Positions 1-64,000 of a stretch of DNA of 64,000 nt are shown here, one piece after another. Below the pieces are notes generated by a model. That model was not told the DNA's origin. It saw nothing but the letters and a program-made list of their open reading frames with translations, and ran no database searches. The position numbers and the translations under genes are program-made. Source of the DNA: an uncultured Bacteroidota bacterium (lineage in GTDB: Bacteria; Bacteroidota; Bacteroidia; Flavobacteriales; Flavobacteriaceae); the NCBI GenBank assembly GCA_903842575.1, contig CAIMMM010000154.1, positions 1 to 64,000 of the forward strand, in the 5' to 3' direction. Position 1 is the stretch's first letter, and each line of letters opens with the position of its first letter.

Positions 1-149
1 CAGAAAAAAAATATTGATTGTTTTTTTTTAAATTCTCTTTTAGAAAGTAGATTTACGCTTTATTTTTCAATAAATCCTAAAATAAATTGCTTTAATTTCA
101 TATAAAATAGTTAATCTACTTACTTTTGTAATTCATTAAAAAATAGATC

Positions 150-650
150 ATGAAAAAAATAAATGTTATCCTTATTGTTTTAGTATTGTTTATAGGAACC
201 AATGGTATTGCACAATCAAAATCAGCAATAAAACCTTTTAATAGTAATGAATACGCATTGTTTGGCGAAAAATTTAAAGTAAATAAAGTTTTGACAAATA
301 AAGAATTACTAAAAAAATATAAAACACTTAAAGCAGGAGATTCTCTTACTGTTCAGTTTCAATCCAACATAAAATCAGTTTGTAAAAAGAAAGGATGTTG
401 GATGAATATGGATTTAACGGGGGATGAGGTTTCTTTCGTGAAATTTAAAGATTATGCTTTTTTTGTTCCATTGAATGCAGACAATAGCGAAGCCATTGTT
501 AGTGGAAAAGCTTTTGTAGATGTTGTTTCGGTTGATGAATTGAAGCACTATGCCAAAGATGGTGGAAAATCTGCAGCAGAAATAGCAAAAATCACAAAAC
601 CAGAAACTACCTATTCCTTCTTGGCTGACGGCGTTTATATCAAAAAGTAA
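150..650 (+). CDS. DUF4920-like exported protein
   Basis: 166-aa ORF with N-terminal signal peptide and central SVCKKKGCWMNM motif typical of DUF4920. Confidence 0.7.
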   Translation: MKKINVILIVLVLFIGTNGIAQSKSAIKPFNSNEYALFGEKFKVNKVLTNKELLKKYKTLKAGDSLTVQFQSNIKSVCKKKGCWMNMDLTGDEVSFVKFKDYAFFVPLNADNSEAIVSGKAFVDVVSVDELKHYAKDGGKSAAEIAKITKPETTYSFLADGVYIKK

Positions 651-659
651 TATTAAAAA

Positions 660-1124
660 ATGAAAAAAGTAATTTTGCTTGTACTTCTTTTAGGTTTATT
701 TTGTTTCGCCAGTTCGCTTTTTCTCTTGTCTTGTCAAAAAAAAGAAGAACCCAAAGAAGAGAAATGTACTTCAGGTAAAGAAAAGAAATTAGTAATGTAT
801 AAAATGTCAGAAATGGCAGCTTTAATGGAACAAATGTATGTGGATAATTTGCGTGTAAAAAAGCAAATCATAAATGGAGAGGCTATTGGACAATTTCCAA
901 AACATTTCTTAAAAATACATACTGCTAAATTTACGGATGAATTCGATAATGATGCTTTTTTTAAATCAAATGCTTTGCTTTATATAAATGCTCAAAAATT
1001 AATTTATAGTGATCCGAAAAATGTAAAACAACATTTTAATGAAGGTGTTAATACTTGTTTGAATTGTCATAAAAACAAATGTGGTGGGCCCATTCCTAGA
1101 ATTAAAAAGTTATATATTAAATAA
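660..1124 (+). CDS. Lipoprotein with a single CxxCH heme-binding motif
   Basis: Lipobox-like LLSC near the N-terminus; C-terminal TCLNCHKNKC. Confidence 0.6.
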   Translation: MKKVILLVLLLGLFCFASSLFLLSCQKKEEPKEEKCTSGKEKKLVMYKMSEMAALMEQMYVDNLRVKKQIINGEAIGQFPKHFLKIHTAKFTDEFDNDAFFKSNALLYINAQKLIYSDPKNVKQHFNEGVNTCLNCHKNKCGGPIPRIKKLYIK

Positions 1125-1126
1125 TT

Positions 1127-1789
1127 TTGAAGCGGGAAATTATTCAAACTGCCGATGGTTCTACAACCATTCATTTACCTGAATGGAACGAAAGTTACCA
1201 TTCCAAAAATGGCGCCATCCAAGAGGCATATCATGTATTTATAAAAAGTGGGCTTTCTTTATTCGAAGGAAAACCCATTTCTATTTTAGAAATAGGTTTC
1301 GGAACAGGATTGAATGCCTTTATAACTCATTTAGAAGCTAAAAAAAGAAACCAAACCATTGATTATGTTGGAGTAGAAGCTCATCCCGTTATTTTGGAAG
1401 AAGTTTTGCAAATGAATTACGTTACCGAATTAGCAGCAGAAATGGAATTGTCCTTTTTCGAAAAAATGCATGCGTGTATTTGGGGAAACAAAATAATGAT
1501 TTCACCTACTTTTTCTTTGATAAAAAGAAAACAGTTTTTTGAAGATATTGATGATGAGGATGCATTTGATTTAATTTATTTTGATGCTTTTGGATTTAGA
1601 GTTCAACCTGAATTATGGTCAATTGAAATATTTAAAAAAATGTATAAAGCAATGAAATCAGGAGGAATATTGGTTACTTATGCCTGTAGAACATCAATTA
1701 AAAATGCCATGTTAGAGGCAGGTTTTTCTATAGAAAAATTACCTGGCGCACCTGGAAAAAGAGAAATGCTTCGTGCTAAAAAAAAATAG
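1127..1789 (+). CDS. mnmD: tRNA (5-methylaminomethyl-2-thiouridine) methyltransferase MnmD family
   Basis: QTADGSTTIHLPEWNESYHSKNGAIQEA N-terminus and SAM-binding ILEIGFGTGLNA; TTG start 2 nt after the previous stop. Confidence 0.8.
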   Translation: MKREIIQTADGSTTIHLPEWNESYHSKNGAIQEAYHVFIKSGLSLFEGKPISILEIGFGTGLNAFITHLEAKKRNQTIDYVGVEAHPVILEEVLQMNYVTELAAEMELSFFEKMHACIWGNKIMISPTFSLIKRKQFFEDIDDEDAFDLIYFDAFGFRVQPELWSIEIFKKMYKAMKSGGILVTYACRTSIKNAMLEAGFSIEKLPGAPGKREMLRAKKK

Positions 1790-1911
1790 GGAAGCCTTTT
1801 TTTGGAGGAATATTTATATTTAACGTTTAATTTTGGTGTAGGTATTTTTTTTTCTTTAAATTTGAATTACCATTTACGTTCATACAAATACCAACTTTTA
1901 ATTATTGTTAC

Positions 1912-2112
1912 ATGTCAAGAGGAATGTTTGACTACACTAAATCTGTACTTGAAAGAGTTAGCTTTGATGTTAAACTTTTTCGTAAAGAATTAGAGAAAGC
2001 AATAAAAGTGCTTTTGCCTTATGAAATAGAGGAATTATTAGAGTGGCTTTTATTATTTACTCAAGAAAAGCCAGAATTAAGGCAATGTTTGATTACAATT
2101 AAAAACACATAA
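1912..2112 (+). CDS. Small conserved protein of unknown function (paralog 1)
   Basis: Strong similarity to the ORFs at 2319-2513 and 54873-55079 (YTKSVLERVSFD...LLPYEIEELLEWL...KPELRQCL). Confidence 0.75.
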   Translation: MSRGMFDYTKSVLERVSFDVKLFRKELEKAIKVLLPYEIEELLEWLLLFTQEKPELRQCLITIKNT

Positions 2113-2118
2113 AACTAG

Positions 2119-2144
2119 AAAGAGCTTAAATGGCTCTTTTTTTT
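2119..2144 (+). terminator. Rho-independent terminator
   Basis: AAAGAGC-N7-GCTCTTT followed by a T run. Confidence 0.65.
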
Positions 2145-2318
2145 GTTCCCAATAATTTACTATAAGAAAAAACATATATTAAACGTTAAATAACGTAGAT
2201 AAACGATATATTTAGTACTTAAACGGATATTTTAATCAAATTTATTTTGTGGTAACATAAAAATGCTGTACATTTACTTAACGTTTTTAAAATAAGATAA
2301 CCCCTAATCTTACCAATT

Positions 2319-2513
2319 ATGCCTAGAATGATATATGATTACACAAAATCTGTACTCGAGAGAGTGAGTTTTGATCCAGTTCTTTTTATTAGAGAATTGA
2401 GAAAGGCAGTGAAAACTTTATTGCCTTACGAAATTGAGCAATTAAAAAAATGGCTGCAATTCTACACCCAAGAAAAACCTGAATTAAAGCAGTGTTTATC
2501 AATTGTAAATTAA
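2319..2513 (+). CDS. Small conserved protein of unknown function (paralog 2)
   Basis: Paralog of 1912-2112 and 54873-55079. Confidence 0.75.
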   Translation: MPRMIYDYTKSVLERVSFDPVLFIRELRKAVKTLLPYEIEQLKKWLQFYTQEKPELKQCLSIVN

Positions 2514-2540
2514 TTTTTTTGTTTAGTTAGTTTTATTAAT

Positions 2541-2575
2541 ATAAGGAGTTTTGTGCAAAGCTCCTTATTTTTTTT
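2541..2575. terminator. Bidirectional intrinsic terminator
   Basis: ATAAGGAG ... CTCCTTAT followed by a T run, between convergent genes. Confidence 0.7.
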
Positions 2576-3506
2576 GCAACGGACTTATTATTTCTACATT
2601 TTGAAATGTAATTGCACCTCTTACAATGCCAGAAATAGTGCTTCTTAATGCATCTACAATTTGAAATTTTAATTCTGTTTTCGGAAATATTAAACTCACT
2701 TCTCTCGCTGGTATTGGTGCTACAAAGTGTTTTAATTTTGCTTTATCTTTGTCTTTTATATCAAGAGTATGTAAATAGGGAAGAAGTGTAATACCTAATC
2801 CTTCATCAGCTAATTTGATCAAGGTTTCAAAACTTCCACTTTCTATTTGAAAATGATTAATTTCACTTTTACTTACATTTTTACATAAATTTAAAATGCC
2901 GTCTCTAAAACAGTGCCCATCTTGTAAAAGTAAAATTTCTTCCAAATTTAAATCGGAAACTTCAATTTCTTTTTTATGATAATTCTTGTTGTTTTCGGGG
3001 ATATAGGCTACAAAAGGTTCAAAATACAAAACAATTTCTTTTATTTTTTCTTCCATCAGAGGTGTTGCAGCAATAGCAGCATCCAAGTGCCCATTCTTCA
3101 ATTTAGTAATAATTTCATCTGTATTTAATTCCTCAATGATTAGTTTTACTTTGGGATATTTTTTAATAAAATTATTGAGAAACATAGGTAAAAGTGTAGG
3201 CATAATTGTTGGAATAATGCCCAAACGAAATTCGCCTCCAATAAAACCTTTTTGTTGGTCAACAATATCTTGAATTCTATCTGCTTCGTTAACAATATTT
3301 TTGGCTTGATTGACGATTTTTTGCCCAATATCAGTTAATTGAATTGGTTTTTTTGTTCTGTCAAAGATTTGAATCCCTAGTTCTTCTTCGATTTTTTGAA
3401 TTTGCATACTCAATGTGGGTTGGGTAACAAAACATTTTTCGGCAGCAAAGGTGAAATTTTTGTGTTCAGCAACTGCAAGAACATATTTTAGTTGTGTGAT
3501 AGTCAT
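2565..3506 (-). CDS. oxyR: OxyR-type LysR hydrogen peroxide-responsive regulator
   Basis: LysR N-terminal HTH (MTITQLKYVLAVAEHKNFTFAAEKCFVTQPTLSMQIQKIEEELG) and OxyR Cys pair DGHCFRDGILNLC; start set at the internal Met. Confidence 0.85.
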   Translation of the reverse strand: MTITQLKYVLAVAEHKNFTFAAEKCFVTQPTLSMQIQKIEEELGIQIFDRTKKPIQLTDIGQKIVNQAKNIVNEADRIQDIVDQQKGFIGGEFRLGIIPTIMPTLLPMFLNNFIKKYPKVKLIIEELNTDEIITKLKNGHLDAAIAATPLMEEKIKEIVLYFEPFVAYIPENNKNYHKKEIEVSDLNLEEILLLQDGHCFRDGILNLCKNVSKSEINHFQIESGSFETLIKLADEGLGITLLPYLHTLDIKDKDKAKLKHFVAPIPAREVSLIFPKTELKFQIVDALRSTISGIVRGAITFQNVEIISPLQKK

Positions 3507-3637
3507 GTAATAGTAATTTTTGATGCAAATATAAAACCAAATCAATTTAAGTTATAATAAGTAGTCGTTAAATTTTACAATTGTTAAAAATAAATTAAAA
3601 AGTAATATTTACATATTGCATTATCTATTTTCGCCAA

Positions 3638-3934
3638 ATGAAATTTTTAGCGAGTACTTTTCTAGTTCTTTTTATTACTTTTCTTTCAGTACCTTCTTTG
3701 GTTACATTGATTGAGAAGCGTGCTGACATTTCTTTAATTTATGACTTGTCTGAAGAAGATAATCAAAAGGACAGTGAAGTGATTAAAGAATTTAAATTGG
3801 ATTATGCTTTTAAAAATCAATTTGAGTTTGTTGTTTTTAAATCCTTCCATTCTAAAAAAATAAATTCAGAAAATATTTCTAAACATGATAATGTTTCTTT
3901 AGAAATTTTTATTCCTCCACCAGAAGTAATTTAA
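3638..3934 (+). CDS. Small exported/membrane-anchored hypothetical protein
   Basis: 98-aa ORF with hydrophobic N-terminus, 60 bp upstream of the SulP gene. Confidence 0.6.
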   Translation: MKFLASTFLVLFITFLSVPSLVTLIEKRADISLIYDLSEEDNQKDSEVIKEFKLDYAFKNQFEFVVFKSFHSKKINSENISKHDNVSLEIFIPPPEVI

Positions 3935-3994
3935 TACATTTTTTAGGCATTCGCTCTCGCGAAATAATATATTTGTATAAATTTAATTTAGGTT

Positions 3995-5569
3995 ATGACA
4001 AAAAAAATCAATCTTTTTGAAAACCTTAAATCCGATTTTTCATCAGGTTTAGTGGTTTTTTTGGTGGCATTGCCACTATGTTTAGGAATAGCACTTGCAA
4101 GTGGTGCTCCATTATTTTCAGGTATTATTTCAGGAATTGTTGGTGGTATTATTGTTGGATTTTTAAGTAAATCTCACATAAGCGTAACAGGTCCAGCTGC
4201 TGGATTAACAGCTATAGTTTTAACAGCAATTACCGATTTAGGTGCTTTTGATATTTTCTTAACTGCCGTTCTTTTGGCTGGTTTAATTCAACTAGCGTTG
4301 GGTTTTCTTAAAGCAGGAAGTATTTCAAACTATTTTCCAACCAATGTTATTGAAGGGATGCTCGCAGGAATTGGAGCTATCATCTTATTAAAGCAAATTC
4401 CAAAGGCTTTAGGTTCTGACGTGACTGTTGGTTCAGGATTGCAGATATTCTCCGATATTGCGGCCTCCTTTGGAGATGCAAAAATGGGCGTTATTATCGT
4501 AACTTTAATTTCATTAGGAATCATCTTAGCTTGGAATAAAATCCCAGTCCTCAATTCTATTAAATTGCTCCCGGCGGCTTTAATTGCTGTGACAGCTGGC
4601 GTTGTAATTAATGAATTTATTTTTAAAGGAACATCTTATGAGATTACTAGTAAATATTTAGTTTCATTGCCAGTTCCTTCAACTTTGGAGGAATTTAAAG
4701 CAATATTGCTAACGCCAAATTTTTCAGCTATTAGTGATTCTAAAGTATGGATTGTAGCTATTACTATTGCTGTTGTTGCTTCTATTGAAACCTTGCTTTG
4801 CATTGAAGCTGCGGATAGAATGGATGCGCATAAACGTTATACGGATACGAATGTTGAATTAAAAGCGCAAGGTATTGGAAATGTAATAAGCGCACTACTT
4901 GGTGGTTTGCCAATGACATCAGTAGTTGTGAGAACTTCGGCAAACAATAACGCTGGCGCAAAATCAAAAATGGCAACTATAATTCATGGTATTCTATTAT
5001 TGATAAGTGTTTTAACAATTCCTATAGTTTTGAATAAAATTCCTTTTGCAACTTTGGCAGCAATTTTATTGTTAATTGGCTACAAACTAGCTAAACCTTC
5101 TGTTTTTAAGCGTTTTTGGCAACAAGGAAAATATCAATTTGTGCCATTTATTGCAACCTTTGGAGCTGTTATATTTACAGATTTACTTAAAGGGGTAGCT
5201 TTAGGAATGACAATCAGTATTGTTATAATATTAAAAGGAAACATGAAAAGAGCTTATAGTTTTAGAAAAGAAGAATATAAGGAAGGTGATGTAATTCATA
5301 TTGATTTAGCACAAGAAGTTTCATTCCTAAACAAAGCGGCGATAAAGTCAACATTGGCATCTATCCCTGAAAATTCGCAAGTGGTTATTAATGCCACTGA
5401 TTCTGTGTACATTGCTCATGATGTTTTGGACATCATCAAAGAATTTAACAACATTAAATCGAAAGAAGACAATATAAATGTTCAACTCGTTGGATTCAAG
5501 GAAGAATATGATTTAGAAAATTCCGGAGAAAATGAAAAACATGTTTTTGTTGAACACATTAAAAAATAA
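3995..5569 (+). CDS. SulP family inorganic anion (possible bicarbonate/sulfate) transporter with STAS-like C-terminus
   Basis: Multi-TM SulP signature (FSSGLVVFLVALPLCLGIALASGAP; SHISVTGPAAGLTAIV). Confidence 0.9.
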   Translation: MTKKINLFENLKSDFSSGLVVFLVALPLCLGIALASGAPLFSGIISGIVGGIIVGFLSKSHISVTGPAAGLTAIVLTAITDLGAFDIFLTAVLLAGLIQLALGFLKAGSISNYFPTNVIEGMLAGIGAIILLKQIPKALGSDVTVGSGLQIFSDIAASFGDAKMGVIIVTLISLGIILAWNKIPVLNSIKLLPAALIAVTAGVVINEFIFKGTSYEITSKYLVSLPVPSTLEEFKAILLTPNFSAISDSKVWIVAITIAVVASIETLLCIEAADRMDAHKRYTDTNVELKAQGIGNVISALLGGLPMTSVVVRTSANNNAGAKSKMATIIHGILLLISVLTIPIVLNKIPFATLAAILLLIGYKLAKPSVFKRFWQQGKYQFVPFIATFGAVIFTDLLKGVALGMTISIVIILKGNMKRAYSFRKEEYKEGDVIHIDLAQEVSFLNKAAIKSTLASIPENSQVVINATDSVYIAHDVLDIIKEFNNIKSKEDNINVQLVGFKEEYDLENSGENEKHVFVEHIKK

Positions 5570-5576
5570 AAGTACA

Positions 5577-6260
5577 ATGAAAGCACATAATAAAGATAGC
5601 CAATCACAAATGACTCCTCGTAAGGCTTTAGAGTTTTTGCAAGAGGGTAATAATAGATTTATTAAAAATTTAAAGACAAATAGAAATTTATTAGAACAAG
5701 TAAATGACACTAGTGAAGGCCAATGGCCATTTGCTACTATATTAAGTTGTATTGATAGTAGAACTTCGGCTGAATTGATTTTTGACCAAGGGTTAGGAGA
5801 TGTTTTTTCTGTTAGAATTGCTGGAAATATAGTTAATACTGATATTTTGGGAAGTATGGAATTTGCCTGTAAAGTTGCCGGTTCTAAATTGGTTGTTGTC
5901 TTAGGACATAGTAAATGTGGTGCAGTAAAAGGAGCCTGTGATCATATTGAAATGGGTAACCTTACTGAATTATTATCTAAATTGCAGCCTGCTGTTTATC
6001 AAGAAAAAACAACCAAAGAGGATAGAACTTCTAACAATGTTACTTTTGTTGAAAATGTTGCCAAAATAAATGTAAAACGCAGCGTAAAAAACATAATTGA
6101 ACGGAGTTTTATTTTAGAACAAATGGTGGAACATGGTGAAATTGGAGTAGTAGGAGCCATGCACAATATAGAAACAGGTAAAGTAACTTTTTATACAGAT
6201 GTAATGTACATAAGAGATGATAAAAACCCTAAATTTTCTGTTGCTAATTTAAGGCATTAA
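5577..6260 (+). CDS. Beta-carbonic anhydrase
   Basis: LSCIDSRTSAELIFDQGLGDVFSVRIAGN and GHSKCGAVKGA zinc-site motifs. Confidence 0.92.
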   Translation: MKAHNKDSQSQMTPRKALEFLQEGNNRFIKNLKTNRNLLEQVNDTSEGQWPFATILSCIDSRTSAELIFDQGLGDVFSVRIAGNIVNTDILGSMEFACKVAGSKLVVVLGHSKCGAVKGACDHIEMGNLTELLSKLQPAVYQEKTTKEDRTSNNVTFVENVAKINVKRSVKNIIERSFILEQMVEHGEIGVVGAMHNIETGKVTFYTDVMYIRDDKNPKFSVANLRH

Positions 6261-6300
6261 GTTGTTGACAAGAAAATAGGTAAATTTATTATCAGAACTA

Positions 6301-6343
6301 AAAAGCTATCATTCAAAATAATTTATATTGAATGGTAGCTTTT
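6301..6343. terminator. Intrinsic terminator between convergent genes
   Basis: AAAAGCTATCATTCAA ... TTGAATGGTAGCTTTT 16-bp stem. Confidence 0.75.
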
Positions 6344-6348
6344 GATTT

Positions 6349-7548
6349 TTATTCATCCTCCAAGTTTTCATTAAATGACGAGGGTAATAATTGGGGGATA
6401 AACTTTATTAATATTGGCAATAATAAACTGCCACCAGGAATTAAGAAAATTGTTAAGGAAGGTATCGTTTTGCAAATATCCAATAATTGTTTTTTGACTT
6501 TCTTTTTTTCATCTTTATCTAAATCTCTTTTCGTTGAATTGGCCAACAGTACCATCAATTCTTTGCTTTCGGATATTTCTTTAGACAAACGTTTCTTGTT
6601 ACGATTTATTAGCACTACCACACTCTCGTGAGTTTGCTCATAAAAATGTTTTACAGGATTGGAATAATTAAAATAAGGAATATCCTGTTTGTATTTTGCG
6701 ATAAAACTATTGATAAAATTTATGCTATTTTCTACAAAATTAGTAGGTGTGTTTAGTTGTTCGCCTAGTTTGTATAAAAAGTACCGTTCTTCATTTTCTA
6801 CTTTTTCATCACTCCACAAACTGATACCTGCTACATCAATTACATAAAACTTTTCCAAGTCATTTTGCAAATAGCTTAAATTTAAATCGTCAATAGTAGT
6901 AATAGTTGTGGCTGAGGATTTATTATAGCGCACGGATGAATCAAATAATTTTAGTAATAAATCATCATGTGGCGATATGATTGTCTTGGTTTTTAGTGAC
7001 AACGAAACAACGCTAACAATAATGCTTTCTATATTATTTAAATATTTATCGGGAACACTTCCTTTTTCTAAGTGTTGTTTGAATGCTAAAACATCTACAA
7101 AAAGCAGCGCATTGGTAATCACATGGGAGAAGTTTTTACTAAACAAATCTTCATTCGTTTGCACCCTTTCATGAATTATTTTTTCTAGCTTACTTGATGG
7201 TGAACTGGTTGGCAACATTTTTTGTAAAGGATTAAATCCTTTGGGAGTCATAGCATTATAAAACGCTACTGCCTCGGTAATGAATTCTCCAATATCATTG
7301 GTTTGCTTAGTCAAACGAAACATTTGAAAAAGTGTATTAAGCATTCCCAATTTGGAGATTTCTTGGGGAAGTCTGTTTTTTGTTTCTATTGGATTGGGAA
7401 CATCAAAACTGATGATGTGCCCAAAAATAAATCCAGTAGCTCTTGTTCGGGTATAAAAAGCTACATCATCCTTAATAAAAGGTTGACTTTTAAGATTTTG
7501 ATCTGTAAAAAATTTATCTATCCAGCCGTGAACAGAAGGGTTAATCAT
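6349..7548 (-). CDS. LETM1-related protein
   Basis: C-terminal LLANSTKRDLDKDEKKKVKKQLLDICKTIPSLTIFLIPGGSLLLPILIKFIPQLLPSSF resembles the LETM1 domain. Confidence 0.8.
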   Translation of the reverse strand: MINPSVHGWIDKFFTDQNLKSQPFIKDDVAFYTRTRATGFIFGHIISFDVPNPIETKNRLPQEISKLGMLNTLFQMFRLTKQTNDIGEFITEAVAFYNAMTPKGFNPLQKMLPTSSPSSKLEKIIHERVQTNEDLFSKNFSHVITNALLFVDVLAFKQHLEKGSVPDKYLNNIESIIVSVVSLSLKTKTIISPHDDLLLKLFDSSVRYNKSSATTITTIDDLNLSYLQNDLEKFYVIDVAGISLWSDEKVENEERYFLYKLGEQLNTPTNFVENSINFINSFIAKYKQDIPYFNYSNPVKHFYEQTHESVVVLINRNKKRLSKEISESKELMVLLANSTKRDLDKDEKKKVKKQLLDICKTIPSLTIFLIPGGSLLLPILIKFIPQLLPSSFNENLEDE

Positions 7549-7557
7549 TCGAGAAAA

Positions 7558-8085
7558 TTATTTTATAATAGCTGAACATGCCACTCTAGCACCAGCATTT
7601 CCTGTTGGTTGCGTAACAAAATCATCCGGTTTGTCATGAACGATTAATCCTTTACCAACAATATTTTTTGTTGGGTCAGCACAGTCAATACACCATTCGT
7701 TGGTTTTGAAAAGTACAGTAGCTTGGCCAAATTCATCGGTAGTGAAGTTACCTATATCGCCTTTATGACATTCACCTTTTCCCCATTGCCCATGCTTTTT
7801 AAACGTTGGATTCCAGTGTCCACCGGCAGAAATTCCATCAGCAGCAGAACAATCTGCTTTTTCGTGTATATGAATGGCGTGAACACCAGGTTTTAGCCCT
7901 GAAAGTTTTGCAATGAGCGTAACCTCCCCATTTATTTCTTTAAAAACGGCAGTTCCAGTTACACCACTGTTGCTTTTGCTTTCAAAAACAAGACTTATTT
8001 TTTTATTGGTATCTCCCGAAGAGGAACTTTTACAACTGAATATTAATAGTCCAATAACGGCAATGGCTAGAATTGATCTTTTCAT
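7558..8085 (-). CDS. sodC: Cu/Zn superoxide dismutase family lipoprotein
   Basis: GVHAIHIHEKADCSAADGISAGGHWNP and GNAGARVACSAI; lipobox FSC. Confidence 0.9.
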   Translation of the reverse strand: MKRSILAIAVIGLLIFSCKSSSSGDTNKKISLVFESKSNSGVTGTAVFKEINGEVTLIAKLSGLKPGVHAIHIHEKADCSAADGISAGGHWNPTFKKHGQWGKGECHKGDIGNFTTDEFGQATVLFKTNEWCIDCADPTKNIVGKGLIVHDKPDDFVTQPTGNAGARVACSAIIK

Positions 8086-8154
8086 GATTAGTATAATTTA
8101 GTGCTATAAAAGTACTAATTTAATAAATGATATATAATTTTAACACGTTAAATT

Positions 8155-8679
8155 TTACTTTGATTTTTCCCCTACAAAATAATCGGTTGTTGATTTAAAC
8201 AATACATTAAAAGTTGTCAAACTTCCATAAATTCGTGTAATGTATTGTTGCAATTCAACTTTTTCAATTTCTTCGATGCTACTGGTGTTTATTTTTTGCT
8301 CCATTACTCTAAGTCGGTCGCGAAGCATAACAATTTTGTGAAAAAACACATCAATCGGAACTTCTTTACTTGCCAAACCTGCTTGTCCAGGATCTAAAAT
8401 CATTTTTCCTCCTTTCCATTTGTCGCCTATGGCAACTGGTTCACCTAGTCCATTCCATTTTTTAAGAATGGAAAGTAGACTTTGTTCTACATCATAAAAG
8501 CTCACGGTGTCTAATTCGTTTTCGGTTAGTTCAATGACTTCAAAAGTGCTATCAATATCAATAGTTTCCAACCCGTTTTCAATAAAGGTTACCCAATATT
8601 CTTTTTGAGAAACATTCGTAACAACTCCTTTTCCAAATTCGGGATGATTAATTCTTGACCCTATTCCTAATATTTTCAT
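8155..8679 (-). CDS. Hypothetical protein with N-terminal Tudor-like (PcrA/UvrD C-terminal-like) segment
   Basis: GIGSRINHPEFGKGVVTNVSQKEYWVTF. Confidence 0.6.
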   Translation of the reverse strand: MKILGIGSRINHPEFGKGVVTNVSQKEYWVTFIENGLETIDIDSTFEVIELTENELDTVSFYDVEQSLLSILKKWNGLGEPVAIGDKWKGGKMILDPGQAGLASKEVPIDVFFHKIVMLRDRLRVMEQKINTSSIEEIEKVELQQYITRIYGSLTTFNVLFKSTTDYFVGEKSK

Positions 8680-8780
8680 GGTTTAAAATTTTTACTAAAA
8701 TAGAATTTTTTATGAAATAAAAAAAACCGTCATGTAATTAAACATTAACGGATTTTTAATAATTAACTTAATTAAAATTT

Positions 8781-10571
8781 TTAAAAGCAATAGGCATTTT
8801 CCGCAACTAATTTTGTAGTAATCGTTTCTCTCAATCCTACAATGTTGGGCATATTGGTATATTTCGTAAAACGGCGTAATCCCATTAACATCATGCGTTG
8901 TTCGTCGCCTTCGGCAAAAGAAATAATACTTTCTTTTCCTTTTTGGGTTACCACATCAACTGCTTTGTATAAGTACAATTTAGCCATGGCAATTTGTTCT
9001 TTTACTTTCTCTTCTCCTTCTTTTTTAGCTAACTTTTCAGTACGTAGAATAGTACTTTCAGCAAGGTATATTTCAATCAACATATCTGCTGCTGCCATTA
9101 ATAATTGTTGATGTGCATCTAAGTCGGGACCATATTTTTGTACGGCACCACCAGCAACCATTAAGAATGCTTTTTTCAATTTGCCAATTAGTTCTTTTTC
9201 TTCGGCAAATAATTCGGAATAGTCAGGTGTATCAAAAGAGGGAATTCCCATTAATTCTTCTTGTACTTTAGACGCAGGACCTAATAAATCAACATGGCCT
9301 TTCATGGCTTTTTTTATTAGCATTCCAACCGAAAGCATTCGATTAATCTCATTGGTTCCTTCATAAATTCGAGCAATACGAGCATCACGCCAAGCACTTT
9401 CCATGGGTGTGTCTTCCGAAAATCCCATCCCTCCATAAATTTGAATTCCTTCATCAGCGCAGTTTTGTACATCTTCTGAAACGGCCACTTTTAAAATAGA
9501 ACATTCAATAGCAAATTCTTCCACACCTTTTAATTCCGCTTCTTGATGCGAAGTGCCTTCAGCTTCACGCAATTGAATTCGGTTTTCAATGTCTTTGGCT
9601 GCTCTGTAGGTGGCGCTTTCGCCTGCGTAAGCAGAAGTTGCCATTTCAGCTAATTTATATCGAATGGCACCAAAACTTGAAATTGGAGTGTTAAATTGTA
9701 TTCTTTCATTGGCATAATTCACAGCATTGGTAGTTACACGACGTTGTGCGTCTAAGCAGGCTGCCGCCAATTTAATTCGGCCAACATTCAATGCGTTCAT
9801 GGCAATCTTAAAACCTTCACCACGACCCGCTAACATATTTTCAACTGGAACTTTTGTGTCTGCAAAGAAAACCTGACGTGTAGAAGAAGCACGAATTCCG
9901 AGTTTGTGTTCCTCTTCGTTCATTGTAATTCCGTTGCTAGGATCATTTTCTATAATGAAACCGGTTATGTTTTTATCATTTTCAATTCGAGCAAATACGA
10001 TAAATAACGAACAGAAACCTGCATTGGAAATCCACATTTTCCCCCCAGTAACGCTATAGTTTTTTCCATCTGCCGAAAGTACCGCTTTTGTTTTTCCAGA
10101 ATTGGCGTCAGAACCAGCGCCAGGTTCAGTTAAACAATAGGCACCAAACCATTCTCCAGAAGCTAATTTGGGAACGTATTTTTGTTTTTGTGTTTCAGTT
10201 CCATACAAAGTAATTGGCATTGTTCCAATTCCGGTATGCGCTCCAAAAGCGGTAGAAAACGAACCTGTAGCTCCCGAAATATAATCGCAAACCAAGCATG
10301 TATCCACGAATCCCATTCCCATTCCACCATAAGCTTCAGGAACGGCAACGCTTAGGAATCCCATATCACCAGCTTTGCGCATGACTTCTTCGGTAAACTT
10401 GTAATCTTTAGCTTCAAATCTATTTTTGTTAGGCCAAATTTCTTTATCCACAAATTCTTTTACGCTTTCGCGCATCATGATTTGTTCTTCCGAGAAATCT
10501 TCGGGTGTGAAAACGTCTTCACATTTTGTTTCTTTTACGAGGAATTGACCACCTCTAGTTATATCGTCCAT
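8781..10571 (-). CDS. fadE: Acyl-CoA dehydrogenase (FadE type)
   Basis: AYCLTEPGAGSDA; QIYGGMGFSEDTPMESAWRDARIARIYEGTNEINRM. Confidence 0.9.
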   Translation of the reverse strand: MDDITRGGQFLVKETKCEDVFTPEDFSEEQIMMRESVKEFVDKEIWPNKNRFEAKDYKFTEEVMRKAGDMGFLSVAVPEAYGGMGMGFVDTCLVCDYISGATGSFSTAFGAHTGIGTMPITLYGTETQKQKYVPKLASGEWFGAYCLTEPGAGSDANSGKTKAVLSADGKNYSVTGGKMWISNAGFCSLFIVFARIENDKNITGFIIENDPSNGITMNEEEHKLGIRASSTRQVFFADTKVPVENMLAGRGEGFKIAMNALNVGRIKLAAACLDAQRRVTTNAVNYANERIQFNTPISSFGAIRYKLAEMATSAYAGESATYRAAKDIENRIQLREAEGTSHQEAELKGVEEFAIECSILKVAVSEDVQNCADEGIQIYGGMGFSEDTPMESAWRDARIARIYEGTNEINRMLSVGMLIKKAMKGHVDLLGPASKVQEELMGIPSFDTPDYSELFAEEKELIGKLKKAFLMVAGGAVQKYGPDLDAHQQLLMAAADMLIEIYLAESTILRTEKLAKKEGEEKVKEQIAMAKLYLYKAVDVVTQKGKESIISFAEGDEQRMMLMGLRRFTKYTNMPNIVGLRETITTKLVAENAYCF

Positions 10572-10596
10572 TTTTTAATTTTTTATAGTTGGTTGA

Positions 10597-11778
10597 TTAT
10601 AATAATTCGAAAACTCCTGCACTTCCTTGTCCTGTTCCAACACACATAGAAACAATTCCGTATTTATCGCCACGGCGTTTCATTTCGTCAAATAATTGTA
10701 CCGATAGTTTTGCTCCTGTACAACCTAGTGGATGGCCTAATGCAATAGCACCGCCATTCACATTGATGATATCTGGATTCAGTCCTAACTCACGTGTAAC
10801 GGCTAATGCTTGTGAGGCAAAGGCTTCGTTTAATTCAATTAATCCAATGTCGTTTAAAGTTAAGCCAGCTTGTTTCAAGGCTTTTGGAATGGCTTTCACT
10901 GGACCTATTCCCATGATTCTTGGTTCCACTCCTGCGGATGCAAAATTTACCAATCGAGCAATAGGAGTGAGGTTTAATTCTTTTACTAATGCTTCACTCA
11001 TGATTAAAACAAAAGCGGCTCCATCACTCATTTGTGATGAGTTTCCAGCAGTTACACTTCCATCTGCAGCAAAAACAGGTTTAAGATTTCCTAAAGCTGC
11101 CGTATTGGTATCTGCTCTAGGACCTTCATCTTTAGTAACCGTATAGGATTTTGTTTCCTTTTTACCATTTTCGTTGATGAACGTTTGCTCTACAGTAATC
11201 GGAACAATTTGCTTGTCAAATTTACCTTCAGCTTGTGCTTTTAATGCTTTTTGATGGGAGTTGAATGCGAAGGCATCTTGATCTTCACGAGAGATATTAT
11301 ATTGTTTGGCAACGGCTTCAGCCGTTAAGCCCATTCCCCAATAATAATCTTCGTTTCCAGCTGCAGCAACAGCATAATCGGGAGTGGGTTTGTAACCACC
11401 CATTGGAATAAAACTCATGCTTTCGGCGCCACCTGCAATAATGCAATCGGCCATGCCACTTTGGATTTTAGCCGTAGCCATTCCAATAGTTTCCAATCCG
11501 GAAGCGCAATATCGATTAACCGTTACCCCAGGAACATCGGTGACTTTTAATCCCATTAAGGAAATTAAACGACCAACATTTAAACCTTGTTCTGCTTCGG
11601 GCATGGCATTACCTACCATTACATCATCAATTCTTTTCTTGTCGAAATCAGGCAATTCATTCATCATGAACTGAATGGTTTCTGCCGCTAATTCATCAGG
11701 ACGTTTGAATCTGAATACTCCTTTTGGAGCTTTCCCTACCGCAGTGCGATAGGCTTTAACAATATATGCAGTCTTCAT
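10597..11778 (-). CDS. fadA: Acetyl-CoA acyltransferase (thiolase)
   Basis: VNRYCASGLETI; NVNGGAIALGHPLGCTGAKL; MCVGTGQGSAGVFE. Confidence 0.92.
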   Translation of the reverse strand: MKTAYIVKAYRTAVGKAPKGVFRFKRPDELAAETIQFMMNELPDFDKKRIDDVMVGNAMPEAEQGLNVGRLISLMGLKVTDVPGVTVNRYCASGLETIGMATAKIQSGMADCIIAGGAESMSFIPMGGYKPTPDYAVAAAGNEDYYWGMGLTAEAVAKQYNISREDQDAFAFNSHQKALKAQAEGKFDKQIVPITVEQTFINENGKKETKSYTVTKDEGPRADTNTAALGNLKPVFAADGSVTAGNSSQMSDGAAFVLIMSEALVKELNLTPIARLVNFASAGVEPRIMGIGPVKAIPKALKQAGLTLNDIGLIELNEAFASQALAVTRELGLNPDIINVNGGAIALGHPLGCTGAKLSVQLFDEMKRRGDKYGIVSMCVGTGQGSAGVFELL

Positions 11779-11781
11779 AGT

Positions 11782-14172
11782 TTAGTTTCTTAATGGTTTA
11801 CCTTTAGTAAGCATGAATTGAATTCTTTCCAACGTTTTTCTTTCGGTACAAAGTGATAAAAACGCTTCCCTTTCAATATCCAACAAGTATTGTTCGCTTA
11901 CTAAAGTTGGTTCGGATAAATCACCACCAGCCATCACATAAGCTAGTTTGTTCGCGATTTTTTTATCGTGTTCCGAGATGTATTTGCCAGCTTCCATTTG
12001 GTCGGTTCCTACCAAGAACATTCCAAGTGCTTGTTTTCCTAATACTTTTACATCAGTTCTACGAATAGGTTGGGTGTAACCTTGTTCTGCCATTTGCAAG
12101 GCGATTTGTTTGGCTACAGCAATTTGTCGGTCTTTATTCACCACAACAATGTCTTTTCCTTTTTGTAAAATACCGGTATCAAAAGCTTCATAGGCTGAAG
12201 TTGATACTTTTGCCATCGCAACAGCTAAGAAATATTCCTGTAATACATTCAATTCCACGTCATTTTTATGGAACAAATCCGAAGCACGAAGTGCCATCTC
12301 TTTGGAGCCTCCACCACCTGGAATGACACCTACTCCAAATTCTACCAATCCAATATAACTTTCGGTAGCAGCCACAACTCTATCAGCATGTAGCGTCATT
12401 TCGCAACCACCACCCAATGTCATTCCGTGAGGAGCAACTATGACTGGAGTAGTGGAGTAGCGCACCCGCATCATGGTATCTTGAAAATATTTGATAGCCA
12501 TGTTGAGTTCCTCATATTCTTGTTCGACAGCCATCATAAAAATCATTCCGATATTTGCACCAACACTAAAATTGGCCGCTTGGTTTCCAATGACCAATCC
12601 GTTATAGGTTGTTTCAGCCAAATCAATTCCTTTATTAATGGCAGCCAAAACATCGCCACCAATCGTATTCATTTTGGATTGGAATTCTAAGTTTAAAATG
12701 CCATCTCCTAAATTGGTAATTACCGCACCACTATTACTCCATACTTTTTTGCTCTCGCGAATGTTGTTTAATATGATAAAGCTATCTTGACCTGGGATTT
12801 TTTCTTGTACTTTAGTTGGAATGTTATAATAATAGGTAGCACCTTCTTTTATTGTATAGAAACTCTTAGTTCCAGAAGCCAACATGTCGATAACCCAAGC
12901 TGCAGGCTCGTAGCCTTCCGATTTCATTAACTCAATTCCTTTTTCAACTCCAATAGCATCCCAAATTTCAAATGGACCGTTTTCCCAACCAAATCCTGCT
13001 TTCATAGCATCGTCAATTTTATAAAACTCATCTGATATTTCAGGAATTCTGTTGGAGCAATAAGCAAACATGGCAGTGAAGTTCTTTCTGTAAAAATCAC
13101 CCGCTTTGTCTTTTCCTTTTACAAGAACTTTGAATCTATCAATAGGTTTGTCAATAGTTTTGGTTAATTCTAATGTTGCAAATGAGGCGCGTTTAGCTGC
13201 TCTGTATTCAAGAGAATCTAAATCTAAGGATAGAATTTCTTTGCCTTCTTTTTTATAAAAACCTTGTCCTGTTTTACTTCCAAGCCATTTGTTTTCCATC
13301 ATTTTATTGATAAAATCAGGGAGTTTGAAAAGTTTGTGTGCTTCGTCATTGGGGCAGTTGTCATAAATTCCATTGGCTACATGAACTAGGGTATCCAAGC
13401 CAACCACATCAACCGTTCTGAAGGTTGCCGATTTTGGTCGACCAATAACAGGACCTGTCAATTTATCCACTTCTTCAATAGTCAATCCCATTTCTTTTAC
13501 CAAATGAAACAAACTCTGGATTCCAAAGATCCCTATTCGGTTTCCAATAAAAGCAGGTGTATCTTTGGCAACGACCGAAGTTTTACCTAAATATTTTGAA
13601 CCGTAATCAAAAAGGAAATATAAAACTTCCTTACTTGTTTTTGGACCTGGAATAATTTCGAATAACTTTAAATAACGGGCAGGATTGAAGAAATGCGTTC
13701 CGCAAAAATGCGCTTGAAAGTCATCGCTTCTGCCTTCGCTCATAAACTTAATTGGAATGCCAGAAGTATTAGAAGTCACTAATGTTCCCGGTTTACGGAA
13801 TTTATCAATTTGTTCGAACACCAGTTTTTTGATATCTAGTCTTTCCACCACAACTTCTATAATCCAATCGTAGTTGGAAATTTTAGCCATATCATCTGTA
13901 GTATTTCCAGTTGTAATTCTACTTGCGAATTTCTGACTATAAATGGGAGATGGATTTGACTTTAACGCATGGGTTAAGTGTTCGTTTACAATGCGATTTC
14001 GAACGACTTTGCTTTCCAGCGTCAATCCTTTTTTTTCTTCGATTTCGTTTAGTGCGTTGGGTACAATATCCAATAGCAAAACCTCCAAACCAATGTTTGC
14101 AAAATGGCAAGCAATACCTGAGCCCATGATTCCTGAGCCAACTACTGCCACTTTTTTGATGGTACGTTTCAT
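11782..14172 (-). CDS. fadN: 3-hydroxyacyl-CoA dehydrogenase / enoyl-CoA hydratase (FadN-like domain order)
   Basis: N-terminal VAVVGSGIMGSGIACHFA Rossmann; C-terminal crotonase segment GMTLGGGCEMTLHADRVVAA. Confidence 0.9.
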   Translation of the reverse strand: MKRTIKKVAVVGSGIMGSGIACHFANIGLEVLLLDIVPNALNEIEEKKGLTLESKVVRNRIVNEHLTHALKSNPSPIYSQKFASRITTGNTTDDMAKISNYDWIIEVVVERLDIKKLVFEQIDKFRKPGTLVTSNTSGIPIKFMSEGRSDDFQAHFCGTHFFNPARYLKLFEIIPGPKTSKEVLYFLFDYGSKYLGKTSVVAKDTPAFIGNRIGIFGIQSLFHLVKEMGLTIEEVDKLTGPVIGRPKSATFRTVDVVGLDTLVHVANGIYDNCPNDEAHKLFKLPDFINKMMENKWLGSKTGQGFYKKEGKEILSLDLDSLEYRAAKRASFATLELTKTIDKPIDRFKVLVKGKDKAGDFYRKNFTAMFAYCSNRIPEISDEFYKIDDAMKAGFGWENGPFEIWDAIGVEKGIELMKSEGYEPAAWVIDMLASGTKSFYTIKEGATYYYNIPTKVQEKIPGQDSFIILNNIRESKKVWSNSGAVITNLGDGILNLEFQSKMNTIGGDVLAAINKGIDLAETTYNGLVIGNQAANFSVGANIGMIFMMAVEQEYEELNMAIKYFQDTMMRVRYSTTPVIVAPHGMTLGGGCEMTLHADRVVAATESYIGLVEFGVGVIPGGGGSKEMALRASDLFHKNDVELNVLQEYFLAVAMAKVSTSAYEAFDTGILQKGKDIVVVNKDRQIAVAKQIALQMAEQGYTQPIRRTDVKVLGKQALGMFLVGTDQMEAGKYISEHDKKIANKLAYVMAGGDLSEPTLVSEQYLLDIEREAFLSLCTERKTLERIQFMLTKGKPLRN

Positions 14173-14192
14173 TTTTTTGTTATGTTTTATTT

Positions 14193-14220
14193 GTTGTCAG
14201 TTGTCAGTTATCTGTTAGAC
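14193..14220. repeat. Four-unit heptamer array (GTTGTCA GTTGTCA GTTATCT GTTAGAC)
   Basis: Direct reading; 7-bp period in the fadN-marR intergenic region. Confidence 0.7.
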
Positions 14221-14246
14221 TGAAAAACAGACAGCTGAAAACTTTT

Positions 14247-14678
14247 TTAAAAAATCTTCTTCTCTGCAATTAAATCATTAATAATTTCTGAAACCTCGAT
14301 AAAGTTTTTAAGTTTTTCTTCTGAAATATTTTTACGGATGGTTTCATTGAATTTCAGCACTGTTTCTTTAGATTGTTCTCTTTTCTCTTTTCCAAAATCA
14401 GTTAAGTAAATTAATACACCTCTACCATCATTAGGATTTGGTTTTCTAATAATTAAACCTTTTTCTTCTAAAGTTTTTAAAGTTCTTGTTAATGAAGTAG
14501 CTTCCATTCCCATTCGAGCACTGATTTTTGAGGAAGGTGTCCCTTCTTCTTTATCGATACTTAAAAGTGCAAAACCAATAGCCATAGATCCATCAAACTT
14601 TGATGCCTCTTCGTTGTACATCCTGGAAACGGCTTGCCATGTGGCTCTAAGGATATAATCTATCGTTTTTTCTTTCAT
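14247..14678 (-). CDS. MarR family transcriptional regulator
   Basis: MarR winged helix GMEATSLTRTLKTLEEKGLIIRKPNPNDGRGVLIYLTDFGKE; internal Met (MKEKTIDYILRATW) preferred. Confidence 0.88.
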   Translation of the reverse strand: MKEKTIDYILRATWQAVSRMYNEEASKFDGSMAIGFALLSIDKEEGTPSSKISARMGMEATSLTRTLKTLEEKGLIIRKPNPNDGRGVLIYLTDFGKEKREQSKETVLKFNETIRKNISEEKLKNFIEVSEIINDLIAEKKIF

Positions 14679-14924
14679 ACATTTTAAATAGAAAACCAAA
14701 GATAATAAAAACTTATTATGCACGCATAGTATTTATGTTAAATTTATTTTAAGAATTTAGGGTTTTACAGATTATAGTTGGAAGTTATACAAAAGTGTAT
14801 AATGGGTATTATTTAATAATCGGTTGCCTGAAGGGAATGTTAGGAGTGGAATGCTTGCACTTGTTGAATTGGATGTGTTATATTAATTACACTTAAAGGG
14901 GGTTATGCAATACAATTCATTAAT

Positions 14925-15227
14925 TTAGTTTGAGTGTTGATTGATAATTTGTTGAAGGTCATTTGCAGATACAACTCCTGATTGTCGCCATTTTATTTCC
15001 CCTTTTTTGAAAAGTATGAGTGTAGGTACTCCTTGTATTCTATAAGTGCTTGCTACTTGAGGATTTTTGTCTACATCTATTTTTAAAATTTTTGCTTTGT
15101 CACCAATTTTGGATTTAAGTTCTTCTAAAACCGGCTTCATCGCTTTGCACGGTCCGCACCATTCGGCAAAAAAATCTACTAATGTTGGAGTATCACTTTT
15201 GACTATTTCAGAAAATGTGTTTAACAT
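14925..15227 (-). CDS. trxA: Thioredoxin
   Basis: [15 protein letters not shown] active site; [11 protein letters not shown]. Confidence 0.9.
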
Positions 15228-15242
15228 TTGTATTTAACTTTT

Positions 15243-15467
15243 TTAAAGATCCTTATCTTGAATTGAGTTGTTCGTTTTTTGCTTTATTTCTGTAGTACAA
15301 TTTCCCGCTGCACATCCAAAAGCAAACAAACCCATTGCGGCAAAATAGACGCCAATAGCTATTGCATACCATTGTTGGCCCATTACGGATTGTATTATAA
15401 TGATAATTCCTAATACAAGATATAATGCTCGCGAAAAGGTCCAGTTAGTTAAAATTCTTGTTTTCAT
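15243..15467 (-). CDS. Small membrane protein (DUF2892/YgaP-TM-like) with GCAAGNC motif
   Basis: Two hydrophobic segments, then FGCAAGNCTT. Confidence 0.65.
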   Translation of the reverse strand: MKTRILTNWTFSRALYLVLGIIIIIQSVMGQQWYAIAIGVYFAAMGLFAFGCAAGNCTTEIKQKTNNSIQDKDL

Positions 15468-15914
15468 TTATCCTATTAAAATTTTTGAAGTCATTGTGAC
15501 TTTTGATTTTATTGAATTGGAAATCAAACAGGCTGCTTCCGATTTTTGTAATACTCTTTCAGCTCTTTCACGGTCTTTTTCATCAGAAATAGTGACAGTA
15601 GGTTCAAGTATAATTTCACTTATCATAAACTTACCTTCAATTTGTTCTAACTTACCTTTTGATTTACAATTGAAATGGGTAAAGTTTAATTTTGAATTTT
15701 CAGCTATGGATAAAAAGGTTGTCATTAAACAACTGCTAACTGCAGCGGTGAACAAATGCTCTGGTGACCAAATTCCAGGAATTCCTTTTGGAAATTCGGG
15801 AGGCGTTGCTACTTCGATACAAGTTCCGGCTGCTTCATTTAATTCAGGAGAACACATCACACCTTTGCGATCAGTGTTCCAATTGATATCAACATTATAA
15901 TAGTGTGGTTCCAT
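15468..15914 (-). CDS. OsmC family protein
   Basis: WSPEHLFTAAVSSCLMTTFLSIAE and LQKSEAACLISNSIKS Cys pair. Confidence 0.85.
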   Translation of the reverse strand: MEPHYYNVDINWNTDRKGVMCSPELNEAAGTCIEVATPPEFPKGIPGIWSPEHLFTAAVSSCLMTTFLSIAENSKLNFTHFNCKSKGKLEQIEGKFMISEIILEPTVTISDEKDRERAERVLQKSEAACLISNSIKSKVTMTSKILIG

Positions 15915-16230
15915 GGGATTCTATTTTGTTTTGTAAGCTTGCCCATCCGCCACCATTGTGAACTTCGGGGAAGCCATTGGATTTTAAAATACTTTTTGCC
16001 GATGCACTTCTTATTCCGCTTGCGCAACAAGTAATAATTGGCTTATCTTTTTTTAGTTTACTTATATTATTACTAAGTGTGTCTACTGAGATGTTTATTG
16101 AACCTTTTATGTGTCCGCTTTGATATTCTCCTTTGCTGCGAACATCCAAAATGACTGCCCCTTGTTTTACCAATTCGACATAGTTCGCTTTTGGACTAAA
16201 ACCGAAAAGCTGTTTAATTGTATTTATCAT
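15895..16230 (-). CDS. Rhodanese-like domain protein
   Basis: ILDVRSKGEYQSGHIKGSINI; catalytic loop CCASGIRSASA. Confidence 0.88.
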   Translation of the reverse strand: MINTIKQLFGFSPKANYVELVKQGAVILDVRSKGEYQSGHIKGSINISVDTLSNNISKLKKDKPIITCCASGIRSASAKSILKSNGFPEVHNGGGWASLQNKIESHGTTLL

Positions 16231-16234
16231 TGAT

Positions 16235-16519
16235 TTAAAGTGTTTGAGAACGATGATAATTCACCTCTAACCAAGAACCCGCATTGTAGCATTCAATGCC
16301 AAATTGAGAAAGATATTGAGTGGCTTGACCACTTCGTCCGCCGCTTGCACAACATAATAACAATGGTTGTTTCATGTTTTTTAATTCCTCTATTCTTCTT
16401 TCAATTTCTTGTAAAGGAATGTTAATAGAACCGGCTACATGACCACCTCTAAATTCATCAATTGTCCTCACATCTAAAATAGTACCTTGTTTTTCTTTTA
16501 TGATTTTTTCTATATTCAT
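16235..16519 (-). CDS. Rhodanese-like domain protein
   Basis: ILDVRTIDEFRGGHVAGSINIPL; catalytic loop CCASGGRSGQA. Confidence 0.88.
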   Translation of the reverse strand: MNIEKIIKEKQGTILDVRTIDEFRGGHVAGSINIPLQEIERRIEELKNMKQPLLLCCASGGRSGQATQYLSQFGIECYNAGSWLEVNYHRSQTL

Positions 16520-16520
16520 T

Positions 16521-16724
16521 TTATCTTTTTTTTACTTTCTTTTTCTTAAACATGTTGAACAACAAACCTCCCATTAAAGCCCCATATAAAGTGCTATTCA
16601 TTGGTTTTGAGGTTATAGCACAAGTGCCACTTGCACAACCAATAAAATAAAAATAGCCATAGCCACAAATTGCTCCAACGATTACACCAATAATAGTAAG
16701 TTTGTTGTTGACAATAAAACTCAT
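16521..16724 (-). CDS. DUF6132-like small membrane protein
   Basis: GYFYFIGCASGTCAITSKPMNSTLYGALMGGLL; internal Met (MSFIVNNKL) preferred. Confidence 0.7.
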   Translation of the reverse strand: MSFIVNNKLTIIGVIVGAICGYGYFYFIGCASGTCAITSKPMNSTLYGALMGGLLFNMFKKKKVKKR

Positions 16725-16725
16725 T

Positions 16726-16935
16726 TTATAATTCTTTTTTTCTAGTTGAAATTCCGAAAGGATAATAAAGTGGGCAAAAACTAATAAAACTTGTGAGGAT
16801 AAAAACTCCTGCAAAAATTAATAGAACAATTGCTACTGTTCCTGATAGAATATTTGCAAAATACAAACCTGCAATTACCATTGCAATAAGTATTCTGACT
16901 ACTTTGTCGGCTGTGCCCATGTTTGGTTTCATCAT
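16726..16935 (-). CDS. DUF2892/YgaP-like membrane protein
   Basis: MKPNMGTADKVVRILIAMVIAGLYF...FCPLYYPFGIST. Confidence 0.8.
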   Translation of the reverse strand: MMKPNMGTADKVVRILIAMVIAGLYFANILSGTVAIVLLIFAGVFILTSFISFCPLYYPFGISTRKKEL

Positions 16936-17036
16936 TTTTTCTTAAAGTGAATAATTAATTATACCACAAAGGTCTATTATTACAATAAATGTACAGCTAC
17001 TTTTGTTACATAAGGAAAATTAAATAAAGAATAAAA

Positions 17037-17064
17037 AAAAACTCCTCAAGAAATTGAGGAGTTT
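17037..17064 (-). terminator. Intrinsic terminator downstream of the 17085-17477 gene
   Basis: AAAACTCCTCAA-GAAA-TTGAGGAGTTTT stem with T-tract on the minus strand. Confidence 0.8.
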
Positions 17065-17084
17065 TAGAATGATAAAGTAAATGA

Positions 17085-17477
17085 TTATTTCATTTTTCCA
17101 TTAACAACAGCAACAACAGCACCTACAAATGAAGCCAATACCATTGAAGCAACAACATCAATGCCCATTAATTTAAAATCGATAGTTTCTTTTGTCATGT
17201 TTTGAAAAAAGTTAACAGACAAAGTCATAAATAAAGCAATACCAGCAGCTAGTTTAATTCCATTAACACATTTAGAAATTCCTTCACCTTGAGAAAAGAC
17301 ATAGGATATCATAAATCCAAATGCCAAACATCCCATGAAAATAAAGGTCATGTTTTCTGTGGCTCCCTCTTCCGTTGGGAAAGTGTCTTTTAATAATATT
17401 CCGTAAATTAGCCATCCTAGAAGGAAATCAACAATTCCGCCGACAATTCCTCCAACAATAAAGTTTTTTACATTCAT
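17085..17477 (-). CDS. Hypothetical 4-TM membrane protein (DUF1761-like)
   Basis: Hydrophobic 130-aa ORF with own terminator. Confidence 0.6.
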   Translation of the reverse strand: MNVKNFIVGGIVGGIVDFLLGWLIYGILLKDTFPTEEGATENMTFIFMGCLAFGFMISYVFSQGEGISKCVNGIKLAAGIALFMTLSVNFFQNMTKETIDFKLMGIDVVASMVLASFVGAVVAVVNGKMK

Positions 17478-17604
17478 AATTAATAGTTTATTGGTTAATG
17501 AGTTAAAAGTATTAAAATATTAAGAATGTGATAGTTTATTAAGTATTTAATTGTTAACTTTTTAAAAGAATGAATTGTTAATAAAGTAATCAATAATTTT
17601 GGAG

Positions 17605-18657
17605 TTATTTCTTCTTGAAATTACCTGTGTCTACATCTTTTAAAAATTGGATGACCCCTGGGAAATAATGCTCTTGGTCGTCATATTGAGAACAATGACT
17701 TCCATTGGGACAAAATAGAAAACGACCGTTTTGCACTTCTTTAGAAATCCATTCCATGTGTTTTGGATCCATAGTGTCGTATTTGGCTCCAATAACTAAG
17801 GTTGGGATGGTTATTGTTTTGAGTCGTGCAGTCACATCCCAATTCTTCAAAGTAGCATCTCCGGTAATGCCAAACTCACTTGGTCCTTGCATGTATACAT
17901 AGATGTTCGGGTTTAAATGTTTGAATGCTCTAGTAATGGACTCCGGCCATTTCTCAACTGGGAATCGTATGAGGTGTTCGGTATAATAGTATTTGAAAAG
18001 GAGTTCAGTGTATTTTGGATTGGTGTAATCTTTGTTTTTTTCGAATGTTTTAATTTGGTCTAACACGTCCTTGGGAAGTTTTGGACCTAGGACGTCTTCG
18101 GCATATTTGTTATAGGCCGGTGCGCTTGCCATCATATTGGCAATAATCAAACCTTTCAAGTTTTTTTGATATTTCAAAGCATATTCCATGGCCAGTATAC
18201 CTCCCCAGGATTGTCCCATTAAATAGAAATTGGTATTGTCTAAACCCAATGCGATACGAACTTGTTCTACTTCTTCTACAAAACGCTCATTGGTCCACAA
18301 GCTTTTGTCGTTGGGTTGGTCGCTATAATACGAATCCAACTGATCATAATAAATGTATTCGATACTTTCTTGAGGAAAAAAGCCATCAAAACATTCAAAA
18401 AATTCATGGGTGCCGCCCGGACCTCCATGGAGTAGAAGTACTTTTATCTTTGGATTATTCCCTACGGTTTTGGTCCATACATTAAATTTACCTTTAGGTG
18501 TCGTAATGGGAATCATTTTGATACCACCCGTAAATTGGTCATCTCGTTTTGAAAAATCAAGATAATGTTCTTTTATAGAATTGTCTTTTGTTTTTTCTTG
18601 GCAATTGGAGAATAACAAAATACTAAACAATAGAATAATTAAACTTTTTAGTTTCAT
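17605..18657 (-). CDS. Proline iminopeptidase-family alpha/beta hydrolase lipoprotein
   Basis: LLLHGGPGGTHEFFE; LMGQSWGGILAMEYA; lipobox SNC. Confidence 0.85.
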   Translation of the reverse strand: MKLKSLIILLFSILLFSNCQEKTKDNSIKEHYLDFSKRDDQFTGGIKMIPITTPKGKFNVWTKTVGNNPKIKVLLLHGGPGGTHEFFECFDGFFPQESIEYIYYDQLDSYYSDQPNDKSLWTNERFVEEVEQVRIALGLDNTNFYLMGQSWGGILAMEYALKYQKNLKGLIIANMMASAPAYNKYAEDVLGPKLPKDVLDQIKTFEKNKDYTNPKYTELLFKYYYTEHLIRFPVEKWPESITRAFKHLNPNIYVYMQGPSEFGITGDATLKNWDVTARLKTITIPTLVIGAKYDTMDPKHMEWISKEVQNGRFLFCPNGSHCSQYDDQEHYFPGVIQFLKDVDTGNFKKK

Positions 18658-18724
18658 GGTTTTAGATTTAAGGTTGAATATGTTATTTTAAATTGTCTTT
18701 GTGATGTATAGTGATATTGAAAGG

Positions 18725-20497
18725 TTACCCATATATTTTTTGAAACAAATCTTTGTATTTTTCCATGACAATTTTTCGTTTTAGTTTCATAGTAGGTGTA
18801 AGGTGCCCACTTTCTATACACCAAACATCGGGTGTGAGTTCAAAGCGTTTTATTTGTTCCCAACTTCCAAACTTTTTATTGATTTCATTTAGTTCTTCTT
18901 GAATTCGTTCAATGAGTTTTGGATTTGAAACAATTTCTTCATTGGTATTGCCTATATTAATAGCATGTATTTTTGCCCAATCTTTGATGAATTCAAAATT
19001 AGGTTGGATAAAAGCAGCGGGCATTTTTTGTCCATCACCAATGACCATGATTTGTTCAATAAATCGAGATTGTTTCATGGCGTTTTCTATCAATTGTGGT
19101 GAAATGTATTTCCCTCCTGAGGTTTTAAACATTTCTTTTTTACGGTCGGTAATTTTTAGGAAACCTTCACTATCAATTTCGCCTATATCACCAGTATGAA
19201 AATACCCGTCTATGATAACTTCCTTGGTTTGCACTTCATCTTTGTAATAGCCCATCATTATATTGGGTCCTTTGCAAAGAATTTCTCCGTCTTCGGCAAT
19301 TTTTATTTCTACTTTATCAATGACTTTCCCAACAGTTCCTATTTTAAAACCTCTGTTTCGCATATCATTGATAGCCACCAAAGGGGAAGTTTCTGTAAGA
19401 CCGTAACCTTCCATAATAGTAATTTGAGCAGCTGCAAATATTCTAGCCAATCGAGGTTGCAAAGCCGCACTACCACAAGCAATAAGTTCTAAATTACCTC
19501 CCAATGCTTCTTTCCATTTTTTAAAGATAAGTTTTCGGGCAATTTTGAGTTGTAATTCATACCACCAACCGTTGACTCCATAAGGTTCATACTGTGTGCC
19601 GATAGCAACAGCCCAAAAGAAAAGTTTCTTTTTAATTCCTGTTAGCTCTAAACCTTTAGCGTATATTTTGTCATAGACTTTTTCTAAAACACGAGGTACT
19701 CCTGTCATTAAGTTGGGTTTCACTTCTCGGAGATTTTCACCAATTTTGTCAAATGACTCCCCAAAATAGATGGATATACCATAATATTGGCATAGATATA
19801 AATAAAATCTTTCGAGTATATGGCAAACGGGAAGATAACTTAAGGTTCTATTATTTCCAACTTCGTTTGGGATTCTTAACACACCCGCAAAAACATTGGA
19901 AACGATATTTTGGTGGGAAAGCATGACGCCTTTGGGTTGTCCAGTGGTTCCCGATGTGTAAATTATAGTAGCTAATTCTTCTGGTTTTACATTGTTTTTC
20001 CGATTGTCTACCTCTTTTTGATTACTTAGGTCCTCTCCCAAAATTAAAAGCTCCTTCCAATTTTTGCAGCCTTCAATTTCATTAAAGGAATAAACTTCTT
20101 TTAGTGTTGGAATATTTTGTTTTATCAAATTCACTTTTCGCAATACTTCTGCATCAGAAACAAAACAGTAAACGGATTCACTATGATTGAGAATGTATTC
20201 ATAATCAGTTTCAGAAATCGTTGGGTAAATGGGCACATTCTGAGCTCCGGTTTGCAAAATCCCAATATCGATAATATTCCATTCGGTTCTATTGGTTGAG
20301 GTAATAACAGCAATTTTGTCATTCTTTTGAACACCAAGTCGAAGCAAGGCTCTCGAAATTGCATTGGCTTTATCGATGTATTCTTGGGTGGATGTTTTTT
20401 CCCAATTGCCATCATATTTGGTAACCAAACAGTCTGGGATGTTTTTGTTTTCTAATTGATAATATGGAAATTCGAAGAGACGTGTGATGTTCACCAT
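18725..20497 (-). CDS. Long-chain fatty acid--CoA ligase (AMP-dependent synthetase)
   Basis: TIIYTSGTTGQPKGVMLSH; GYGLTETSPLVA; ITDRKKEMFKTSGGKYISP. Confidence 0.9.
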   Translation of the reverse strand: MVNITRLFEFPYYQLENKNIPDCLVTKYDGNWEKTSTQEYIDKANAISRALLRLGVQKNDKIAVITSTNRTEWNIIDIGILQTGAQNVPIYPTISETDYEYILNHSESVYCFVSDAEVLRKVNLIKQNIPTLKEVYSFNEIEGCKNWKELLILGEDLSNQKEVDNRKNNVKPEELATIIYTSGTTGQPKGVMLSHQNIVSNVFAGVLRIPNEVGNNRTLSYLPVCHILERFYLYLCQYYGISIYFGESFDKIGENLREVKPNLMTGVPRVLEKVYDKIYAKGLELTGIKKKLFFWAVAIGTQYEPYGVNGWWYELQLKIARKLIFKKWKEALGGNLELIACGSAALQPRLARIFAAAQITIMEGYGLTETSPLVAINDMRNRGFKIGTVGKVIDKVEIKIAEDGEILCKGPNIMMGYYKDEVQTKEVIIDGYFHTGDIGEIDSEGFLKITDRKKEMFKTSGGKYISPQLIENAMKQSRFIEQIMVIGDGQKMPAAFIQPNFEFIKDWAKIHAINIGNTNEEIVSNPKLIERIQEELNEINKKFGSWEQIKRFELTPDVWCIESGHLTPTMKLKRKIVMEKYKDLFQKIYG

Positions 20498-20614
20498 GTA
20501 ACGTAATTTTGATGCAAATTAATTATTATTAGCTTCATCTACAATAATAAATTAAAATATAAAATTATTTATAGTGAAATATGTAGTTTTGCAAGAATAA
20601 ATAGTTGTTTATCT

Positions 20615-22534
20615 ATGCAAAAAATCCCTAGGTTCAATGAATATAAAGTTTTGGCATACAGAATTTTTTTGGCGTATATCTTTTATTTTCTAGCCCGACT
20701 TTTATTCGTGATTTATAATATTGAATTGATAAAAGTAGATTCAACCGCTGAATTTATTGGTTTATTTTATCACGGTTTGGTATTCGACACGACTTCAATT
20801 TTATATGTCAATGCTTTATTTATACTTTTCTCCATCATCCCGATAGTAGGAAACACTAAGAAAGAGTATAAAAAATTTCTCTTTTACGTTTATTTCATAC
20901 CTAATTTATTTGCGTATGCTACCAATTTCATTGATTTTATTTATTACCGTTTTAATTTTGGTAGAAGTACTAGGGCATCGTTGGATGTTTTGGAACATGA
21001 AAGAAATATTGGGGCTTTATTATTAAATTTCTTAATTAATTATTGGCATGTTTTTTTACTGTTTTTTATCTTCGCATATATTTGGATGCAATTTTATAAA
21101 AGAGTAAAAATTCATCATGAAAAACCCATTGTAAATTTTAAGTATTTTGCTTACTCAACGGTGAGTTTTTTACTTATTGCTACATTATGTATAGGAGGAA
21201 TTCGCGGTGATTTTAAAAAGAGTACTCGACCTATAAATCTTTTAGATGCAAGTCGTTACGTAAAAAATGCTTCTCAAGCCGATGTCGTTTTAAACACTCC
21301 TTTTGCCATCATCAGAACTTGGAGTACAAACAGTTTTAAGAAAGAAAATTTTGTAACGCAAGCTCAAATAGATACCTTGTTGGTACCAATAAAACAATAC
21401 AAAAACAACATATCTACAAAACCAAATATTGTAATTTTCTTAATTGAAAGTTTTGCTAGAGAATACAATGGAAGTTGTAATAAAAACACTAAAATACCCA
21501 ACTATATCAGTTATACACCTTTTGTAGACTCGTTGGCACAACACAGTTTATTTTTTTCTAATGCTTATGCCAATGGTTGGAAATCCATTCATGGTGTTTC
21601 TTCTGTTATTGCAGGGATTCCTTCTTTTAAAGATGCTTTCACATCGTCTCCCTACCCGAAACAAAAAATAGAATCCTTGGTTTCTACTCTTAAAAGCGAA
21701 GGGTATGATACTTCTTTCTTTCACGGAGCACCCAATGGTTCAATGGGATTTTTAGGGTTTGGAAACATCTTGGGTTACAACCATTATTACGGTAAAACAG
21801 AATACAACAACGATGCTGATTTTGATGGTGTTTGGGGAATTTGGGACGAACCTTTTTTTCAGTATTTCAGCAAAACCTTGACTCAAAAGAAACAACCTTT
21901 TATGGCAACTTTATTTACCGTGTCTTCTCACGAACCTTATAAAGTTCCCGAAAAATATCAAGGAAAATTTCCAAAAGGCACTATTAATATTCACGAATGT
22001 ATTGGTTATACTGATTATGCTTTGAGACAATTTTTCAAAGAAGCAAAGAAGCAACCTTGGTATAAAAACACCATTTTTGTTATGGTTGCCGACCATGGGA
22101 ATACCATAAAATATGATGAATACAGAAAAGAGTTCAACAGAAATACGGTTCCGATTTTATTCTTTTCTCCCAATGAAAAATATGTTGGTGAGAATAAGGA
22201 TTTTGCACAGCAAATAGATATTTATCCAACCTTATTGGACATGATTGGCTATCAAAAACCATTTAGAAGTTGGGGGAGAAGTTTAATAAATGATAAGCAA
22301 GTAGCGCCTTTCGTAATTAAGTACAGTGCAAATGTATATCAGTTTATGAGTGGGAATTACATTTGTACTTTTGACGGGAAAAAAGCTGTAGGCTTTTATG
22401 ATAAAAACGATAAAGCGATGGATAAAAATCTAATCAAGAATCGAACTGCTGAAATGGATTTACTGGAGTTGCGTTGTGAAGCCTTTATTCAAGATTATAT
22501 GGAGCGCGTTATTGATAAACGATTGGATAAATAA
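20615..22534 (+). CDS. LTA synthase family sulfatase-type membrane protein
   Basis: N-terminal TMs, then PNIVIFLIESFAREY...NGWKSIHGVSSVIAGIPS...VMVADHGN. Confidence 0.88.
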   Translation: MQKIPRFNEYKVLAYRIFLAYIFYFLARLLFVIYNIELIKVDSTAEFIGLFYHGLVFDTTSILYVNALFILFSIIPIVGNTKKEYKKFLFYVYFIPNLFAYATNFIDFIYYRFNFGRSTRASLDVLEHERNIGALLLNFLINYWHVFLLFFIFAYIWMQFYKRVKIHHEKPIVNFKYFAYSTVSFLLIATLCIGGIRGDFKKSTRPINLLDASRYVKNASQADVVLNTPFAIIRTWSTNSFKKENFVTQAQIDTLLVPIKQYKNNISTKPNIVIFLIESFAREYNGSCNKNTKIPNYISYTPFVDSLAQHSLFFSNAYANGWKSIHGVSSVIAGIPSFKDAFTSSPYPKQKIESLVSTLKSEGYDTSFFHGAPNGSMGFLGFGNILGYNHYYGKTEYNNDADFDGVWGIWDEPFFQYFSKTLTQKKQPFMATLFTVSSHEPYKVPEKYQGKFPKGTINIHECIGYTDYALRQFFKEAKKQPWYKNTIFVMVADHGNTIKYDEYRKEFNRNTVPILFFSPNEKYVGENKDFAQQIDIYPTLLDMIGYQKPFRSWGRSLINDKQVAPFVIKYSANVYQFMSGNYICTFDGKKAVGFYDKNDKAMDKNLIKNRTAEMDLLELRCEAFIQDYMERVIDKRLDK

Positions 22535-22563
22535 CGCATGAAAAATTATGAGTTATTGCATTT

Positions 22564-23010
22564 CTATTTTCCTATGGGTTCGGTGTAATCTTTAACACGT
22601 TCTCCTTGTATATACATTTTCAAGGTATTAAAATGAATGGAAAATTCCGCAACATTCCAATCCTCATTAGTGTCAGATTCTGAGCCTACTGTATATCGAT
22701 ACCACAAAGTATAGGCAGCACTATCAAAACCTTTTTTAAATTTTGGACTTCCTGTTTCATTACATTCTATTCCCCAAATTATGGTTCTTTTCGGAAGCTC
22801 ATGTAATTGGTAAATTCCTGTCCCATTAGCATTTAATTCAACAATGGGTTCAACACCTTGAAATAGGTAGGTTCCTGTTATGGGAAAATCTGTAGTGGTT
22901 GTGATATAATGGACGCTACTTTTTGTCGTGATTTCAGTAACGGAATTTTGGGCTAAACTGTTCATTACAAACAGAAAAAATGCAATTGGGAGTAAATTTT
23001 TTACTTTCAT
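22564..23010 (-). CDS. Exported hypothetical protein
   Basis: 148-aa ORF with signal peptide. Confidence 0.6.
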   Translation of the reverse strand: MKVKNLLPIAFFLFVMNSLAQNSVTEITTKSSVHYITTTTDFPITGTYLFQGVEPIVELNANGTGIYQLHELPKRTIIWGIECNETGSPKFKKGFDSAAYTLWYRYTVGSESDTNEDWNVAEFSIHFNTLKMYIQGERVKDYTEPIGK

Positions 23011-23031
23011 TATTTTAAAATTTAAATATTT

Positions 23032-26000
23032 TTATACTTTTTCAATCCACAATCTTGCATTAATAAAGGCTTCAAGCCATGGGGAAACTTCGTCTTTTTT
23101 ATCTGTTGGATAATACGCCCAATTCCATGGAAAAGTAGAACGCTCAATATGTGGCATCATTACCAAATGCCTTCCTGTTTTGTCACACATCATTGCTGTG
23201 TTATAATCAGATCCATTTGGATTGGAAGGATAACTGTCATAACCATATTTGGCTACAATGTTGTACTGATTTTCCTCGTAGGGTAAATGAAACTTCCCTT
23301 CACCATGCGAAACCCAAACGCCAAGGGTTGTTCCTGCTAAGGTTTTAAGCATCACCGAATTATTCTCTTGTACTTTAACCGAAGTAAAAATACTTTCGTG
23401 TTTATGGGAATCGTTAAAATGCATTTTTCCATGAACCTCATGTTCCGGATTGACCAATTCTAACTCCATAAATAACTGGCAGCCATTACATATTCCAACC
23501 GACAAAGTATCTTCTCTTTTAAAGAAATTCTGCAAAGCGGTTTTGGCTTTTTCATTATATAAAAAAGCTCCTGCCCAACCTTTGGCACTTCCCAATACAT
23601 CCGAATTGGAGAACCCTCCAACTGCTCCAATAAACTGAATATCTTCAAGTTTTTCTCTTCCCGAAATCAAATCGGTCATATGAACATCTTTTACATCAAA
23701 ACCAGCTAAATACATGGCGTTTGCCATTTCGCGTTCGGAATTGCTTCCTTTTTCACGGATGATGGCAGCTTTTGGTCTGTTGGTGTTAGGAATCGAAGCA
23801 AGTTTTCCAGTAAAATGACTTGGGAATTGGTATGTTAACGCTTGATGTTTGTAATTGTCAAAACGTTCTTTCGCTTTGTTATTTTTGGATTGTTTTTGAT
23901 CGAGTAGGAAAGAGGTTTCGAACCAAACGTCTCTATAATGTTGAATGTTGAATTTTAAATTAGCTTCGCTCAGTTCGCCTTTGGCTCGGGTTTGAATGAT
24001 AAGATTTTCAGAACTTTCAACGTTTCCTATTTTGAAGTATTCAATTCCGTTCATTTCACTTTCAAAAGCCGCATCGTCTTTGGCCTGAAGCACTAAACCA
24101 ATATTTTCTGAGAATAGAATCTTTACCAAATCTTTTTCTTCAAATGAAGATAAATCAATTGTGGCACCCAAATTCACATCGGCGAAACACATTTCTAACA
24201 ATGTGGTAATCAAACCACCGCTTCCAATATCATGACCTGCAATAATTTGACGGTCTTTAATTAAATCTTGAATGGCATTAAAAGCACGTTTGAAGAAAGC
24301 TGCATCTTTAATTGTTGGTGCTTCAGAACCAATCTTGTTTTGTGTCTGAGCAAAGGAACTACCACCCAGTTTGAATTCATCTTGCGATAAATTAATATAA
24401 TAAATGGAACTACCTTTTTTCTGCAAAACAGGTTCTACAACCTTCGTAATATTGGAGCAATTTCCAGCTGCTGAAATAATAACTGTTCCTGGTGAAATCA
24501 CTTCATCGTTTGGATATTTTTGTTTCATTGACAGCGAATCTTTTCCTGTTGGAATATTGATTCCTAACTCGATAGCAAAATCGGAACAGGCTTGAACGGC
24601 TTCGTATAAACGAGCATCTTCACCTTCGTTTTTGCAAGGCCACATCCAGTTAGCAGAAAGGGAAACGCTTTTTAAATTTTCTTTTAAAGGTGCAAAAACC
24701 AAATTAGATAAGGCTTCCCCAATGGCATTACGGCTTCCGGAAGTTGGATCAATCAAAGCGGTTATGGAAGAATGACCAATGGAAGTGGCAACACCTTCTT
24801 TACCTAAATAATCCAAAGCCATTACCCCGCAATTATTCAAAGGCAATTGCAAAGGCCCAACGCATTGTTGCTTTGCTACTTTACCACCTACACAGCGGTC
24901 GACTTTATTGGTTAGCCAATCTTTACAAGCAACTGCTTCCAATTGTAAAACTTGATTTAAGTAAGTTTTTATATTTTCTTGACTATAAGTAAGTTCTGTA
25001 TAATTTATGATGATCGTTTTATCGTTCATTATCACTTTTGGAGAACTCCCAAACATGTCTTCCAAAGCAAAATCCATTGGTTTGGTACCAGTCGATTTAC
25101 TTTGAAAAGTAAACCTGTGATTGTTGGTCACATCTCCAACTTGATACATGGGTGAACGTTCTCTATCGGCAATTCGTTGCAAGTAATCAATGTTTTCTTG
25201 ACCAATAACTAATCCCATTCGTTCTTGGCTTTCATTTCCAATAATCTCTTTGGCAGAAAGTGTTGGGTCACCAATGGGTAATTTGTCTAAATCTATCAAA
25301 CCACCAGTTTCTTCTACCAATTCGGAAAGGCAATTTAGATGTCCACCAGCTCCATGATCGTGAATGGAAACGATTGGATTTTGATTACTTTCCACCAAAC
25401 CACGTATGGCATTGGCAGCTCGTTTTTGCATCTCAGGATTGGAACGTTGGATAGCATTTAATTCAATTCCGGAACCAAAAGCACCAGTATCTGCAGAGGA
25501 AACGGCAGCACCACCCATTCCAATTCGATAATTTTCACCACCAAGAATTACAATTTTATCTCCAGTAGTTGGTTTCTTTTTAATCGCTTGGTCTAATTTT
25601 CCATAGCCAATGCCACCTGCTTGCATAATGACTTTATCGTAACCAAGCTTTCTACTTGTCCCACTGAGCTTGTCGAAGTGCTCGTGTTCGAAGGTTAAAA
25701 CAGATCCTGTAATTAACGGCTGCCCAAATTTATTTCCGAAATCGGAAGCGCCATTGGATGCTTTAATTAAAATATCCATTGGCGTTTGATACAACCAAGG
25801 TCTTTCTTTCATTCCTTTTTCCCAATCTCTATTTTCGGTTAAACGAGAATAGGAAGTCATATAAACGGCAGTTCCTGCCAAAGGCAACGAACCTTGGCCT
25901 CCAGCCAAACGATCTCTAATTTCCCCTCCAGAACCTGTAGCAGCGCCATTGAAGGGCTCTACGGTTGTTGGGAAATTATGGGTTTCGGCTTTTAGGGAGA

Positions 26001-26739
26001 TTACCGATTCAAAATCGGAGACTTCGTAAAAGTCAGGTTTGTCAGGAGTTTTGGGTGCAAATTGCTGCACTTTTGGACCTTTCACAAATGCTACATTGTC
26101 TTTATAAGCAGAAACAATATCGTTGGGATTTTCTGCCGATGTTTTTTTAATCAACTTGAAAAGGGAAGAAGGTTGCTCCACACCATCAATAACAAAAGTG
26201 CCATTGAAAATCTTGTGGCGACAATGTTCCGAATTTACTTGTGAGAAACCAAACACTTCGGAATCGGTAAGTTTTCTGTTTAATTTTTGGGATAGACTAT
26301 TCAGGTAATCCACTTCTTCCTGGCTCAAAGCCAAACCTTCCTGTTTATTGTAAGCAGCAATATCTTCAATCTCCAAAATCGGTTCAGGTTGGCTATTTAC
26401 GGTGAAAACATATTGATTGAGTTCGCTGTATTTTTGCGAAAGCATTGGGTCAAAATCTGTGAAGGTTGAAGAAACTTTTTCAAATTCTTCAATTCGAATG
26501 ATGCCTTCAATGCCCATGTTTTGAGTAATCTCTACAGCATTGGTACTCCAAGGCGTAACCATTGCGGCACGTGGGCCAATAAAAAAATCCGTCAGGACGG
26601 ATTTTTCTAGTTTATGAGCGTCGGCAAAAAGCCAGTTAAGTTTAGAGATTGTTTCTGCCGACATCTCGTCTGCGCTAGATGTTTTTTGCGTGTGTACGGC
26701 AAAAACAGTGGTACTTTCGTTTCCGAAGAAATGAATCAT
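23032..26739 (-). CDS. purL: Phosphoribosylformylglycinamidine synthase
   Basis: 1235-aa ORF with PurL synthetase domain (ETHNFPTTVEPFNGAATGSGGEIRD) and C-terminal glutaminase (SVGICNGCQLF). Confidence 0.95.
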   Translation of the reverse strand: MIHFFGNESTTVFAVHTQKTSSADEMSAETISKLNWLFADAHKLEKSVLTDFFIGPRAAMVTPWSTNAVEITQNMGIEGIIRIEEFEKVSSTFTDFDPMLSQKYSELNQYVFTVNSQPEPILEIEDIAAYNKQEGLALSQEEVDYLNSLSQKLNRKLTDSEVFGFSQVNSEHCRHKIFNGTFVIDGVEQPSSLFKLIKKTSAENPNDIVSAYKDNVAFVKGPKVQQFAPKTPDKPDFYEVSDFESVISLKAETHNFPTTVEPFNGAATGSGGEIRDRLAGGQGSLPLAGTAVYMTSYSRLTENRDWEKGMKERPWLYQTPMDILIKASNGASDFGNKFGQPLITGSVLTFEHEHFDKLSGTSRKLGYDKVIMQAGGIGYGKLDQAIKKKPTTGDKIVILGGENYRIGMGGAAVSSADTGAFGSGIELNAIQRSNPEMQKRAANAIRGLVESNQNPIVSIHDHGAGGHLNCLSELVEETGGLIDLDKLPIGDPTLSAKEIIGNESQERMGLVIGQENIDYLQRIADRERSPMYQVGDVTNNHRFTFQSKSTGTKPMDFALEDMFGSSPKVIMNDKTIIINYTELTYSQENIKTYLNQVLQLEAVACKDWLTNKVDRCVGGKVAKQQCVGPLQLPLNNCGVMALDYLGKEGVATSIGHSSITALIDPTSGSRNAIGEALSNLVFAPLKENLKSVSLSANWMWPCKNEGEDARLYEAVQACSDFAIELGINIPTGKDSLSMKQKYPNDEVISPGTVIISAAGNCSNITKVVEPVLQKKGSSIYYINLSQDEFKLGGSSFAQTQNKIGSEAPTIKDAAFFKRAFNAIQDLIKDRQIIAGHDIGSGGLITTLLEMCFADVNLGATIDLSSFEEKDLVKILFSENIGLVLQAKDDAAFESEMNGIEYFKIGNVESSENLIIQTRAKGELSEANLKFNIQHYRDVWFETSFLLDQKQSKNNKAKERFDNYKHQALTYQFPSHFTGKLASIPNTNRPKAAIIREKGSNSEREMANAMYLAGFDVKDVHMTDLISGREKLEDIQFIGAVGGFSNSDVLGSAKGWAGAFLYNEKAKTALQNFFKREDTLSVGICNGCQLFMELELVNPEHEVHGKMHFNDSHKHESIFTSVKVQENNSVMLKTLAGTTLGVWVSHGEGKFHLPYEENQYNIVAKYGYDSYPSNPNGSDYNTAMMCDKTGRHLVMMPHIERSTFPWNWAYYPTDKKDEVSPWLEAFINARLWIEKV
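25662..25680 (-). repeat. CACTTCGACAAGCTCAGTG dispersed-repeat core inside purL
   Basis: Minus strand reads CACTTCGACAAGCTCAGTG, encoding HFDKLSG in-frame. Confidence 0.7.
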
Positions 26740-26826
26740 TTTTTTTTGTAGTTAGTTGTTGTTGTAGTTGCAAATCTAGGTTAAAAAAATTGAAACCTAA
26801 AATTGCAAATTATATAATTTAAAAAA

Positions 26827-28386
26827 TTAATTAGGAAAAACGATATGCTGATAAGCACCAATATCTACTTTACCACTTGTCACTATTCGAGTTGCACCAG
26901 TTACATCCAAATTGATACCCAAATCATCACCAAAATCTTTAACATCAGAATGATCACCAATCATTAACTTATTGGTATAGACATCAAGGAAATCCGGGTT
27001 TTGATTTTTGATGATTTCAGCAGTGTTGATAAACGCATAAAGAGGATCATTGGTAAACTGATTGTTGGAGTTATTGAATCGGATTTGGCATTTATTGAAA
27101 CTATAATTGAATTGTTTAGAGGTGTCCGTGCCTTTGTCCAATATTAATTCCACTTGGTTGGACCCAAAAATGATACAATTCTTAAAATCGGCCTGTTCTA
27201 AATCGAAGGTTACTTGTTGATTACTATTATCTTTATAATAATTATCAACTAAAACTGCTAATTGTTTAGAACTTGACCAATTATTGTTGAAAGTACATTG
27301 TTTAAACTCATAGGACCCACCAAGCGTACAAGCTAAAGCATATTGCCCCGCGTAATTGATTACTATATTTTCGCCTCTAATTTTCGCGGTCTTGGCATAA
27401 ATACCCATATTAGTAGCATTATATATTTGGGTGTTTTTTATCGTCATATAATTGCCGTCATTGTGGTCAATCAGCAAACCGATAATAGCATTTTTAATAG
27501 TTAGATGGTCAATTTCATTGTCCGTACTTCCGTCGGTTAACCAAATGGTACCCCATTGTCCGGGGATATCTGAAAAATCGGGCTCCAACCGGTCGCCTTC
27601 AAAAATCACTTCATTTTCTAAGGCTTCGGTTGAAGAAATGCCACCTAGAACTTTGAGCGAACCCCCACTGCCAATAATTAAACCCGAATCGGCATGAAAA
27701 TGGACTCGTGCTCCGGCTTGGACTGTTAATGTTTTTCCCGAGGGTACAGCACCATATCCATAGATAACATAAGGTTTATCATTCCCCCAGACATATTCAT
27801 TTCCGTTAACTGGGTCGTTATCATCGAGGTAAAAGCCATAAGCATTTTCATCACCAATTGGTATAGTTTCCGTAGTGCCATCACTAAAACGTTTTGGATA
27901 TAAAAAATAGGCATCCTGAATTAAAGTAACCAATTCTACTTTTTGTTGATTAGCACCAATATCAAATAAAATTTGGTCAGTATAAAGGAAATCAGTTGGA
28001 TTGGCAGTAGCTACATCTGCGGTTACTTCAATAAAAACATACATACTGTCTTTAGCTAAAAGCTCTACATCATTAAATATCTGACCATCTCCAACGCCAC
28101 TATTGTCATTGTCTTCACCGGTCATTCCATCAACAGTCATTCTGTATTTAGACTGCAGTCCTTTTTCCAATTGAATTTTTGGAATTTTAATGTCTGTATT
28201 ACTTTTATTATATACTTTCAATGTATAGGTACTTGATCCGATATTGGTAAAAACGGTATCTAAATAAACGGTGTCTCTAGAAAAGGTTAAATCTCCTGTG
28301 CTTGCTTCAAACACAAAGTCTTCACGGCATGAAGTTAAAGAAATGGAGATTCCAATAAAGAATAAAATATAAAAAATAGTACGCAT
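26827..28386 (-). CDS. Right-handed beta-helix repeat lipoprotein
   Basis: Lipobox LTSC; IIGSGGSLKVLGG and repeated parallel-beta-helix-like strands. Confidence 0.7.
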   Translation of the reverse strand: MRTIFYILFFIGISISLTSCREDFVFEASTGDLTFSRDTVYLDTVFTNIGSSTYTLKVYNKSNTDIKIPKIQLEKGLQSKYRMTVDGMTGEDNDNSGVGDGQIFNDVELLAKDSMYVFIEVTADVATANPTDFLYTDQILFDIGANQQKVELVTLIQDAYFLYPKRFSDGTTETIPIGDENAYGFYLDDNDPVNGNEYVWGNDKPYVIYGYGAVPSGKTLTVQAGARVHFHADSGLIIGSGGSLKVLGGISSTEALENEVIFEGDRLEPDFSDIPGQWGTIWLTDGSTDNEIDHLTIKNAIIGLLIDHNDGNYMTIKNTQIYNATNMGIYAKTAKIRGENIVINYAGQYALACTLGGSYEFKQCTFNNNWSSSKQLAVLVDNYYKDNSNQQVTFDLEQADFKNCIIFGSNQVELILDKGTDTSKQFNYSFNKCQIRFNNSNNQFTNDPLYAFINTAEIIKNQNPDFLDVYTNKLMIGDHSDVKDFGDDLGINLDVTGATRIVTSGKVDIGAYQHIVFPN

Positions 28387-28563
28387 CTGTTTTCTGAATT
28401 TTGGTAAATATATGTATTAATTTGAAAATTTGAAAATGTGTTTTTTAAAGAATTATAATGATTAAACGAAGAAAATGATTTTTTATTCTGTAAAAGTAAC
28501 AATCCAAACTGAATTTACTTTTTTCAAATCCTAAATAATTTGGTATTTTTACAAAAAATAATA

Positions 28564-29625
28564 ATGAGTAATTTATTCCAAAAAGTACAATCCCATCAAA
28601 AGCTACAATTGCCTTTTGTGTTGTTTTGTAAACCCAATTCGGATAAAATTATTGGCTTATTTCAAAACGATAACAGCAACTATTTTATAGAAAATTTTAA
28701 AGAAAAAGGCTTTATTTTTGCACCTTTCTCGGGTCCAAAAATTCCTTATATCCCTGTAGATGCGTCTCATGTTTATGTTGAAAAAGTTTCGGTTTCTGAT
28801 TTTTATGTTGCAAGTAATACAAAGTTTTTTACAAATGATAAAGACCAATCTGATTTTGAAAAATTAGTTCAAAAAGGAATTGACGCAATACAATTGGGCG
28901 CAATTCAAAAAGTAGTTTTATCTAGAAAAGAAACGGCAGAAATCCCTCATTTTGATTTAGAATCTACTTTCAAAAAACTTCTCGCCAATTATCCAGCAGC
29001 GTTTAAGTATTGCTTTTTTCATCCAAAAACAGGTTTATGGCTTGGTGCCACACCAGAGCAGTTTTTGAAAATAGACAATCAAGAAATTCAAACGGTAGCT
29101 CTAGCGGGAACACAGGTTTTTGAAGATAAAGAGGAGGTGATTTGGGAAGTAAAAGAAAAAAAGGAACAGGAATTTGTCACTGATTTCATTGTAGACAGTT
29201 TACAAGATTATGTTTCCGAAGTGACTGTTTCTAATCCATATACAGTAAGAGCAGGCAACATAATGCACATTAAAACCAATATTTCCGGAAAATTAAATAG
29301 AGAGCAAGGTCTGAAACAAGTTATTGAAGTATTGCATCCAACTCCAGCTGTTTGTGGTTTGTCAAAAGTAAAAGCTAAAGATTTTATACTTCAAAATGAA
29401 GGGTATAATCGGGAATATTATTCTGGGTTTTTGGGAGAACTAAATATTAATTTGGCAACATTTAAAACGGAACAGTCCGATTTATTTGTTAATTTGCGAT
29501 GCATGAAAATAGTTGACAATGTTGCGGAATTATTCATAGGTTGTGGTATCACAAAGGATAGTGAACCAAACAAGGAATATGTTGAAACGGTAAATAAGGC
29601 CATGACGATGAAACGGGTATTTTAA
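28564..29625 (+). CDS. menF: Isochorismate synthase
   Basis: Chorismate-binding family motifs (IQKVVLSRKE; GATPEQFLKI; VALAGTQ; HPTPAVCGLSK; NREYYSGFLGE); internal Met preferred. Confidence 0.88.
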   Translation: MSNLFQKVQSHQKLQLPFVLFCKPNSDKIIGLFQNDNSNYFIENFKEKGFIFAPFSGPKIPYIPVDASHVYVEKVSVSDFYVASNTKFFTNDKDQSDFEKLVQKGIDAIQLGAIQKVVLSRKETAEIPHFDLESTFKKLLANYPAAFKYCFFHPKTGLWLGATPEQFLKIDNQEIQTVALAGTQVFEDKEEVIWEVKEKKEQEFVTDFIVDSLQDYVSEVTVSNPYTVRAGNIMHIKTNISGKLNREQGLKQVIEVLHPTPAVCGLSKVKAKDFILQNEGYNREYYSGFLGELNINLATFKTEQSDLFVNLRCMKIVDNVAELFIGCGITKDSEPNKEYVETVNKAMTMKRVF

Positions 29626-29657
29626 AAAAATCAATTTGAATTAAATATATCAATTAA

Positions 29658-30374
29658 ATGAAACTAGATATTTTAGCTTTCGGAGCACATCCAGACGATG
29701 TGGAATTAGGTTGTAGTGGTACTATTGCCAAAGAAATTTCAATTGGCAAGAAAGTTGGAATTGTTGATTTGACGCGAGGCGAATTGGGTACAAGAGGCTC
29801 GATTGAAATTCGTAACGAAGAAACTCAAAAAGCATCAAAACTATTAGGAATTACTGTTAGAGAGAATCTGGATATGTGTGACGGTTTTTTTGTAAATGAT
29901 GAAAAGCATCAATTGGAAGTCATTAAAATGATTCGGAAATACCGCCCAGAAATAGTCCTTTGTAATGCCATTGAGGATAGGCATATTGATCATGGCAAAG
30001 GAAGTAAACTCGTTTCGGATGCTTGTTTCTTATCGGGTTTACAAAAAATTGAAACGACTGTTGATGGAAAATTACAAGAATCTTGGCGACCAAAAATAGT
30101 GTACCATTATATTCAATGGATGAATGTAGAGCCTGATTTTGTTGTGGATATATCTGCATTTATAAAAGTTAAAACGGCTACTATTTTGTCCTATAGTTCC
30201 CAGTTTTATAATCCCAATTCCAACGAACCCGAAACTCCAATTGCCACTAAAAATTTCTTGGAAAGTATTCACTATCGCTCACAGGATTTGGGGAGATTGA
30301 TAGGCGTGGAGTACGCCGAAGGTTTCACTGTGGAAAGGTATTTGGCTGTCAATAGCTTAAGTGATTTGATTTAA
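29658..30374 (+). CDS. bshB1: Bacillithiol biosynthesis deacetylase BshB1
   Basis: LDILAFGAHPDDVELGCSGTIAKE...VDLTRGELGTRGS; RHIDHGKGS. Confidence 0.92.
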   Translation: MKLDILAFGAHPDDVELGCSGTIAKEISIGKKVGIVDLTRGELGTRGSIEIRNEETQKASKLLGITVRENLDMCDGFFVNDEKHQLEVIKMIRKYRPEIVLCNAIEDRHIDHGKGSKLVSDACFLSGLQKIETTVDGKLQESWRPKIVYHYIQWMNVEPDFVVDISAFIKVKTATILSYSSQFYNPNSNEPETPIATKNFLESIHYRSQDLGRLIGVEYAEGFTVERYLAVNSLSDLI

Positions 30375-30389
30375 TTTTTATTTTTTTTC

Positions 30390-30420
30390 TTGGCAAAAGA
30401 AAACTTTTATATTATATTTG
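30390..30420 (+). promoter_or_regulatory. Bacteroidota-type promoter for tRNA-His
   Basis: TTG (30390-30392), 20-nt spacer, TATATTTG (30413-30420) matches TTG-N19-21-TAnnTTTG; 15 bp upstream of the tRNA. Confidence 0.7.
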
Positions 30421-30434
30421 CACACGTTAAAAAT

Positions 30435-30509
30435 GGTGGTTGTAGCTCAGCTGGTTAGAGCGCTGGTTTGTGGTGCCGGAAGTCGCCGGTTCGAACCCGG
30501 TCATCCACC
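30435..30509 (+). tRNA. tRNA-His (GTG anticodon)
   Basis: Cloverleaf drawn by hand: extra G-1 opposite C73, TAGCTCAG D-arm, loop TTGTGGT, T-loop TTCGAAC; no encoded CCA. Confidence 0.93.
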
Positions 30510-30520
30510 CAAGAATGCAA

Positions 30521-30550
30521 AACCTCACGCTATAGCGTGAGGTTTTTTTG
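30521..30550 (+). terminator. Intrinsic terminator after tRNA-His
   Basis: Perfect 24-nt palindrome AACCTCACGCTATAGCGTGAGGTT plus T run. Confidence 0.9.
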
Positions 30551-30568
30551 TTACTCAAACTTTTGGAG

Positions 30569-31048
30569 ATGAAAAAAATATTATTTTTACTATTATTTCC
30601 CTCATTAATACTAGCACAATCTGATGCTGATATTGATAAGACTATAAAATTGAAAGTTGCCATCATGCAAAATTTTGTAGCCAAAGGCGCAGAAGGAGAA
30701 ACGCTATTTTGGCAAACGAAAGGCAAAGTTACCTATGCCATTGTTAATTATACCGAAGAACAAAATCCTCAATTCAAAGCTTTATTTATTGCCCAATACC
30801 AAGAACTGCAGACGATTTATAAAAAAATGATTGTTTCTGAAGATGAAAAGGATACGGCTTTGTATGTAAAAACACTTATTCATCAAGAAGAAGATTACCG
30901 CAATTTACTAACGCCAGCTCAATTAAAACTGTATTTGGATAAATTAGCCGATTTTGAAAAGAACAATCCCGAAGCCAACAATTCCTATTCCTCTTTGTTC
31001 TTCTCTGAGAATTTATTAAAAGAATATAAATCAAGATTTACATTATAA
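30569..31048 (+). CDS. Exported hypothetical protein
   Basis: Signal peptide MKKILFLLLFPSLILAQ; 159 aa from the internal Met. Confidence 0.6.
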   Translation: MKKILFLLLFPSLILAQSDADIDKTIKLKVAIMQNFVAKGAEGETLFWQTKGKVTYAIVNYTEEQNPQFKALFIAQYQELQTIYKKMIVSEDEKDTALYVKTLIHQEEDYRNLLTPAQLKLYLDKLADFEKNNPEANNSYSSLFFSENLLKEYKSRFTL

Positions 31049-31078
31049 AAAAAGCGCCGAGTGATTGGCGCTTTTTTT
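31047..31078. terminator. Bidirectional intrinsic terminator
   Basis: AAAAAAAGCGCC-N8-GGCGCTTTTTTT. Confidence 0.9.
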
Positions 31079-31101
31079 ATTTAATAATCTTCGATTATCA
31101 T

Positions 31102-32127
31102 TTATTTCCCATCCTTATCCACAACCAAACGGTTTTCACGATTGGCTATTTCCCATGCAATTGTAAATGCCAGTTGGGTTCTTTTGGCTAAAGCATCAAA
31201 CTCAATTTTATCCACTTCATCCGAAACTTTGTGATAATCGGCATGAACGCCATTGAATAAAAACACAGATGGAATACCATTTTTTGCAAAATTATAATGG
31301 TCGGAACGATAGTAAAAACGGTTTCTGTCGTTTCTGTCATTGTATTTATAATCAATATTGATGTTGATGTATTTTTTATTTACAGCTTCACAAATGTTGT
31401 ACAAATCGGTAGATAAATAGTCAGAGCCAATAAGATAAATGTAATTGTTATTCTCTGTGTGTGCTTCATCTCTTCGGCCAATCATGTCAATGTTTACATC
31501 GGCTACGGTATTGGCTAATGGAAATAGTGGGTTTTCGGAATAATATCTTGAACCATGTAAACCGTGCTCTTCACCCGTAACATGTAATATTAAAATGGAA
31601 CGTTTTGGACCATGACCTTCGTTTTTTGCTTTTTGAAAAGCTTTCGCAATTTCCACTAAAGCTACCGTTCCCGAGCCATCATCATCGGCACCGTTATACA
31701 CTTCATCTTTTGTCTTTCCTAAATGGTCATAATGTGCAGAAATTACAATAATTTCATCGGGTTTTTCAGAACCTTCAATGAATGCCCAAATATTTTCGGA
31801 GTCCCCCAAATTCTCATTTCTTTTTGCATTTAAGTAATCAGCTGGTATGGGTTGATAATAACTAGTAGCTCCTTTTGGAAATGGAATGCCTGCTTTTTTA
31901 TATTGTTCAATTAAATAATTCCCTGCTTTTTTTTGACCTGGACTTCCTGTATCTCTTCCTTCCATTTCGTCAGAAGCAACTATTGTTAAATGTTTTTTTA
32001 ATACAGTAGCAGTAATGTTGTTGATGTATTTTTGTTCGTCTAAGGGTGTTTTTTTAGTAGCTACATTTTGGCTTGAACAACTTGTGAATAATAATGTAAA
32101 CAGGGATAGGTAAATAATTTTTTTCAT
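31102..32127 (-). CDS. M28 family metallopeptidase lipoprotein
   Basis: IVISAHYDHLG; NGADDDGSGTVALVEIA; HVTGEEHGLHGS. Confidence 0.9.
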   Translation of the reverse strand: MKKIIYLSLFTLLFTSCSSQNVATKKTPLDEQKYINNITATVLKKHLTIVASDEMEGRDTGSPGQKKAGNYLIEQYKKAGIPFPKGATSYYQPIPADYLNAKRNENLGDSENIWAFIEGSEKPDEIIVISAHYDHLGKTKDEVYNGADDDGSGTVALVEIAKAFQKAKNEGHGPKRSILILHVTGEEHGLHGSRYYSENPLFPLANTVADVNIDMIGRRDEAHTENNNYIYLIGSDYLSTDLYNICEAVNKKYININIDYKYNDRNDRNRFYYRSDHYNFAKNGIPSVFLFNGVHADYHKVSDEVDKIEFDALAKRTQLAFTIAWEIANRENRLVVDKDGK

Positions 32128-32131
32128 TGAT

Positions 32132-33205
32132 TTAATGGATGTTTATTAGGGTGTATAGGAAAAATAAAATGAGTATAATAGATATAAAAAACATATTGAT
32201 AAAAAACAGAAAAATACTTTTGATAAACGAAATCCATTTTGTTTCTCCATAGAATCTGTGATGTGCCGGATAGAAATAGTAAAACATCCAAACATAACCA
32301 ACAAATTTAGAAATGCTATTGAGGGAATCAATTATGGAAGAATTTCCAAAAAGTGATATTGACCTAGAAAAAATAAAAACAATTAAATAGATGAGCAATA
32401 AAAATGAAAAATAATGTAATGTAAATATACCATGATCAAAATAATACCATCTTTTTTTACTGTGAAATAACCATAGGAAAAAGGCAAATAATGGCATGTA
32501 TAAAATTAATACTTTCGGGAAGTTATGAATAGCAGATTCATATCCTTTTTCAATAATTTCCGATTTGGTGTTGTTATCTCTAACATATTGAACTTTCCTA
32601 GTAATCCAATATTCAAAATCCCCCATTTTTTCATTCGCTTTCCCAAATTTTTGGATGGAGTCTATTTGATTCACCGATTTATAATCAGTATTAAAAAAAC
32701 TATCTTCTTTATCTTCAACTTTCTTTTTTTGAATAGTATCTTTTACTTGTTTAGAAACATAATTAGATTTTAAAAAATGTTTTTGTTCTATTTTCTTTTG
32801 TGAAATAGTATCTATTTTAATTTTATTATTTATGGTAGAGGATGAAGTTTTCGTTTGTTTCATGTTCAACAAATCACTCTCAACCTCTTTATCAGGAAAA
32901 ACAGCAATCAAAAAAAAAGTAACAAAACTGATAAAAATATATAATCTAACGGGTGCTAAATAAGAAAGCCGTTTCCCAGAAAGATATTCTTTGGTTAAGG
33001 AGGCGGGCTTTAATAATAAGTTCTTTATTGTTTTCCAAAAAGCATTTTCATAGTGGGTTAAATCTTCAAAAAAGTGTATGAAGAGGTGATGAAATGTTTT
33101 TCGGGTATCGCTATTTTCCTGCCCGCAATTGGGGCAAAATCTATTCTCTACAACATAGTTGCAATTCAGACAGGTTTTGTCTTTTCTAAGAGGGTTTCTA
33201 GACAT
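32132..33205 (-). CDS. DUF3667 family protein
   Basis: CLNCNYVVENRFCPNCGQEN zinc ribbon followed by HHLFIHFFEDLTHYENAFWKTIKNLLLKP. Confidence 0.85.
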   Translation of the reverse strand: MSRNPLRKDKTCLNCNYVVENRFCPNCGQENSDTRKTFHHLFIHFFEDLTHYENAFWKTIKNLLLKPASLTKEYLSGKRLSYLAPVRLYIFISFVTFFLIAVFPDKEVESDLLNMKQTKTSSSTINNKIKIDTISQKKIEQKHFLKSNYVSKQVKDTIQKKKVEDKEDSFFNTDYKSVNQIDSIQKFGKANEKMGDFEYWITRKVQYVRDNNTKSEIIEKGYESAIHNFPKVLILYMPLFAFFLWLFHSKKRWYYFDHGIFTLHYFSFLLLIYLIVFIFSRSISLFGNSSIIDSLNSISKFVGYVWMFYYFYPAHHRFYGETKWISFIKSIFLFFINMFFISIILILFFLYTLINIH

Positions 33206-33279
33206 ACAAACTTCATTCAATAATCAGACGTAAAACTATTAAAATTATTTCTATTTTCGTACACTAATAATTAGTAATC

Positions 33280-33738
33280 ATGCATTCACAAGCAAAAACA
33301 CCTGAGCTGTATTTGGAAGAACTTCCCGAGGAGAGAAAGATTACCTTTGGTAAACTGCGAAAAGCTATTTTAGAAAACCTCCCTGCCGGATTTGAAGAAG
33401 AGATGTCTTATGGGATGATTGGCTATGTTGTGCCTTTTTCTATTTATCCAAAAGGATATCATTGCAATACAAAACTTCCTTTACCTTATATTAATATTGG
33501 TTCCCAAAAAAACTTTATAGCCATGCATCACATGGGAATTTATGGTAGTGAAAATTTGCTAAATTGGTTTGTATCAGAATACCCAAAACATTGCAAAACC
33601 AAATTGGATATGGGAAAAGGCTGCATCCGATTTAAAAAAATGGATGACATCCCTTATGATTTAATAGCCGAATTGGTTGGTAAAATTTCGGTTCAAGGAT
33701 ATATTTCAACGTATGAAAGTCTTTTAAAAAGCAGATAG
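33280..33738 (+). CDS. DUF1801 domain protein
   Basis: EELPEERKITFGKLRKAILENLPAGFEEEMSYGMIGYVVP. Confidence 0.8.
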   Translation: MHSQAKTPELYLEELPEERKITFGKLRKAILENLPAGFEEEMSYGMIGYVVPFSIYPKGYHCNTKLPLPYINIGSQKNFIAMHHMGIYGSENLLNWFVSEYPKHCKTKLDMGKGCIRFKKMDDIPYDLIAELVGKISVQGYISTYESLLKSR

Positions 33739-33739
33739 C

Positions 33740-34249
33740 ATGATTGAAATAGAAAAGGTTGCTGCAACGGATTTAGTAAAATTTGAAGTTATCAGAACCA
33801 TCGCGCAAGAAACTTGGCCAATAGCATATGGAGCAATACTTTCTTCCTCCCAATTGGAATATATGTTTACTATGATGTATAGCACCTCAAGTTTATTGGA
33901 ACAAGCTGCCAAGAAAAATTCGCAATTTATCTTAGCCAAAGAAGGTAACGATGATTTAGGTTTTGCTTCTTATGAAATTGATATACATCAAACAAACAAA
34001 ACCAAAATTCATAAAATTTACATCTTACCTGAAACGCAAGGAAAAGGCATTGGTAAAAAGCTGATAGATTATATAGCTGCCCAAGCGAAAAATCAAAAGG
34101 ATATTGCCCTAATTTTAAATGTTAATAAATACAACAAAGCGTTACATTTCTATTTGAAACTGGGATTTTCTAATGTAAAAGAGGAAGTAATCGATATTGG
34201 AAATGGTTATATAATGGACGATTATGTGATGGAGAAAATGTTGGAATAA
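33740..34249 (+). CDS. GNAT family N-acetyltransferase
   Basis: KIYILPETQGKGIGKKLIDY acetyl-CoA binding motif. Confidence 0.85.
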   Translation: MIEIEKVAATDLVKFEVIRTIAQETWPIAYGAILSSSQLEYMFTMMYSTSSLLEQAAKKNSQFILAKEGNDDLGFASYEIDIHQTNKTKIHKIYILPETQGKGIGKKLIDYIAAQAKNQKDIALILNVNKYNKALHFYLKLGFSNVKEEVIDIGNGYIMDDYVMEKMLE

Positions 34250-34298
34250 TTCCTGTTTTTTTGCTTATTTTTGCCAACGAAAATCAATAATTACAGGC

Positions 34299-35012
34299 AT
34301 GGCTAAGTGGCAAGAAAGAGCAGAACTTCTATTTAAAAAAGAAGGATTGGAGAATTTGAAGAAGTCTAATGTACTAGTAGTTGGACTTGGTGGAGTAGGT
34401 TCGTTTGCCGCCGAGTTTTTGGTTCGAGCAGGAGTGGGAAAAATGACCATTGTGGATGGCGACATAGTCGATATTACTAACGTTAATAGACAATTGCCTG
34501 CATTACACTCTACAGTTGGTAAGTTAAAAGTGGATATAGTAGGTGATAGGTTGATGGATATTAATCCCGAGTTACAACTCACTAAAGTACAAGAATTTCT
34601 TTCCCCAGAACGTGCTTTTGAAATTGTTACTACTGATTTTGATTATGTACTGGATTGTATCGATAGTATCACGCCAAAACTCAATTTAATTATAGCTGCC
34701 AAGCGAAAACGCGTGAAAATTATTTCGAGCATGGGAGCAGGCGGAAAAATGGAAGCTTCAAAAGTAAAAGTTTCGTGCATTAGTAATTCAACTAATTGTC
34801 TTTTGGCAAAAACGATTAGAAAGCGATTGAAAGAACATAAAATCGACAAACTAAAAGTGGTATTCTCTTCTGAAATTCAAGATGAAACGAGTTTAAAAAT
34901 GACTGACGGTTCCAATTACAAAAGATCTTTTTACGGAACCAATAGTTACATGCCGGGACTTTTCGGTTTGTATGCTGCAGAAACAGTAATCAGATATCTA
35001 CTAAAAAAATGA
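34299..35012 (+). CDS. tcdA: tRNA threonylcarbamoyladenosine dehydratase
   Basis: VLVVGLGGVGSFAAEFLVRAGVGKMTIVDGDIVDITNVNRQLPALHSTVGKLK. Confidence 0.9.
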   Translation: MAKWQERAELLFKKEGLENLKKSNVLVVGLGGVGSFAAEFLVRAGVGKMTIVDGDIVDITNVNRQLPALHSTVGKLKVDIVGDRLMDINPELQLTKVQEFLSPERAFEIVTTDFDYVLDCIDSITPKLNLIIAAKRKRVKIISSMGAGGKMEASKVKVSCISNSTNCLLAKTIRKRLKEHKIDKLKVVFSSEIQDETSLKMTDGSNYKRSFYGTNSYMPGLFGLYAAETVIRYLLKK

Positions 35013-35044
35013 TTAGATTACGGAACTTCGGGAGTATTTTGCAG

Positions 35045-35072
35045 ATAATTTATAACTCATAATTCATAACTC
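35045..35072. repeat. Four-unit heptamer array (ATAATTT ATAACTC ATAATTC ATAACTC)
   Basis: Direct reading; exact 7-bp period between tcdA and the HAD gene. Confidence 0.75.
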
Positions 35073-35077
35073 TTTTA

Positions 35078-35734
35078 ATGATACAAACAGTAATTTTTGA
35101 TATGGATGGTGTTATTGTGGATACAGAGCCGGTACATCATTATGCTTATAATGAACATTTTAAGCAATTGAATATTGCAATTACCCCAGAGATTTATGCT
35201 TCCTTTACCGGAAATTCTACAAAAAATATTTTCGAAAAGCTAAAAGCACAATTCCATTTAGAAGAAGATATTCAAACGTTGGTCGAAACCAAACGAAACC
35301 TTTTTAATGATGCTTTTGATAGCAAAGAAGACTTGTATTTGTTGGATGGAGTGGAAGTGTTAATTAAAGATTTATTTTCAAATGGAATGCAATTGGTTTT
35401 GGCATCTTCGTCAGCAAAAGTGACAATTAACAGGATTTTCAAAAGGTTTGACTTGCATAAATACTTCACGCATATCGTTTCGGGAGAAGATTTCCCAAAA
35501 TCTAAACCACATCCCGCTATTTTTCAGCATGCTGCTTTTTTAGCACAAACACCTGTTAAAAACTGTATTGTGATTGAAGATAGCACTAATGGAATATTGG
35601 CTGCAAAATCGGCTGGAATATATTGTCTTGGTTATGATAGTATAAATTCTAAAATGCAGGATTACTCCAAAGCTGATAAAGTAATTAGCCATTTTCAGGA
35701 GTTAAATTTTAAAAAAATAAAAAACATTTTTTAG
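35078..35734 (+). CDS. HAD family hydrolase (beta-phosphoglucomutase-like)
   Basis: VIFDMDGVIVDTEP; IEDSTNGILAAKSAG. Confidence 0.88.
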   Translation: MIQTVIFDMDGVIVDTEPVHHYAYNEHFKQLNIAITPEIYASFTGNSTKNIFEKLKAQFHLEEDIQTLVETKRNLFNDAFDSKEDLYLLDGVEVLIKDLFSNGMQLVLASSSAKVTINRIFKRFDLHKYFTHIVSGEDFPKSKPHPAIFQHAAFLAQTPVKNCIVIEDSTNGILAAKSAGIYCLGYDSINSKMQDYSKADKVISHFQELNFKKIKNIF

Positions 35735-37017
35735 CCAACTGCTTCTTTATATACCCTTAAACATCTTTCTCTGGCAAATTTGTGATCTATAATAGGTTCA
35801 GGATAATCTAAAGTGCCTAATTCTGGAATCCATTTTTTTATATACTGTAAGTCCTTGTCAAATTTTTTAATTTGCTCAGCAGGATTGAAAATTCTAAAGT
35901 ATGGAGCAGCATCTACGCCACTTCCAGCTGCCCATTGCCAATTCCCCACATTGCTTGCTTGTTCGTAATCCAATAGTTTCGTGGCAAAATAGGTTTCGCC
36001 CCAGCGCCAATCAATTAGTAAATGTTTACAAAGAAAACTTGCAACAATCATTCGCACTCTATTGTGCATGTGTCCTGTTGCATTTAGTTCCCTCATTCCT
36101 GCATCTACAAAAGGATACCCTGTTTTTCCGTCACACCATCTTTGGAACAAGTCCTCATTATTATCCCATTGAATGGCATCATATTTTGGGCGGAAGCTTG
36201 CATTCACCGTATGTGGAAAATGCCAAAGAATTTGCATGAAGAATTCCCTCCAAATTAACTCTTTAAAAAAAGTTTCGTTATTACTTTCTATAGATTTAGC
36301 TACTGCTTTTCTAATAGAAACGACTCCAAATCTTAGATATATCCCTAAATAGGATGTTTTATTTACTGCCGGAAAATTGCGTGTGGCTTCATAATTATCT
36401 ATTAACGATTCAGAAATGTCATAGGGTGTCACTTTGGTAGATGATGACTCAAATCCAATTTCATTTAAACTCAAAAAAGGGTAGGTGTGGGTTGTGATTT
36501 TATCTAATAAATCTTCGGAATTATAATGAATTTGTTGTGTTATTTTGAATTTTTCTTTCCACTTATTGGCATACGGTGTATATACTACATAAGGTAAACC
36601 ATCGTCTTTTGTAACTTCGTTTTTTTCGAATATAACTTGATCTTTACAGGTTTTGAATGCGATGTTGTGCTCTTTTAAAAAGGAGAATAATGTTAAATCT
36701 CGTTTCCGTGCATAGGGCTCATAATCGTGATTTGTGTAAATAGTTTTGATGTTGTTTTCTAAAATTATTTTTTCAAAAACATCTAGAGGCTTTCCATGAA
36801 AAATGGCTAATGATTTCCCTATACTTTGCAATTGATTTTGAATATTCTCTAATTGATGATGGATGAAAGTCACACGAGCATCATTTTTTGGTAATTGAGA
36901 AAGGATGAAATCGTCAAAAATAAAAATAGGCAATACGTTTTCACCACTATGTAAAGCGTGAAAAAGGCCAACATTATCCTCCAATCGCAAATCGCGTCGA
37001 AACCAGAATAGGTTCAT
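35731..37017 (-). CDS. Deoxyribodipyrimidine photolyase / cryptochrome family
   Basis: LFWFRRDLRLEDN; WREFFMQILWHFP; ATGHMHNRVRMIVASFLCKHLLIDWRWGETYFA. Confidence 0.92.
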   Translation of the reverse strand: MNLFWFRRDLRLEDNVGLFHALHSGENVLPIFIFDDFILSQLPKNDARVTFIHHQLENIQNQLQSIGKSLAIFHGKPLDVFEKIILENNIKTIYTNHDYEPYARKRDLTLFSFLKEHNIAFKTCKDQVIFEKNEVTKDDGLPYVVYTPYANKWKEKFKITQQIHYNSEDLLDKITTHTYPFLSLNEIGFESSSTKVTPYDISESLIDNYEATRNFPAVNKTSYLGIYLRFGVVSIRKAVAKSIESNNETFFKELIWREFFMQILWHFPHTVNASFRPKYDAIQWDNNEDLFQRWCDGKTGYPFVDAGMRELNATGHMHNRVRMIVASFLCKHLLIDWRWGETYFATKLLDYEQASNVGNWQWAAGSGVDAAPYFRIFNPAEQIKKFDKDLQYIKKWIPELGTLDYPEPIIDHKFARERCLRVYKEAVG

Positions 37018-37018
37018 T

Positions 37019-37489
37019 TTAATCCTTTTTAAATTCTCCAAACATTTCTATTAACTTAGCTCTTCGAAATTCAAAAATTTCCTCCAATTTTGGTTTTACT
37101 AAAAAGGGATGAACTAATTCCCCCAAAATTCCCATAGGAACTTTATAATCAACAATATCTTCCATTTCAACACCACCCGGAATTTCTTTTAAAAAATGTT
37201 TATGATGCCAAAGTGCGTAAGGTCCAAATCGTTGCTCATCAACAAAATATTTTTTATCTACTACATGTGTGATTTCAGTTACCCATTTTGTTGGAATTCC
37301 TAGTAAGGGTGTTACACTGTATTGGATTATTTGCCCAGGATACATTGCTCTATCAGCACCAGAAAGGATTTTGAATCCCATGTATGCGGGTGTTATTTTT
37401 TGTAAATTTTTTGGATCTGAAAGTAAATCCCATGCTTGATCTATGGGTATTGGTAGATTCTGTTTGGTATGTAATCTGTATATTTTCAT
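37019..37489 (-). CDS. SRPBCC/polyketide cyclase-like protein
   Basis: START-like fold sequence; DQAWDLLSDPKNLQKITPAYMGF. Confidence 0.8.
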   Translation of the reverse strand: MKIYRLHTKQNLPIPIDQAWDLLSDPKNLQKITPAYMGFKILSGADRAMYPGQIIQYSVTPLLGIPTKWVTEITHVVDKKYFVDEQRFGPYALWHHKHFLKEIPGGVEMEDIVDYKVPMGILGELVHPFLVKPKLEEIFEFRRAKLIEMFGEFKKD

Positions 37490-37650
37490 AAAAAAATTAT
37501 TGTTTGTAAAGATACGTAATGTTCAATTATTTTTAATAAAGATTAAACAATGAATAACATCAAACAGTATATAATATTTTCTATTTAAGGTATTATTAAC
37601 ATTTTAAATAAATACTATTTGTAAATTTGGGCAAATCTAAACTCAAAACT

Positions 37651-38505
37651 ATGAAAAAAATTATTTTTGTTTTAGCAATGTTAATTGCAAATTATGCTAT
37701 AAAAGCACAAGTAAAAATGCCTCAACCAAGCCCAAAAGCTGTTGTGCAACAAACTGTTGGATTGACTGATGTTGAAATTGAGTACAGTCGTCCAAGTGCA
37801 AAGGGAAGAATTATTTTTGGGGACTTAGTACCTTTTGGAAAACTTTGGAGAACGGGTGCTAATGAAAACACAACGATATCCTTTAGTGATGATGTTGTAA
37901 TAAAAGGAGCTACACTTAAAAAAGGAAAGTATGCATTATATACAACTCCTAAAGCTGATATGTGGGAAGTGATTTTCTATTCTACAACAGATAATTGGGG
38001 AAATCCTGAAAAATGGGACGTAAATAAAGTGACTCTTTTAACAAATGTAGATCCTATCGCATTAGGAAATTCAGTTGAAACTTTTACAATTGCTGTAAAT
38101 AATTTAACAAATGACAGTGCTACTTTGGATATTGCTTGGGAGAAAACCATGGTTTCGGTAAAATTTGAAGTGCCGACACAAAAAACAGCCATGGCAAGTA
38201 TTGAAAAAGCGCTTGCTGGTCCAACGGCTGGTGATTATTTTTCATCTGCACAATATTATTTTCAATCTAATGGAGATTTGAATAAGGCTTTGGAGTATGT
38301 TAATAAAGCAATTAGTATGGCAAAATCGGTTAGTGATGTTCCTTTTTGGCAGCTAAGACAAAAATCATTAATTCAAGCTAAATTAGGAGACAAAATCGGT
38401 GCTATTGCAACGGCAAAATTATCCTTGGAGGCAGCCGAAAAAGCAAATAATAGTGACTATGTCAAAATGAATAATGATAGTATAAAAGAATGGAGTAAAA
38501 AATAA
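37651..38505 (+). CDS. DUF2911 domain exported protein
   Basis: PSPKAVVQQTVGLTDVEIEYSRPSAKGRIIFGDLVPFGKLWRTGANE. Confidence 0.85.
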   Translation: MKKIIFVLAMLIANYAIKAQVKMPQPSPKAVVQQTVGLTDVEIEYSRPSAKGRIIFGDLVPFGKLWRTGANENTTISFSDDVVIKGATLKKGKYALYTTPKADMWEVIFYSTTDNWGNPEKWDVNKVTLLTNVDPIALGNSVETFTIAVNNLTNDSATLDIAWEKTMVSVKFEVPTQKTAMASIEKALAGPTAGDYFSSAQYYFQSNGDLNKALEYVNKAISMAKSVSDVPFWQLRQKSLIQAKLGDKIGAIATAKLSLEAAEKANNSDYVKMNNDSIKEWSKK

Positions 38506-38520
38506 TTTTCAAACTTTTTT

Positions 38521-38561
38521 AAAACCACGAATACAAAATAAATATTTGTATTCGTGGTTTT
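38521..38561. terminator. Bidirectional intrinsic terminator
   Basis: AAAACCACGAATACAAA ... TTTGTATTCGTGGTTTT perfect arms. Confidence 0.9.
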
Positions 38562-38562
38562 T

Positions 38563-40281
38563 TTATGCCTTTATTTTTTTGTCTTTGAATAATATTTGGA
38601 AGAGTAAACCAAGAATAATCGTTAATGAAGCTCCTATAAAATTCAACCAAAGATAACCTAGTTTTTCTTGCCCTGTTGGATAAATATGAATGGTGTAATA
38701 ATAGATAAAGAATATGGTAGTTTGGCTAATAACAGCACTAAAAAAAACGGCGTTGGCTTTTATGTATTGTATGTAAAAACCAACTAAGAAAACACCCAAG
38801 ACGGTTCCGTAAAAAATGGATCCTACAATATTTACTAATTGGATTAAGTTTTCAAAGAGTGTTCCAACACATGCAAATAGTATGGCTATTATACCCCATA
38901 GAATTGTAAAATAACGAGTTGCATTTACATAATGCTTCTCTGATTTTTCCTCTTTTAAATTTCTTTTATAAATATCAATAGCTGTTGTAGAGGCTAATGC
39001 TGTTAATCCAGACGCGGAAGATGACATAGCTGCCGAAAGAATTACGGCTAATAAAAGGCCAATTAATCCTGTAGGTAAATAATGTAAAATGAAATAAATA
39101 AATACATAATCTTTATCATTAGTCTCTGCTTTTTCATCCACTTTTGTGATTATTTCCTTGGCTTGATCATGTAAATCGTTTTCTTTTTCTGAGAGTGAAA
39201 TCAATTTTTTTCGAAGAATTGGATTGTCATAATTTTGATTTAAATGGTCAATATAAAGCAAATTAAATTCTTTTTTTTCTTCGGATAAATCCATCAATTG
39301 CTTTTCCAATGCATTGTAATCTTTGGCATAGATGGATTTTTCTATTGCATTTTTATTAACGGGATTGAAATTTAATGGAACGGGATTAAATTGGAAAAAT
39401 ACAAAAACCATCACTCCGGTTAATAGTATAAAAAACTGCATGGGTACTTTTAAAAAACCATTCATGATTAAACCCATTTGGCTTTCTCTATCGGACTTCC
39501 CAGATAAATAGCGGCCAACTTGGGATTGATCGGTTCCGAAATAAGAAAGCATCAAGAAAAATCCACCCGTAATACCACTCCAAAATGTATAACGATTATT
39601 TAGATCGAAAGAGAAATCTAAAATATTCAATTTGTCATTAGCTCCAGCAATATGCATAGCATTGGAGAAAGTCATATCGTTTGGAAGCAAATGTAAAATA
39701 AGGAAAAACGTAATAAACATCCCGCTCATGATGACAAACATTTGTTGTTTTTGGGTAACATTTACTGCTTTTGTTCCACCCACAAAGGTGTAAATCATTA
39801 CCAAAATTCCAATGATAACATTAAGCAAAGTTAAATTCCAACCAAGTATGGATGACAAGATAATGGCTGGAGCATAAATAGTAATACCAGTTCCTAATCC
39901 ACGTTGTATTAAAAATAATATAGCAGTAAAAGAACGCGTTTTTAGGTCAAAACGTTGTTCCAGGTATTCGTATGCAGTAAACACTTTTAGACGATGATAT
40001 ATGGGAATAAAAGTCATGGAAATCACCACCATCGCAATAGGAAGTCCAAAATAAAATTGTACAAACCCCATGCCGTCATGGTAGGCTTGTCCCGGGGTTG
40101 ATAAAAAAGTAATAGCGCTTGCTTGGGTTGCCATTACCGAAAGCCCAACTGTCCACCAAGGTGTTTCTTTATTTCCTAGAATATATTCTTCAACATTTTT
40201 GCTTCCTTTGGTTTTATAAACACCATAGAAAACAATGAAAAGTAAAGTTACTATTAATACAATCCAGTCGAGTTGTTGCAT
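38563..40281 (-). CDS. Sodium:solute symporter
   Basis: SSS-family TM pattern; WWTVGLSVMATQASAITFLSTPGQAY; ALASTTAIDIYKR. Confidence 0.88.
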   Translation of the reverse strand: MQQLDWIVLIVTLLFIVFYGVYKTKGSKNVEEYILGNKETPWWTVGLSVMATQASAITFLSTPGQAYHDGMGFVQFYFGLPIAMVVISMTFIPIYHRLKVFTAYEYLEQRFDLKTRSFTAILFLIQRGLGTGITIYAPAIILSSILGWNLTLLNVIIGILVMIYTFVGGTKAVNVTQKQQMFVIMSGMFITFFLILHLLPNDMTFSNAMHIAGANDKLNILDFSFDLNNRYTFWSGITGGFFLMLSYFGTDQSQVGRYLSGKSDRESQMGLIMNGFLKVPMQFFILLTGVMVFVFFQFNPVPLNFNPVNKNAIEKSIYAKDYNALEKQLMDLSEEKKEFNLLYIDHLNQNYDNPILRKKLISLSEKENDLHDQAKEIITKVDEKAETNDKDYVFIYFILHYLPTGLIGLLLAVILSAAMSSSASGLTALASTTAIDIYKRNLKEEKSEKHYVNATRYFTILWGIIAILFACVGTLFENLIQLVNIVGSIFYGTVLGVFLVGFYIQYIKANAVFFSAVISQTTIFFIYYYTIHIYPTGQEKLGYLWLNFIGASLTIILGLLFQILFKDKKIKA

Positions 40282-40282
40282 A

Positions 40283-40390
40283 CTAAAAGAATATTTGCAT
40301 TAGAATAAAAAATATAGCAATATATATGAAGTTCACAACCAAAACCCAAGTATAACTATTTTTCCAAGTTGATTTGTTTTCTGTTCCCAT
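40283..40390 (-). CDS. 35-aa single-TM small protein between PIG-L deacetylase and symporter
   Basis: Hand translation MGTENKSTWKNSYTWVLVVNFIYIAIFFILMQIFF*; 1-nt gaps to both neighbours. Confidence 0.7.
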   Translation of the reverse strand: MGTENKSTWKNSYTWVLVVNFIYIAIFFILMQIFF

Positions 40391-40391
40391 A

Positions 40392-42890
40392 TTATTTCCC
40401 AATTGCTATCATATTTGCCAATAATCGAAAGGCACCAGGAACGCCTTGGGGCAATTCTCTAAAAAAGCTCAAACCCGTGTAAATATAATTTCCTTTCCCG
40501 TATTTTGCTACTAACAATGCACCATTTTTTGGTGTTTCTCCTTTGTCGTTGGCCGATAGAATAGGAGTGAAGTTAGCATCCCATTCGTTAGGATAATACA
40601 AACCTTGTTCTTGTTTCCAATTTTTAAAATCGTCAATAGTAATTTTATTTGGATAGTTTAAAATGGAATGATCTGGGTTTAGAAAACGAACTTCCACATT
40701 TTCTTCGGTAACTCTATCTCTAGAAATTTTTAATGGAAACGGCGCAATATTTGGCGTTACTAAATCGTCAGTTGTGTTGTATTGAACAATCATTGTTTTT
40801 CCGTTTTTTACAAAATCTAAAAGTATATTTTGTTTGAAAGCAAGTGCATTAACAACATTATAGGCACGAATTCCAGTCATTACAACGTCATAATCAAGGA
40901 GTTTTTCGTTTGTAATTTCTTCTGGTTTTAGGACGGTAACTTCATAACCCATTTGAGTCAAACTCTTAGGAACTTCATCACCAGCTCCCATAATGTAGGC
41001 GATTTTTTCATTCTTGGTTTTAATTTTCAAGCGAATAGCTTTGGCTTCAGCTGTTTTTAAAACCATTTGTTTGTAAATGTGTGGATAATTTATGTCAATT
41101 TTTTCTTTGTCATACGTTTTTCCATCAACAGTTACGATGCTTTTAATATTGATTTCGCTAGCTTCTTTTGATGGAAAAACTGTAAAAACCGCAATAATTT
41201 CTTCCCCTTTTTTAGCTAAAGTAAATGGAATTTCATTAGGTGAAACTTTCCAGCTTTCTGGAATATCAAGTTTTACATTACCTTGAACATTCTCTTTTCC
41301 AGCTTTTACTTTTGCAGTAATTGTTTTACTTCTGTCATTATTGAAAATATAAACTTTTTCAGGAATTGAGGAAGTAACAATAGGAACAATATCTAGCGGT
41401 TGATAAACTTCTCCTTTCACATCATCGGTGTATTTATAAACCACATTTTTTTCAAAAGAAATTTCAATCCCGTTAATTTCAATCCAAAACCCCACTTTTA
41501 CTTGACGTAAAACATCAGGAGTTCCAATTTTTTGTTGGTCATCAACATGATACATTCCAACAGTTCCTTTTTGATTCAGCCAATATGGATTTGTATATTC
41601 AAGTTCATTTGGAAGTTCCAAAGTATTGTTTTCCGTATAGAGAATGTTATTTTTAAGCTCAACTATTTTTTGCTCAGCTTTATAAACAGGAACAGCACCA
41701 ATGCCTTTTAATTTCATAGGTATGTTACTTCTGTTAATCACTTCAATTTTTACTTTTAAAGAACTTCCAGGCGTAGTTTCTTGATTTTCGGCAACAGCTT
41801 CAAGATATAAACCAGCACAAGAACCAATGATTTTTGTGATTTCTTCCGATTTAATATTTTTCCAATGTTCGTCTTCTAGTTTCTGAATTAAATCATAGGC
41901 TTTTACTAATTCTGGAATACTGACGGAAGGATTTTTAAAATCGAAGTTTTTCTCTACATTGTATAAGATATCGCCAATTGCTTTTCCTCCATTTATTCTA
42001 TTCCAAGTGGTATCAATGCCTTCAAAAATATTGGATTTATCGGTAGGCGTTACTCCTTTTAATAATTCTAAATATTCATCTTCTTCTCCTCGAGTACCAG
42101 TAGAACCAAAACCTTGTGATTGGTGACGACTTCTACTCAATGCCGCAATTTCTTGATTTGATTTTCCAACAGATTGATAGTAAACGCCCGTTTTTAAATT
42201 AATTAAGTTGGTTTTATCGGCTTTGTCAAATTTTTCTTTGCTTCCATAAAACCACCAAGATGTATTGAAAAATAAGCGTTTGGGTTGCCAAGTTTTTACT
42301 AATTTTAATTGATTTGGGAATATTGTTACGTCGTTTACTTTGTCGAAAGCTTCTACGCTCAACATGGCTGATGCGGTGTGATGCCCATGTGTTGTTCCGG
42401 GTGAACGATGATCAAATCGATTGATGATAACATCGGGTTGGAATTTTCTAATGGTCCAAATAATATCGCTTAATACTTGATCTTTATCCCAAATATTTAA
42501 TGTTTCATCAGGATTTTTTGAATAACCAAAATCATTGGCTCTAGAAAAAAATTGTTCTCCACCATCAATTTTTCTAGCTTCCATTAGTTCTTGAGTTCTA
42601 ATTAATCCTAGAAGTTCACGCAATTCTGGACCTATAAGATTTTGCCCTCCATCGCCTCTAGTTAATGATAAATAGCCAGTTCTAGCTTTCTTTTCATTAG
42701 ACAAATATGAAATTAACCTCGTATTTTCATCATCGGGATGTGCAGCAATATAAAGGACAGAACCTAAGAAATTGAGTTTTTGTATTTGATTGTAAATTTC
42801 AACAGCATTTGGTTTTTGAGGTTGCTGTGATACTACAATTTGAAAGGATAGAAGAAAAATAATGAAAGGACAATAGAAAAGCTTTTGCAT
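40392..42890 (-). CDS. PIG-L family deacetylase (large, exported)
   Basis: SVLYIAAHPDDENTRLISYLSNEKKARTGYLSLTRGDGGQN; signal peptide. Confidence 0.9.
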   Translation of the reverse strand: MQKLFYCPFIIFLLSFQIVVSQQPQKPNAVEIYNQIQKLNFLGSVLYIAAHPDDENTRLISYLSNEKKARTGYLSLTRGDGGQNLIGPELRELLGLIRTQELMEARKIDGGEQFFSRANDFGYSKNPDETLNIWDKDQVLSDIIWTIRKFQPDVIINRFDHRSPGTTHGHHTASAMLSVEAFDKVNDVTIFPNQLKLVKTWQPKRLFFNTSWWFYGSKEKFDKADKTNLINLKTGVYYQSVGKSNQEIAALSRSRHQSQGFGSTGTRGEEDEYLELLKGVTPTDKSNIFEGIDTTWNRINGGKAIGDILYNVEKNFDFKNPSVSIPELVKAYDLIQKLEDEHWKNIKSEEITKIIGSCAGLYLEAVAENQETTPGSSLKVKIEVINRSNIPMKLKGIGAVPVYKAEQKIVELKNNILYTENNTLELPNELEYTNPYWLNQKGTVGMYHVDDQQKIGTPDVLRQVKVGFWIEINGIEISFEKNVVYKYTDDVKGEVYQPLDIVPIVTSSIPEKVYIFNNDRSKTITAKVKAGKENVQGNVKLDIPESWKVSPNEIPFTLAKKGEEIIAVFTVFPSKEASEINIKSIVTVDGKTYDKEKIDINYPHIYKQMVLKTAEAKAIRLKIKTKNEKIAYIMGAGDEVPKSLTQMGYEVTVLKPEEITNEKLLDYDVVMTGIRAYNVVNALAFKQNILLDFVKNGKTMIVQYNTTDDLVTPNIAPFPLKISRDRVTEENVEVRFLNPDHSILNYPNKITIDDFKNWKQEQGLYYPNEWDANFTPILSANDKGETPKNGALLVAKYGKGNYIYTGLSFFRELPQGVPGAFRLLANMIAIGK

Positions 42891-43001
42891 AATAAATTCT
42901 TTGAATTAGCAATAGCTTCAAATGTAGCAATTAAATAAAAGGGGTAGTTTTATTTAATTTGAATTTAACAAAATTTTTGGCGAGATATAAAATTAAGACA
43001 A

Positions 43002-43391
43002 TCATTCTGTAGCTGCTGTTTGGTTCATAAATCGGCCTTTTGAATTATAAGGATATAATTTTTTGTGAATTTTTAGAAACTGTTGTGGATTTTCTTCCTC
43101 ATAATTTGTAATAGCAACTCGTGCTTTATTAAATAAAGAGTAGCCTCCATAATTTTGAGGAAGTTCAGCAGCAGTTTGCCATTTACCACTCATCTGGTAA
43201 TAATATACATTTTTCAAATTATCATAGTAGGCAAATAAATTTGGAAAATAGGAATAGCGAAGTTGACAATTTGTTTTTGGATCAATTGGCAATGAGGGTT
43301 TATCATAGCCTGGTGGCGGTGGTGCTTGCGCAATAGATGAATAGCAAGCTAATAGTAGTATCAGTAGGAATACAATTTTAGTTATTTTCAT
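43002..43391 (-). CDS. Exported hypothetical protein
   Basis: Signal peptide followed by APPPPGYDKP; 129 aa. Confidence 0.6.
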   Translation of the reverse strand: MKITKIVFLLILLLACYSSIAQAPPPPGYDKPSLPIDPKTNCQLRYSYFPNLFAYYDNLKNVYYYQMSGKWQTAAELPQNYGGYSLFNKARVAITNYEEENPQQFLKIHKKLYPYNSKGRFMNQTAATE

Positions 43392-43575
43392 GATTTACAA
43401 GTTTTGTTTTTTTTGAATTTTTGGGGAATCAAAAAGGGTTAAAATATATTTAGCTATAAAGCATGGTGTAAAAGTAAGGATAAAATTTTAAAAAAATCGA
43501 TTAAAAACATAATTAATCGTTAAAATACATATTTTTTAATTTTATTAGGGTAAAATTCTTAAAAAAATATAATTT

Positions 43576-44103
43576 TTAATCCGTGAATTCCTGGTCGTCG
43601 AAAGGTTGTTTGATAATCGAAATTCCTTTTTGAAGTAAAAGATTATTTGGATAGGTAATTAGTTCCCCGTTTTTTGTTTGAAGTAGTGTGTGAAAAGCAT
43701 TAATATCAATAATTTCAGCTTCAATTGGGAAATCTCTATCATGTACTTTTATTACATCACCAATTTTAAATGGAAATGAAAAAAATAAAATTATTCCAGA
43801 TGTAATATTACTAAGAATGGACCATTGGGCGAACATAGCAACACCAACAACAGTAGCAATAGAGGAAAGGGTTAAGAATATATCATCTGTTTTAACTCCC
43901 CAAATTACAATCAAAGCAATTGTAGCTAAAATATTTATCAATAAGTGAATATATTTTATCACTAAATTGGTTCTATATTCGATGATAGCACTAGATTTTG
44001 CATACCTTCTCACCAATCGCGCAATGATAAGTCGCAAAATAATTATTAAAATAAGTATTACTCCGGTTGCAATAATTTCTTTAGTAAAATTGGTAAAAAA
44101 CAT
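43576..44103 (-). CDS. MscS-type mechanosensitive ion channel family protein
   Basis: SNITSGIILFFSFPFKIGDVIKVHDRDFPIEAEIIDINAFHTLLQTKNGELITYPNN. Confidence 0.88.
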   Translation of the reverse strand: MFFTNFTKEIIATGVILILIIILRLIIARLVRRYAKSSAIIEYRTNLVIKYIHLLINILATIALIVIWGVKTDDIFLTLSSIATVVGVAMFAQWSILSNITSGIILFFSFPFKIGDVIKVHDRDFPIEAEIIDINAFHTLLQTKNGELITYPNNLLLQKGISIIKQPFDDQEFTD

Positions 44104-44113
44104 AATTTTAAGT

Positions 44114-44695
44114 TTAAATATTATTTAAATGGTCGTAAACCAAATGCGTTGGTAAACCAACAACATTAGTGTAGGATCCTTCAATTTTTGAGATACCAAC
44201 AAGTCCAATCCAATCCTGAATACCATAAGCGCCCGCTTTATCAAAGGGTTTGTAGTTGTCAAGGTAATAACAAATTTCGTCTTCGGTTAATGTATTGAAT
44301 GTTACTTTTGTAATATCAAAAACGGTTTCTGTTTTAGTAATTGTTTTGAAACATACCGAAGTGATGACTTCATGTGTTTCGTTAGATAAAGATTTTAAAA
44401 TTTGAACGGCATCCTCATAATCCTTAGGTTTTCCTAATGCTTTTCCGTTTAACCAAACAATGGTGTCACTTGTAATTAAAATGTCTTTGGGTTGTAACTC
44501 CCCTTCAAATGCTTGAGATTTTAGAACTGCTAAATAGTCAGTGATTTCAACCCCTTTTAAATTATCGGGATAAATTTCTTCAATTTCTTTTAATCGAATT
44601 TCAAAATCAAGGTCCATATCTTTAAAAAACTGCTGTCTTCTTGGAGAACCTGATGCTAAAATGATTTTATAGTTTTTTAATTTTTCACTAAGCAT
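44114..44695 (-). CDS. Maf-like nucleotide pyrophosphatase
   Basis: IILASGSPRRQQFFKDM; ITSDTIVWLNGKALGKP; AGAYGIQDW. Confidence 0.92.
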   Translation of the reverse strand: MLSEKLKNYKIILASGSPRRQQFFKDMDLDFEIRLKEIEEIYPDNLKGVEITDYLAVLKSQAFEGELQPKDILITSDTIVWLNGKALGKPKDYEDAVQILKSLSNETHEVITSVCFKTITKTETVFDITKVTFNTLTEDEICYYLDNYKPFDKAGAYGIQDWIGLVGISKIEGSYTNVVGLPTHLVYDHLNNI

Positions 44696-45614
44696 TATAT
44701 CTAATGTTTAAATTGATAATCAAAATGGAAAGGATACCAAAGAAAATGACTAATTTTAATACATTACTTATTAATTTAAAATCTTCTTGTATTTTGGCCG
44801 ACCACATTTTTATTAAGCAAAAAAACATTGGTCCAACAACTAAAATCAAAGCATAAAGTGTTGCGAAATATAATTTGAAAGCCATCAAATTACTATTGAT
44901 ATAAAAGAGTAAAACGGCTATTGAAATTGCCAATAATCCAAAAGTAATCTTCGAGGTTCTTTCTATTCCAAGTGCAATTGGCAAAGTGCTCATTCCTTGA
45001 TTGTAATCGCCATTTACGTCTTCCATATCTTTTGCTATTTCACGTATAAAATTTACTATAAAAGCAAAAATTGCATAGTCTAAAAGTATTTTAAACATAA
45101 TGCTCATTATGGCTTGATTTCCTTCATAGGTTGCAGGAAGTAAATCAAAAACACCAATGATAACCACACTTATGGAAAGGAGTAAAGCCACAATAATATT
45201 ACCTACTAAAAGCATTTGTTTCAAACTGGTGGCATAAAGGTATAAAGTGGCTGCAATCAATATAAAAATGGCGGCAAAGCTTGGTTTTTGGATTACATTG
45301 GATAAATAAAATCCAATACCAACGCCCATTACATTTAATGCTACATAGATATTATAAGCCATGGTTTCGGAAATGCTTTTCCCAATAATCACTTCGTTTG
45401 GGTTGTTGTCATTATCGGTTTCTTGATCCATAATGTCATTAATAACATAACCTGCGGCTGCAATTAATACTGTAGATAAAACTAATAATCCATATTGCCA
45501 ATCCGCCAAGGATAAATAAATGTTTTGCAATTTTAAAAATCCATAACGGAAAATTAACTGCATAAATACTAGTAATAATAGATTTTGGTAACGAACGAGT
45601 TTTAAGTATTTCAT
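44688..45614 (-). CDS. UbiA-family prenyltransferase (geranylgeranylglycerol-phosphate geranylgeranyltransferase-like)
   Basis: UbiA motif YVINDIMDQETDNDNNP; multi-TM. Confidence 0.8.
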   Translation of the reverse strand: MKYLKLVRYQNLLLLVFMQLIFRYGFLKLQNIYLSLADWQYGLLVLSTVLIAAAGYVINDIMDQETDNDNNPNEVIIGKSISETMAYNIYVALNVMGVGIGFYLSNVIQKPSFAAIFILIAATLYLYATSLKQMLLVGNIIVALLLSISVVIIGVFDLLPATYEGNQAIMSIMFKILLDYAIFAFIVNFIREIAKDMEDVNGDYNQGMSTLPIALGIERTSKITFGLLAISIAVLLFYINSNLMAFKLYFATLYALILVVGPMFFCLIKMWSAKIQEDFKLISNVLKLVIFFGILSILIINLNIRYNA

Positions 45615-45657
45615 TTATTGTTGATTCGGTAATTTTAAGGTTTGTTAATAGGTAATC

Positions 45658-46191
45658 TTAATCGTGTTTTCCATTATAATACAAATGCCATTTGCCTTGT
45701 ACTTTCATGACTTGTTCCACAACTTCCCGAACAGCTCCTTTTCCTCCATTTTTATGTGAGATATATTTAGAGATAGCTTTAATTTCTGGGCTTGCATCTT
45801 GAGGACAAGTAGGTAAACCTACCAATTGCATTACATGGTAATCGGGAATATCATCACCCATATACAGTACGTTTTCGGGTTTTATATTGTACAATTCTAC
45901 ATATTCTTTAAAGGTTGCTACTTTATCTGGTGATGCCAAATGAATATCGGTAATGCCCAAATTTTTCAATCTTATTCTCACGCCATCATTGTTTCCTCCT
46001 GAGATAATGCAAACATTGTAGCCACTTTCAATTGCCGCTTTCATGGCAAAACCATCACGAATATTCATTACTCTAAGCATTTCTCCAGTTTGTGTGACAT
46101 GGACTGAATTGTCGGTTAAAACACCATCTACATCAAAAATGAAGGTTGTGATGTTATTCAAAATTTCTTTATAGCTTTTTGTCATTTTCAA
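45658..46191 (-). CDS. KdsC-like HAD phosphatase
   Basis: TFIFDVDGVLTDNSVHV; MGDDIPDYHVM. Confidence 0.85.
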   Translation of the reverse strand: MKMTKSYKEILNNITTFIFDVDGVLTDNSVHVTQTGEMLRVMNIRDGFAMKAAIESGYNVCIISGGNNDGVRIRLKNLGITDIHLASPDKVATFKEYVELYNIKPENVLYMGDDIPDYHVMQLVGLPTCPQDASPEIKAISKYISHKNGGKGAVREVVEQVMKVQGKWHLYYNGKHD

Positions 46192-46930
46192 TAATAGCTT
46201 TTGTTAGTATTTTATAAATTTCTTTTTGATTTTCATTGGTTAAAAAATTCAAATGCGAATTTATAGTTTGTGTGTCTTTTCTTTTAGCTGGTCCAGTTTG
46301 AGCCTCATTGGGTGATAAACTTATAATTTTATTTGCAGTTTCTTGTATTAAAGGCTTTAATATATCAAAAGGCAAATTATTTTCATTGCAAATTTCATTA
46401 CCGATTAGGTACAAATGATTGACAAAATTATTCGCAAAAACTGCCGCTACATGCAATGCTTTTCGCTGTTCGGAATTGATGTTGTAGACCTTATCGGATA
46501 TTGATTTTGCTACTATTTCAAGAATTGTTAAATCTTCAGTATTCGTGGCTTCCAAACAAATTGGTATTGTTTTAAAATCTACTTCTTTTGATTTTGAAAA
46601 AGTTTGCAACGGATAAAAACCTGCTTTTCTGTTTTTATCATCTAAATCATTCATCGCTACGCTTCCTGAGGAATGCGCTACTAATTTATTTTTGAAAGGG
46701 ATTTTACTAGATACAGATTTTATTGCATCGTCAGAAACAGCTATAATAAATAAGTCAGCTGCTTTTAAATCAGCATAATTACTTGTAATTTTATCCTTGG
46801 ATATCAAATGAGATACAGCTTCTTTATTTCTAGAAAACACTTGAACCAACTCAATTTCAGTCGTTTTAGTAAACGCTTTAATAAGATGTTGGGCTACATT
46901 TCCAGAACCAATAATAGATACTTGAATCAT
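46169..46930 (-). CDS. Rossmann-like/DUF2520 domain protein
   Basis: VSIIGSGNVAQHLIKAF; LVAHSSGSV; HVAAVFANNFVNHLY. Confidence 0.85.
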   Translation of the reverse strand: MIQVSIIGSGNVAQHLIKAFTKTTEIELVQVFSRNKEAVSHLISKDKITSNYADLKAADLFIIAVSDDAIKSVSSKIPFKNKLVAHSSGSVAMNDLDDKNRKAGFYPLQTFSKSKEVDFKTIPICLEATNTEDLTILEIVAKSISDKVYNINSEQRKALHVAAVFANNFVNHLYLIGNEICNENNLPFDILKPLIQETANKIISLSPNEAQTGPAKRKDTQTINSHLNFLTNENQKEIYKILTKAIIENDKKL

Positions 46931-47086
46931 GTGGCAAAATTATCAAAATTAATTTGACTTTTTATTTAATTTTCAAGTTTTAAAAATAGGTTAAAAAACT
47001 CTTAAAACCTTTTGAGAATAAATAATAAATAGACTTTTTTAAACTATTTTTGTACAACTTTTAAAAAAATAGTTAACTCCCTTCTC

Positions 47087-50000
47087 ATGGAAAAAAAGAT
47101 ATTCTCAATTTTGTTCTCTACACGTTTAATGGCAATATTGTTTCTAACCTATGCTGCAGCAATGGCTACAGGAACATTTATTGAAAGTGCCTATAATACA
47201 GATACGGCAAGGATAATTATCTATAATTCATGGTGGTTTGAAGCCATACATTTATTTTTTATAATTAACTTCATTGGTAATATTAAGCGTTATCAGTTAT
47301 TAAAAAAGGAAAAATGGGCAACGTTACTATTGCATCTATCTTTTATTTTTATTATTAGCGGAGCAATAATTACGCGTTACATCAGCTTTGAAGGGATGAT
47401 GCCCATTAGAGAAGGTGCAACTTCCAGCCAGTTTTTTTCTGATAAAAATTTTCTAACTGTTTTTGTTGATGGTGATTATAAAGGACAATTAAAACGTCGC
47501 ATCTTCGAAAAACCTTTATTACTTTCTCAAGTAACTAATAACAATTTTTCTATTGATGAAAAGTTTGACGAAACACCATTCGAAATCAATTATAAGAATT
47601 TTGTAATGGATGCCAAAGAGTTCATACTTCCCAAAAATGACGGAAATGTTTATTTAAAATTAGTTGAATCTAGTGATGGTTCCCGACATGAGCATATGTT
47701 AAAATCGGGGGAAATGCAAAATATTCATAATTTGCTTTTTGCGGTAGATATTCCAACAAAAGGTGCGATAAATATCAACACCAAAACCAATACCATCTAT
47801 GCTCCGTTTGAAGGTCAATTTATGAGAATGGCAGATAAACTTCAAGGAAAAGTTGCTAAAGATTCTGTTCAACCTTTAATGTATCGCTCTTTGTATAATC
47901 TTGGAGGAGCACAATTTGTATTACCTGATGCTCCAGTGAAAGGAGTAAAATCTTTTAAATCAAGTGGTGATTATAAAAATAAAAAAGGAGATGATGCTTT
48001 AACGTTGACTCTTGAATCGGAAGGGCAGAAAAAGGAAATCACACTTATTGGTTCAAAAGGGAGAATTGGCGAGCCGCAGATTGTGAAACTGGGAAAATTA
48101 GATTTTACGGTATTTTACGGAAGTAAAGTTTACAAATTGCCTTTTAAAGTTAAGTTGAATGATTTTATAGCTTCAAAATACCCAGGAACCACGAGAAGTT
48201 ATTCATCCTATGAAAGTAAAGTTACTGTTATGGATTCCACTACAAAATTTGATGCACGTATTTATATGAACCATATTTTAGACTACCAAGGGTTTCGTTT
48301 GTTTCAAGCATCCTTTGATCCCGATGAAAAAGGAACTGTGCTTTCTGTGAACCATGATTATTGGGGAACTTTGATAACCTATATTGGTTATTTTATGTTG
48401 TTTTTTGCATTGATGTCTATCTTGTTTACTAAACATTCTCGTTTTGCTGATTTGAAAAGAAAGTTGGAAAACGTGAAATCCAAAAAAGCAAAATTGGTTT
48501 CTATTATGATTTTATTAATGTCTTTCAATGGTTTTTCGCAAAATCATTCCATGCACAATACTAAAATTAATTATTTAGATTCAATACAAAAATATAAGGT
48601 TCCCGAATTGCAAGCCGAGAAATTTGGTCGTTTAATCATTCAGGATGATGGAGGAAGAATGAAGCCCGTCAATACTTTTTCATCGGAATTGTTACGAAAA
48701 GTAAGCAAAAAAGACAATTATAATGGAATGAATTCGGACCAAGTTTTCTTGTCAATGAAGCAGTTTCCATTTGCATGGATCGAATTCCCTTTGATTTACA
48801 TTAAAAATGGTAATGACAGCATTCGAAAAATAATAGGAGCAAGGGCAGAAGATAAATATGTTCCTTTTAAAAGTTTTTTTGATGACAAAGGAAATTATAA
48901 ATTATCGACTTATTTGGATGAAGCCTACAAAGCAGTAATTCCAAATCAATTTCAAAAAGACTTTATTGAAACCGATAAGAAAGTGAATCTTTTAAATTCG
49001 GCATTATTTGGAAGTATTGTAAAAATATATCCAGTTCCTGGTGATAAAAACAACAAATGGGTTTCCAATTTAGAGTTAAATCAACCAACGGGAACCACAT
49101 TGGACACCATAAAGTCGGCTTTTCCATTGTATTTAGAAGCATTAGCAAATGCTGTCAAAACCAAAGATTACACTATGGCAAATACCATGATTTTAGGAAT
49201 AGAAAAATTTCAGAAGAAATATGGTAGCGCCGTCAGACCAAGCGAAGAAAAAATTACTGCCGAAATTACCTATAACAAATATGATATTTTTAAAAACCTG
49301 TTTTGGTTGTATATGACCATTGGCTGTATCATGTTATTATTCGTAATTGTCAATATCTTCTTTGAGAGTAAAGGATTAAGAATAGTAATCAATGGATTTC
49401 ACATTCTGATTGCTTTACTTTTTGTATTGCATACTTTAGGATTAGTAGCCCGTTGGTATATATCGGGACACGCTCCTTGGAGTGATGCTTATGAAAGTAT
49501 GATTTATGTAGCTTGGGCAACCATGTTTTTTACTTTAGTATTCGATAGAAAATCAAAACTAACCGTTGCCTCAGGAACCTTTGTTGCTTCCATGATTTTG
49601 ATGATTGCGCATTGGAATTGGATGGATCCGGCAATTGCTAATTTGCAACCGGTTTTAAATTCCTATTGGTTGATGATACACGTTGCCGTAATTGTAGCGA
49701 GTTATGGACCGTTTACTTTGGCTATGGTATTAGGTTTGGTCTCTCTAATTTTGATGCTTTTCGTCAATGAAAAAAATAAGGTTAAAATGAAATTGCACAT
49801 TGAAGAGATTACCTATATCAATGAAATGGCTTTGACTATTGGATTGGTGATGCTTACCATTGGAAACTTCCTTGGCGGACAATGGGCCAATGAAAGTTGG
49901 GGAAGATATTGGGGTTGGGATCCAAAAGAAACCTGGGCTTTAATTAGTATTATGATTTATGCTTTTGTGATTCATGCACGATTTGTTCCGGCTTTGCGAG

Positions 50001-50209
50001 GAAAATGGGTTTATAACTTGATGAGTGTTTTGGCATTCTATTCGATACTGATGACCTATTTTGGAGTGAATTTTTACCTAACAGGATTGCATTCTTATGC
50101 TAGTGGAGATAAAGTGGTAACACCAGTTTTTGTTTATTATTCATTAGCATTTGTGGTGGTATTGGCAATTGTAGCTTATTTTAAATATAAAAAATATTTA
50201 AAGAATTAA
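47087..50209 (+). CDS. ResB/CcsA fused cytochrome c biogenesis protein
   Basis: 1040 aa; N-terminal ResB-like region, C-terminal CcsA with tryptophan-rich WWD-type motif [23 protein letters not shown]. Confidence 0.92.
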   Translation: [1040 protein letters not shown]

Positions 50210-50228
50210 GTTGTAAAAATTTAATTTT

Positions 50229-50810
50229 ATGAAAAAACTAATCCTATTGTCATTAAGTGTATTTCTATTATGGAATACAAACAGTCAATGTCAAACTTTC
50301 AAAAGTAAAACGAATACAACTATGGAAAAACAAACTATTTATCAGTTCAAAGTTAGAGATTTAGCAGGTAAAGAATTTGATTTTGCGACACTCAAAGAAA
50401 AAAAAATACTTGTTATCAACACAGCTTCAAAGTGTGGATTAACGCCACAATACAAAGATTTGGAGGCGATTTATGAGCAATACAAAGATAAAAGTTTTGT
50501 AATTGTAGGCTTTCCGGCTAATAATTTTGGGAAGCAGGAACCCGGAACCAATGAAGAAATTTCCACTTTTTGTGAAAGAAATTATGGTGTAACGTTTCCA
50601 ATGATGAGTAAAATTTCGGTAAAAGGAGCTGACATGGATGCGGTATATCAGTTTTTAACTCAAAAAAGTAAAAACGGTTTACAGGATAGTGAAGTGGAAT
50701 GGAATTTTCAAAAATACTTAATCAATGAAAAAGGAGAACTGGAAAAAGTAATCGCTCCCCAAATTTTACCAACAGATGAATCGATAGTAGGTTGGATAAA
50801 AGGGAAGTAA
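50229..50810 (+). CDS. Glutathione peroxidase-family thiol peroxidase
   Basis: VINTASKCGLTPQYKDLE; GFPANNFGKQEPG; VEWNFQKYLI. Confidence 0.92.
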   Translation: MKKLILLSLSVFLLWNTNSQCQTFKSKTNTTMEKQTIYQFKVRDLAGKEFDFATLKEKKILVINTASKCGLTPQYKDLEAIYEQYKDKSFVIVGFPANNFGKQEPGTNEEISTFCERNYGVTFPMMSKISVKGADMDAVYQFLTQKSKNGLQDSEVEWNFQKYLINEKGELEKVIAPQILPTDESIVGWIKGK

Positions 50811-50830
50811 TTTCTAGTATCGTGATATAT

Positions 50831-50862
50831 AAAAAACCTGATGAATTTCATCAGGTTTTTTT
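50831..50862. terminator. Intrinsic terminator
   Basis: AAAAAACCTGATGAATTTCATCAGGTTTTTT. Confidence 0.9.
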
Positions 50863-50871
50863 ACGCAATAA

Positions 50872-51168
50872 TTATAGATAGCTGAGCCACCATTTTTCTT
50901 TATGATTCATTTTATAAGTATCGAATTTTTTGCACAAAGGATAGGTGCGTGCTATAATTCCAATCCATATTAAAAATACTAAGGATAATCTACAACCGTA
51001 TCCTTTTAATTCTGGAATTTTACCTACCCAAAATGGCAATAACATATTGTGCCATCCGCAGTCGAATAATTGCGCCATTAATATTTCTTCCAAGTGAATG
51101 AAATAAATATGAATGATATAAAAGAAAAAAGGAACAAAATTCGGGAAATTAAACCAAGAAATAATAGG
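50872..51168 (-). pseudogene. C-terminal remnant of DUF1624/heparan-alpha-glucosaminide N-acetyltransferase-like membrane protein
   Basis: In-frame translation after a TAA: PIISWFNFPNFVPFFFYIIHIYFIHLEEILMAQLF...RTYPLCKKFDTYKMNHKEKWWLSYL; ending resembles the family C-terminus; no upstream continuation. Confidence 0.6.
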
Positions 51169-51374
51169 TTATCTTTTCAAATGCAGCAATTAATAATTAA
51201 ACACCAAATTGCAGATTATAAAGTTTTTCATGTTCGATATCGATAATTTTATCGACAAACGTCACTGCTGACGTGATTTAAAGAGTTTTTATCCCTTTAA
51301 ACGATTTTCTTGTTATAACACAATTAATGTCATTAGTTTTGAATTGGATTATTAGATACCACAATACGATTATG

Positions 51375-51749
51375 ATGAAAAATATTTTCAACCCAGTTTA
51401 CAGACAAGACTATTTAGAAGGTTATTCAGTTGGATTAAATCCATATAGTAAAGAAATTGACTATCAAAATGACGCCTATAATTCCGGTTTTTTTCAAGCT
51501 AGATTAGATTACGAAAGCAAGAATGGCAAAATCATTAATGGAATCCCCCAACTAATAGTTACCAATAAAGTTTTGGAAGATTTTCTTTTGGCAGGTATGC
51601 TCGGCATGAGCATCAATGCGGATGGTTATTCTGCTTTTCAAATTGAAGAGATTCTAAAATGGTATCAGAGTGGGGTGGAGAAATATGATCCAAATCAAAG
51701 TCTCTATCTTTTAGACATTTTAGAACAAAACGGAATAGAAATAGTTTAA
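51375..51749 (+). CDS. Hypothetical protein
   Basis: ORF MKNIFNPVYRQDYLEGYSVGLNP...; flanked by own terminator. Confidence 0.5.
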   Translation: MKNIFNPVYRQDYLEGYSVGLNPYSKEIDYQNDAYNSGFFQARLDYESKNGKIINGIPQLIVTNKVLEDFLLAGMLGMSINADGYSAFQIEEILKWYQSGVEKYDPNQSLYLLDILEQNGIEIV

Positions 51750-51769
51750 TAAATTCAATTAAAAAACGA

Positions 51770-51802
51770 AAAACCTGATGAATTAACTCATCAGGTTTTT
51801 TA
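51770..51802. terminator. Intrinsic terminator
   Basis: AAACCTGATGA-ATTAAC-TCATCAGGTTTTTT. Confidence 0.88.
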
Positions 51803-52297
51803 TTTCAAAAATAACTGCATAATAACCGAATGCAGCCAACGGTCAAACTTATATCCCGATTCTTTAATTATACCGACAGTTTTAAAACCAAACTTTTCAT
51901 GAAATGTCACACTGCCTTGATTTTCGGAATCGATAATAGCTATCATAGTGTGTAGTTTTTGTTCTTTGGCTAATGCTATTAGCTTTTCTATCAATAATTT
52001 CCCAATTCCTTTGCCTTGAATATCATTCGCTACATAAACCGAATGTTCTACTGTAAACCGATAAGCATCCCGAAACCTAAATTCACTATAATAGCCAAAA
52101 CCAACAACCGTTTTATCGCATACAGCTACTATGATAGGAAATCCTTTTTTAAGTTTTTCATCAAAAATTGCTGTTTGTTGTTCCAGACTTCTAGGATGAT
52201 AATCATATAATGCCGAAGAGTTGATAATATTATAATTAATAATCTCCAAAATTGGTTGTGAGTCTTCTGTAGTATAAGGTCTAATTTCTATTGTCAT
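51800..52297 (-). CDS. GNAT N-acetyltransferase (phosphinothricin acetyltransferase-like)
   Basis: EHSVYVANDIQGKGIGKLLIEKLI; FHEKFGFKTVGI. Confidence 0.88.
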   Translation of the reverse strand: MTIEIRPYTTEDSQPILEIINYNIINSSALYDYHPRSLEQQTAIFDEKLKKGFPIIVAVCDKTVVGFGYYSEFRFRDAYRFTVEHSVYVANDIQGKGIGKLLIEKLIALAKEQKLHTMIAIIDSENQGSVTFHEKFGFKTVGIIKESGYKFDRWLHSVIMQLFLK

Positions 52298-52374
52298 TAA
52301 AGGATAAATTAAAAGGTAAATGTAAAAAAAACCTATGAACCTTTGTATATTTGTTTTTCTGAAATTAAAAATTA

Positions 52375-54036
52375 ATGATTTTTCCCAAAATACCTTTAGC
52401 GCAGAGTATTATTGAAATTTGCAATGCCAAAGGGGTACATAATATCGTTATTTCTCCAGGATCAAGAAATGCTCCCTTGATTATTGGATTTACCAATAAT
52501 CCAAAATTCACATGTTACAGTATTGCCGATGAGCGTTGCGCTGCTTTTTTTGCTTTAGGAATTGCACAACAAATGCAAAAACCTGTGGCTGTGGTTTGTA
52601 CTTCAGGTTCCGCTTTATTAAATTATTATCCTGCTTTTGCTGAAGCTTTTTATAGTCAAATACCATTAATTGTTATTTCAGCGGATCGCCCAATTGATAA
52701 AATTGATATTGGTGATGGGCAAACCATTCGTCAGGAAAATGTATTTGCAAATCACTCCTTATATAATGTCAATTTGCATGAAGATGCATCTGAAGAAAAT
52801 GATGTATATATTAACGAAGCTATTAATGTGGCTATTTTCCGAAAAGGTCCCGTACATATTAACGCTCCTTTTGAAGAACCATTGTATGAAATCGCAAAAA
52901 ATAAGACGGTAGATATTAATATTACTAGTTTGTTTAAAGCTCATAGGATGTTGGATGTAGAGGATTTAATTGCTTTTACAACGCTCTGGAATCATAGTAA
53001 AAAAATATTAATTCTAATTGGTGAAAATAAACCCAATTCAATAGAACAAAGATGGATGGATAAATTAGCAACTTATCCATCAGTGGTTGTTATGACTGAA
53101 TCGACATCCAACTTGCATCATCCAAATTTTATTACTAATATCGACACATTAATTACGCCGTTTTCGCAAAAGGAATTTTTGAAATTGCAACCGAGAATTC
53201 TTATCACTTTTGGTGGAATGATTGTTTCAAAAAGAATCAAAGCATTTCTTCGAAAACACAAACCAAAACACCATTGGCATATTGACGAGCATAGAGCTTA
53301 TGATACTTTTGGCATATTAACCAAACATTTTCATGTAACCCCAAACCAGTTTTTTAAGCAATTTTTGCCTTTTGCTAAAGCTAATCCAAGCGATTATGCT
53401 CCTTATTTTAAATCTGTTATATTATTACGAAAAGAAAAGCATAAACAATATGTGGCAAAGAGTCCTTTTTCCGATTTAAAAGTATTTGAAAAAGTATTGC
53501 CAAGTTTGCCTGAAAATTCCCAACTGCAAATCAGTAATAGTTCCGCCATTCGCTATGCCCAATTATTTGATATCCCTACGTCGATAGAAGTATTTTGTAA
53601 TAGAGGCACTAGCGGTATAGATGGAAGTACATCAACTGCTATTGGTGCAGCAGTAGGTAGTAAAAAGCCAACGGTTTTAATTACAGGTGATATTGGTTTT
53701 TTATACGATAGCAATGCGCTTTGGAATAATTACATTCCCAAAAACTTCAAAATTATTTTGATCAATAATGGCGGCGGCGGTATTTTTAGAATTCTGCCTG
53801 GTCATCAAGAAACTGAGACGTTTAACACCTTTTTTGAAACCTCTCATTGCCTAACAGCCGAACATTTAGCAAAGATGTATCAACTAGATTATTTCACTGC
53901 CAGCGATGAAAAAACATTGGACAAAGGGTTAAAAAGTTTGTACAGTCAGAACGAAAAACCTGTTATTTTGGAAGTGTTCACTCCAACACGGGATAATGAT
54001 AAAATTTTGAATCAGTATTTTAAGGAGTTGGTCTAA
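52375..54036 (+). CDS. menD: 2-succinyl-5-enolpyruvyl-6-hydroxy-3-cyclohexene-1-carboxylate synthase
   Basis: NIVISPGSRNAPLI; VCTSGSALLNYYPAFAEA; NRGTSGIDGSTSTAIG. Confidence 0.93.
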   Translation: MIFPKIPLAQSIIEICNAKGVHNIVISPGSRNAPLIIGFTNNPKFTCYSIADERCAAFFALGIAQQMQKPVAVVCTSGSALLNYYPAFAEAFYSQIPLIVISADRPIDKIDIGDGQTIRQENVFANHSLYNVNLHEDASEENDVYINEAINVAIFRKGPVHINAPFEEPLYEIAKNKTVDINITSLFKAHRMLDVEDLIAFTTLWNHSKKILILIGENKPNSIEQRWMDKLATYPSVVVMTESTSNLHHPNFITNIDTLITPFSQKEFLKLQPRILITFGGMIVSKRIKAFLRKHKPKHHWHIDEHRAYDTFGILTKHFHVTPNQFFKQFLPFAKANPSDYAPYFKSVILLRKEKHKQYVAKSPFSDLKVFEKVLPSLPENSQLQISNSSAIRYAQLFDIPTSIEVFCNRGTSGIDGSTSTAIGAAVGSKKPTVLITGDIGFLYDSNALWNNYIPKNFKIILINNGGGGIFRILPGHQETETFNTFFETSHCLTAEHLAKMYQLDYFTASDEKTLDKGLKSLYSQNEKPVILEVFTPTRDNDKILNQYFKELV

Positions 54037-54040
54037 AAAC

Positions 54041-54667
54041 TTATTTCGTTTTCAAAATATACACTTTATGCAACAAATCCAGTTTTGGGAACCTCTTTAA
54101 AAAAGCGGCTCTATTGGGAGAAAGTGTATCATAGGGATCCATGGTTTCATTGCTATAGCCGCCATACAAAGATTCGACCACTTCCATACCTTTTATCACT
54201 TTGCCAAAGGCAGGAAAGCCTCTCACTTTATTATAATTTACAGTGTCGAGTCGTTGGTTGTCATTTAAATTAATGAACAAATCATTGCCTCTGGTTTCCT
54301 CACCAGCTCTAGCATAACTCAAAGCGCCTTTCAAATTACTCATTTTTACTTTTTCATCGGCCACTTTAAATTTATCCCATTTGTGCGTTTGGATGGTGTC
54401 GCCATTTCCAAATTGCACTACAAAATTGGGAACCACTCTGTAGAAAATAGTATTGTCATAAAAATGATGCCTCACTAACTGGTAAAAACGATCTGCCGCT
54501 TTTGGTGAACCATCTCTTGTGATTTCAATATCAAAAGTGCCTTTGTTGGTTTCAAATCGGGTGATGAAATTTTCTGGTGCTTTTTCTTCTGTCCATTTGG
54601 TATTAAAAACTTCTTTGGAACACGAAAACAATGCAAGTGAAAGGACAAGTAAAACTATTTTTTTCAT
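54041..54667 (-). CDS. Cyclophilin-type peptidylprolyl isomerase lipoprotein
   Basis: FYDNTIFYRVVPNFVVQFGNGD; lipobox FSC; PAFGKVIKGMEVVE. Confidence 0.9.
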   Translation of the reverse strand: MKKIVLLVLSLALFSCSKEVFNTKWTEEKAPENFITRFETNKGTFDIEITRDGSPKAADRFYQLVRHHFYDNTIFYRVVPNFVVQFGNGDTIQTHKWDKFKVADEKVKMSNLKGALSYARAGEETRGNDLFINLNDNQRLDTVNYNKVRGFPAFGKVIKGMEVVESLYGGYSNETMDPYDTLSPNRAAFLKRFPKLDLLHKVYILKTK

Positions 54668-54872
54668 GGAAATGTATTTTAGGAGTATCAAATATATCGA
54701 TTATTTTCTTTCTCCTAATCTTTTGATTCAACATTTCATAATACTTTAAGTTGTCAGTATAAAATAGAGTTGTTTAGGCTAACCCTAAGAGAAAGTTTCC
54801 AAAATTAGGGTAGGGTTTTTTGCTTTAAACCTGTATATATAGTATCAACAAAATCTTTAATAATTGTGAATT

Positions 54873-55079
54873 ATGAGCAGATTGATATATGATTACACGA
54901 AAAGCGTTTTAGAAAGCGTTAGTTTTAATGCGCAACTTTTTAAAAAAGAATTACGAAAAGCATTAAAAGCCTTATTGCCTTTTGAAATTGAAATGTTGAA
55001 AAATTGGCTGTCCTATTTTACTAGTAATAAACCGGATCTTAAAAACTGTTTAATAGAGTTAAATATAGTAGCATTTTAA
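54873..55079 (+). CDS. Small conserved protein of unknown function (paralog 3)
   Basis: LIYDYTKSVLESVSFNAQLFKKELRKALKALLPFEIEMLKNWLSYFTSNKPDLKNCL; paralog of the 1912 and 2319 ORFs. Confidence 0.75.
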   Translation: MSRLIYDYTKSVLESVSFNAQLFKKELRKALKALLPFEIEMLKNWLSYFTSNKPDLKNCLIELNIVAF

Positions 55080-55159
55080 TATAGATATTAAAATAAAACA
55101 ACCAAAAAAGTTAATAGAGTGCTGTTTCTATTAAAACCCCAATACAATCTTCATATTGA

Positions 55160-56905
55160 TTATTTTCTTTCCCCAATTTGTTGACGCCACATGGCATAAT
55201 ACAAACCTTTTTCCAGCAACAAATCGTCGTGTTTTCCTTGCTCGATTATTTTCCCCTGCTCCAATACATAAATCGTATCCGCATGCATTATCGTTGATAA
55301 ACGATGGGCAATCAAAACGGTAATTCTGTTTTTATCCGAAATATTCCGAATAGTCGTATTAATTTCTTCCTCGGTTATTGAATCCAATGCTGAGGTGGCT
55401 TCATCAAAAATTAAGAGATTTGGATTTCTCAATATGGCACGGGCAATGGACAACAGTTGTTTTTCTCCACCGGAAACTTTTATACCGCCTTCGCCAATCG
55501 TGGAATTTAATCCGTCTGAAGCACGGTGTAATAAGGTTCCGCAACTTGCTCTTTTCAGCACATCATATAATTCTTCGTCAGTAGCATCAGGTTTTACAAA
55601 GAGTAAATTCTCTCTAATTGTTCCCGAAAACAACTGCGCATCTTGCGTTACAAATCCCAATTGTTGTCGTAAATCCACCAAATCCACTTCGGTAGAATTA
55701 ATGGAATTGTACAACACTTCACCAATAGCTGGTGGATATAGACCTACTAATAGTTTGACTAAAGTAGTTTTTCCAGAGCCGGAAGGTCCTACGAACGCTA
55801 CGGTTTCTCCTTGTTTGATATAAAAATCTATATTTTCTACAGCTGGAAAACTGGCACTTTTATGTTTGAAACTGACATTGACGAAATGCAGGGAAGATAT
55901 GGTTCCAATATGTTTTGGACTCGTTGGACGAAATTCTGATTTGGCATTCAACAATGCTTCAAAATTTTCCATGGAAACTTTGGTTTCATTGCGAACGATG
56001 ATAAACGAACTCAATTCCTGTAGCGGTCCAAAAATAAAGAAGGTAAAAAACACCATGGTTAATAAATCGCCAACCAAAATTTTGTCACCAAATAAAAAAT
56101 AATACAAAGCAAAAACGACACATGTTCTTAAAAAATGAACCGTCGTTCCCTGAATAAAACTTAAACTACGAATGAATCGAATTTTTTGTAATTCGAGACT
56201 CAATATTTTTTGCGTATTGCTGTTGAGTCGTCCTTCTTCCTGTTGGGTTAAACCCAAACTTTTTACCAATTCAATATTTCGTAAACTTTCGGTAGTAGAA
56301 CCTGCCAATGCATTGGTTTGTGTGACAATACTTCTGGAAATCACTTTAATTCGTTTGCCTAAAAATGAACTCAATACAGCAATGATGGGAGCAGAAATTA
56401 AAAAGATTAAGGCAATGCGATAATCAATTCGGGAGATGTAGGCAATTACAAAGATAAACCCAACGATGGTTTGAAATACCAAGGATATGGAAAGTGTAAT
56501 CAACTTTTCGGAATCGGTGCGCACTTTTTGTAATCGGCTCAAGGTTTCGCCACTGCGTTGGTCTTCAAAATCTTCATAAGGCAAATCCAATGATTTTTTG
56601 ATGCCATCTGTATACATATCGGCACCCGTTCTTTGAATGACAATATTGGTAAAATAATCCTGAAAATTTTTGGTTAATCTCGAAACCATTGAAGCGCCCA
56701 AAGAAAGCACCAGCCAAAAGCCAAGTGATTTTATAAATTCGGTTTCATGGCCTTTGTATTTGGCAATGCCAACACCACAATCTTGCATTAATTTACCAGT
56801 TATAACCGAATCCGAAAGGCTAAAACAAATGTTTATGGCTGCCATTATCAAGGCAATTAATAATAAAAATTTGTGTTTTTTTAAATAGAAATAAAGTAGT
56901 TTCAT
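55160..56905 (-). CDS. ABC transporter ATP-binding/permease protein
   Basis: Walker A GPSGSGKTTL; signature VSGGEKQLLSIARAIL; N-terminal TM domain. Confidence 0.92.
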   Translation of the reverse strand: MKLLYFYLKKHKFLLLIALIMAAINICFSLSDSVITGKLMQDCGVGIAKYKGHETEFIKSLGFWLVLSLGASMVSRLTKNFQDYFTNIVIQRTGADMYTDGIKKSLDLPYEDFEDQRSGETLSRLQKVRTDSEKLITLSISLVFQTIVGFIFVIAYISRIDYRIALIFLISAPIIAVLSSFLGKRIKVISRSIVTQTNALAGSTTESLRNIELVKSLGLTQQEEGRLNSNTQKILSLELQKIRFIRSLSFIQGTTVHFLRTCVVFALYYFLFGDKILVGDLLTMVFFTFFIFGPLQELSSFIIVRNETKVSMENFEALLNAKSEFRPTSPKHIGTISSLHFVNVSFKHKSASFPAVENIDFYIKQGETVAFVGPSGSGKTTLVKLLVGLYPPAIGEVLYNSINSTEVDLVDLRQQLGFVTQDAQLFSGTIRENLLFVKPDATDEELYDVLKRASCGTLLHRASDGLNSTIGEGGIKVSGGEKQLLSIARAILRNPNLLIFDEATSALDSITEEEINTTIRNISDKNRITVLIAHRLSTIMHADTIYVLEQGKIIEQGKHDDLLLEKGLYYAMWRQQIGERK

Positions 56906-57045
56906 AGAAAAAATTGGCGGACTAGTTGTTAAGTTTTTCTAGTCTTACTTTGATCTACAAAAATAAGAATATAATAACTTAACTGAATGACAAGAGTGAT
57001 TAGATTTTTAGTAACTGTTATAGTAAATAGTTATGATGCTTCAAA

Positions 57046-58338
57046 TTATTCTTCCAGAAAAGTTTTTAAATCCTCATAGGTTTTAATCTTAACACTCACT
57101 TTCTCTTTGTTCATAACACTTTCAATTTGTGTTGGAATGGGAAGTCGTATGTTTAAAGCAGGTTCAACGGAGTCTAAAAATTTAATGGGATGTGCTGTTT
57201 CTAGAAAAATTCCAATGCAGTTTTCCTGCTTTTGCATTTCTTTTTTCAACCCTAAATAACCCACAGCGCCATGAGGTTCGGCGATGTATTTTGTAGTATT
57301 GTAAATTGTTTTGATAGCATCAAAAGTTTGAGCATCGGTGAAACTGTAAGAAGAAAAATCTTTTTTAAATTCCGTCAAATCATTGTTGTACATTTCCTGA
57401 ATACGGATAAAATTACTCGGATTTCCAACATCCATCGCGTTGGAAATAGTGGCAATGGAAGGTTTTGGATTGTATTTCCCTTCCACTAAAAACTGAGGAA
57501 CGGTATCGTTTACATTGGTGGCAGCTACAAAATGCTTTATGGGTAAACCCAATTTTTTAGCTAAAATTCCAGCGCAAATATTCCCGAAATTACCACTAGG
57601 GCAAGAGAAAATTAAAGGTTTGTCGAGTGATTTCAATTGTTTGTAGGCAAAAAAGAAATAAAACATTTGTGGCAACCATCGTGCAATATTGATGGAATTG
57701 GCAGAAGTTAGATTCTTATGTTGTAAATCTGGATCTAAAAATGCTTTTTTCACCATGTCTTGACAATCATCAAAAACACCATCCACTTCTAGCGCCTTGA
57801 TGTTTTGTCCCAAAGTAGTTAGTTGACGTTCTTGAATATCACTTACTTTTCCCGAAGGATATAATATAACTACATCAACACCAGCAACACCAAGGAATCC
57901 GCTTGCCACCGCACCACCTGTATCTCCAGAGGTTGCAACGAGTACTGTGTTTTTACTGTCCTTGTTGTCTTTGTTAAAATAAGCCAAACAACGCGACATA
58001 AATCGGCCCCCGACATCTTTAAAAGCCATGGTGGGTCCGTGATATAATTCTAATGCATAGATGTTTTCTTCCACTTTAATGGTTGGAAAATCAAAACACA
58101 GGGTTTCGGCAATGATTTGTTTTAAAGCTGATTTTTCAATTTCGTCACCAACAAATTGTTGAATTACTCGAAAAGCAATTTCCTCATAGGAGTACTTTTC
58201 AATATGCTGAAAAAAATCAGCGGGAATAGGGGTGATGCACTCCGGAAAATACAAACCTCTGTCAGGTGCTAATCCTTGTATTACCGCTTCCTTAAAAGAA
58301 ACTTTTGGAGCGTTATGGTTTAAACTGTAGTAATTCAT
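57046..58338 (-). CDS. thrC: Threonine synthase
   Basis: LYHGPTMAFKDVGGRF; VATSGDTGGAVASGF. Confidence 0.93.
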   Translation of the reverse strand: MNYYSLNHNAPKVSFKEAVIQGLAPDRGLYFPECITPIPADFFQHIEKYSYEEIAFRVIQQFVGDEIEKSALKQIIAETLCFDFPTIKVEENIYALELYHGPTMAFKDVGGRFMSRCLAYFNKDNKDSKNTVLVATSGDTGGAVASGFLGVAGVDVVILYPSGKVSDIQERQLTTLGQNIKALEVDGVFDDCQDMVKKAFLDPDLQHKNLTSANSINIARWLPQMFYFFFAYKQLKSLDKPLIFSCPSGNFGNICAGILAKKLGLPIKHFVAATNVNDTVPQFLVEGKYNPKPSIATISNAMDVGNPSNFIRIQEMYNNDLTEFKKDFSSYSFTDAQTFDAIKTIYNTTKYIAEPHGAVGYLGLKKEMQKQENCIGIFLETAHPIKFLDSVEPALNIRLPIPTQIESVMNKEKVSVKIKTYEDLKTFLEE

Positions 58339-58368
58339 TTTGTAGTCATTACGAGGCGTGAAGCAATC

Positions 58369-59289
58369 TTAAATCATTTTAACGCCTTCATTATTAATTT
58401 TGGAAACATGAATTTCATAGGGAATTCCAGTTTCGTTATAAATTTCACACATGGCGTTTGCAATCTTTTCAGCAGTTTCAATTCCTTTACTCAAGGCAAA
58501 AATAGAAGGGCCAGAACCCGAAATCCCTGAACCCAAGGCGCCATTTTTCATAGCAGCTTGCTTTACCAACTCGAATTTTGGTATGAACTTTCCGCGTAAA
58601 GGTTCTACAATCTCATCATGCAGACTTCTACCAATCAATTCATAATCGGAAGTGTATAGACCAGCAATTAATCCGCCCACATTTCCCCATTGTGTAATGG
58701 CACTTTTTAGAGTAATCATAGTTTGCAAAACGGCACGCATTTCGGAAGTTTTCAACTCTATTTGAGGATGAATTACTGTAGCATATAAATCTTTTGGACT
58801 TTCAATTTTTATTATGTCTAAAGGTGTACTGCTTCTAACCACCGTAAATCCGCCTAGTAAGCATGGTGCCACATTATCAGCATGTTCGCTTCCGCTTGCT
58901 AAGGCCTCACCTTTCATGGCAAAGGCCACCAATTCTTTTCGGGTAAAAGGCTTGCCCAATAACTCATTAATTCCAAAGACTACTCCAGCGGCACTTGCCG
59001 AACTGCTTCCAATACCACTTCCTGCTTTTATTTTTTTATAAATTTCAATATCAAATCCGAAGTCTGAATCAATTGCATTAAGTAAAGCCAATGCTGCCAC
59101 TCCTGCTACATTTTTCTCAATTTCCAAAGGCAAATCCGCACCCACAATTTTGGTAATACGGATTCCTTTAGTATTGGATTTTTTGATAATCATTTCGTCA
59201 CCTACATTTTCCAAACACGTTCCCAGGACATCAAATCCGCAGGACAGATTGGCGATAGTTGCCGGACAAAAGATTTTAATTTCGTTCAT
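58369..59289 (-). CDS. thrB: Homoserine kinase
   Basis: GHMP motif IKAGSGIGSSSASAAGVVFGINEL; GALGSGISGSGPSIFAL. Confidence 0.93.
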   Translation of the reverse strand: MNEIKIFCPATIANLSCGFDVLGTCLENVGDEMIIKKSNTKGIRITKIVGADLPLEIEKNVAGVAALALLNAIDSDFGFDIEIYKKIKAGSGIGSSSASAAGVVFGINELLGKPFTRKELVAFAMKGEALASGSEHADNVAPCLLGGFTVVRSSTPLDIIKIESPKDLYATVIHPQIELKTSEMRAVLQTMITLKSAITQWGNVGGLIAGLYTSDYELIGRSLHDEIVEPLRGKFIPKFELVKQAAMKNGALGSGISGSGPSIFALSKGIETAEKIANAMCEIYNETGIPYEIHVSKINNEGVKMI

Positions 59290-59291
59290 AA

Positions 59292-61739
59292 TTATACGTT
59301 ACCTATTCGAATTACATCCGCAAAAATTCCCGATGCAGTAACTGCTGCACCAGCACCTGCTCCTTTTATTAATAAGGGTTGATCAATATATCTGTCTGTG
59401 TAAAACTGTACGATATTGTCTTTTCCTTCCAAATTGTAAAACGGACTGTGAGAAGGAATGAATTCTAATCCTACGCTTGCTTTTCCGTTTTCGAAAGTTG
59501 CTACAAACTTTAATCGACTGTCTTTGGCTTTTGCTTGTGCTAAAAGGTTATCAAAATGCACCGCATTTGCTGTTAAAGATTTGAAAAAATCGTCGTTATT
59601 TGTTGTTTTCATGCATTCGGCAGGAAGGAAAGAATTGTTTACAATGTCTTCCATTTCCATTTGGTAACCGCTTTCACGAATAAGAATTAAAATCTTTCGA
59701 GCCACATCAACCCCCGATAAATCTATCTTTGGATCAGGCTCTGTAAATCCTTGAACTCCAGCTTCTTTTACTACGTCGTGAAAGTTATAGGTTTCGCTAA
59801 AATTATTAAAAATAAAGTTCAAACTTCCCGATAAAACGGCTTGTATTTTGTTGACTTTGTCACCAGAAGCAATCAAATGTTTTAGTGTGTCAATGATAGG
59901 TAATCCGGCGCCAACATTGGTTTCAAACAAGAAAGGTGCATTGTATTTTCGAGACAATCGTTTTAGATTACTATAGTTTTCATACACGGAGGAACAGGCA
60001 ATTTTATTACACGTTACGACTGCAACATTTTCTCTCAGATAATGCTCATAGGTTTTAGAAATCTCCTCGTTTGCAGTAATATCAACAAAAATACTGTTAC
60101 GTAAATTAAATTCTTTCACCTTGGCAATAAAGGATTCTTTGTTGGCAGTTTCACCATCTTCCAAATGGATTTGCCAATCTTTTAAAGAAATTCCTTCCTC
60201 ATCAAAATGCATTTTTCTAGAATTGGAAACAGCAATGACACGCAAATTAATTTTCAAATTGTCTTTTAAAAATTTCTTTTGCTGACTTATTTGATCCATG
60301 AATTTTTCACCTACATTTCCAACGCCCATGACAAACAAATTCAATTGTTTGGTATTGTCTTCAAAAAAGCGCTCATGAAGTGTATTCAGTGCTTTTTTAA
60401 CATCACGTTCGTTAATAACAACCGATATGTTTCTTTCGGAAGCACCTTGCGCAATGGCGCGAATGTTCACATTGTTTTTTCCTAAGGTACTAAACATTTT
60501 TCCGCTTAAGCCTTGATGGTTTTTCATGTTTTCGCCAACAAGAGCCACGATGCAAAGATTTTTCTCGACTATGCAATTGTCAATTTTATTTTGAGCAATT
60601 TCCAATTCGAAGGCTTTGTTTATTGCTTTTTGAGCATTATCAGCATCGGTATTCAAAATACCAATACAAATGGAATGTTCCGAAGAAGCTTGTGTTATGA
60701 AAATCACATTGATATTCTCATTCGATAACACTTCAAACAATCGTTTAGATGAACCCGAAACACCTATCATTCCTGGACCTTCTAGTGTTAGTAAAGCAAT
60801 TCCATCAATATGTGAAATTCCTTTAATTGGATTTTCTTTTTCGTTTTTGTTATTGGAAATATAAGTTCCTTCCGCATCGGGTTCAAAAGTATTTTTGATT
60901 AGAATAGGAATATTCTTTTTCAAAACGGGTTGTATAGTTGGGGGATATAAAACCTTCGCACCAAAATGAGATAATTCCATTGCCTCTTGATAGGAAATGG
61001 TTTCGATAGGTTGTGCCTGTTTCACAATTTTTGGATTGGCAGTAAACATACCGTTAACATCGGTCCAAATTTCCAAATGCGACGCATCCAAAGCCGCTGC
61101 TACGATTGCCGCTGTATAATCGGATCCGCCACGACCAAGTGTGGTATTGTTTCCATCTAATGAAGAGGCTATAAAGCCAGGGATGACAGTTACTTGAGCG
61201 TTATTAGAATTAAAATAAGATGCAATTAAATTATTTGAAACCTCAAAATCTACCACCGCTTTTCCGAAATGATTGTTGGTTTTTATAATTTCACGACTGT
61301 CTTTATAGGCAGCTCCTTTAATTTTTTGGTCTAATGCTTTCGCAATAATTTGAGAAGATAATAATTCACCAAAACTCAAAATCGTATCCGATGTTCTATT
61401 GGACAATTCTCCCAATAAATAACAACCATCCAGTAAAGTTTTTAAATGATTAATGTTGGCGTTTATAGTATCAAGTAAATCGCTTTGCTCGGTTTTTGGA
61501 ATTAATTCTTCAATTGCTTCTTTGTGCTTTTTTTCGATTTGATTGACAATTTCTTTATAATTCTTGTCTTTAGCAGCAGCATTGGCAGCCGCAAAAACCA
61601 ACATATCGGTAACACCACTAAAAGCGGAAACCACTACAACTAATTTATCTTTTTTTGATGTCTCTGTAACTATATCAATAACAAGTTTTATATTTTGCGC
61701 ATTGGCAACAGAGGTACCACCGAATTTTAATGTTTTCAT
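59292..61739 (-). CDS. thrA: Bifunctional aspartate kinase/homoserine dehydrogenase
   Basis: LKFGGTSVANA; GRGGSDYTAAI; homoserine dehydrogenase domain MGVGNVGEKFMDQI; 815 aa. Confidence 0.94.
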   Translation of the reverse strand: MKTLKFGGTSVANAQNIKLVIDIVTETSKKDKLVVVVSAFSGVTDMLVFAAANAAAKDKNYKEIVNQIEKKHKEAIEELIPKTEQSDLLDTINANINHLKTLLDGCYLLGELSNRTSDTILSFGELLSSQIIAKALDQKIKGAAYKDSREIIKTNNHFGKAVVDFEVSNNLIASYFNSNNAQVTVIPGFIASSLDGNNTTLGRGGSDYTAAIVAAALDASHLEIWTDVNGMFTANPKIVKQAQPIETISYQEAMELSHFGAKVLYPPTIQPVLKKNIPILIKNTFEPDAEGTYISNNKNEKENPIKGISHIDGIALLTLEGPGMIGVSGSSKRLFEVLSNENINVIFITQASSEHSICIGILNTDADNAQKAINKAFELEIAQNKIDNCIVEKNLCIVALVGENMKNHQGLSGKMFSTLGKNNVNIRAIAQGASERNISVVINERDVKKALNTLHERFFEDNTKQLNLFVMGVGNVGEKFMDQISQQKKFLKDNLKINLRVIAVSNSRKMHFDEEGISLKDWQIHLEDGETANKESFIAKVKEFNLRNSIFVDITANEEISKTYEHYLRENVAVVTCNKIACSSVYENYSNLKRLSRKYNAPFLFETNVGAGLPIIDTLKHLIASGDKVNKIQAVLSGSLNFIFNNFSETYNFHDVVKEAGVQGFTEPDPKIDLSGVDVARKILILIRESGYQMEMEDIVNNSFLPAECMKTTNNDDFFKSLTANAVHFDNLLAQAKAKDSRLKFVATFENGKASVGLEFIPSHSPFYNLEGKDNIVQFYTDRYIDQPLLIKGAGAGAAVTASGIFADVIRIGNV

Positions 61740-61973
61740 TATAAATTATGATTAATTTTCAAAAGTAAGTTATTTGATTTAGTATTAAAAAATTAACAAA
61801 TATTTTTATGGATAATTTACAAATTAAATCGATATGCCGACTTTATTGCAATTTTGATAAGGTAACAGAATTAAATTATTGAAATTCGTAATTTAAAAAG
61901 TGGAATAGTAGCCACAAAACTTGTTTTTTAACAATCGTTTATAGAATTTTGGGGACTTAAACAAAACACCAAA

Positions 61974-63476
61974 ATGGATCATTTTCACTATATAAGTTCT
62001 GAAGTTCTAAATTTAGAAACAGTTTCCGAAATTATTGCGCATCAAAAACCACTTGCTTTATCCGAGGAGGCTATAACAAATATTCAAAAATGCAGAGCCT
62101 ATTTAGATAAAAAAATAGCAACGAATGAAGCTCCAATATATGGTATTAATACAGGTTTTGGTTCTTTATGTAATGTAAAAATATCCAACGAGAATCTTTC
62201 TCAACTTCAAGAAAACCTAGTAAAATCGCATGCTTGTGGTATTGGAGATGAAGTGCCTTTGGAAATTGTAAAATTGATGTTGTTACTTAAAATACAATCG
62301 TTAAGTTACGGACATTCGGGAGTGCAATTGCAAACTGTGGAGCGTTTGATTGAATTTTATAATAATGATATACTTCCAGTAATTTACACACAAGGTTCAC
62401 TTGGTGCTAGTGGTGATTTAGCACCTTTGGCTCATTTGTCATTGCCGATTTTGGGAGAAGGAGAAGTTTATTTTGAAGGCAAAAAAGTACCTGCTTCCGG
62501 AGTGTTGAAACATTTCAATTGGCAACCCATTGTTTTGCAATCCAAAGAAGGCTTGGCATTATTAAACGGAACACAATTCATGAGTGCTTATGGTACTTAT
62601 ATTTTAATAAAAGCAGCTAAGTATTCCTATTTAGCGGATTTAATTGGGACCATTTCCTTGGAAGGATTTGATGGCAGACAAGAGCCGTTTAACGAATTGA
62701 TTCATTTTATTCGACCTCACAAAGGACAAATTGTAACGGCAACTCGTGTAAATGAATTTTTGGAGGGCAGTCAAATCATCAGTCAGAAAAAGGAACATGT
62801 GCAGGATCCTTATTCGTTTCGTTGTATTCCTCAAGTACATGGAGCTAGCAAAGACGCAATTGATTATGTAAAAAAAACTTTTAAAACCGAAATCAATTCG
62901 GTTACGGATAACCCCAATATTTTTATTGAAAGCGATATGATTGTTTCTGGAGGAAATTTTCATGGACAACCATTAGCTATAGCACTGGATTTTTTAGCTA
63001 TTGCACTAGCCGAATTGGGAAGCATTTCCGAAAGAAGAACGTATCAGTTGATTTCGGGAACACGTGGATTACCTGCTTTCTTAGTTGATAATCCTGGATT
63101 GAATTCAGGTTTTATGATTCCTCAATATACTGCGGCAAGTATCGCCAGTCAGAACAAACAATTGGCAACTCCAGCAAGTATAGATAGTATTGTTTCCAGT
63201 AATGGGCAAGAAGATCACGTGAGCATGGGAGCCAATGCCGCTACGAAATGCTTAAAAATCATGGAAAATCTGGAACGCATTTTGGCAATAGAATTAATGA
63301 ATGCTTCGCAAGCTATTGAATTCCGTAGACCTTTAAAATCCAGTGATTTTATAGAGATGTTTTTGAAATCGTACAGAGCAGAAGTGCCATTAGTAAAAGA
63401 AGATCGAATTTTGCATTATGATATTCAGAACTCGGTGACGTTTTTGAATAGCTTTATGATTGAGTTGGAGGATTAA
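61974..63476 (+). CDS. hutH: Histidine ammonia-lyase
   Basis: MIO motif GSLGASGDLAPLAH; NLVKSHACG; NGQEDHVSMGANAA. Confidence 0.9.
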   Translation: MDHFHYISSEVLNLETVSEIIAHQKPLALSEEAITNIQKCRAYLDKKIATNEAPIYGINTGFGSLCNVKISNENLSQLQENLVKSHACGIGDEVPLEIVKLMLLLKIQSLSYGHSGVQLQTVERLIEFYNNDILPVIYTQGSLGASGDLAPLAHLSLPILGEGEVYFEGKKVPASGVLKHFNWQPIVLQSKEGLALLNGTQFMSAYGTYILIKAAKYSYLADLIGTISLEGFDGRQEPFNELIHFIRPHKGQIVTATRVNEFLEGSQIISQKKEHVQDPYSFRCIPQVHGASKDAIDYVKKTFKTEINSVTDNPNIFIESDMIVSGGNFHGQPLAIALDFLAIALAELGSISERRTYQLISGTRGLPAFLVDNPGLNSGFMIPQYTAASIASQNKQLATPASIDSIVSSNGQEDHVSMGANAATKCLKIMENLERILAIELMNASQAIEFRRPLKSSDFIEMFLKSYRAEVPLVKEDRILHYDIQNSVTFLNSFMIELED

Positions 63477-63508
63477 ATAATCATGTAAACAACCATGATT
63501 ATTTAATG
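63476..63508. terminator. Intrinsic terminator between convergent genes
   Basis: AATAATCATG ... CATGATTATT. Confidence 0.7.
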
Positions 63509-63511
63509 TTT

Positions 63512-63874
63512 TTATAATAATAACAAACTCAAAAGTCCCAAAATAGCTGGAACACTTTGTACATAAAATATTCTTTTGGAAACGGTCATTGCGCCATACA
63601 ATCCTGCAACTAAAACACATGCCAAGAAAAATAACGCAACATTTCTACTCCAAGTAGCATCACAAATGCACAAAGACCAAACCAAACCAACAGCCAGAAA
63701 TCCGTTATACAATCCTTGATTGGCAGCCATGAGTTTGGTTTTTTCAAATTGGTCTTCGGGAATAGTTTTAAAAACTTTACGGGCACGTGTAGTCCATACA
63801 AACATTTCGAGCCAAAGTATATAAAAATGGATAAAGGCAACCAGTCCAATGATAATTTGAGAAAGTAGTGCCAT
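63512..63874 (-). CDS. DUF1304 family membrane protein
   Basis: HFYILWLEMFVWTTRARKVFKT; NQGLYNGFLAVGLVW. Confidence 0.85.
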   Translation of the reverse strand: MALLSQIIIGLVAFIHFYILWLEMFVWTTRARKVFKTIPEDQFEKTKLMAANQGLYNGFLAVGLVWSLCICDATWSRNVALFFLACVLVAGLYGAMTVSKRIFYVQSVPAILGLLSLLLL

Positions 63875-63877
63875 GAT

Positions 63878-64000
63878 TTAGTTATTAAAATTCCCTAAAG
63901 TTTTATGTATTTTTCGTTTGTGATGCGTTTGAATGAGGTGTTTATCACCCGAAATCACACTAATATTTCCGTCAATTTCGAACATAGCCAATTTCACATC
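63878..64000 (-). CDS. C-terminal fragment of a gene truncated by the window edge (possibly DUF421 family)
   Basis: Hand translation DVKLAMFEIDGNISVISGDKHLIQTHHKRKIHKTLGNFNN*. Confidence 0.55.
   Translation of the reverse strand, partial: DVKLAMFEIDGNISVISGDKHLIQTHHKRKIHKTLGNFNN

Follow-up and report, generated by a model that had tools for sequence, protein, structure and literature searches.

A 35-residue single-helix membrane protein encoded beside a sodium:solute symporter in Bacteroidota: a candidate accessory subunit

In the window analysed here (the whole stretch of 64,000 nucleotides, from an uncultured member of the Flavobacteriaceae), a gene for a PIG-L family deacetylase and one for a sodium:solute symporter follow each other on the minus strand, with a short open reading frame, termed S35, between them. 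This arrangement raises the question of whether S35 encodes a protein at all and, if so, which of its two neighbours that protein serves and in what manner.

A short reading frame selected as protein

S35 occupies positions 40283..40390 of the minus strand, stop codon included; it opens with an ATG at 40390, reads MGTENKSTWKNSYTWVLVVNFIYIAIFFILMQIFF and closes with a TAG at 40285-40283. The TAA stop codon of the PIG-L gene ends at 40392 and is followed on this strand by a single T and then by the ATG of S35, and a single T also lies between the TAG of S35 and the ATG of the symporter gene at 40281. The encoded peptide has a polar and basic N-terminus, followed by a single hydrophobic helix. 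A preliminary description of the locus had reported a frame 1 nt from the PIG-L stop and 1 nt from the symporter ATG, with a polar N-terminus and one hydrophobic helix, and both observations were confirmed in the nucleotide and peptide sequences. It had also remarked that the frame is shorter than a 60-aa cutoff, which is correct for the ORF lister used.

Selection on S35 was analysed in 15 same-genus (Flavobacterium) copies of equal length, which align without gaps. The pN/pS ratio was 0.245 in frame, as compared with 1.07 and 1.06 when the reading of these bases was shifted to the other two frames, and pN was lower than pS in 105 of 105 species pairs; the ratios are approximate, synonymous sites being almost saturated. 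By comparison, pN/pS was 0.117 over codons 1-35 of the symporter gene. Thus S35 evolves faster than the symporter, yet it is clearly under purifying selection as a protein. The preliminary description had named frameshift or loss in close relatives as a test of the gene, and the frame was found intact in 16/16 genomes of the same genus and in the loci of 80/80 named relatives, and nearly all relatives have the ORF with its start and stop codons matching in register. S35 is short, and ORFs of 35 aa are frequent in the AT-rich sequence here, but a chance ORF within an intergenic gap is refuted by its pN/pS, its phylum-wide conservation and its co-occurrence with the symporter, which leave that reading a negligible probability; S35 is a genuine gene, far beyond chance.

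Distribution of S35 and its symporter

The gene downstream of S35 (38563..40281, minus strand) encodes a 572-aa sodium:solute symporter of the SSS/SLC5 family, with an SSF domain and the SSS fold (Pfam SSF, 142 bits; TIGR00813, 236 bits). Its nearest structural neighbour in Foldseek was the sialic acid symporter SiaT (5nva, TM-score 0.87), followed by NIS, SMCT1 and SGLT. The closest named relatives of this symporter belong to Flavobacterium species and are up to about 90% identical, which places the window in that genus. S35 was directly upstream of the symporter gene in all 80 loci taken from its closest named relatives, Tenacibaculum among them; two of the 80 (L260 and L272) were judged by eye.

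Of 201 genomes from the family, 174 gave a match when searched with the single S35 sequence (E up to 10), and the order PIG-L, S35, symporter was seen in each of the first 30 loci inspected. Among loci from further genera with weaker scores, S35 directly preceded the symporter in about 76 of 79, and at the level of the order and the phylum its consensus could be written as (K)PP(L/F)F..W..WY.LVL..L...I.LFY.(F/I)T..F. When 297 Bacteroidota genomes were searched by profile, both genes were found in 100, the symporter only in 16, S35 only in one and neither in 180. S35 was thus carried by 100 of the 116 genomes bearing the symporter as against 1 of the 181 without it, a co-occurrence for which the Fisher p of 1e-60 is descriptive only, the genomes being related and the profile having been built from symporter-linked copies. 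In the sole genome with S35 only, PIG-L and S35 are present and the start of the symporter gene is broken.

Several of the 16 symporter-only genomes contain divergent S35 candidates that the profile had missed (L107, L144, L148, L151 and L154). A recognisable S35 was not found beside the symporter in L101, L150, L156, L159, L174 and others; since several genomes carry the symporter without it, S35 is not strictly required everywhere. In one genome with a single contig, a second S35-symporter pair is located near the other end of the contig (L124, G605:C1:18258-22158), where the S35 is identical and the symporter copy has two in-frame stops.

Helix face and proposed role

Conservation along S35 in 47 diverse members was most strongly periodic at 100 degrees (permutation p = 1.5e-4), and covariation within the peptide was highest at i+4. 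The conserved residues lie on one side of the helix, namely W9, Y13, V16/L17, N/L20, I24, F27, T/M31 and F34, in the pattern W..Y..V...N/L...I..F...T/M..F. The stretch from W9 to V25 or A25 (40316..40366, minus strand), delimited by the conservation period and the AlphaFold2 helix, contains the start of this face (W9, Y13, V16/L17, N20 and I24), which extends past it to F27, M31 and F34. AlphaFold2 was applied to a tethered chain, artificial in that the S35 stop codon and one base were read as Gly to join the two proteins, and the model was read for confidence and secondary structure only; S35 formed a helix at residues 11-33 with moderate confidence (about 56-60), and the SSS fold was recovered. 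To judge from sequence, one-faced conservation of this type is the pattern expected where a transmembrane helix packs against a partner protein that is itself conserved.

We consider it probable that S35 serves, Bacteroidota-wide, as a single-helix accessory subunit to SSS (SLC5-like) symporters of one orthologous group. Its N-terminus, which is basic and often K/P-rich, probably faces the cytoplasm according to the positive-inside rule, and its helix would bind the symporter by packing along it via the face W9-Y13-V16-N/L20-I24-F27-T/M31-F34. In a stabilising or activating role, S35 would thereby help the symporter to fold, to stay in the membrane or to transport, in the manner of MAP17 on human SGLT2. 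Coevolution of S35 with the symporter, analysed over 235 pairs (effective number about 92), gave no consistent contact site, as the top pair was 31-220 by mean-field covariance and 17-154, at a different place and depth, in a tree-aware recount.

For some transporters, folding and function depend on a small accessory subunit; SGLT2, a major drug target, depends on MAP17 in this way. MAP17 (PDZK1IP1) is a single helix that contacts TM13 of SGLT2 (SLC5A2) and is essential for its stability and robust activity (PMC10803289). S35 likewise has one transmembrane helix and is genetically linked to a symporter of the SSS/SLC5 fold, and is in this sense of the same functional kind, although MAP17 is larger and eukaryotic, and binding to TM13 is established for MAP17 only. 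The S35 profile retrieved no PDB chain at E<=10 in a search that included the SGLT2-MAP17 entries, and so gave no sign of sequence homology to MAP17. S35 and 28 diverse relatives had no convincing match in Pfam or NCBIfam, where the best hits were at chance level (E at least 0.002), and a description of S35 was not found in the open-licence papers searched. We regard S35 as a putative new and uncatalogued family of small membrane proteins, of a kind (the small subunits of symporters) that is already known, and we infer its physical association with the symporter.

If this reading is true, S35 would fill a gap in the gene lists of a large share of Bacteroidota genomes. Occurring phylum-wide on a bacterial symporter that shares the fold of SGLT2, its single helix would also offer a simple, genetically tractable test system for what such a partner does. 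Tentatively, one may go further and suppose that the transporters of this Bacteroidota group are obligate two-part systems, made up of the catalytic SSS protein and a conserved single-helix subunit of 30-45 residues. With such a symporter, bacteria would have arrived independently at an arrangement like MAP17-SGLT2, one missed because the smaller gene falls below annotation cut-offs. Heterologous expression of the large symporter protein alone would then fail or mislead, a caution for anyone expressing it without S35.

The resemblance of S35 to two other families of small membrane proteins was also assessed. DUF4212 (PF13937) is encoded directly upstream of SSS symporters, in Flavobacteriaceae as well (e.g. 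L193), and its first helix opens with a YWKxNL stretch similar to S35. However, DUF4212 proteins are longer, at about 85 aa; they contain two hydrophobic stretches and carry a strong GGFxLGFWFAQQG motif, which S35 ends before reaching, and they adjoin symporters of the VC_2705 type, a different subfamily; the symporter of the window scored 62.5 bits against TIGR03648 (VC_2705 type), for which the cut-off is 320.75. No S35 member matched PF13937. Homology between the two was not supported: their W-rich starts can be aligned by eye, but the profile-profile score was 12.5 with an hhalign probability of 1.1%, and several of 60 column-shuffled controls outscored the true alignment. A further small membrane protein whose gene is linked to that of an SSS symporter is DUF485 (PF04341; YjcH, encoded ahead of the acetate symporter ActP), which has about 100 aa and two helices where S35 has only one. 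It occurred in just 3 of 148 Bacteroidota sampled, and none of the S35 members tested matched PF04341.

Single-helix peptides of 28-50 aa such as AcrZ, MgtS, MgtU and MgtR bind and modulate transporters, according to excerpts of PMC10710835. S35 could on this model be a regulator, a membrane peptide that tunes the activity of the symporter or else targets it for proteolysis or protects it, like MgtS, MgtU and MgtR; its size and single helix match the class as presented in those excerpts, and its loss from some genomes that keep the symporter would suit a modulator. Peptides of this kind need not share an operon with their targets, however, whereas S35 almost always shares the operon of the symporter and is lost along with it, which a constant subunit fits better. 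A regulatory role thus appears unlikely. The partners of these peptides given in the excerpts belong to the RND pumps and the P-type ATPases, or are PitA, and no single-helix peptide for an SSS symporter is among those described there.

It is far less likely still that S35 is one of the symporter's own transmembrane helices turned into a separate gene, in effect a split 14th helix. Such an origin would account for its being encoded nearly always just before the symporter, and the N-in, C-out topology expected of S35 would be compatible with the N-out start of the symporter. Against this, the SSS fold of the symporter is complete, including a first helix of its own that aligns to SiaT from residue 10 onward; no natural S35-symporter fusion was found among the loci inspected, and no extra N-terminal helix was seen in paralogues.

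Linkage to the symporter and operon context

The spacing of 1 nt on both sides of S35 in the window, together with the ATGA overlaps of many relatives, could also be read as the mark of a cis-acting leader ORF, the translation of which merely couples the expression of PIG-L and symporter. Five genomes (loci L397-L401) bear on this possibility. In four of these, all from one genus (G361, G372, G387 and G428), S35 is about 15 kb from the symporter and behind a WbqC-family gene, and in the fifth (G588) it is 108 kb away and behind a DUF1569 gene; two of the five (G372 and G588) were checked and have no S35 upstream of the symporter. At distances of 15-108 kb a leader or coupling device is unworkable, and the protein product of S35 must therefore matter; S35 can thus act in trans, and the translational coupling suggested by the preliminary description is not its only purpose. 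As its amino-acid sequence is also conserved phylum-wide with a one-sided helix pattern, and as it is kept where PIG-L is absent, a role as leader ORF is hardly tenable. In the four genomes of one genus, S35 directly adjoins, end to end, a gene for a dicarboxylate-type (DASS-like) transporter, and a change of partner is possible there.

The remaining candidate partner is the PIG-L deacetylase itself, encoded at 40392..42890 of the minus strand (832 aa; Pfam PIG-L, 51.5 bits), the N-terminus of which resembles a signal peptide. Its gene is usually found next to S35 on the upstream side. On this basis S35 might be thought to serve in its membrane anchoring or secretion. However, the gap between S35 and the symporter is mostly from -4 to +3 nt, with an ATGA overlap at 29 loci, and that between S35 and PIG-L ranges from an overlap up to many hundreds of nt. 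PIG-L is separable from the pair. Three Flavobacterium loci (L229, L231 and L232) have S35 and the symporter but no PIG-L, and there the pair is directly preceded by the mechanosensitive-channel, Maf and HAD genes that are upstream of PIG-L in the window. An unrelated lipoprotein-like gene replaces PIG-L beside the pair in five Tenacibaculum loci (L244, L245, L248, L257 and L258), and many loci from other classes have the pair with no adjacent PIG-L. Conversely, PIG-L and symporter lie side by side in L150, L156, L159 and L174, where S35 is missing from between them. Four genomes were surveyed for their 22 symporter genes, and S35 accompanied 4/4 cognate genes and 0/18 paralogous ones, one of the latter having a DUF4212 small subunit in the position of S35. 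The partner of S35 is thus the symporter and not PIG-L, and service to the deacetylase, largely refuted by the PIG-L-free loci, retains only a very slight probability. This association supports the earlier guess of an accessory protein for the symporter, which S35 would presumably be by binding it.

PIG-L enzymes deacetylate N-acetylated amino sugars. In two loci of one family (L403 and L404), the symporter is beside nagB and a short PIG-L gene, the nagB of L403 scoring above the NCBIfam cut-off. Given the function of PIG-L and this adjacency to nagB, import of amino sugars is plausible, and the substrate of the symporter may be an amino sugar, as these neighbours faintly suggest.

Just upstream of PIG-L in the window, a gene at 43002-43391 (minus strand) encodes a 129-aa protein with an apparent signal peptide, which matched no Pfam family at cut-off; this gene is also absent from the site in the three PIG-L-free Flavobacterium loci, a natural deletion. 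In seven loci from two families of the same class (L109, L114, L119, L130, L132, L134 and L141), PIG-L and S35 are separated by a second small ORF, which is 52-65 aa long and has two hydrophobic stretches. Two copies of it were searched and had no Pfam or NCBIfam match, and it may represent another overlooked small membrane protein of the operon.
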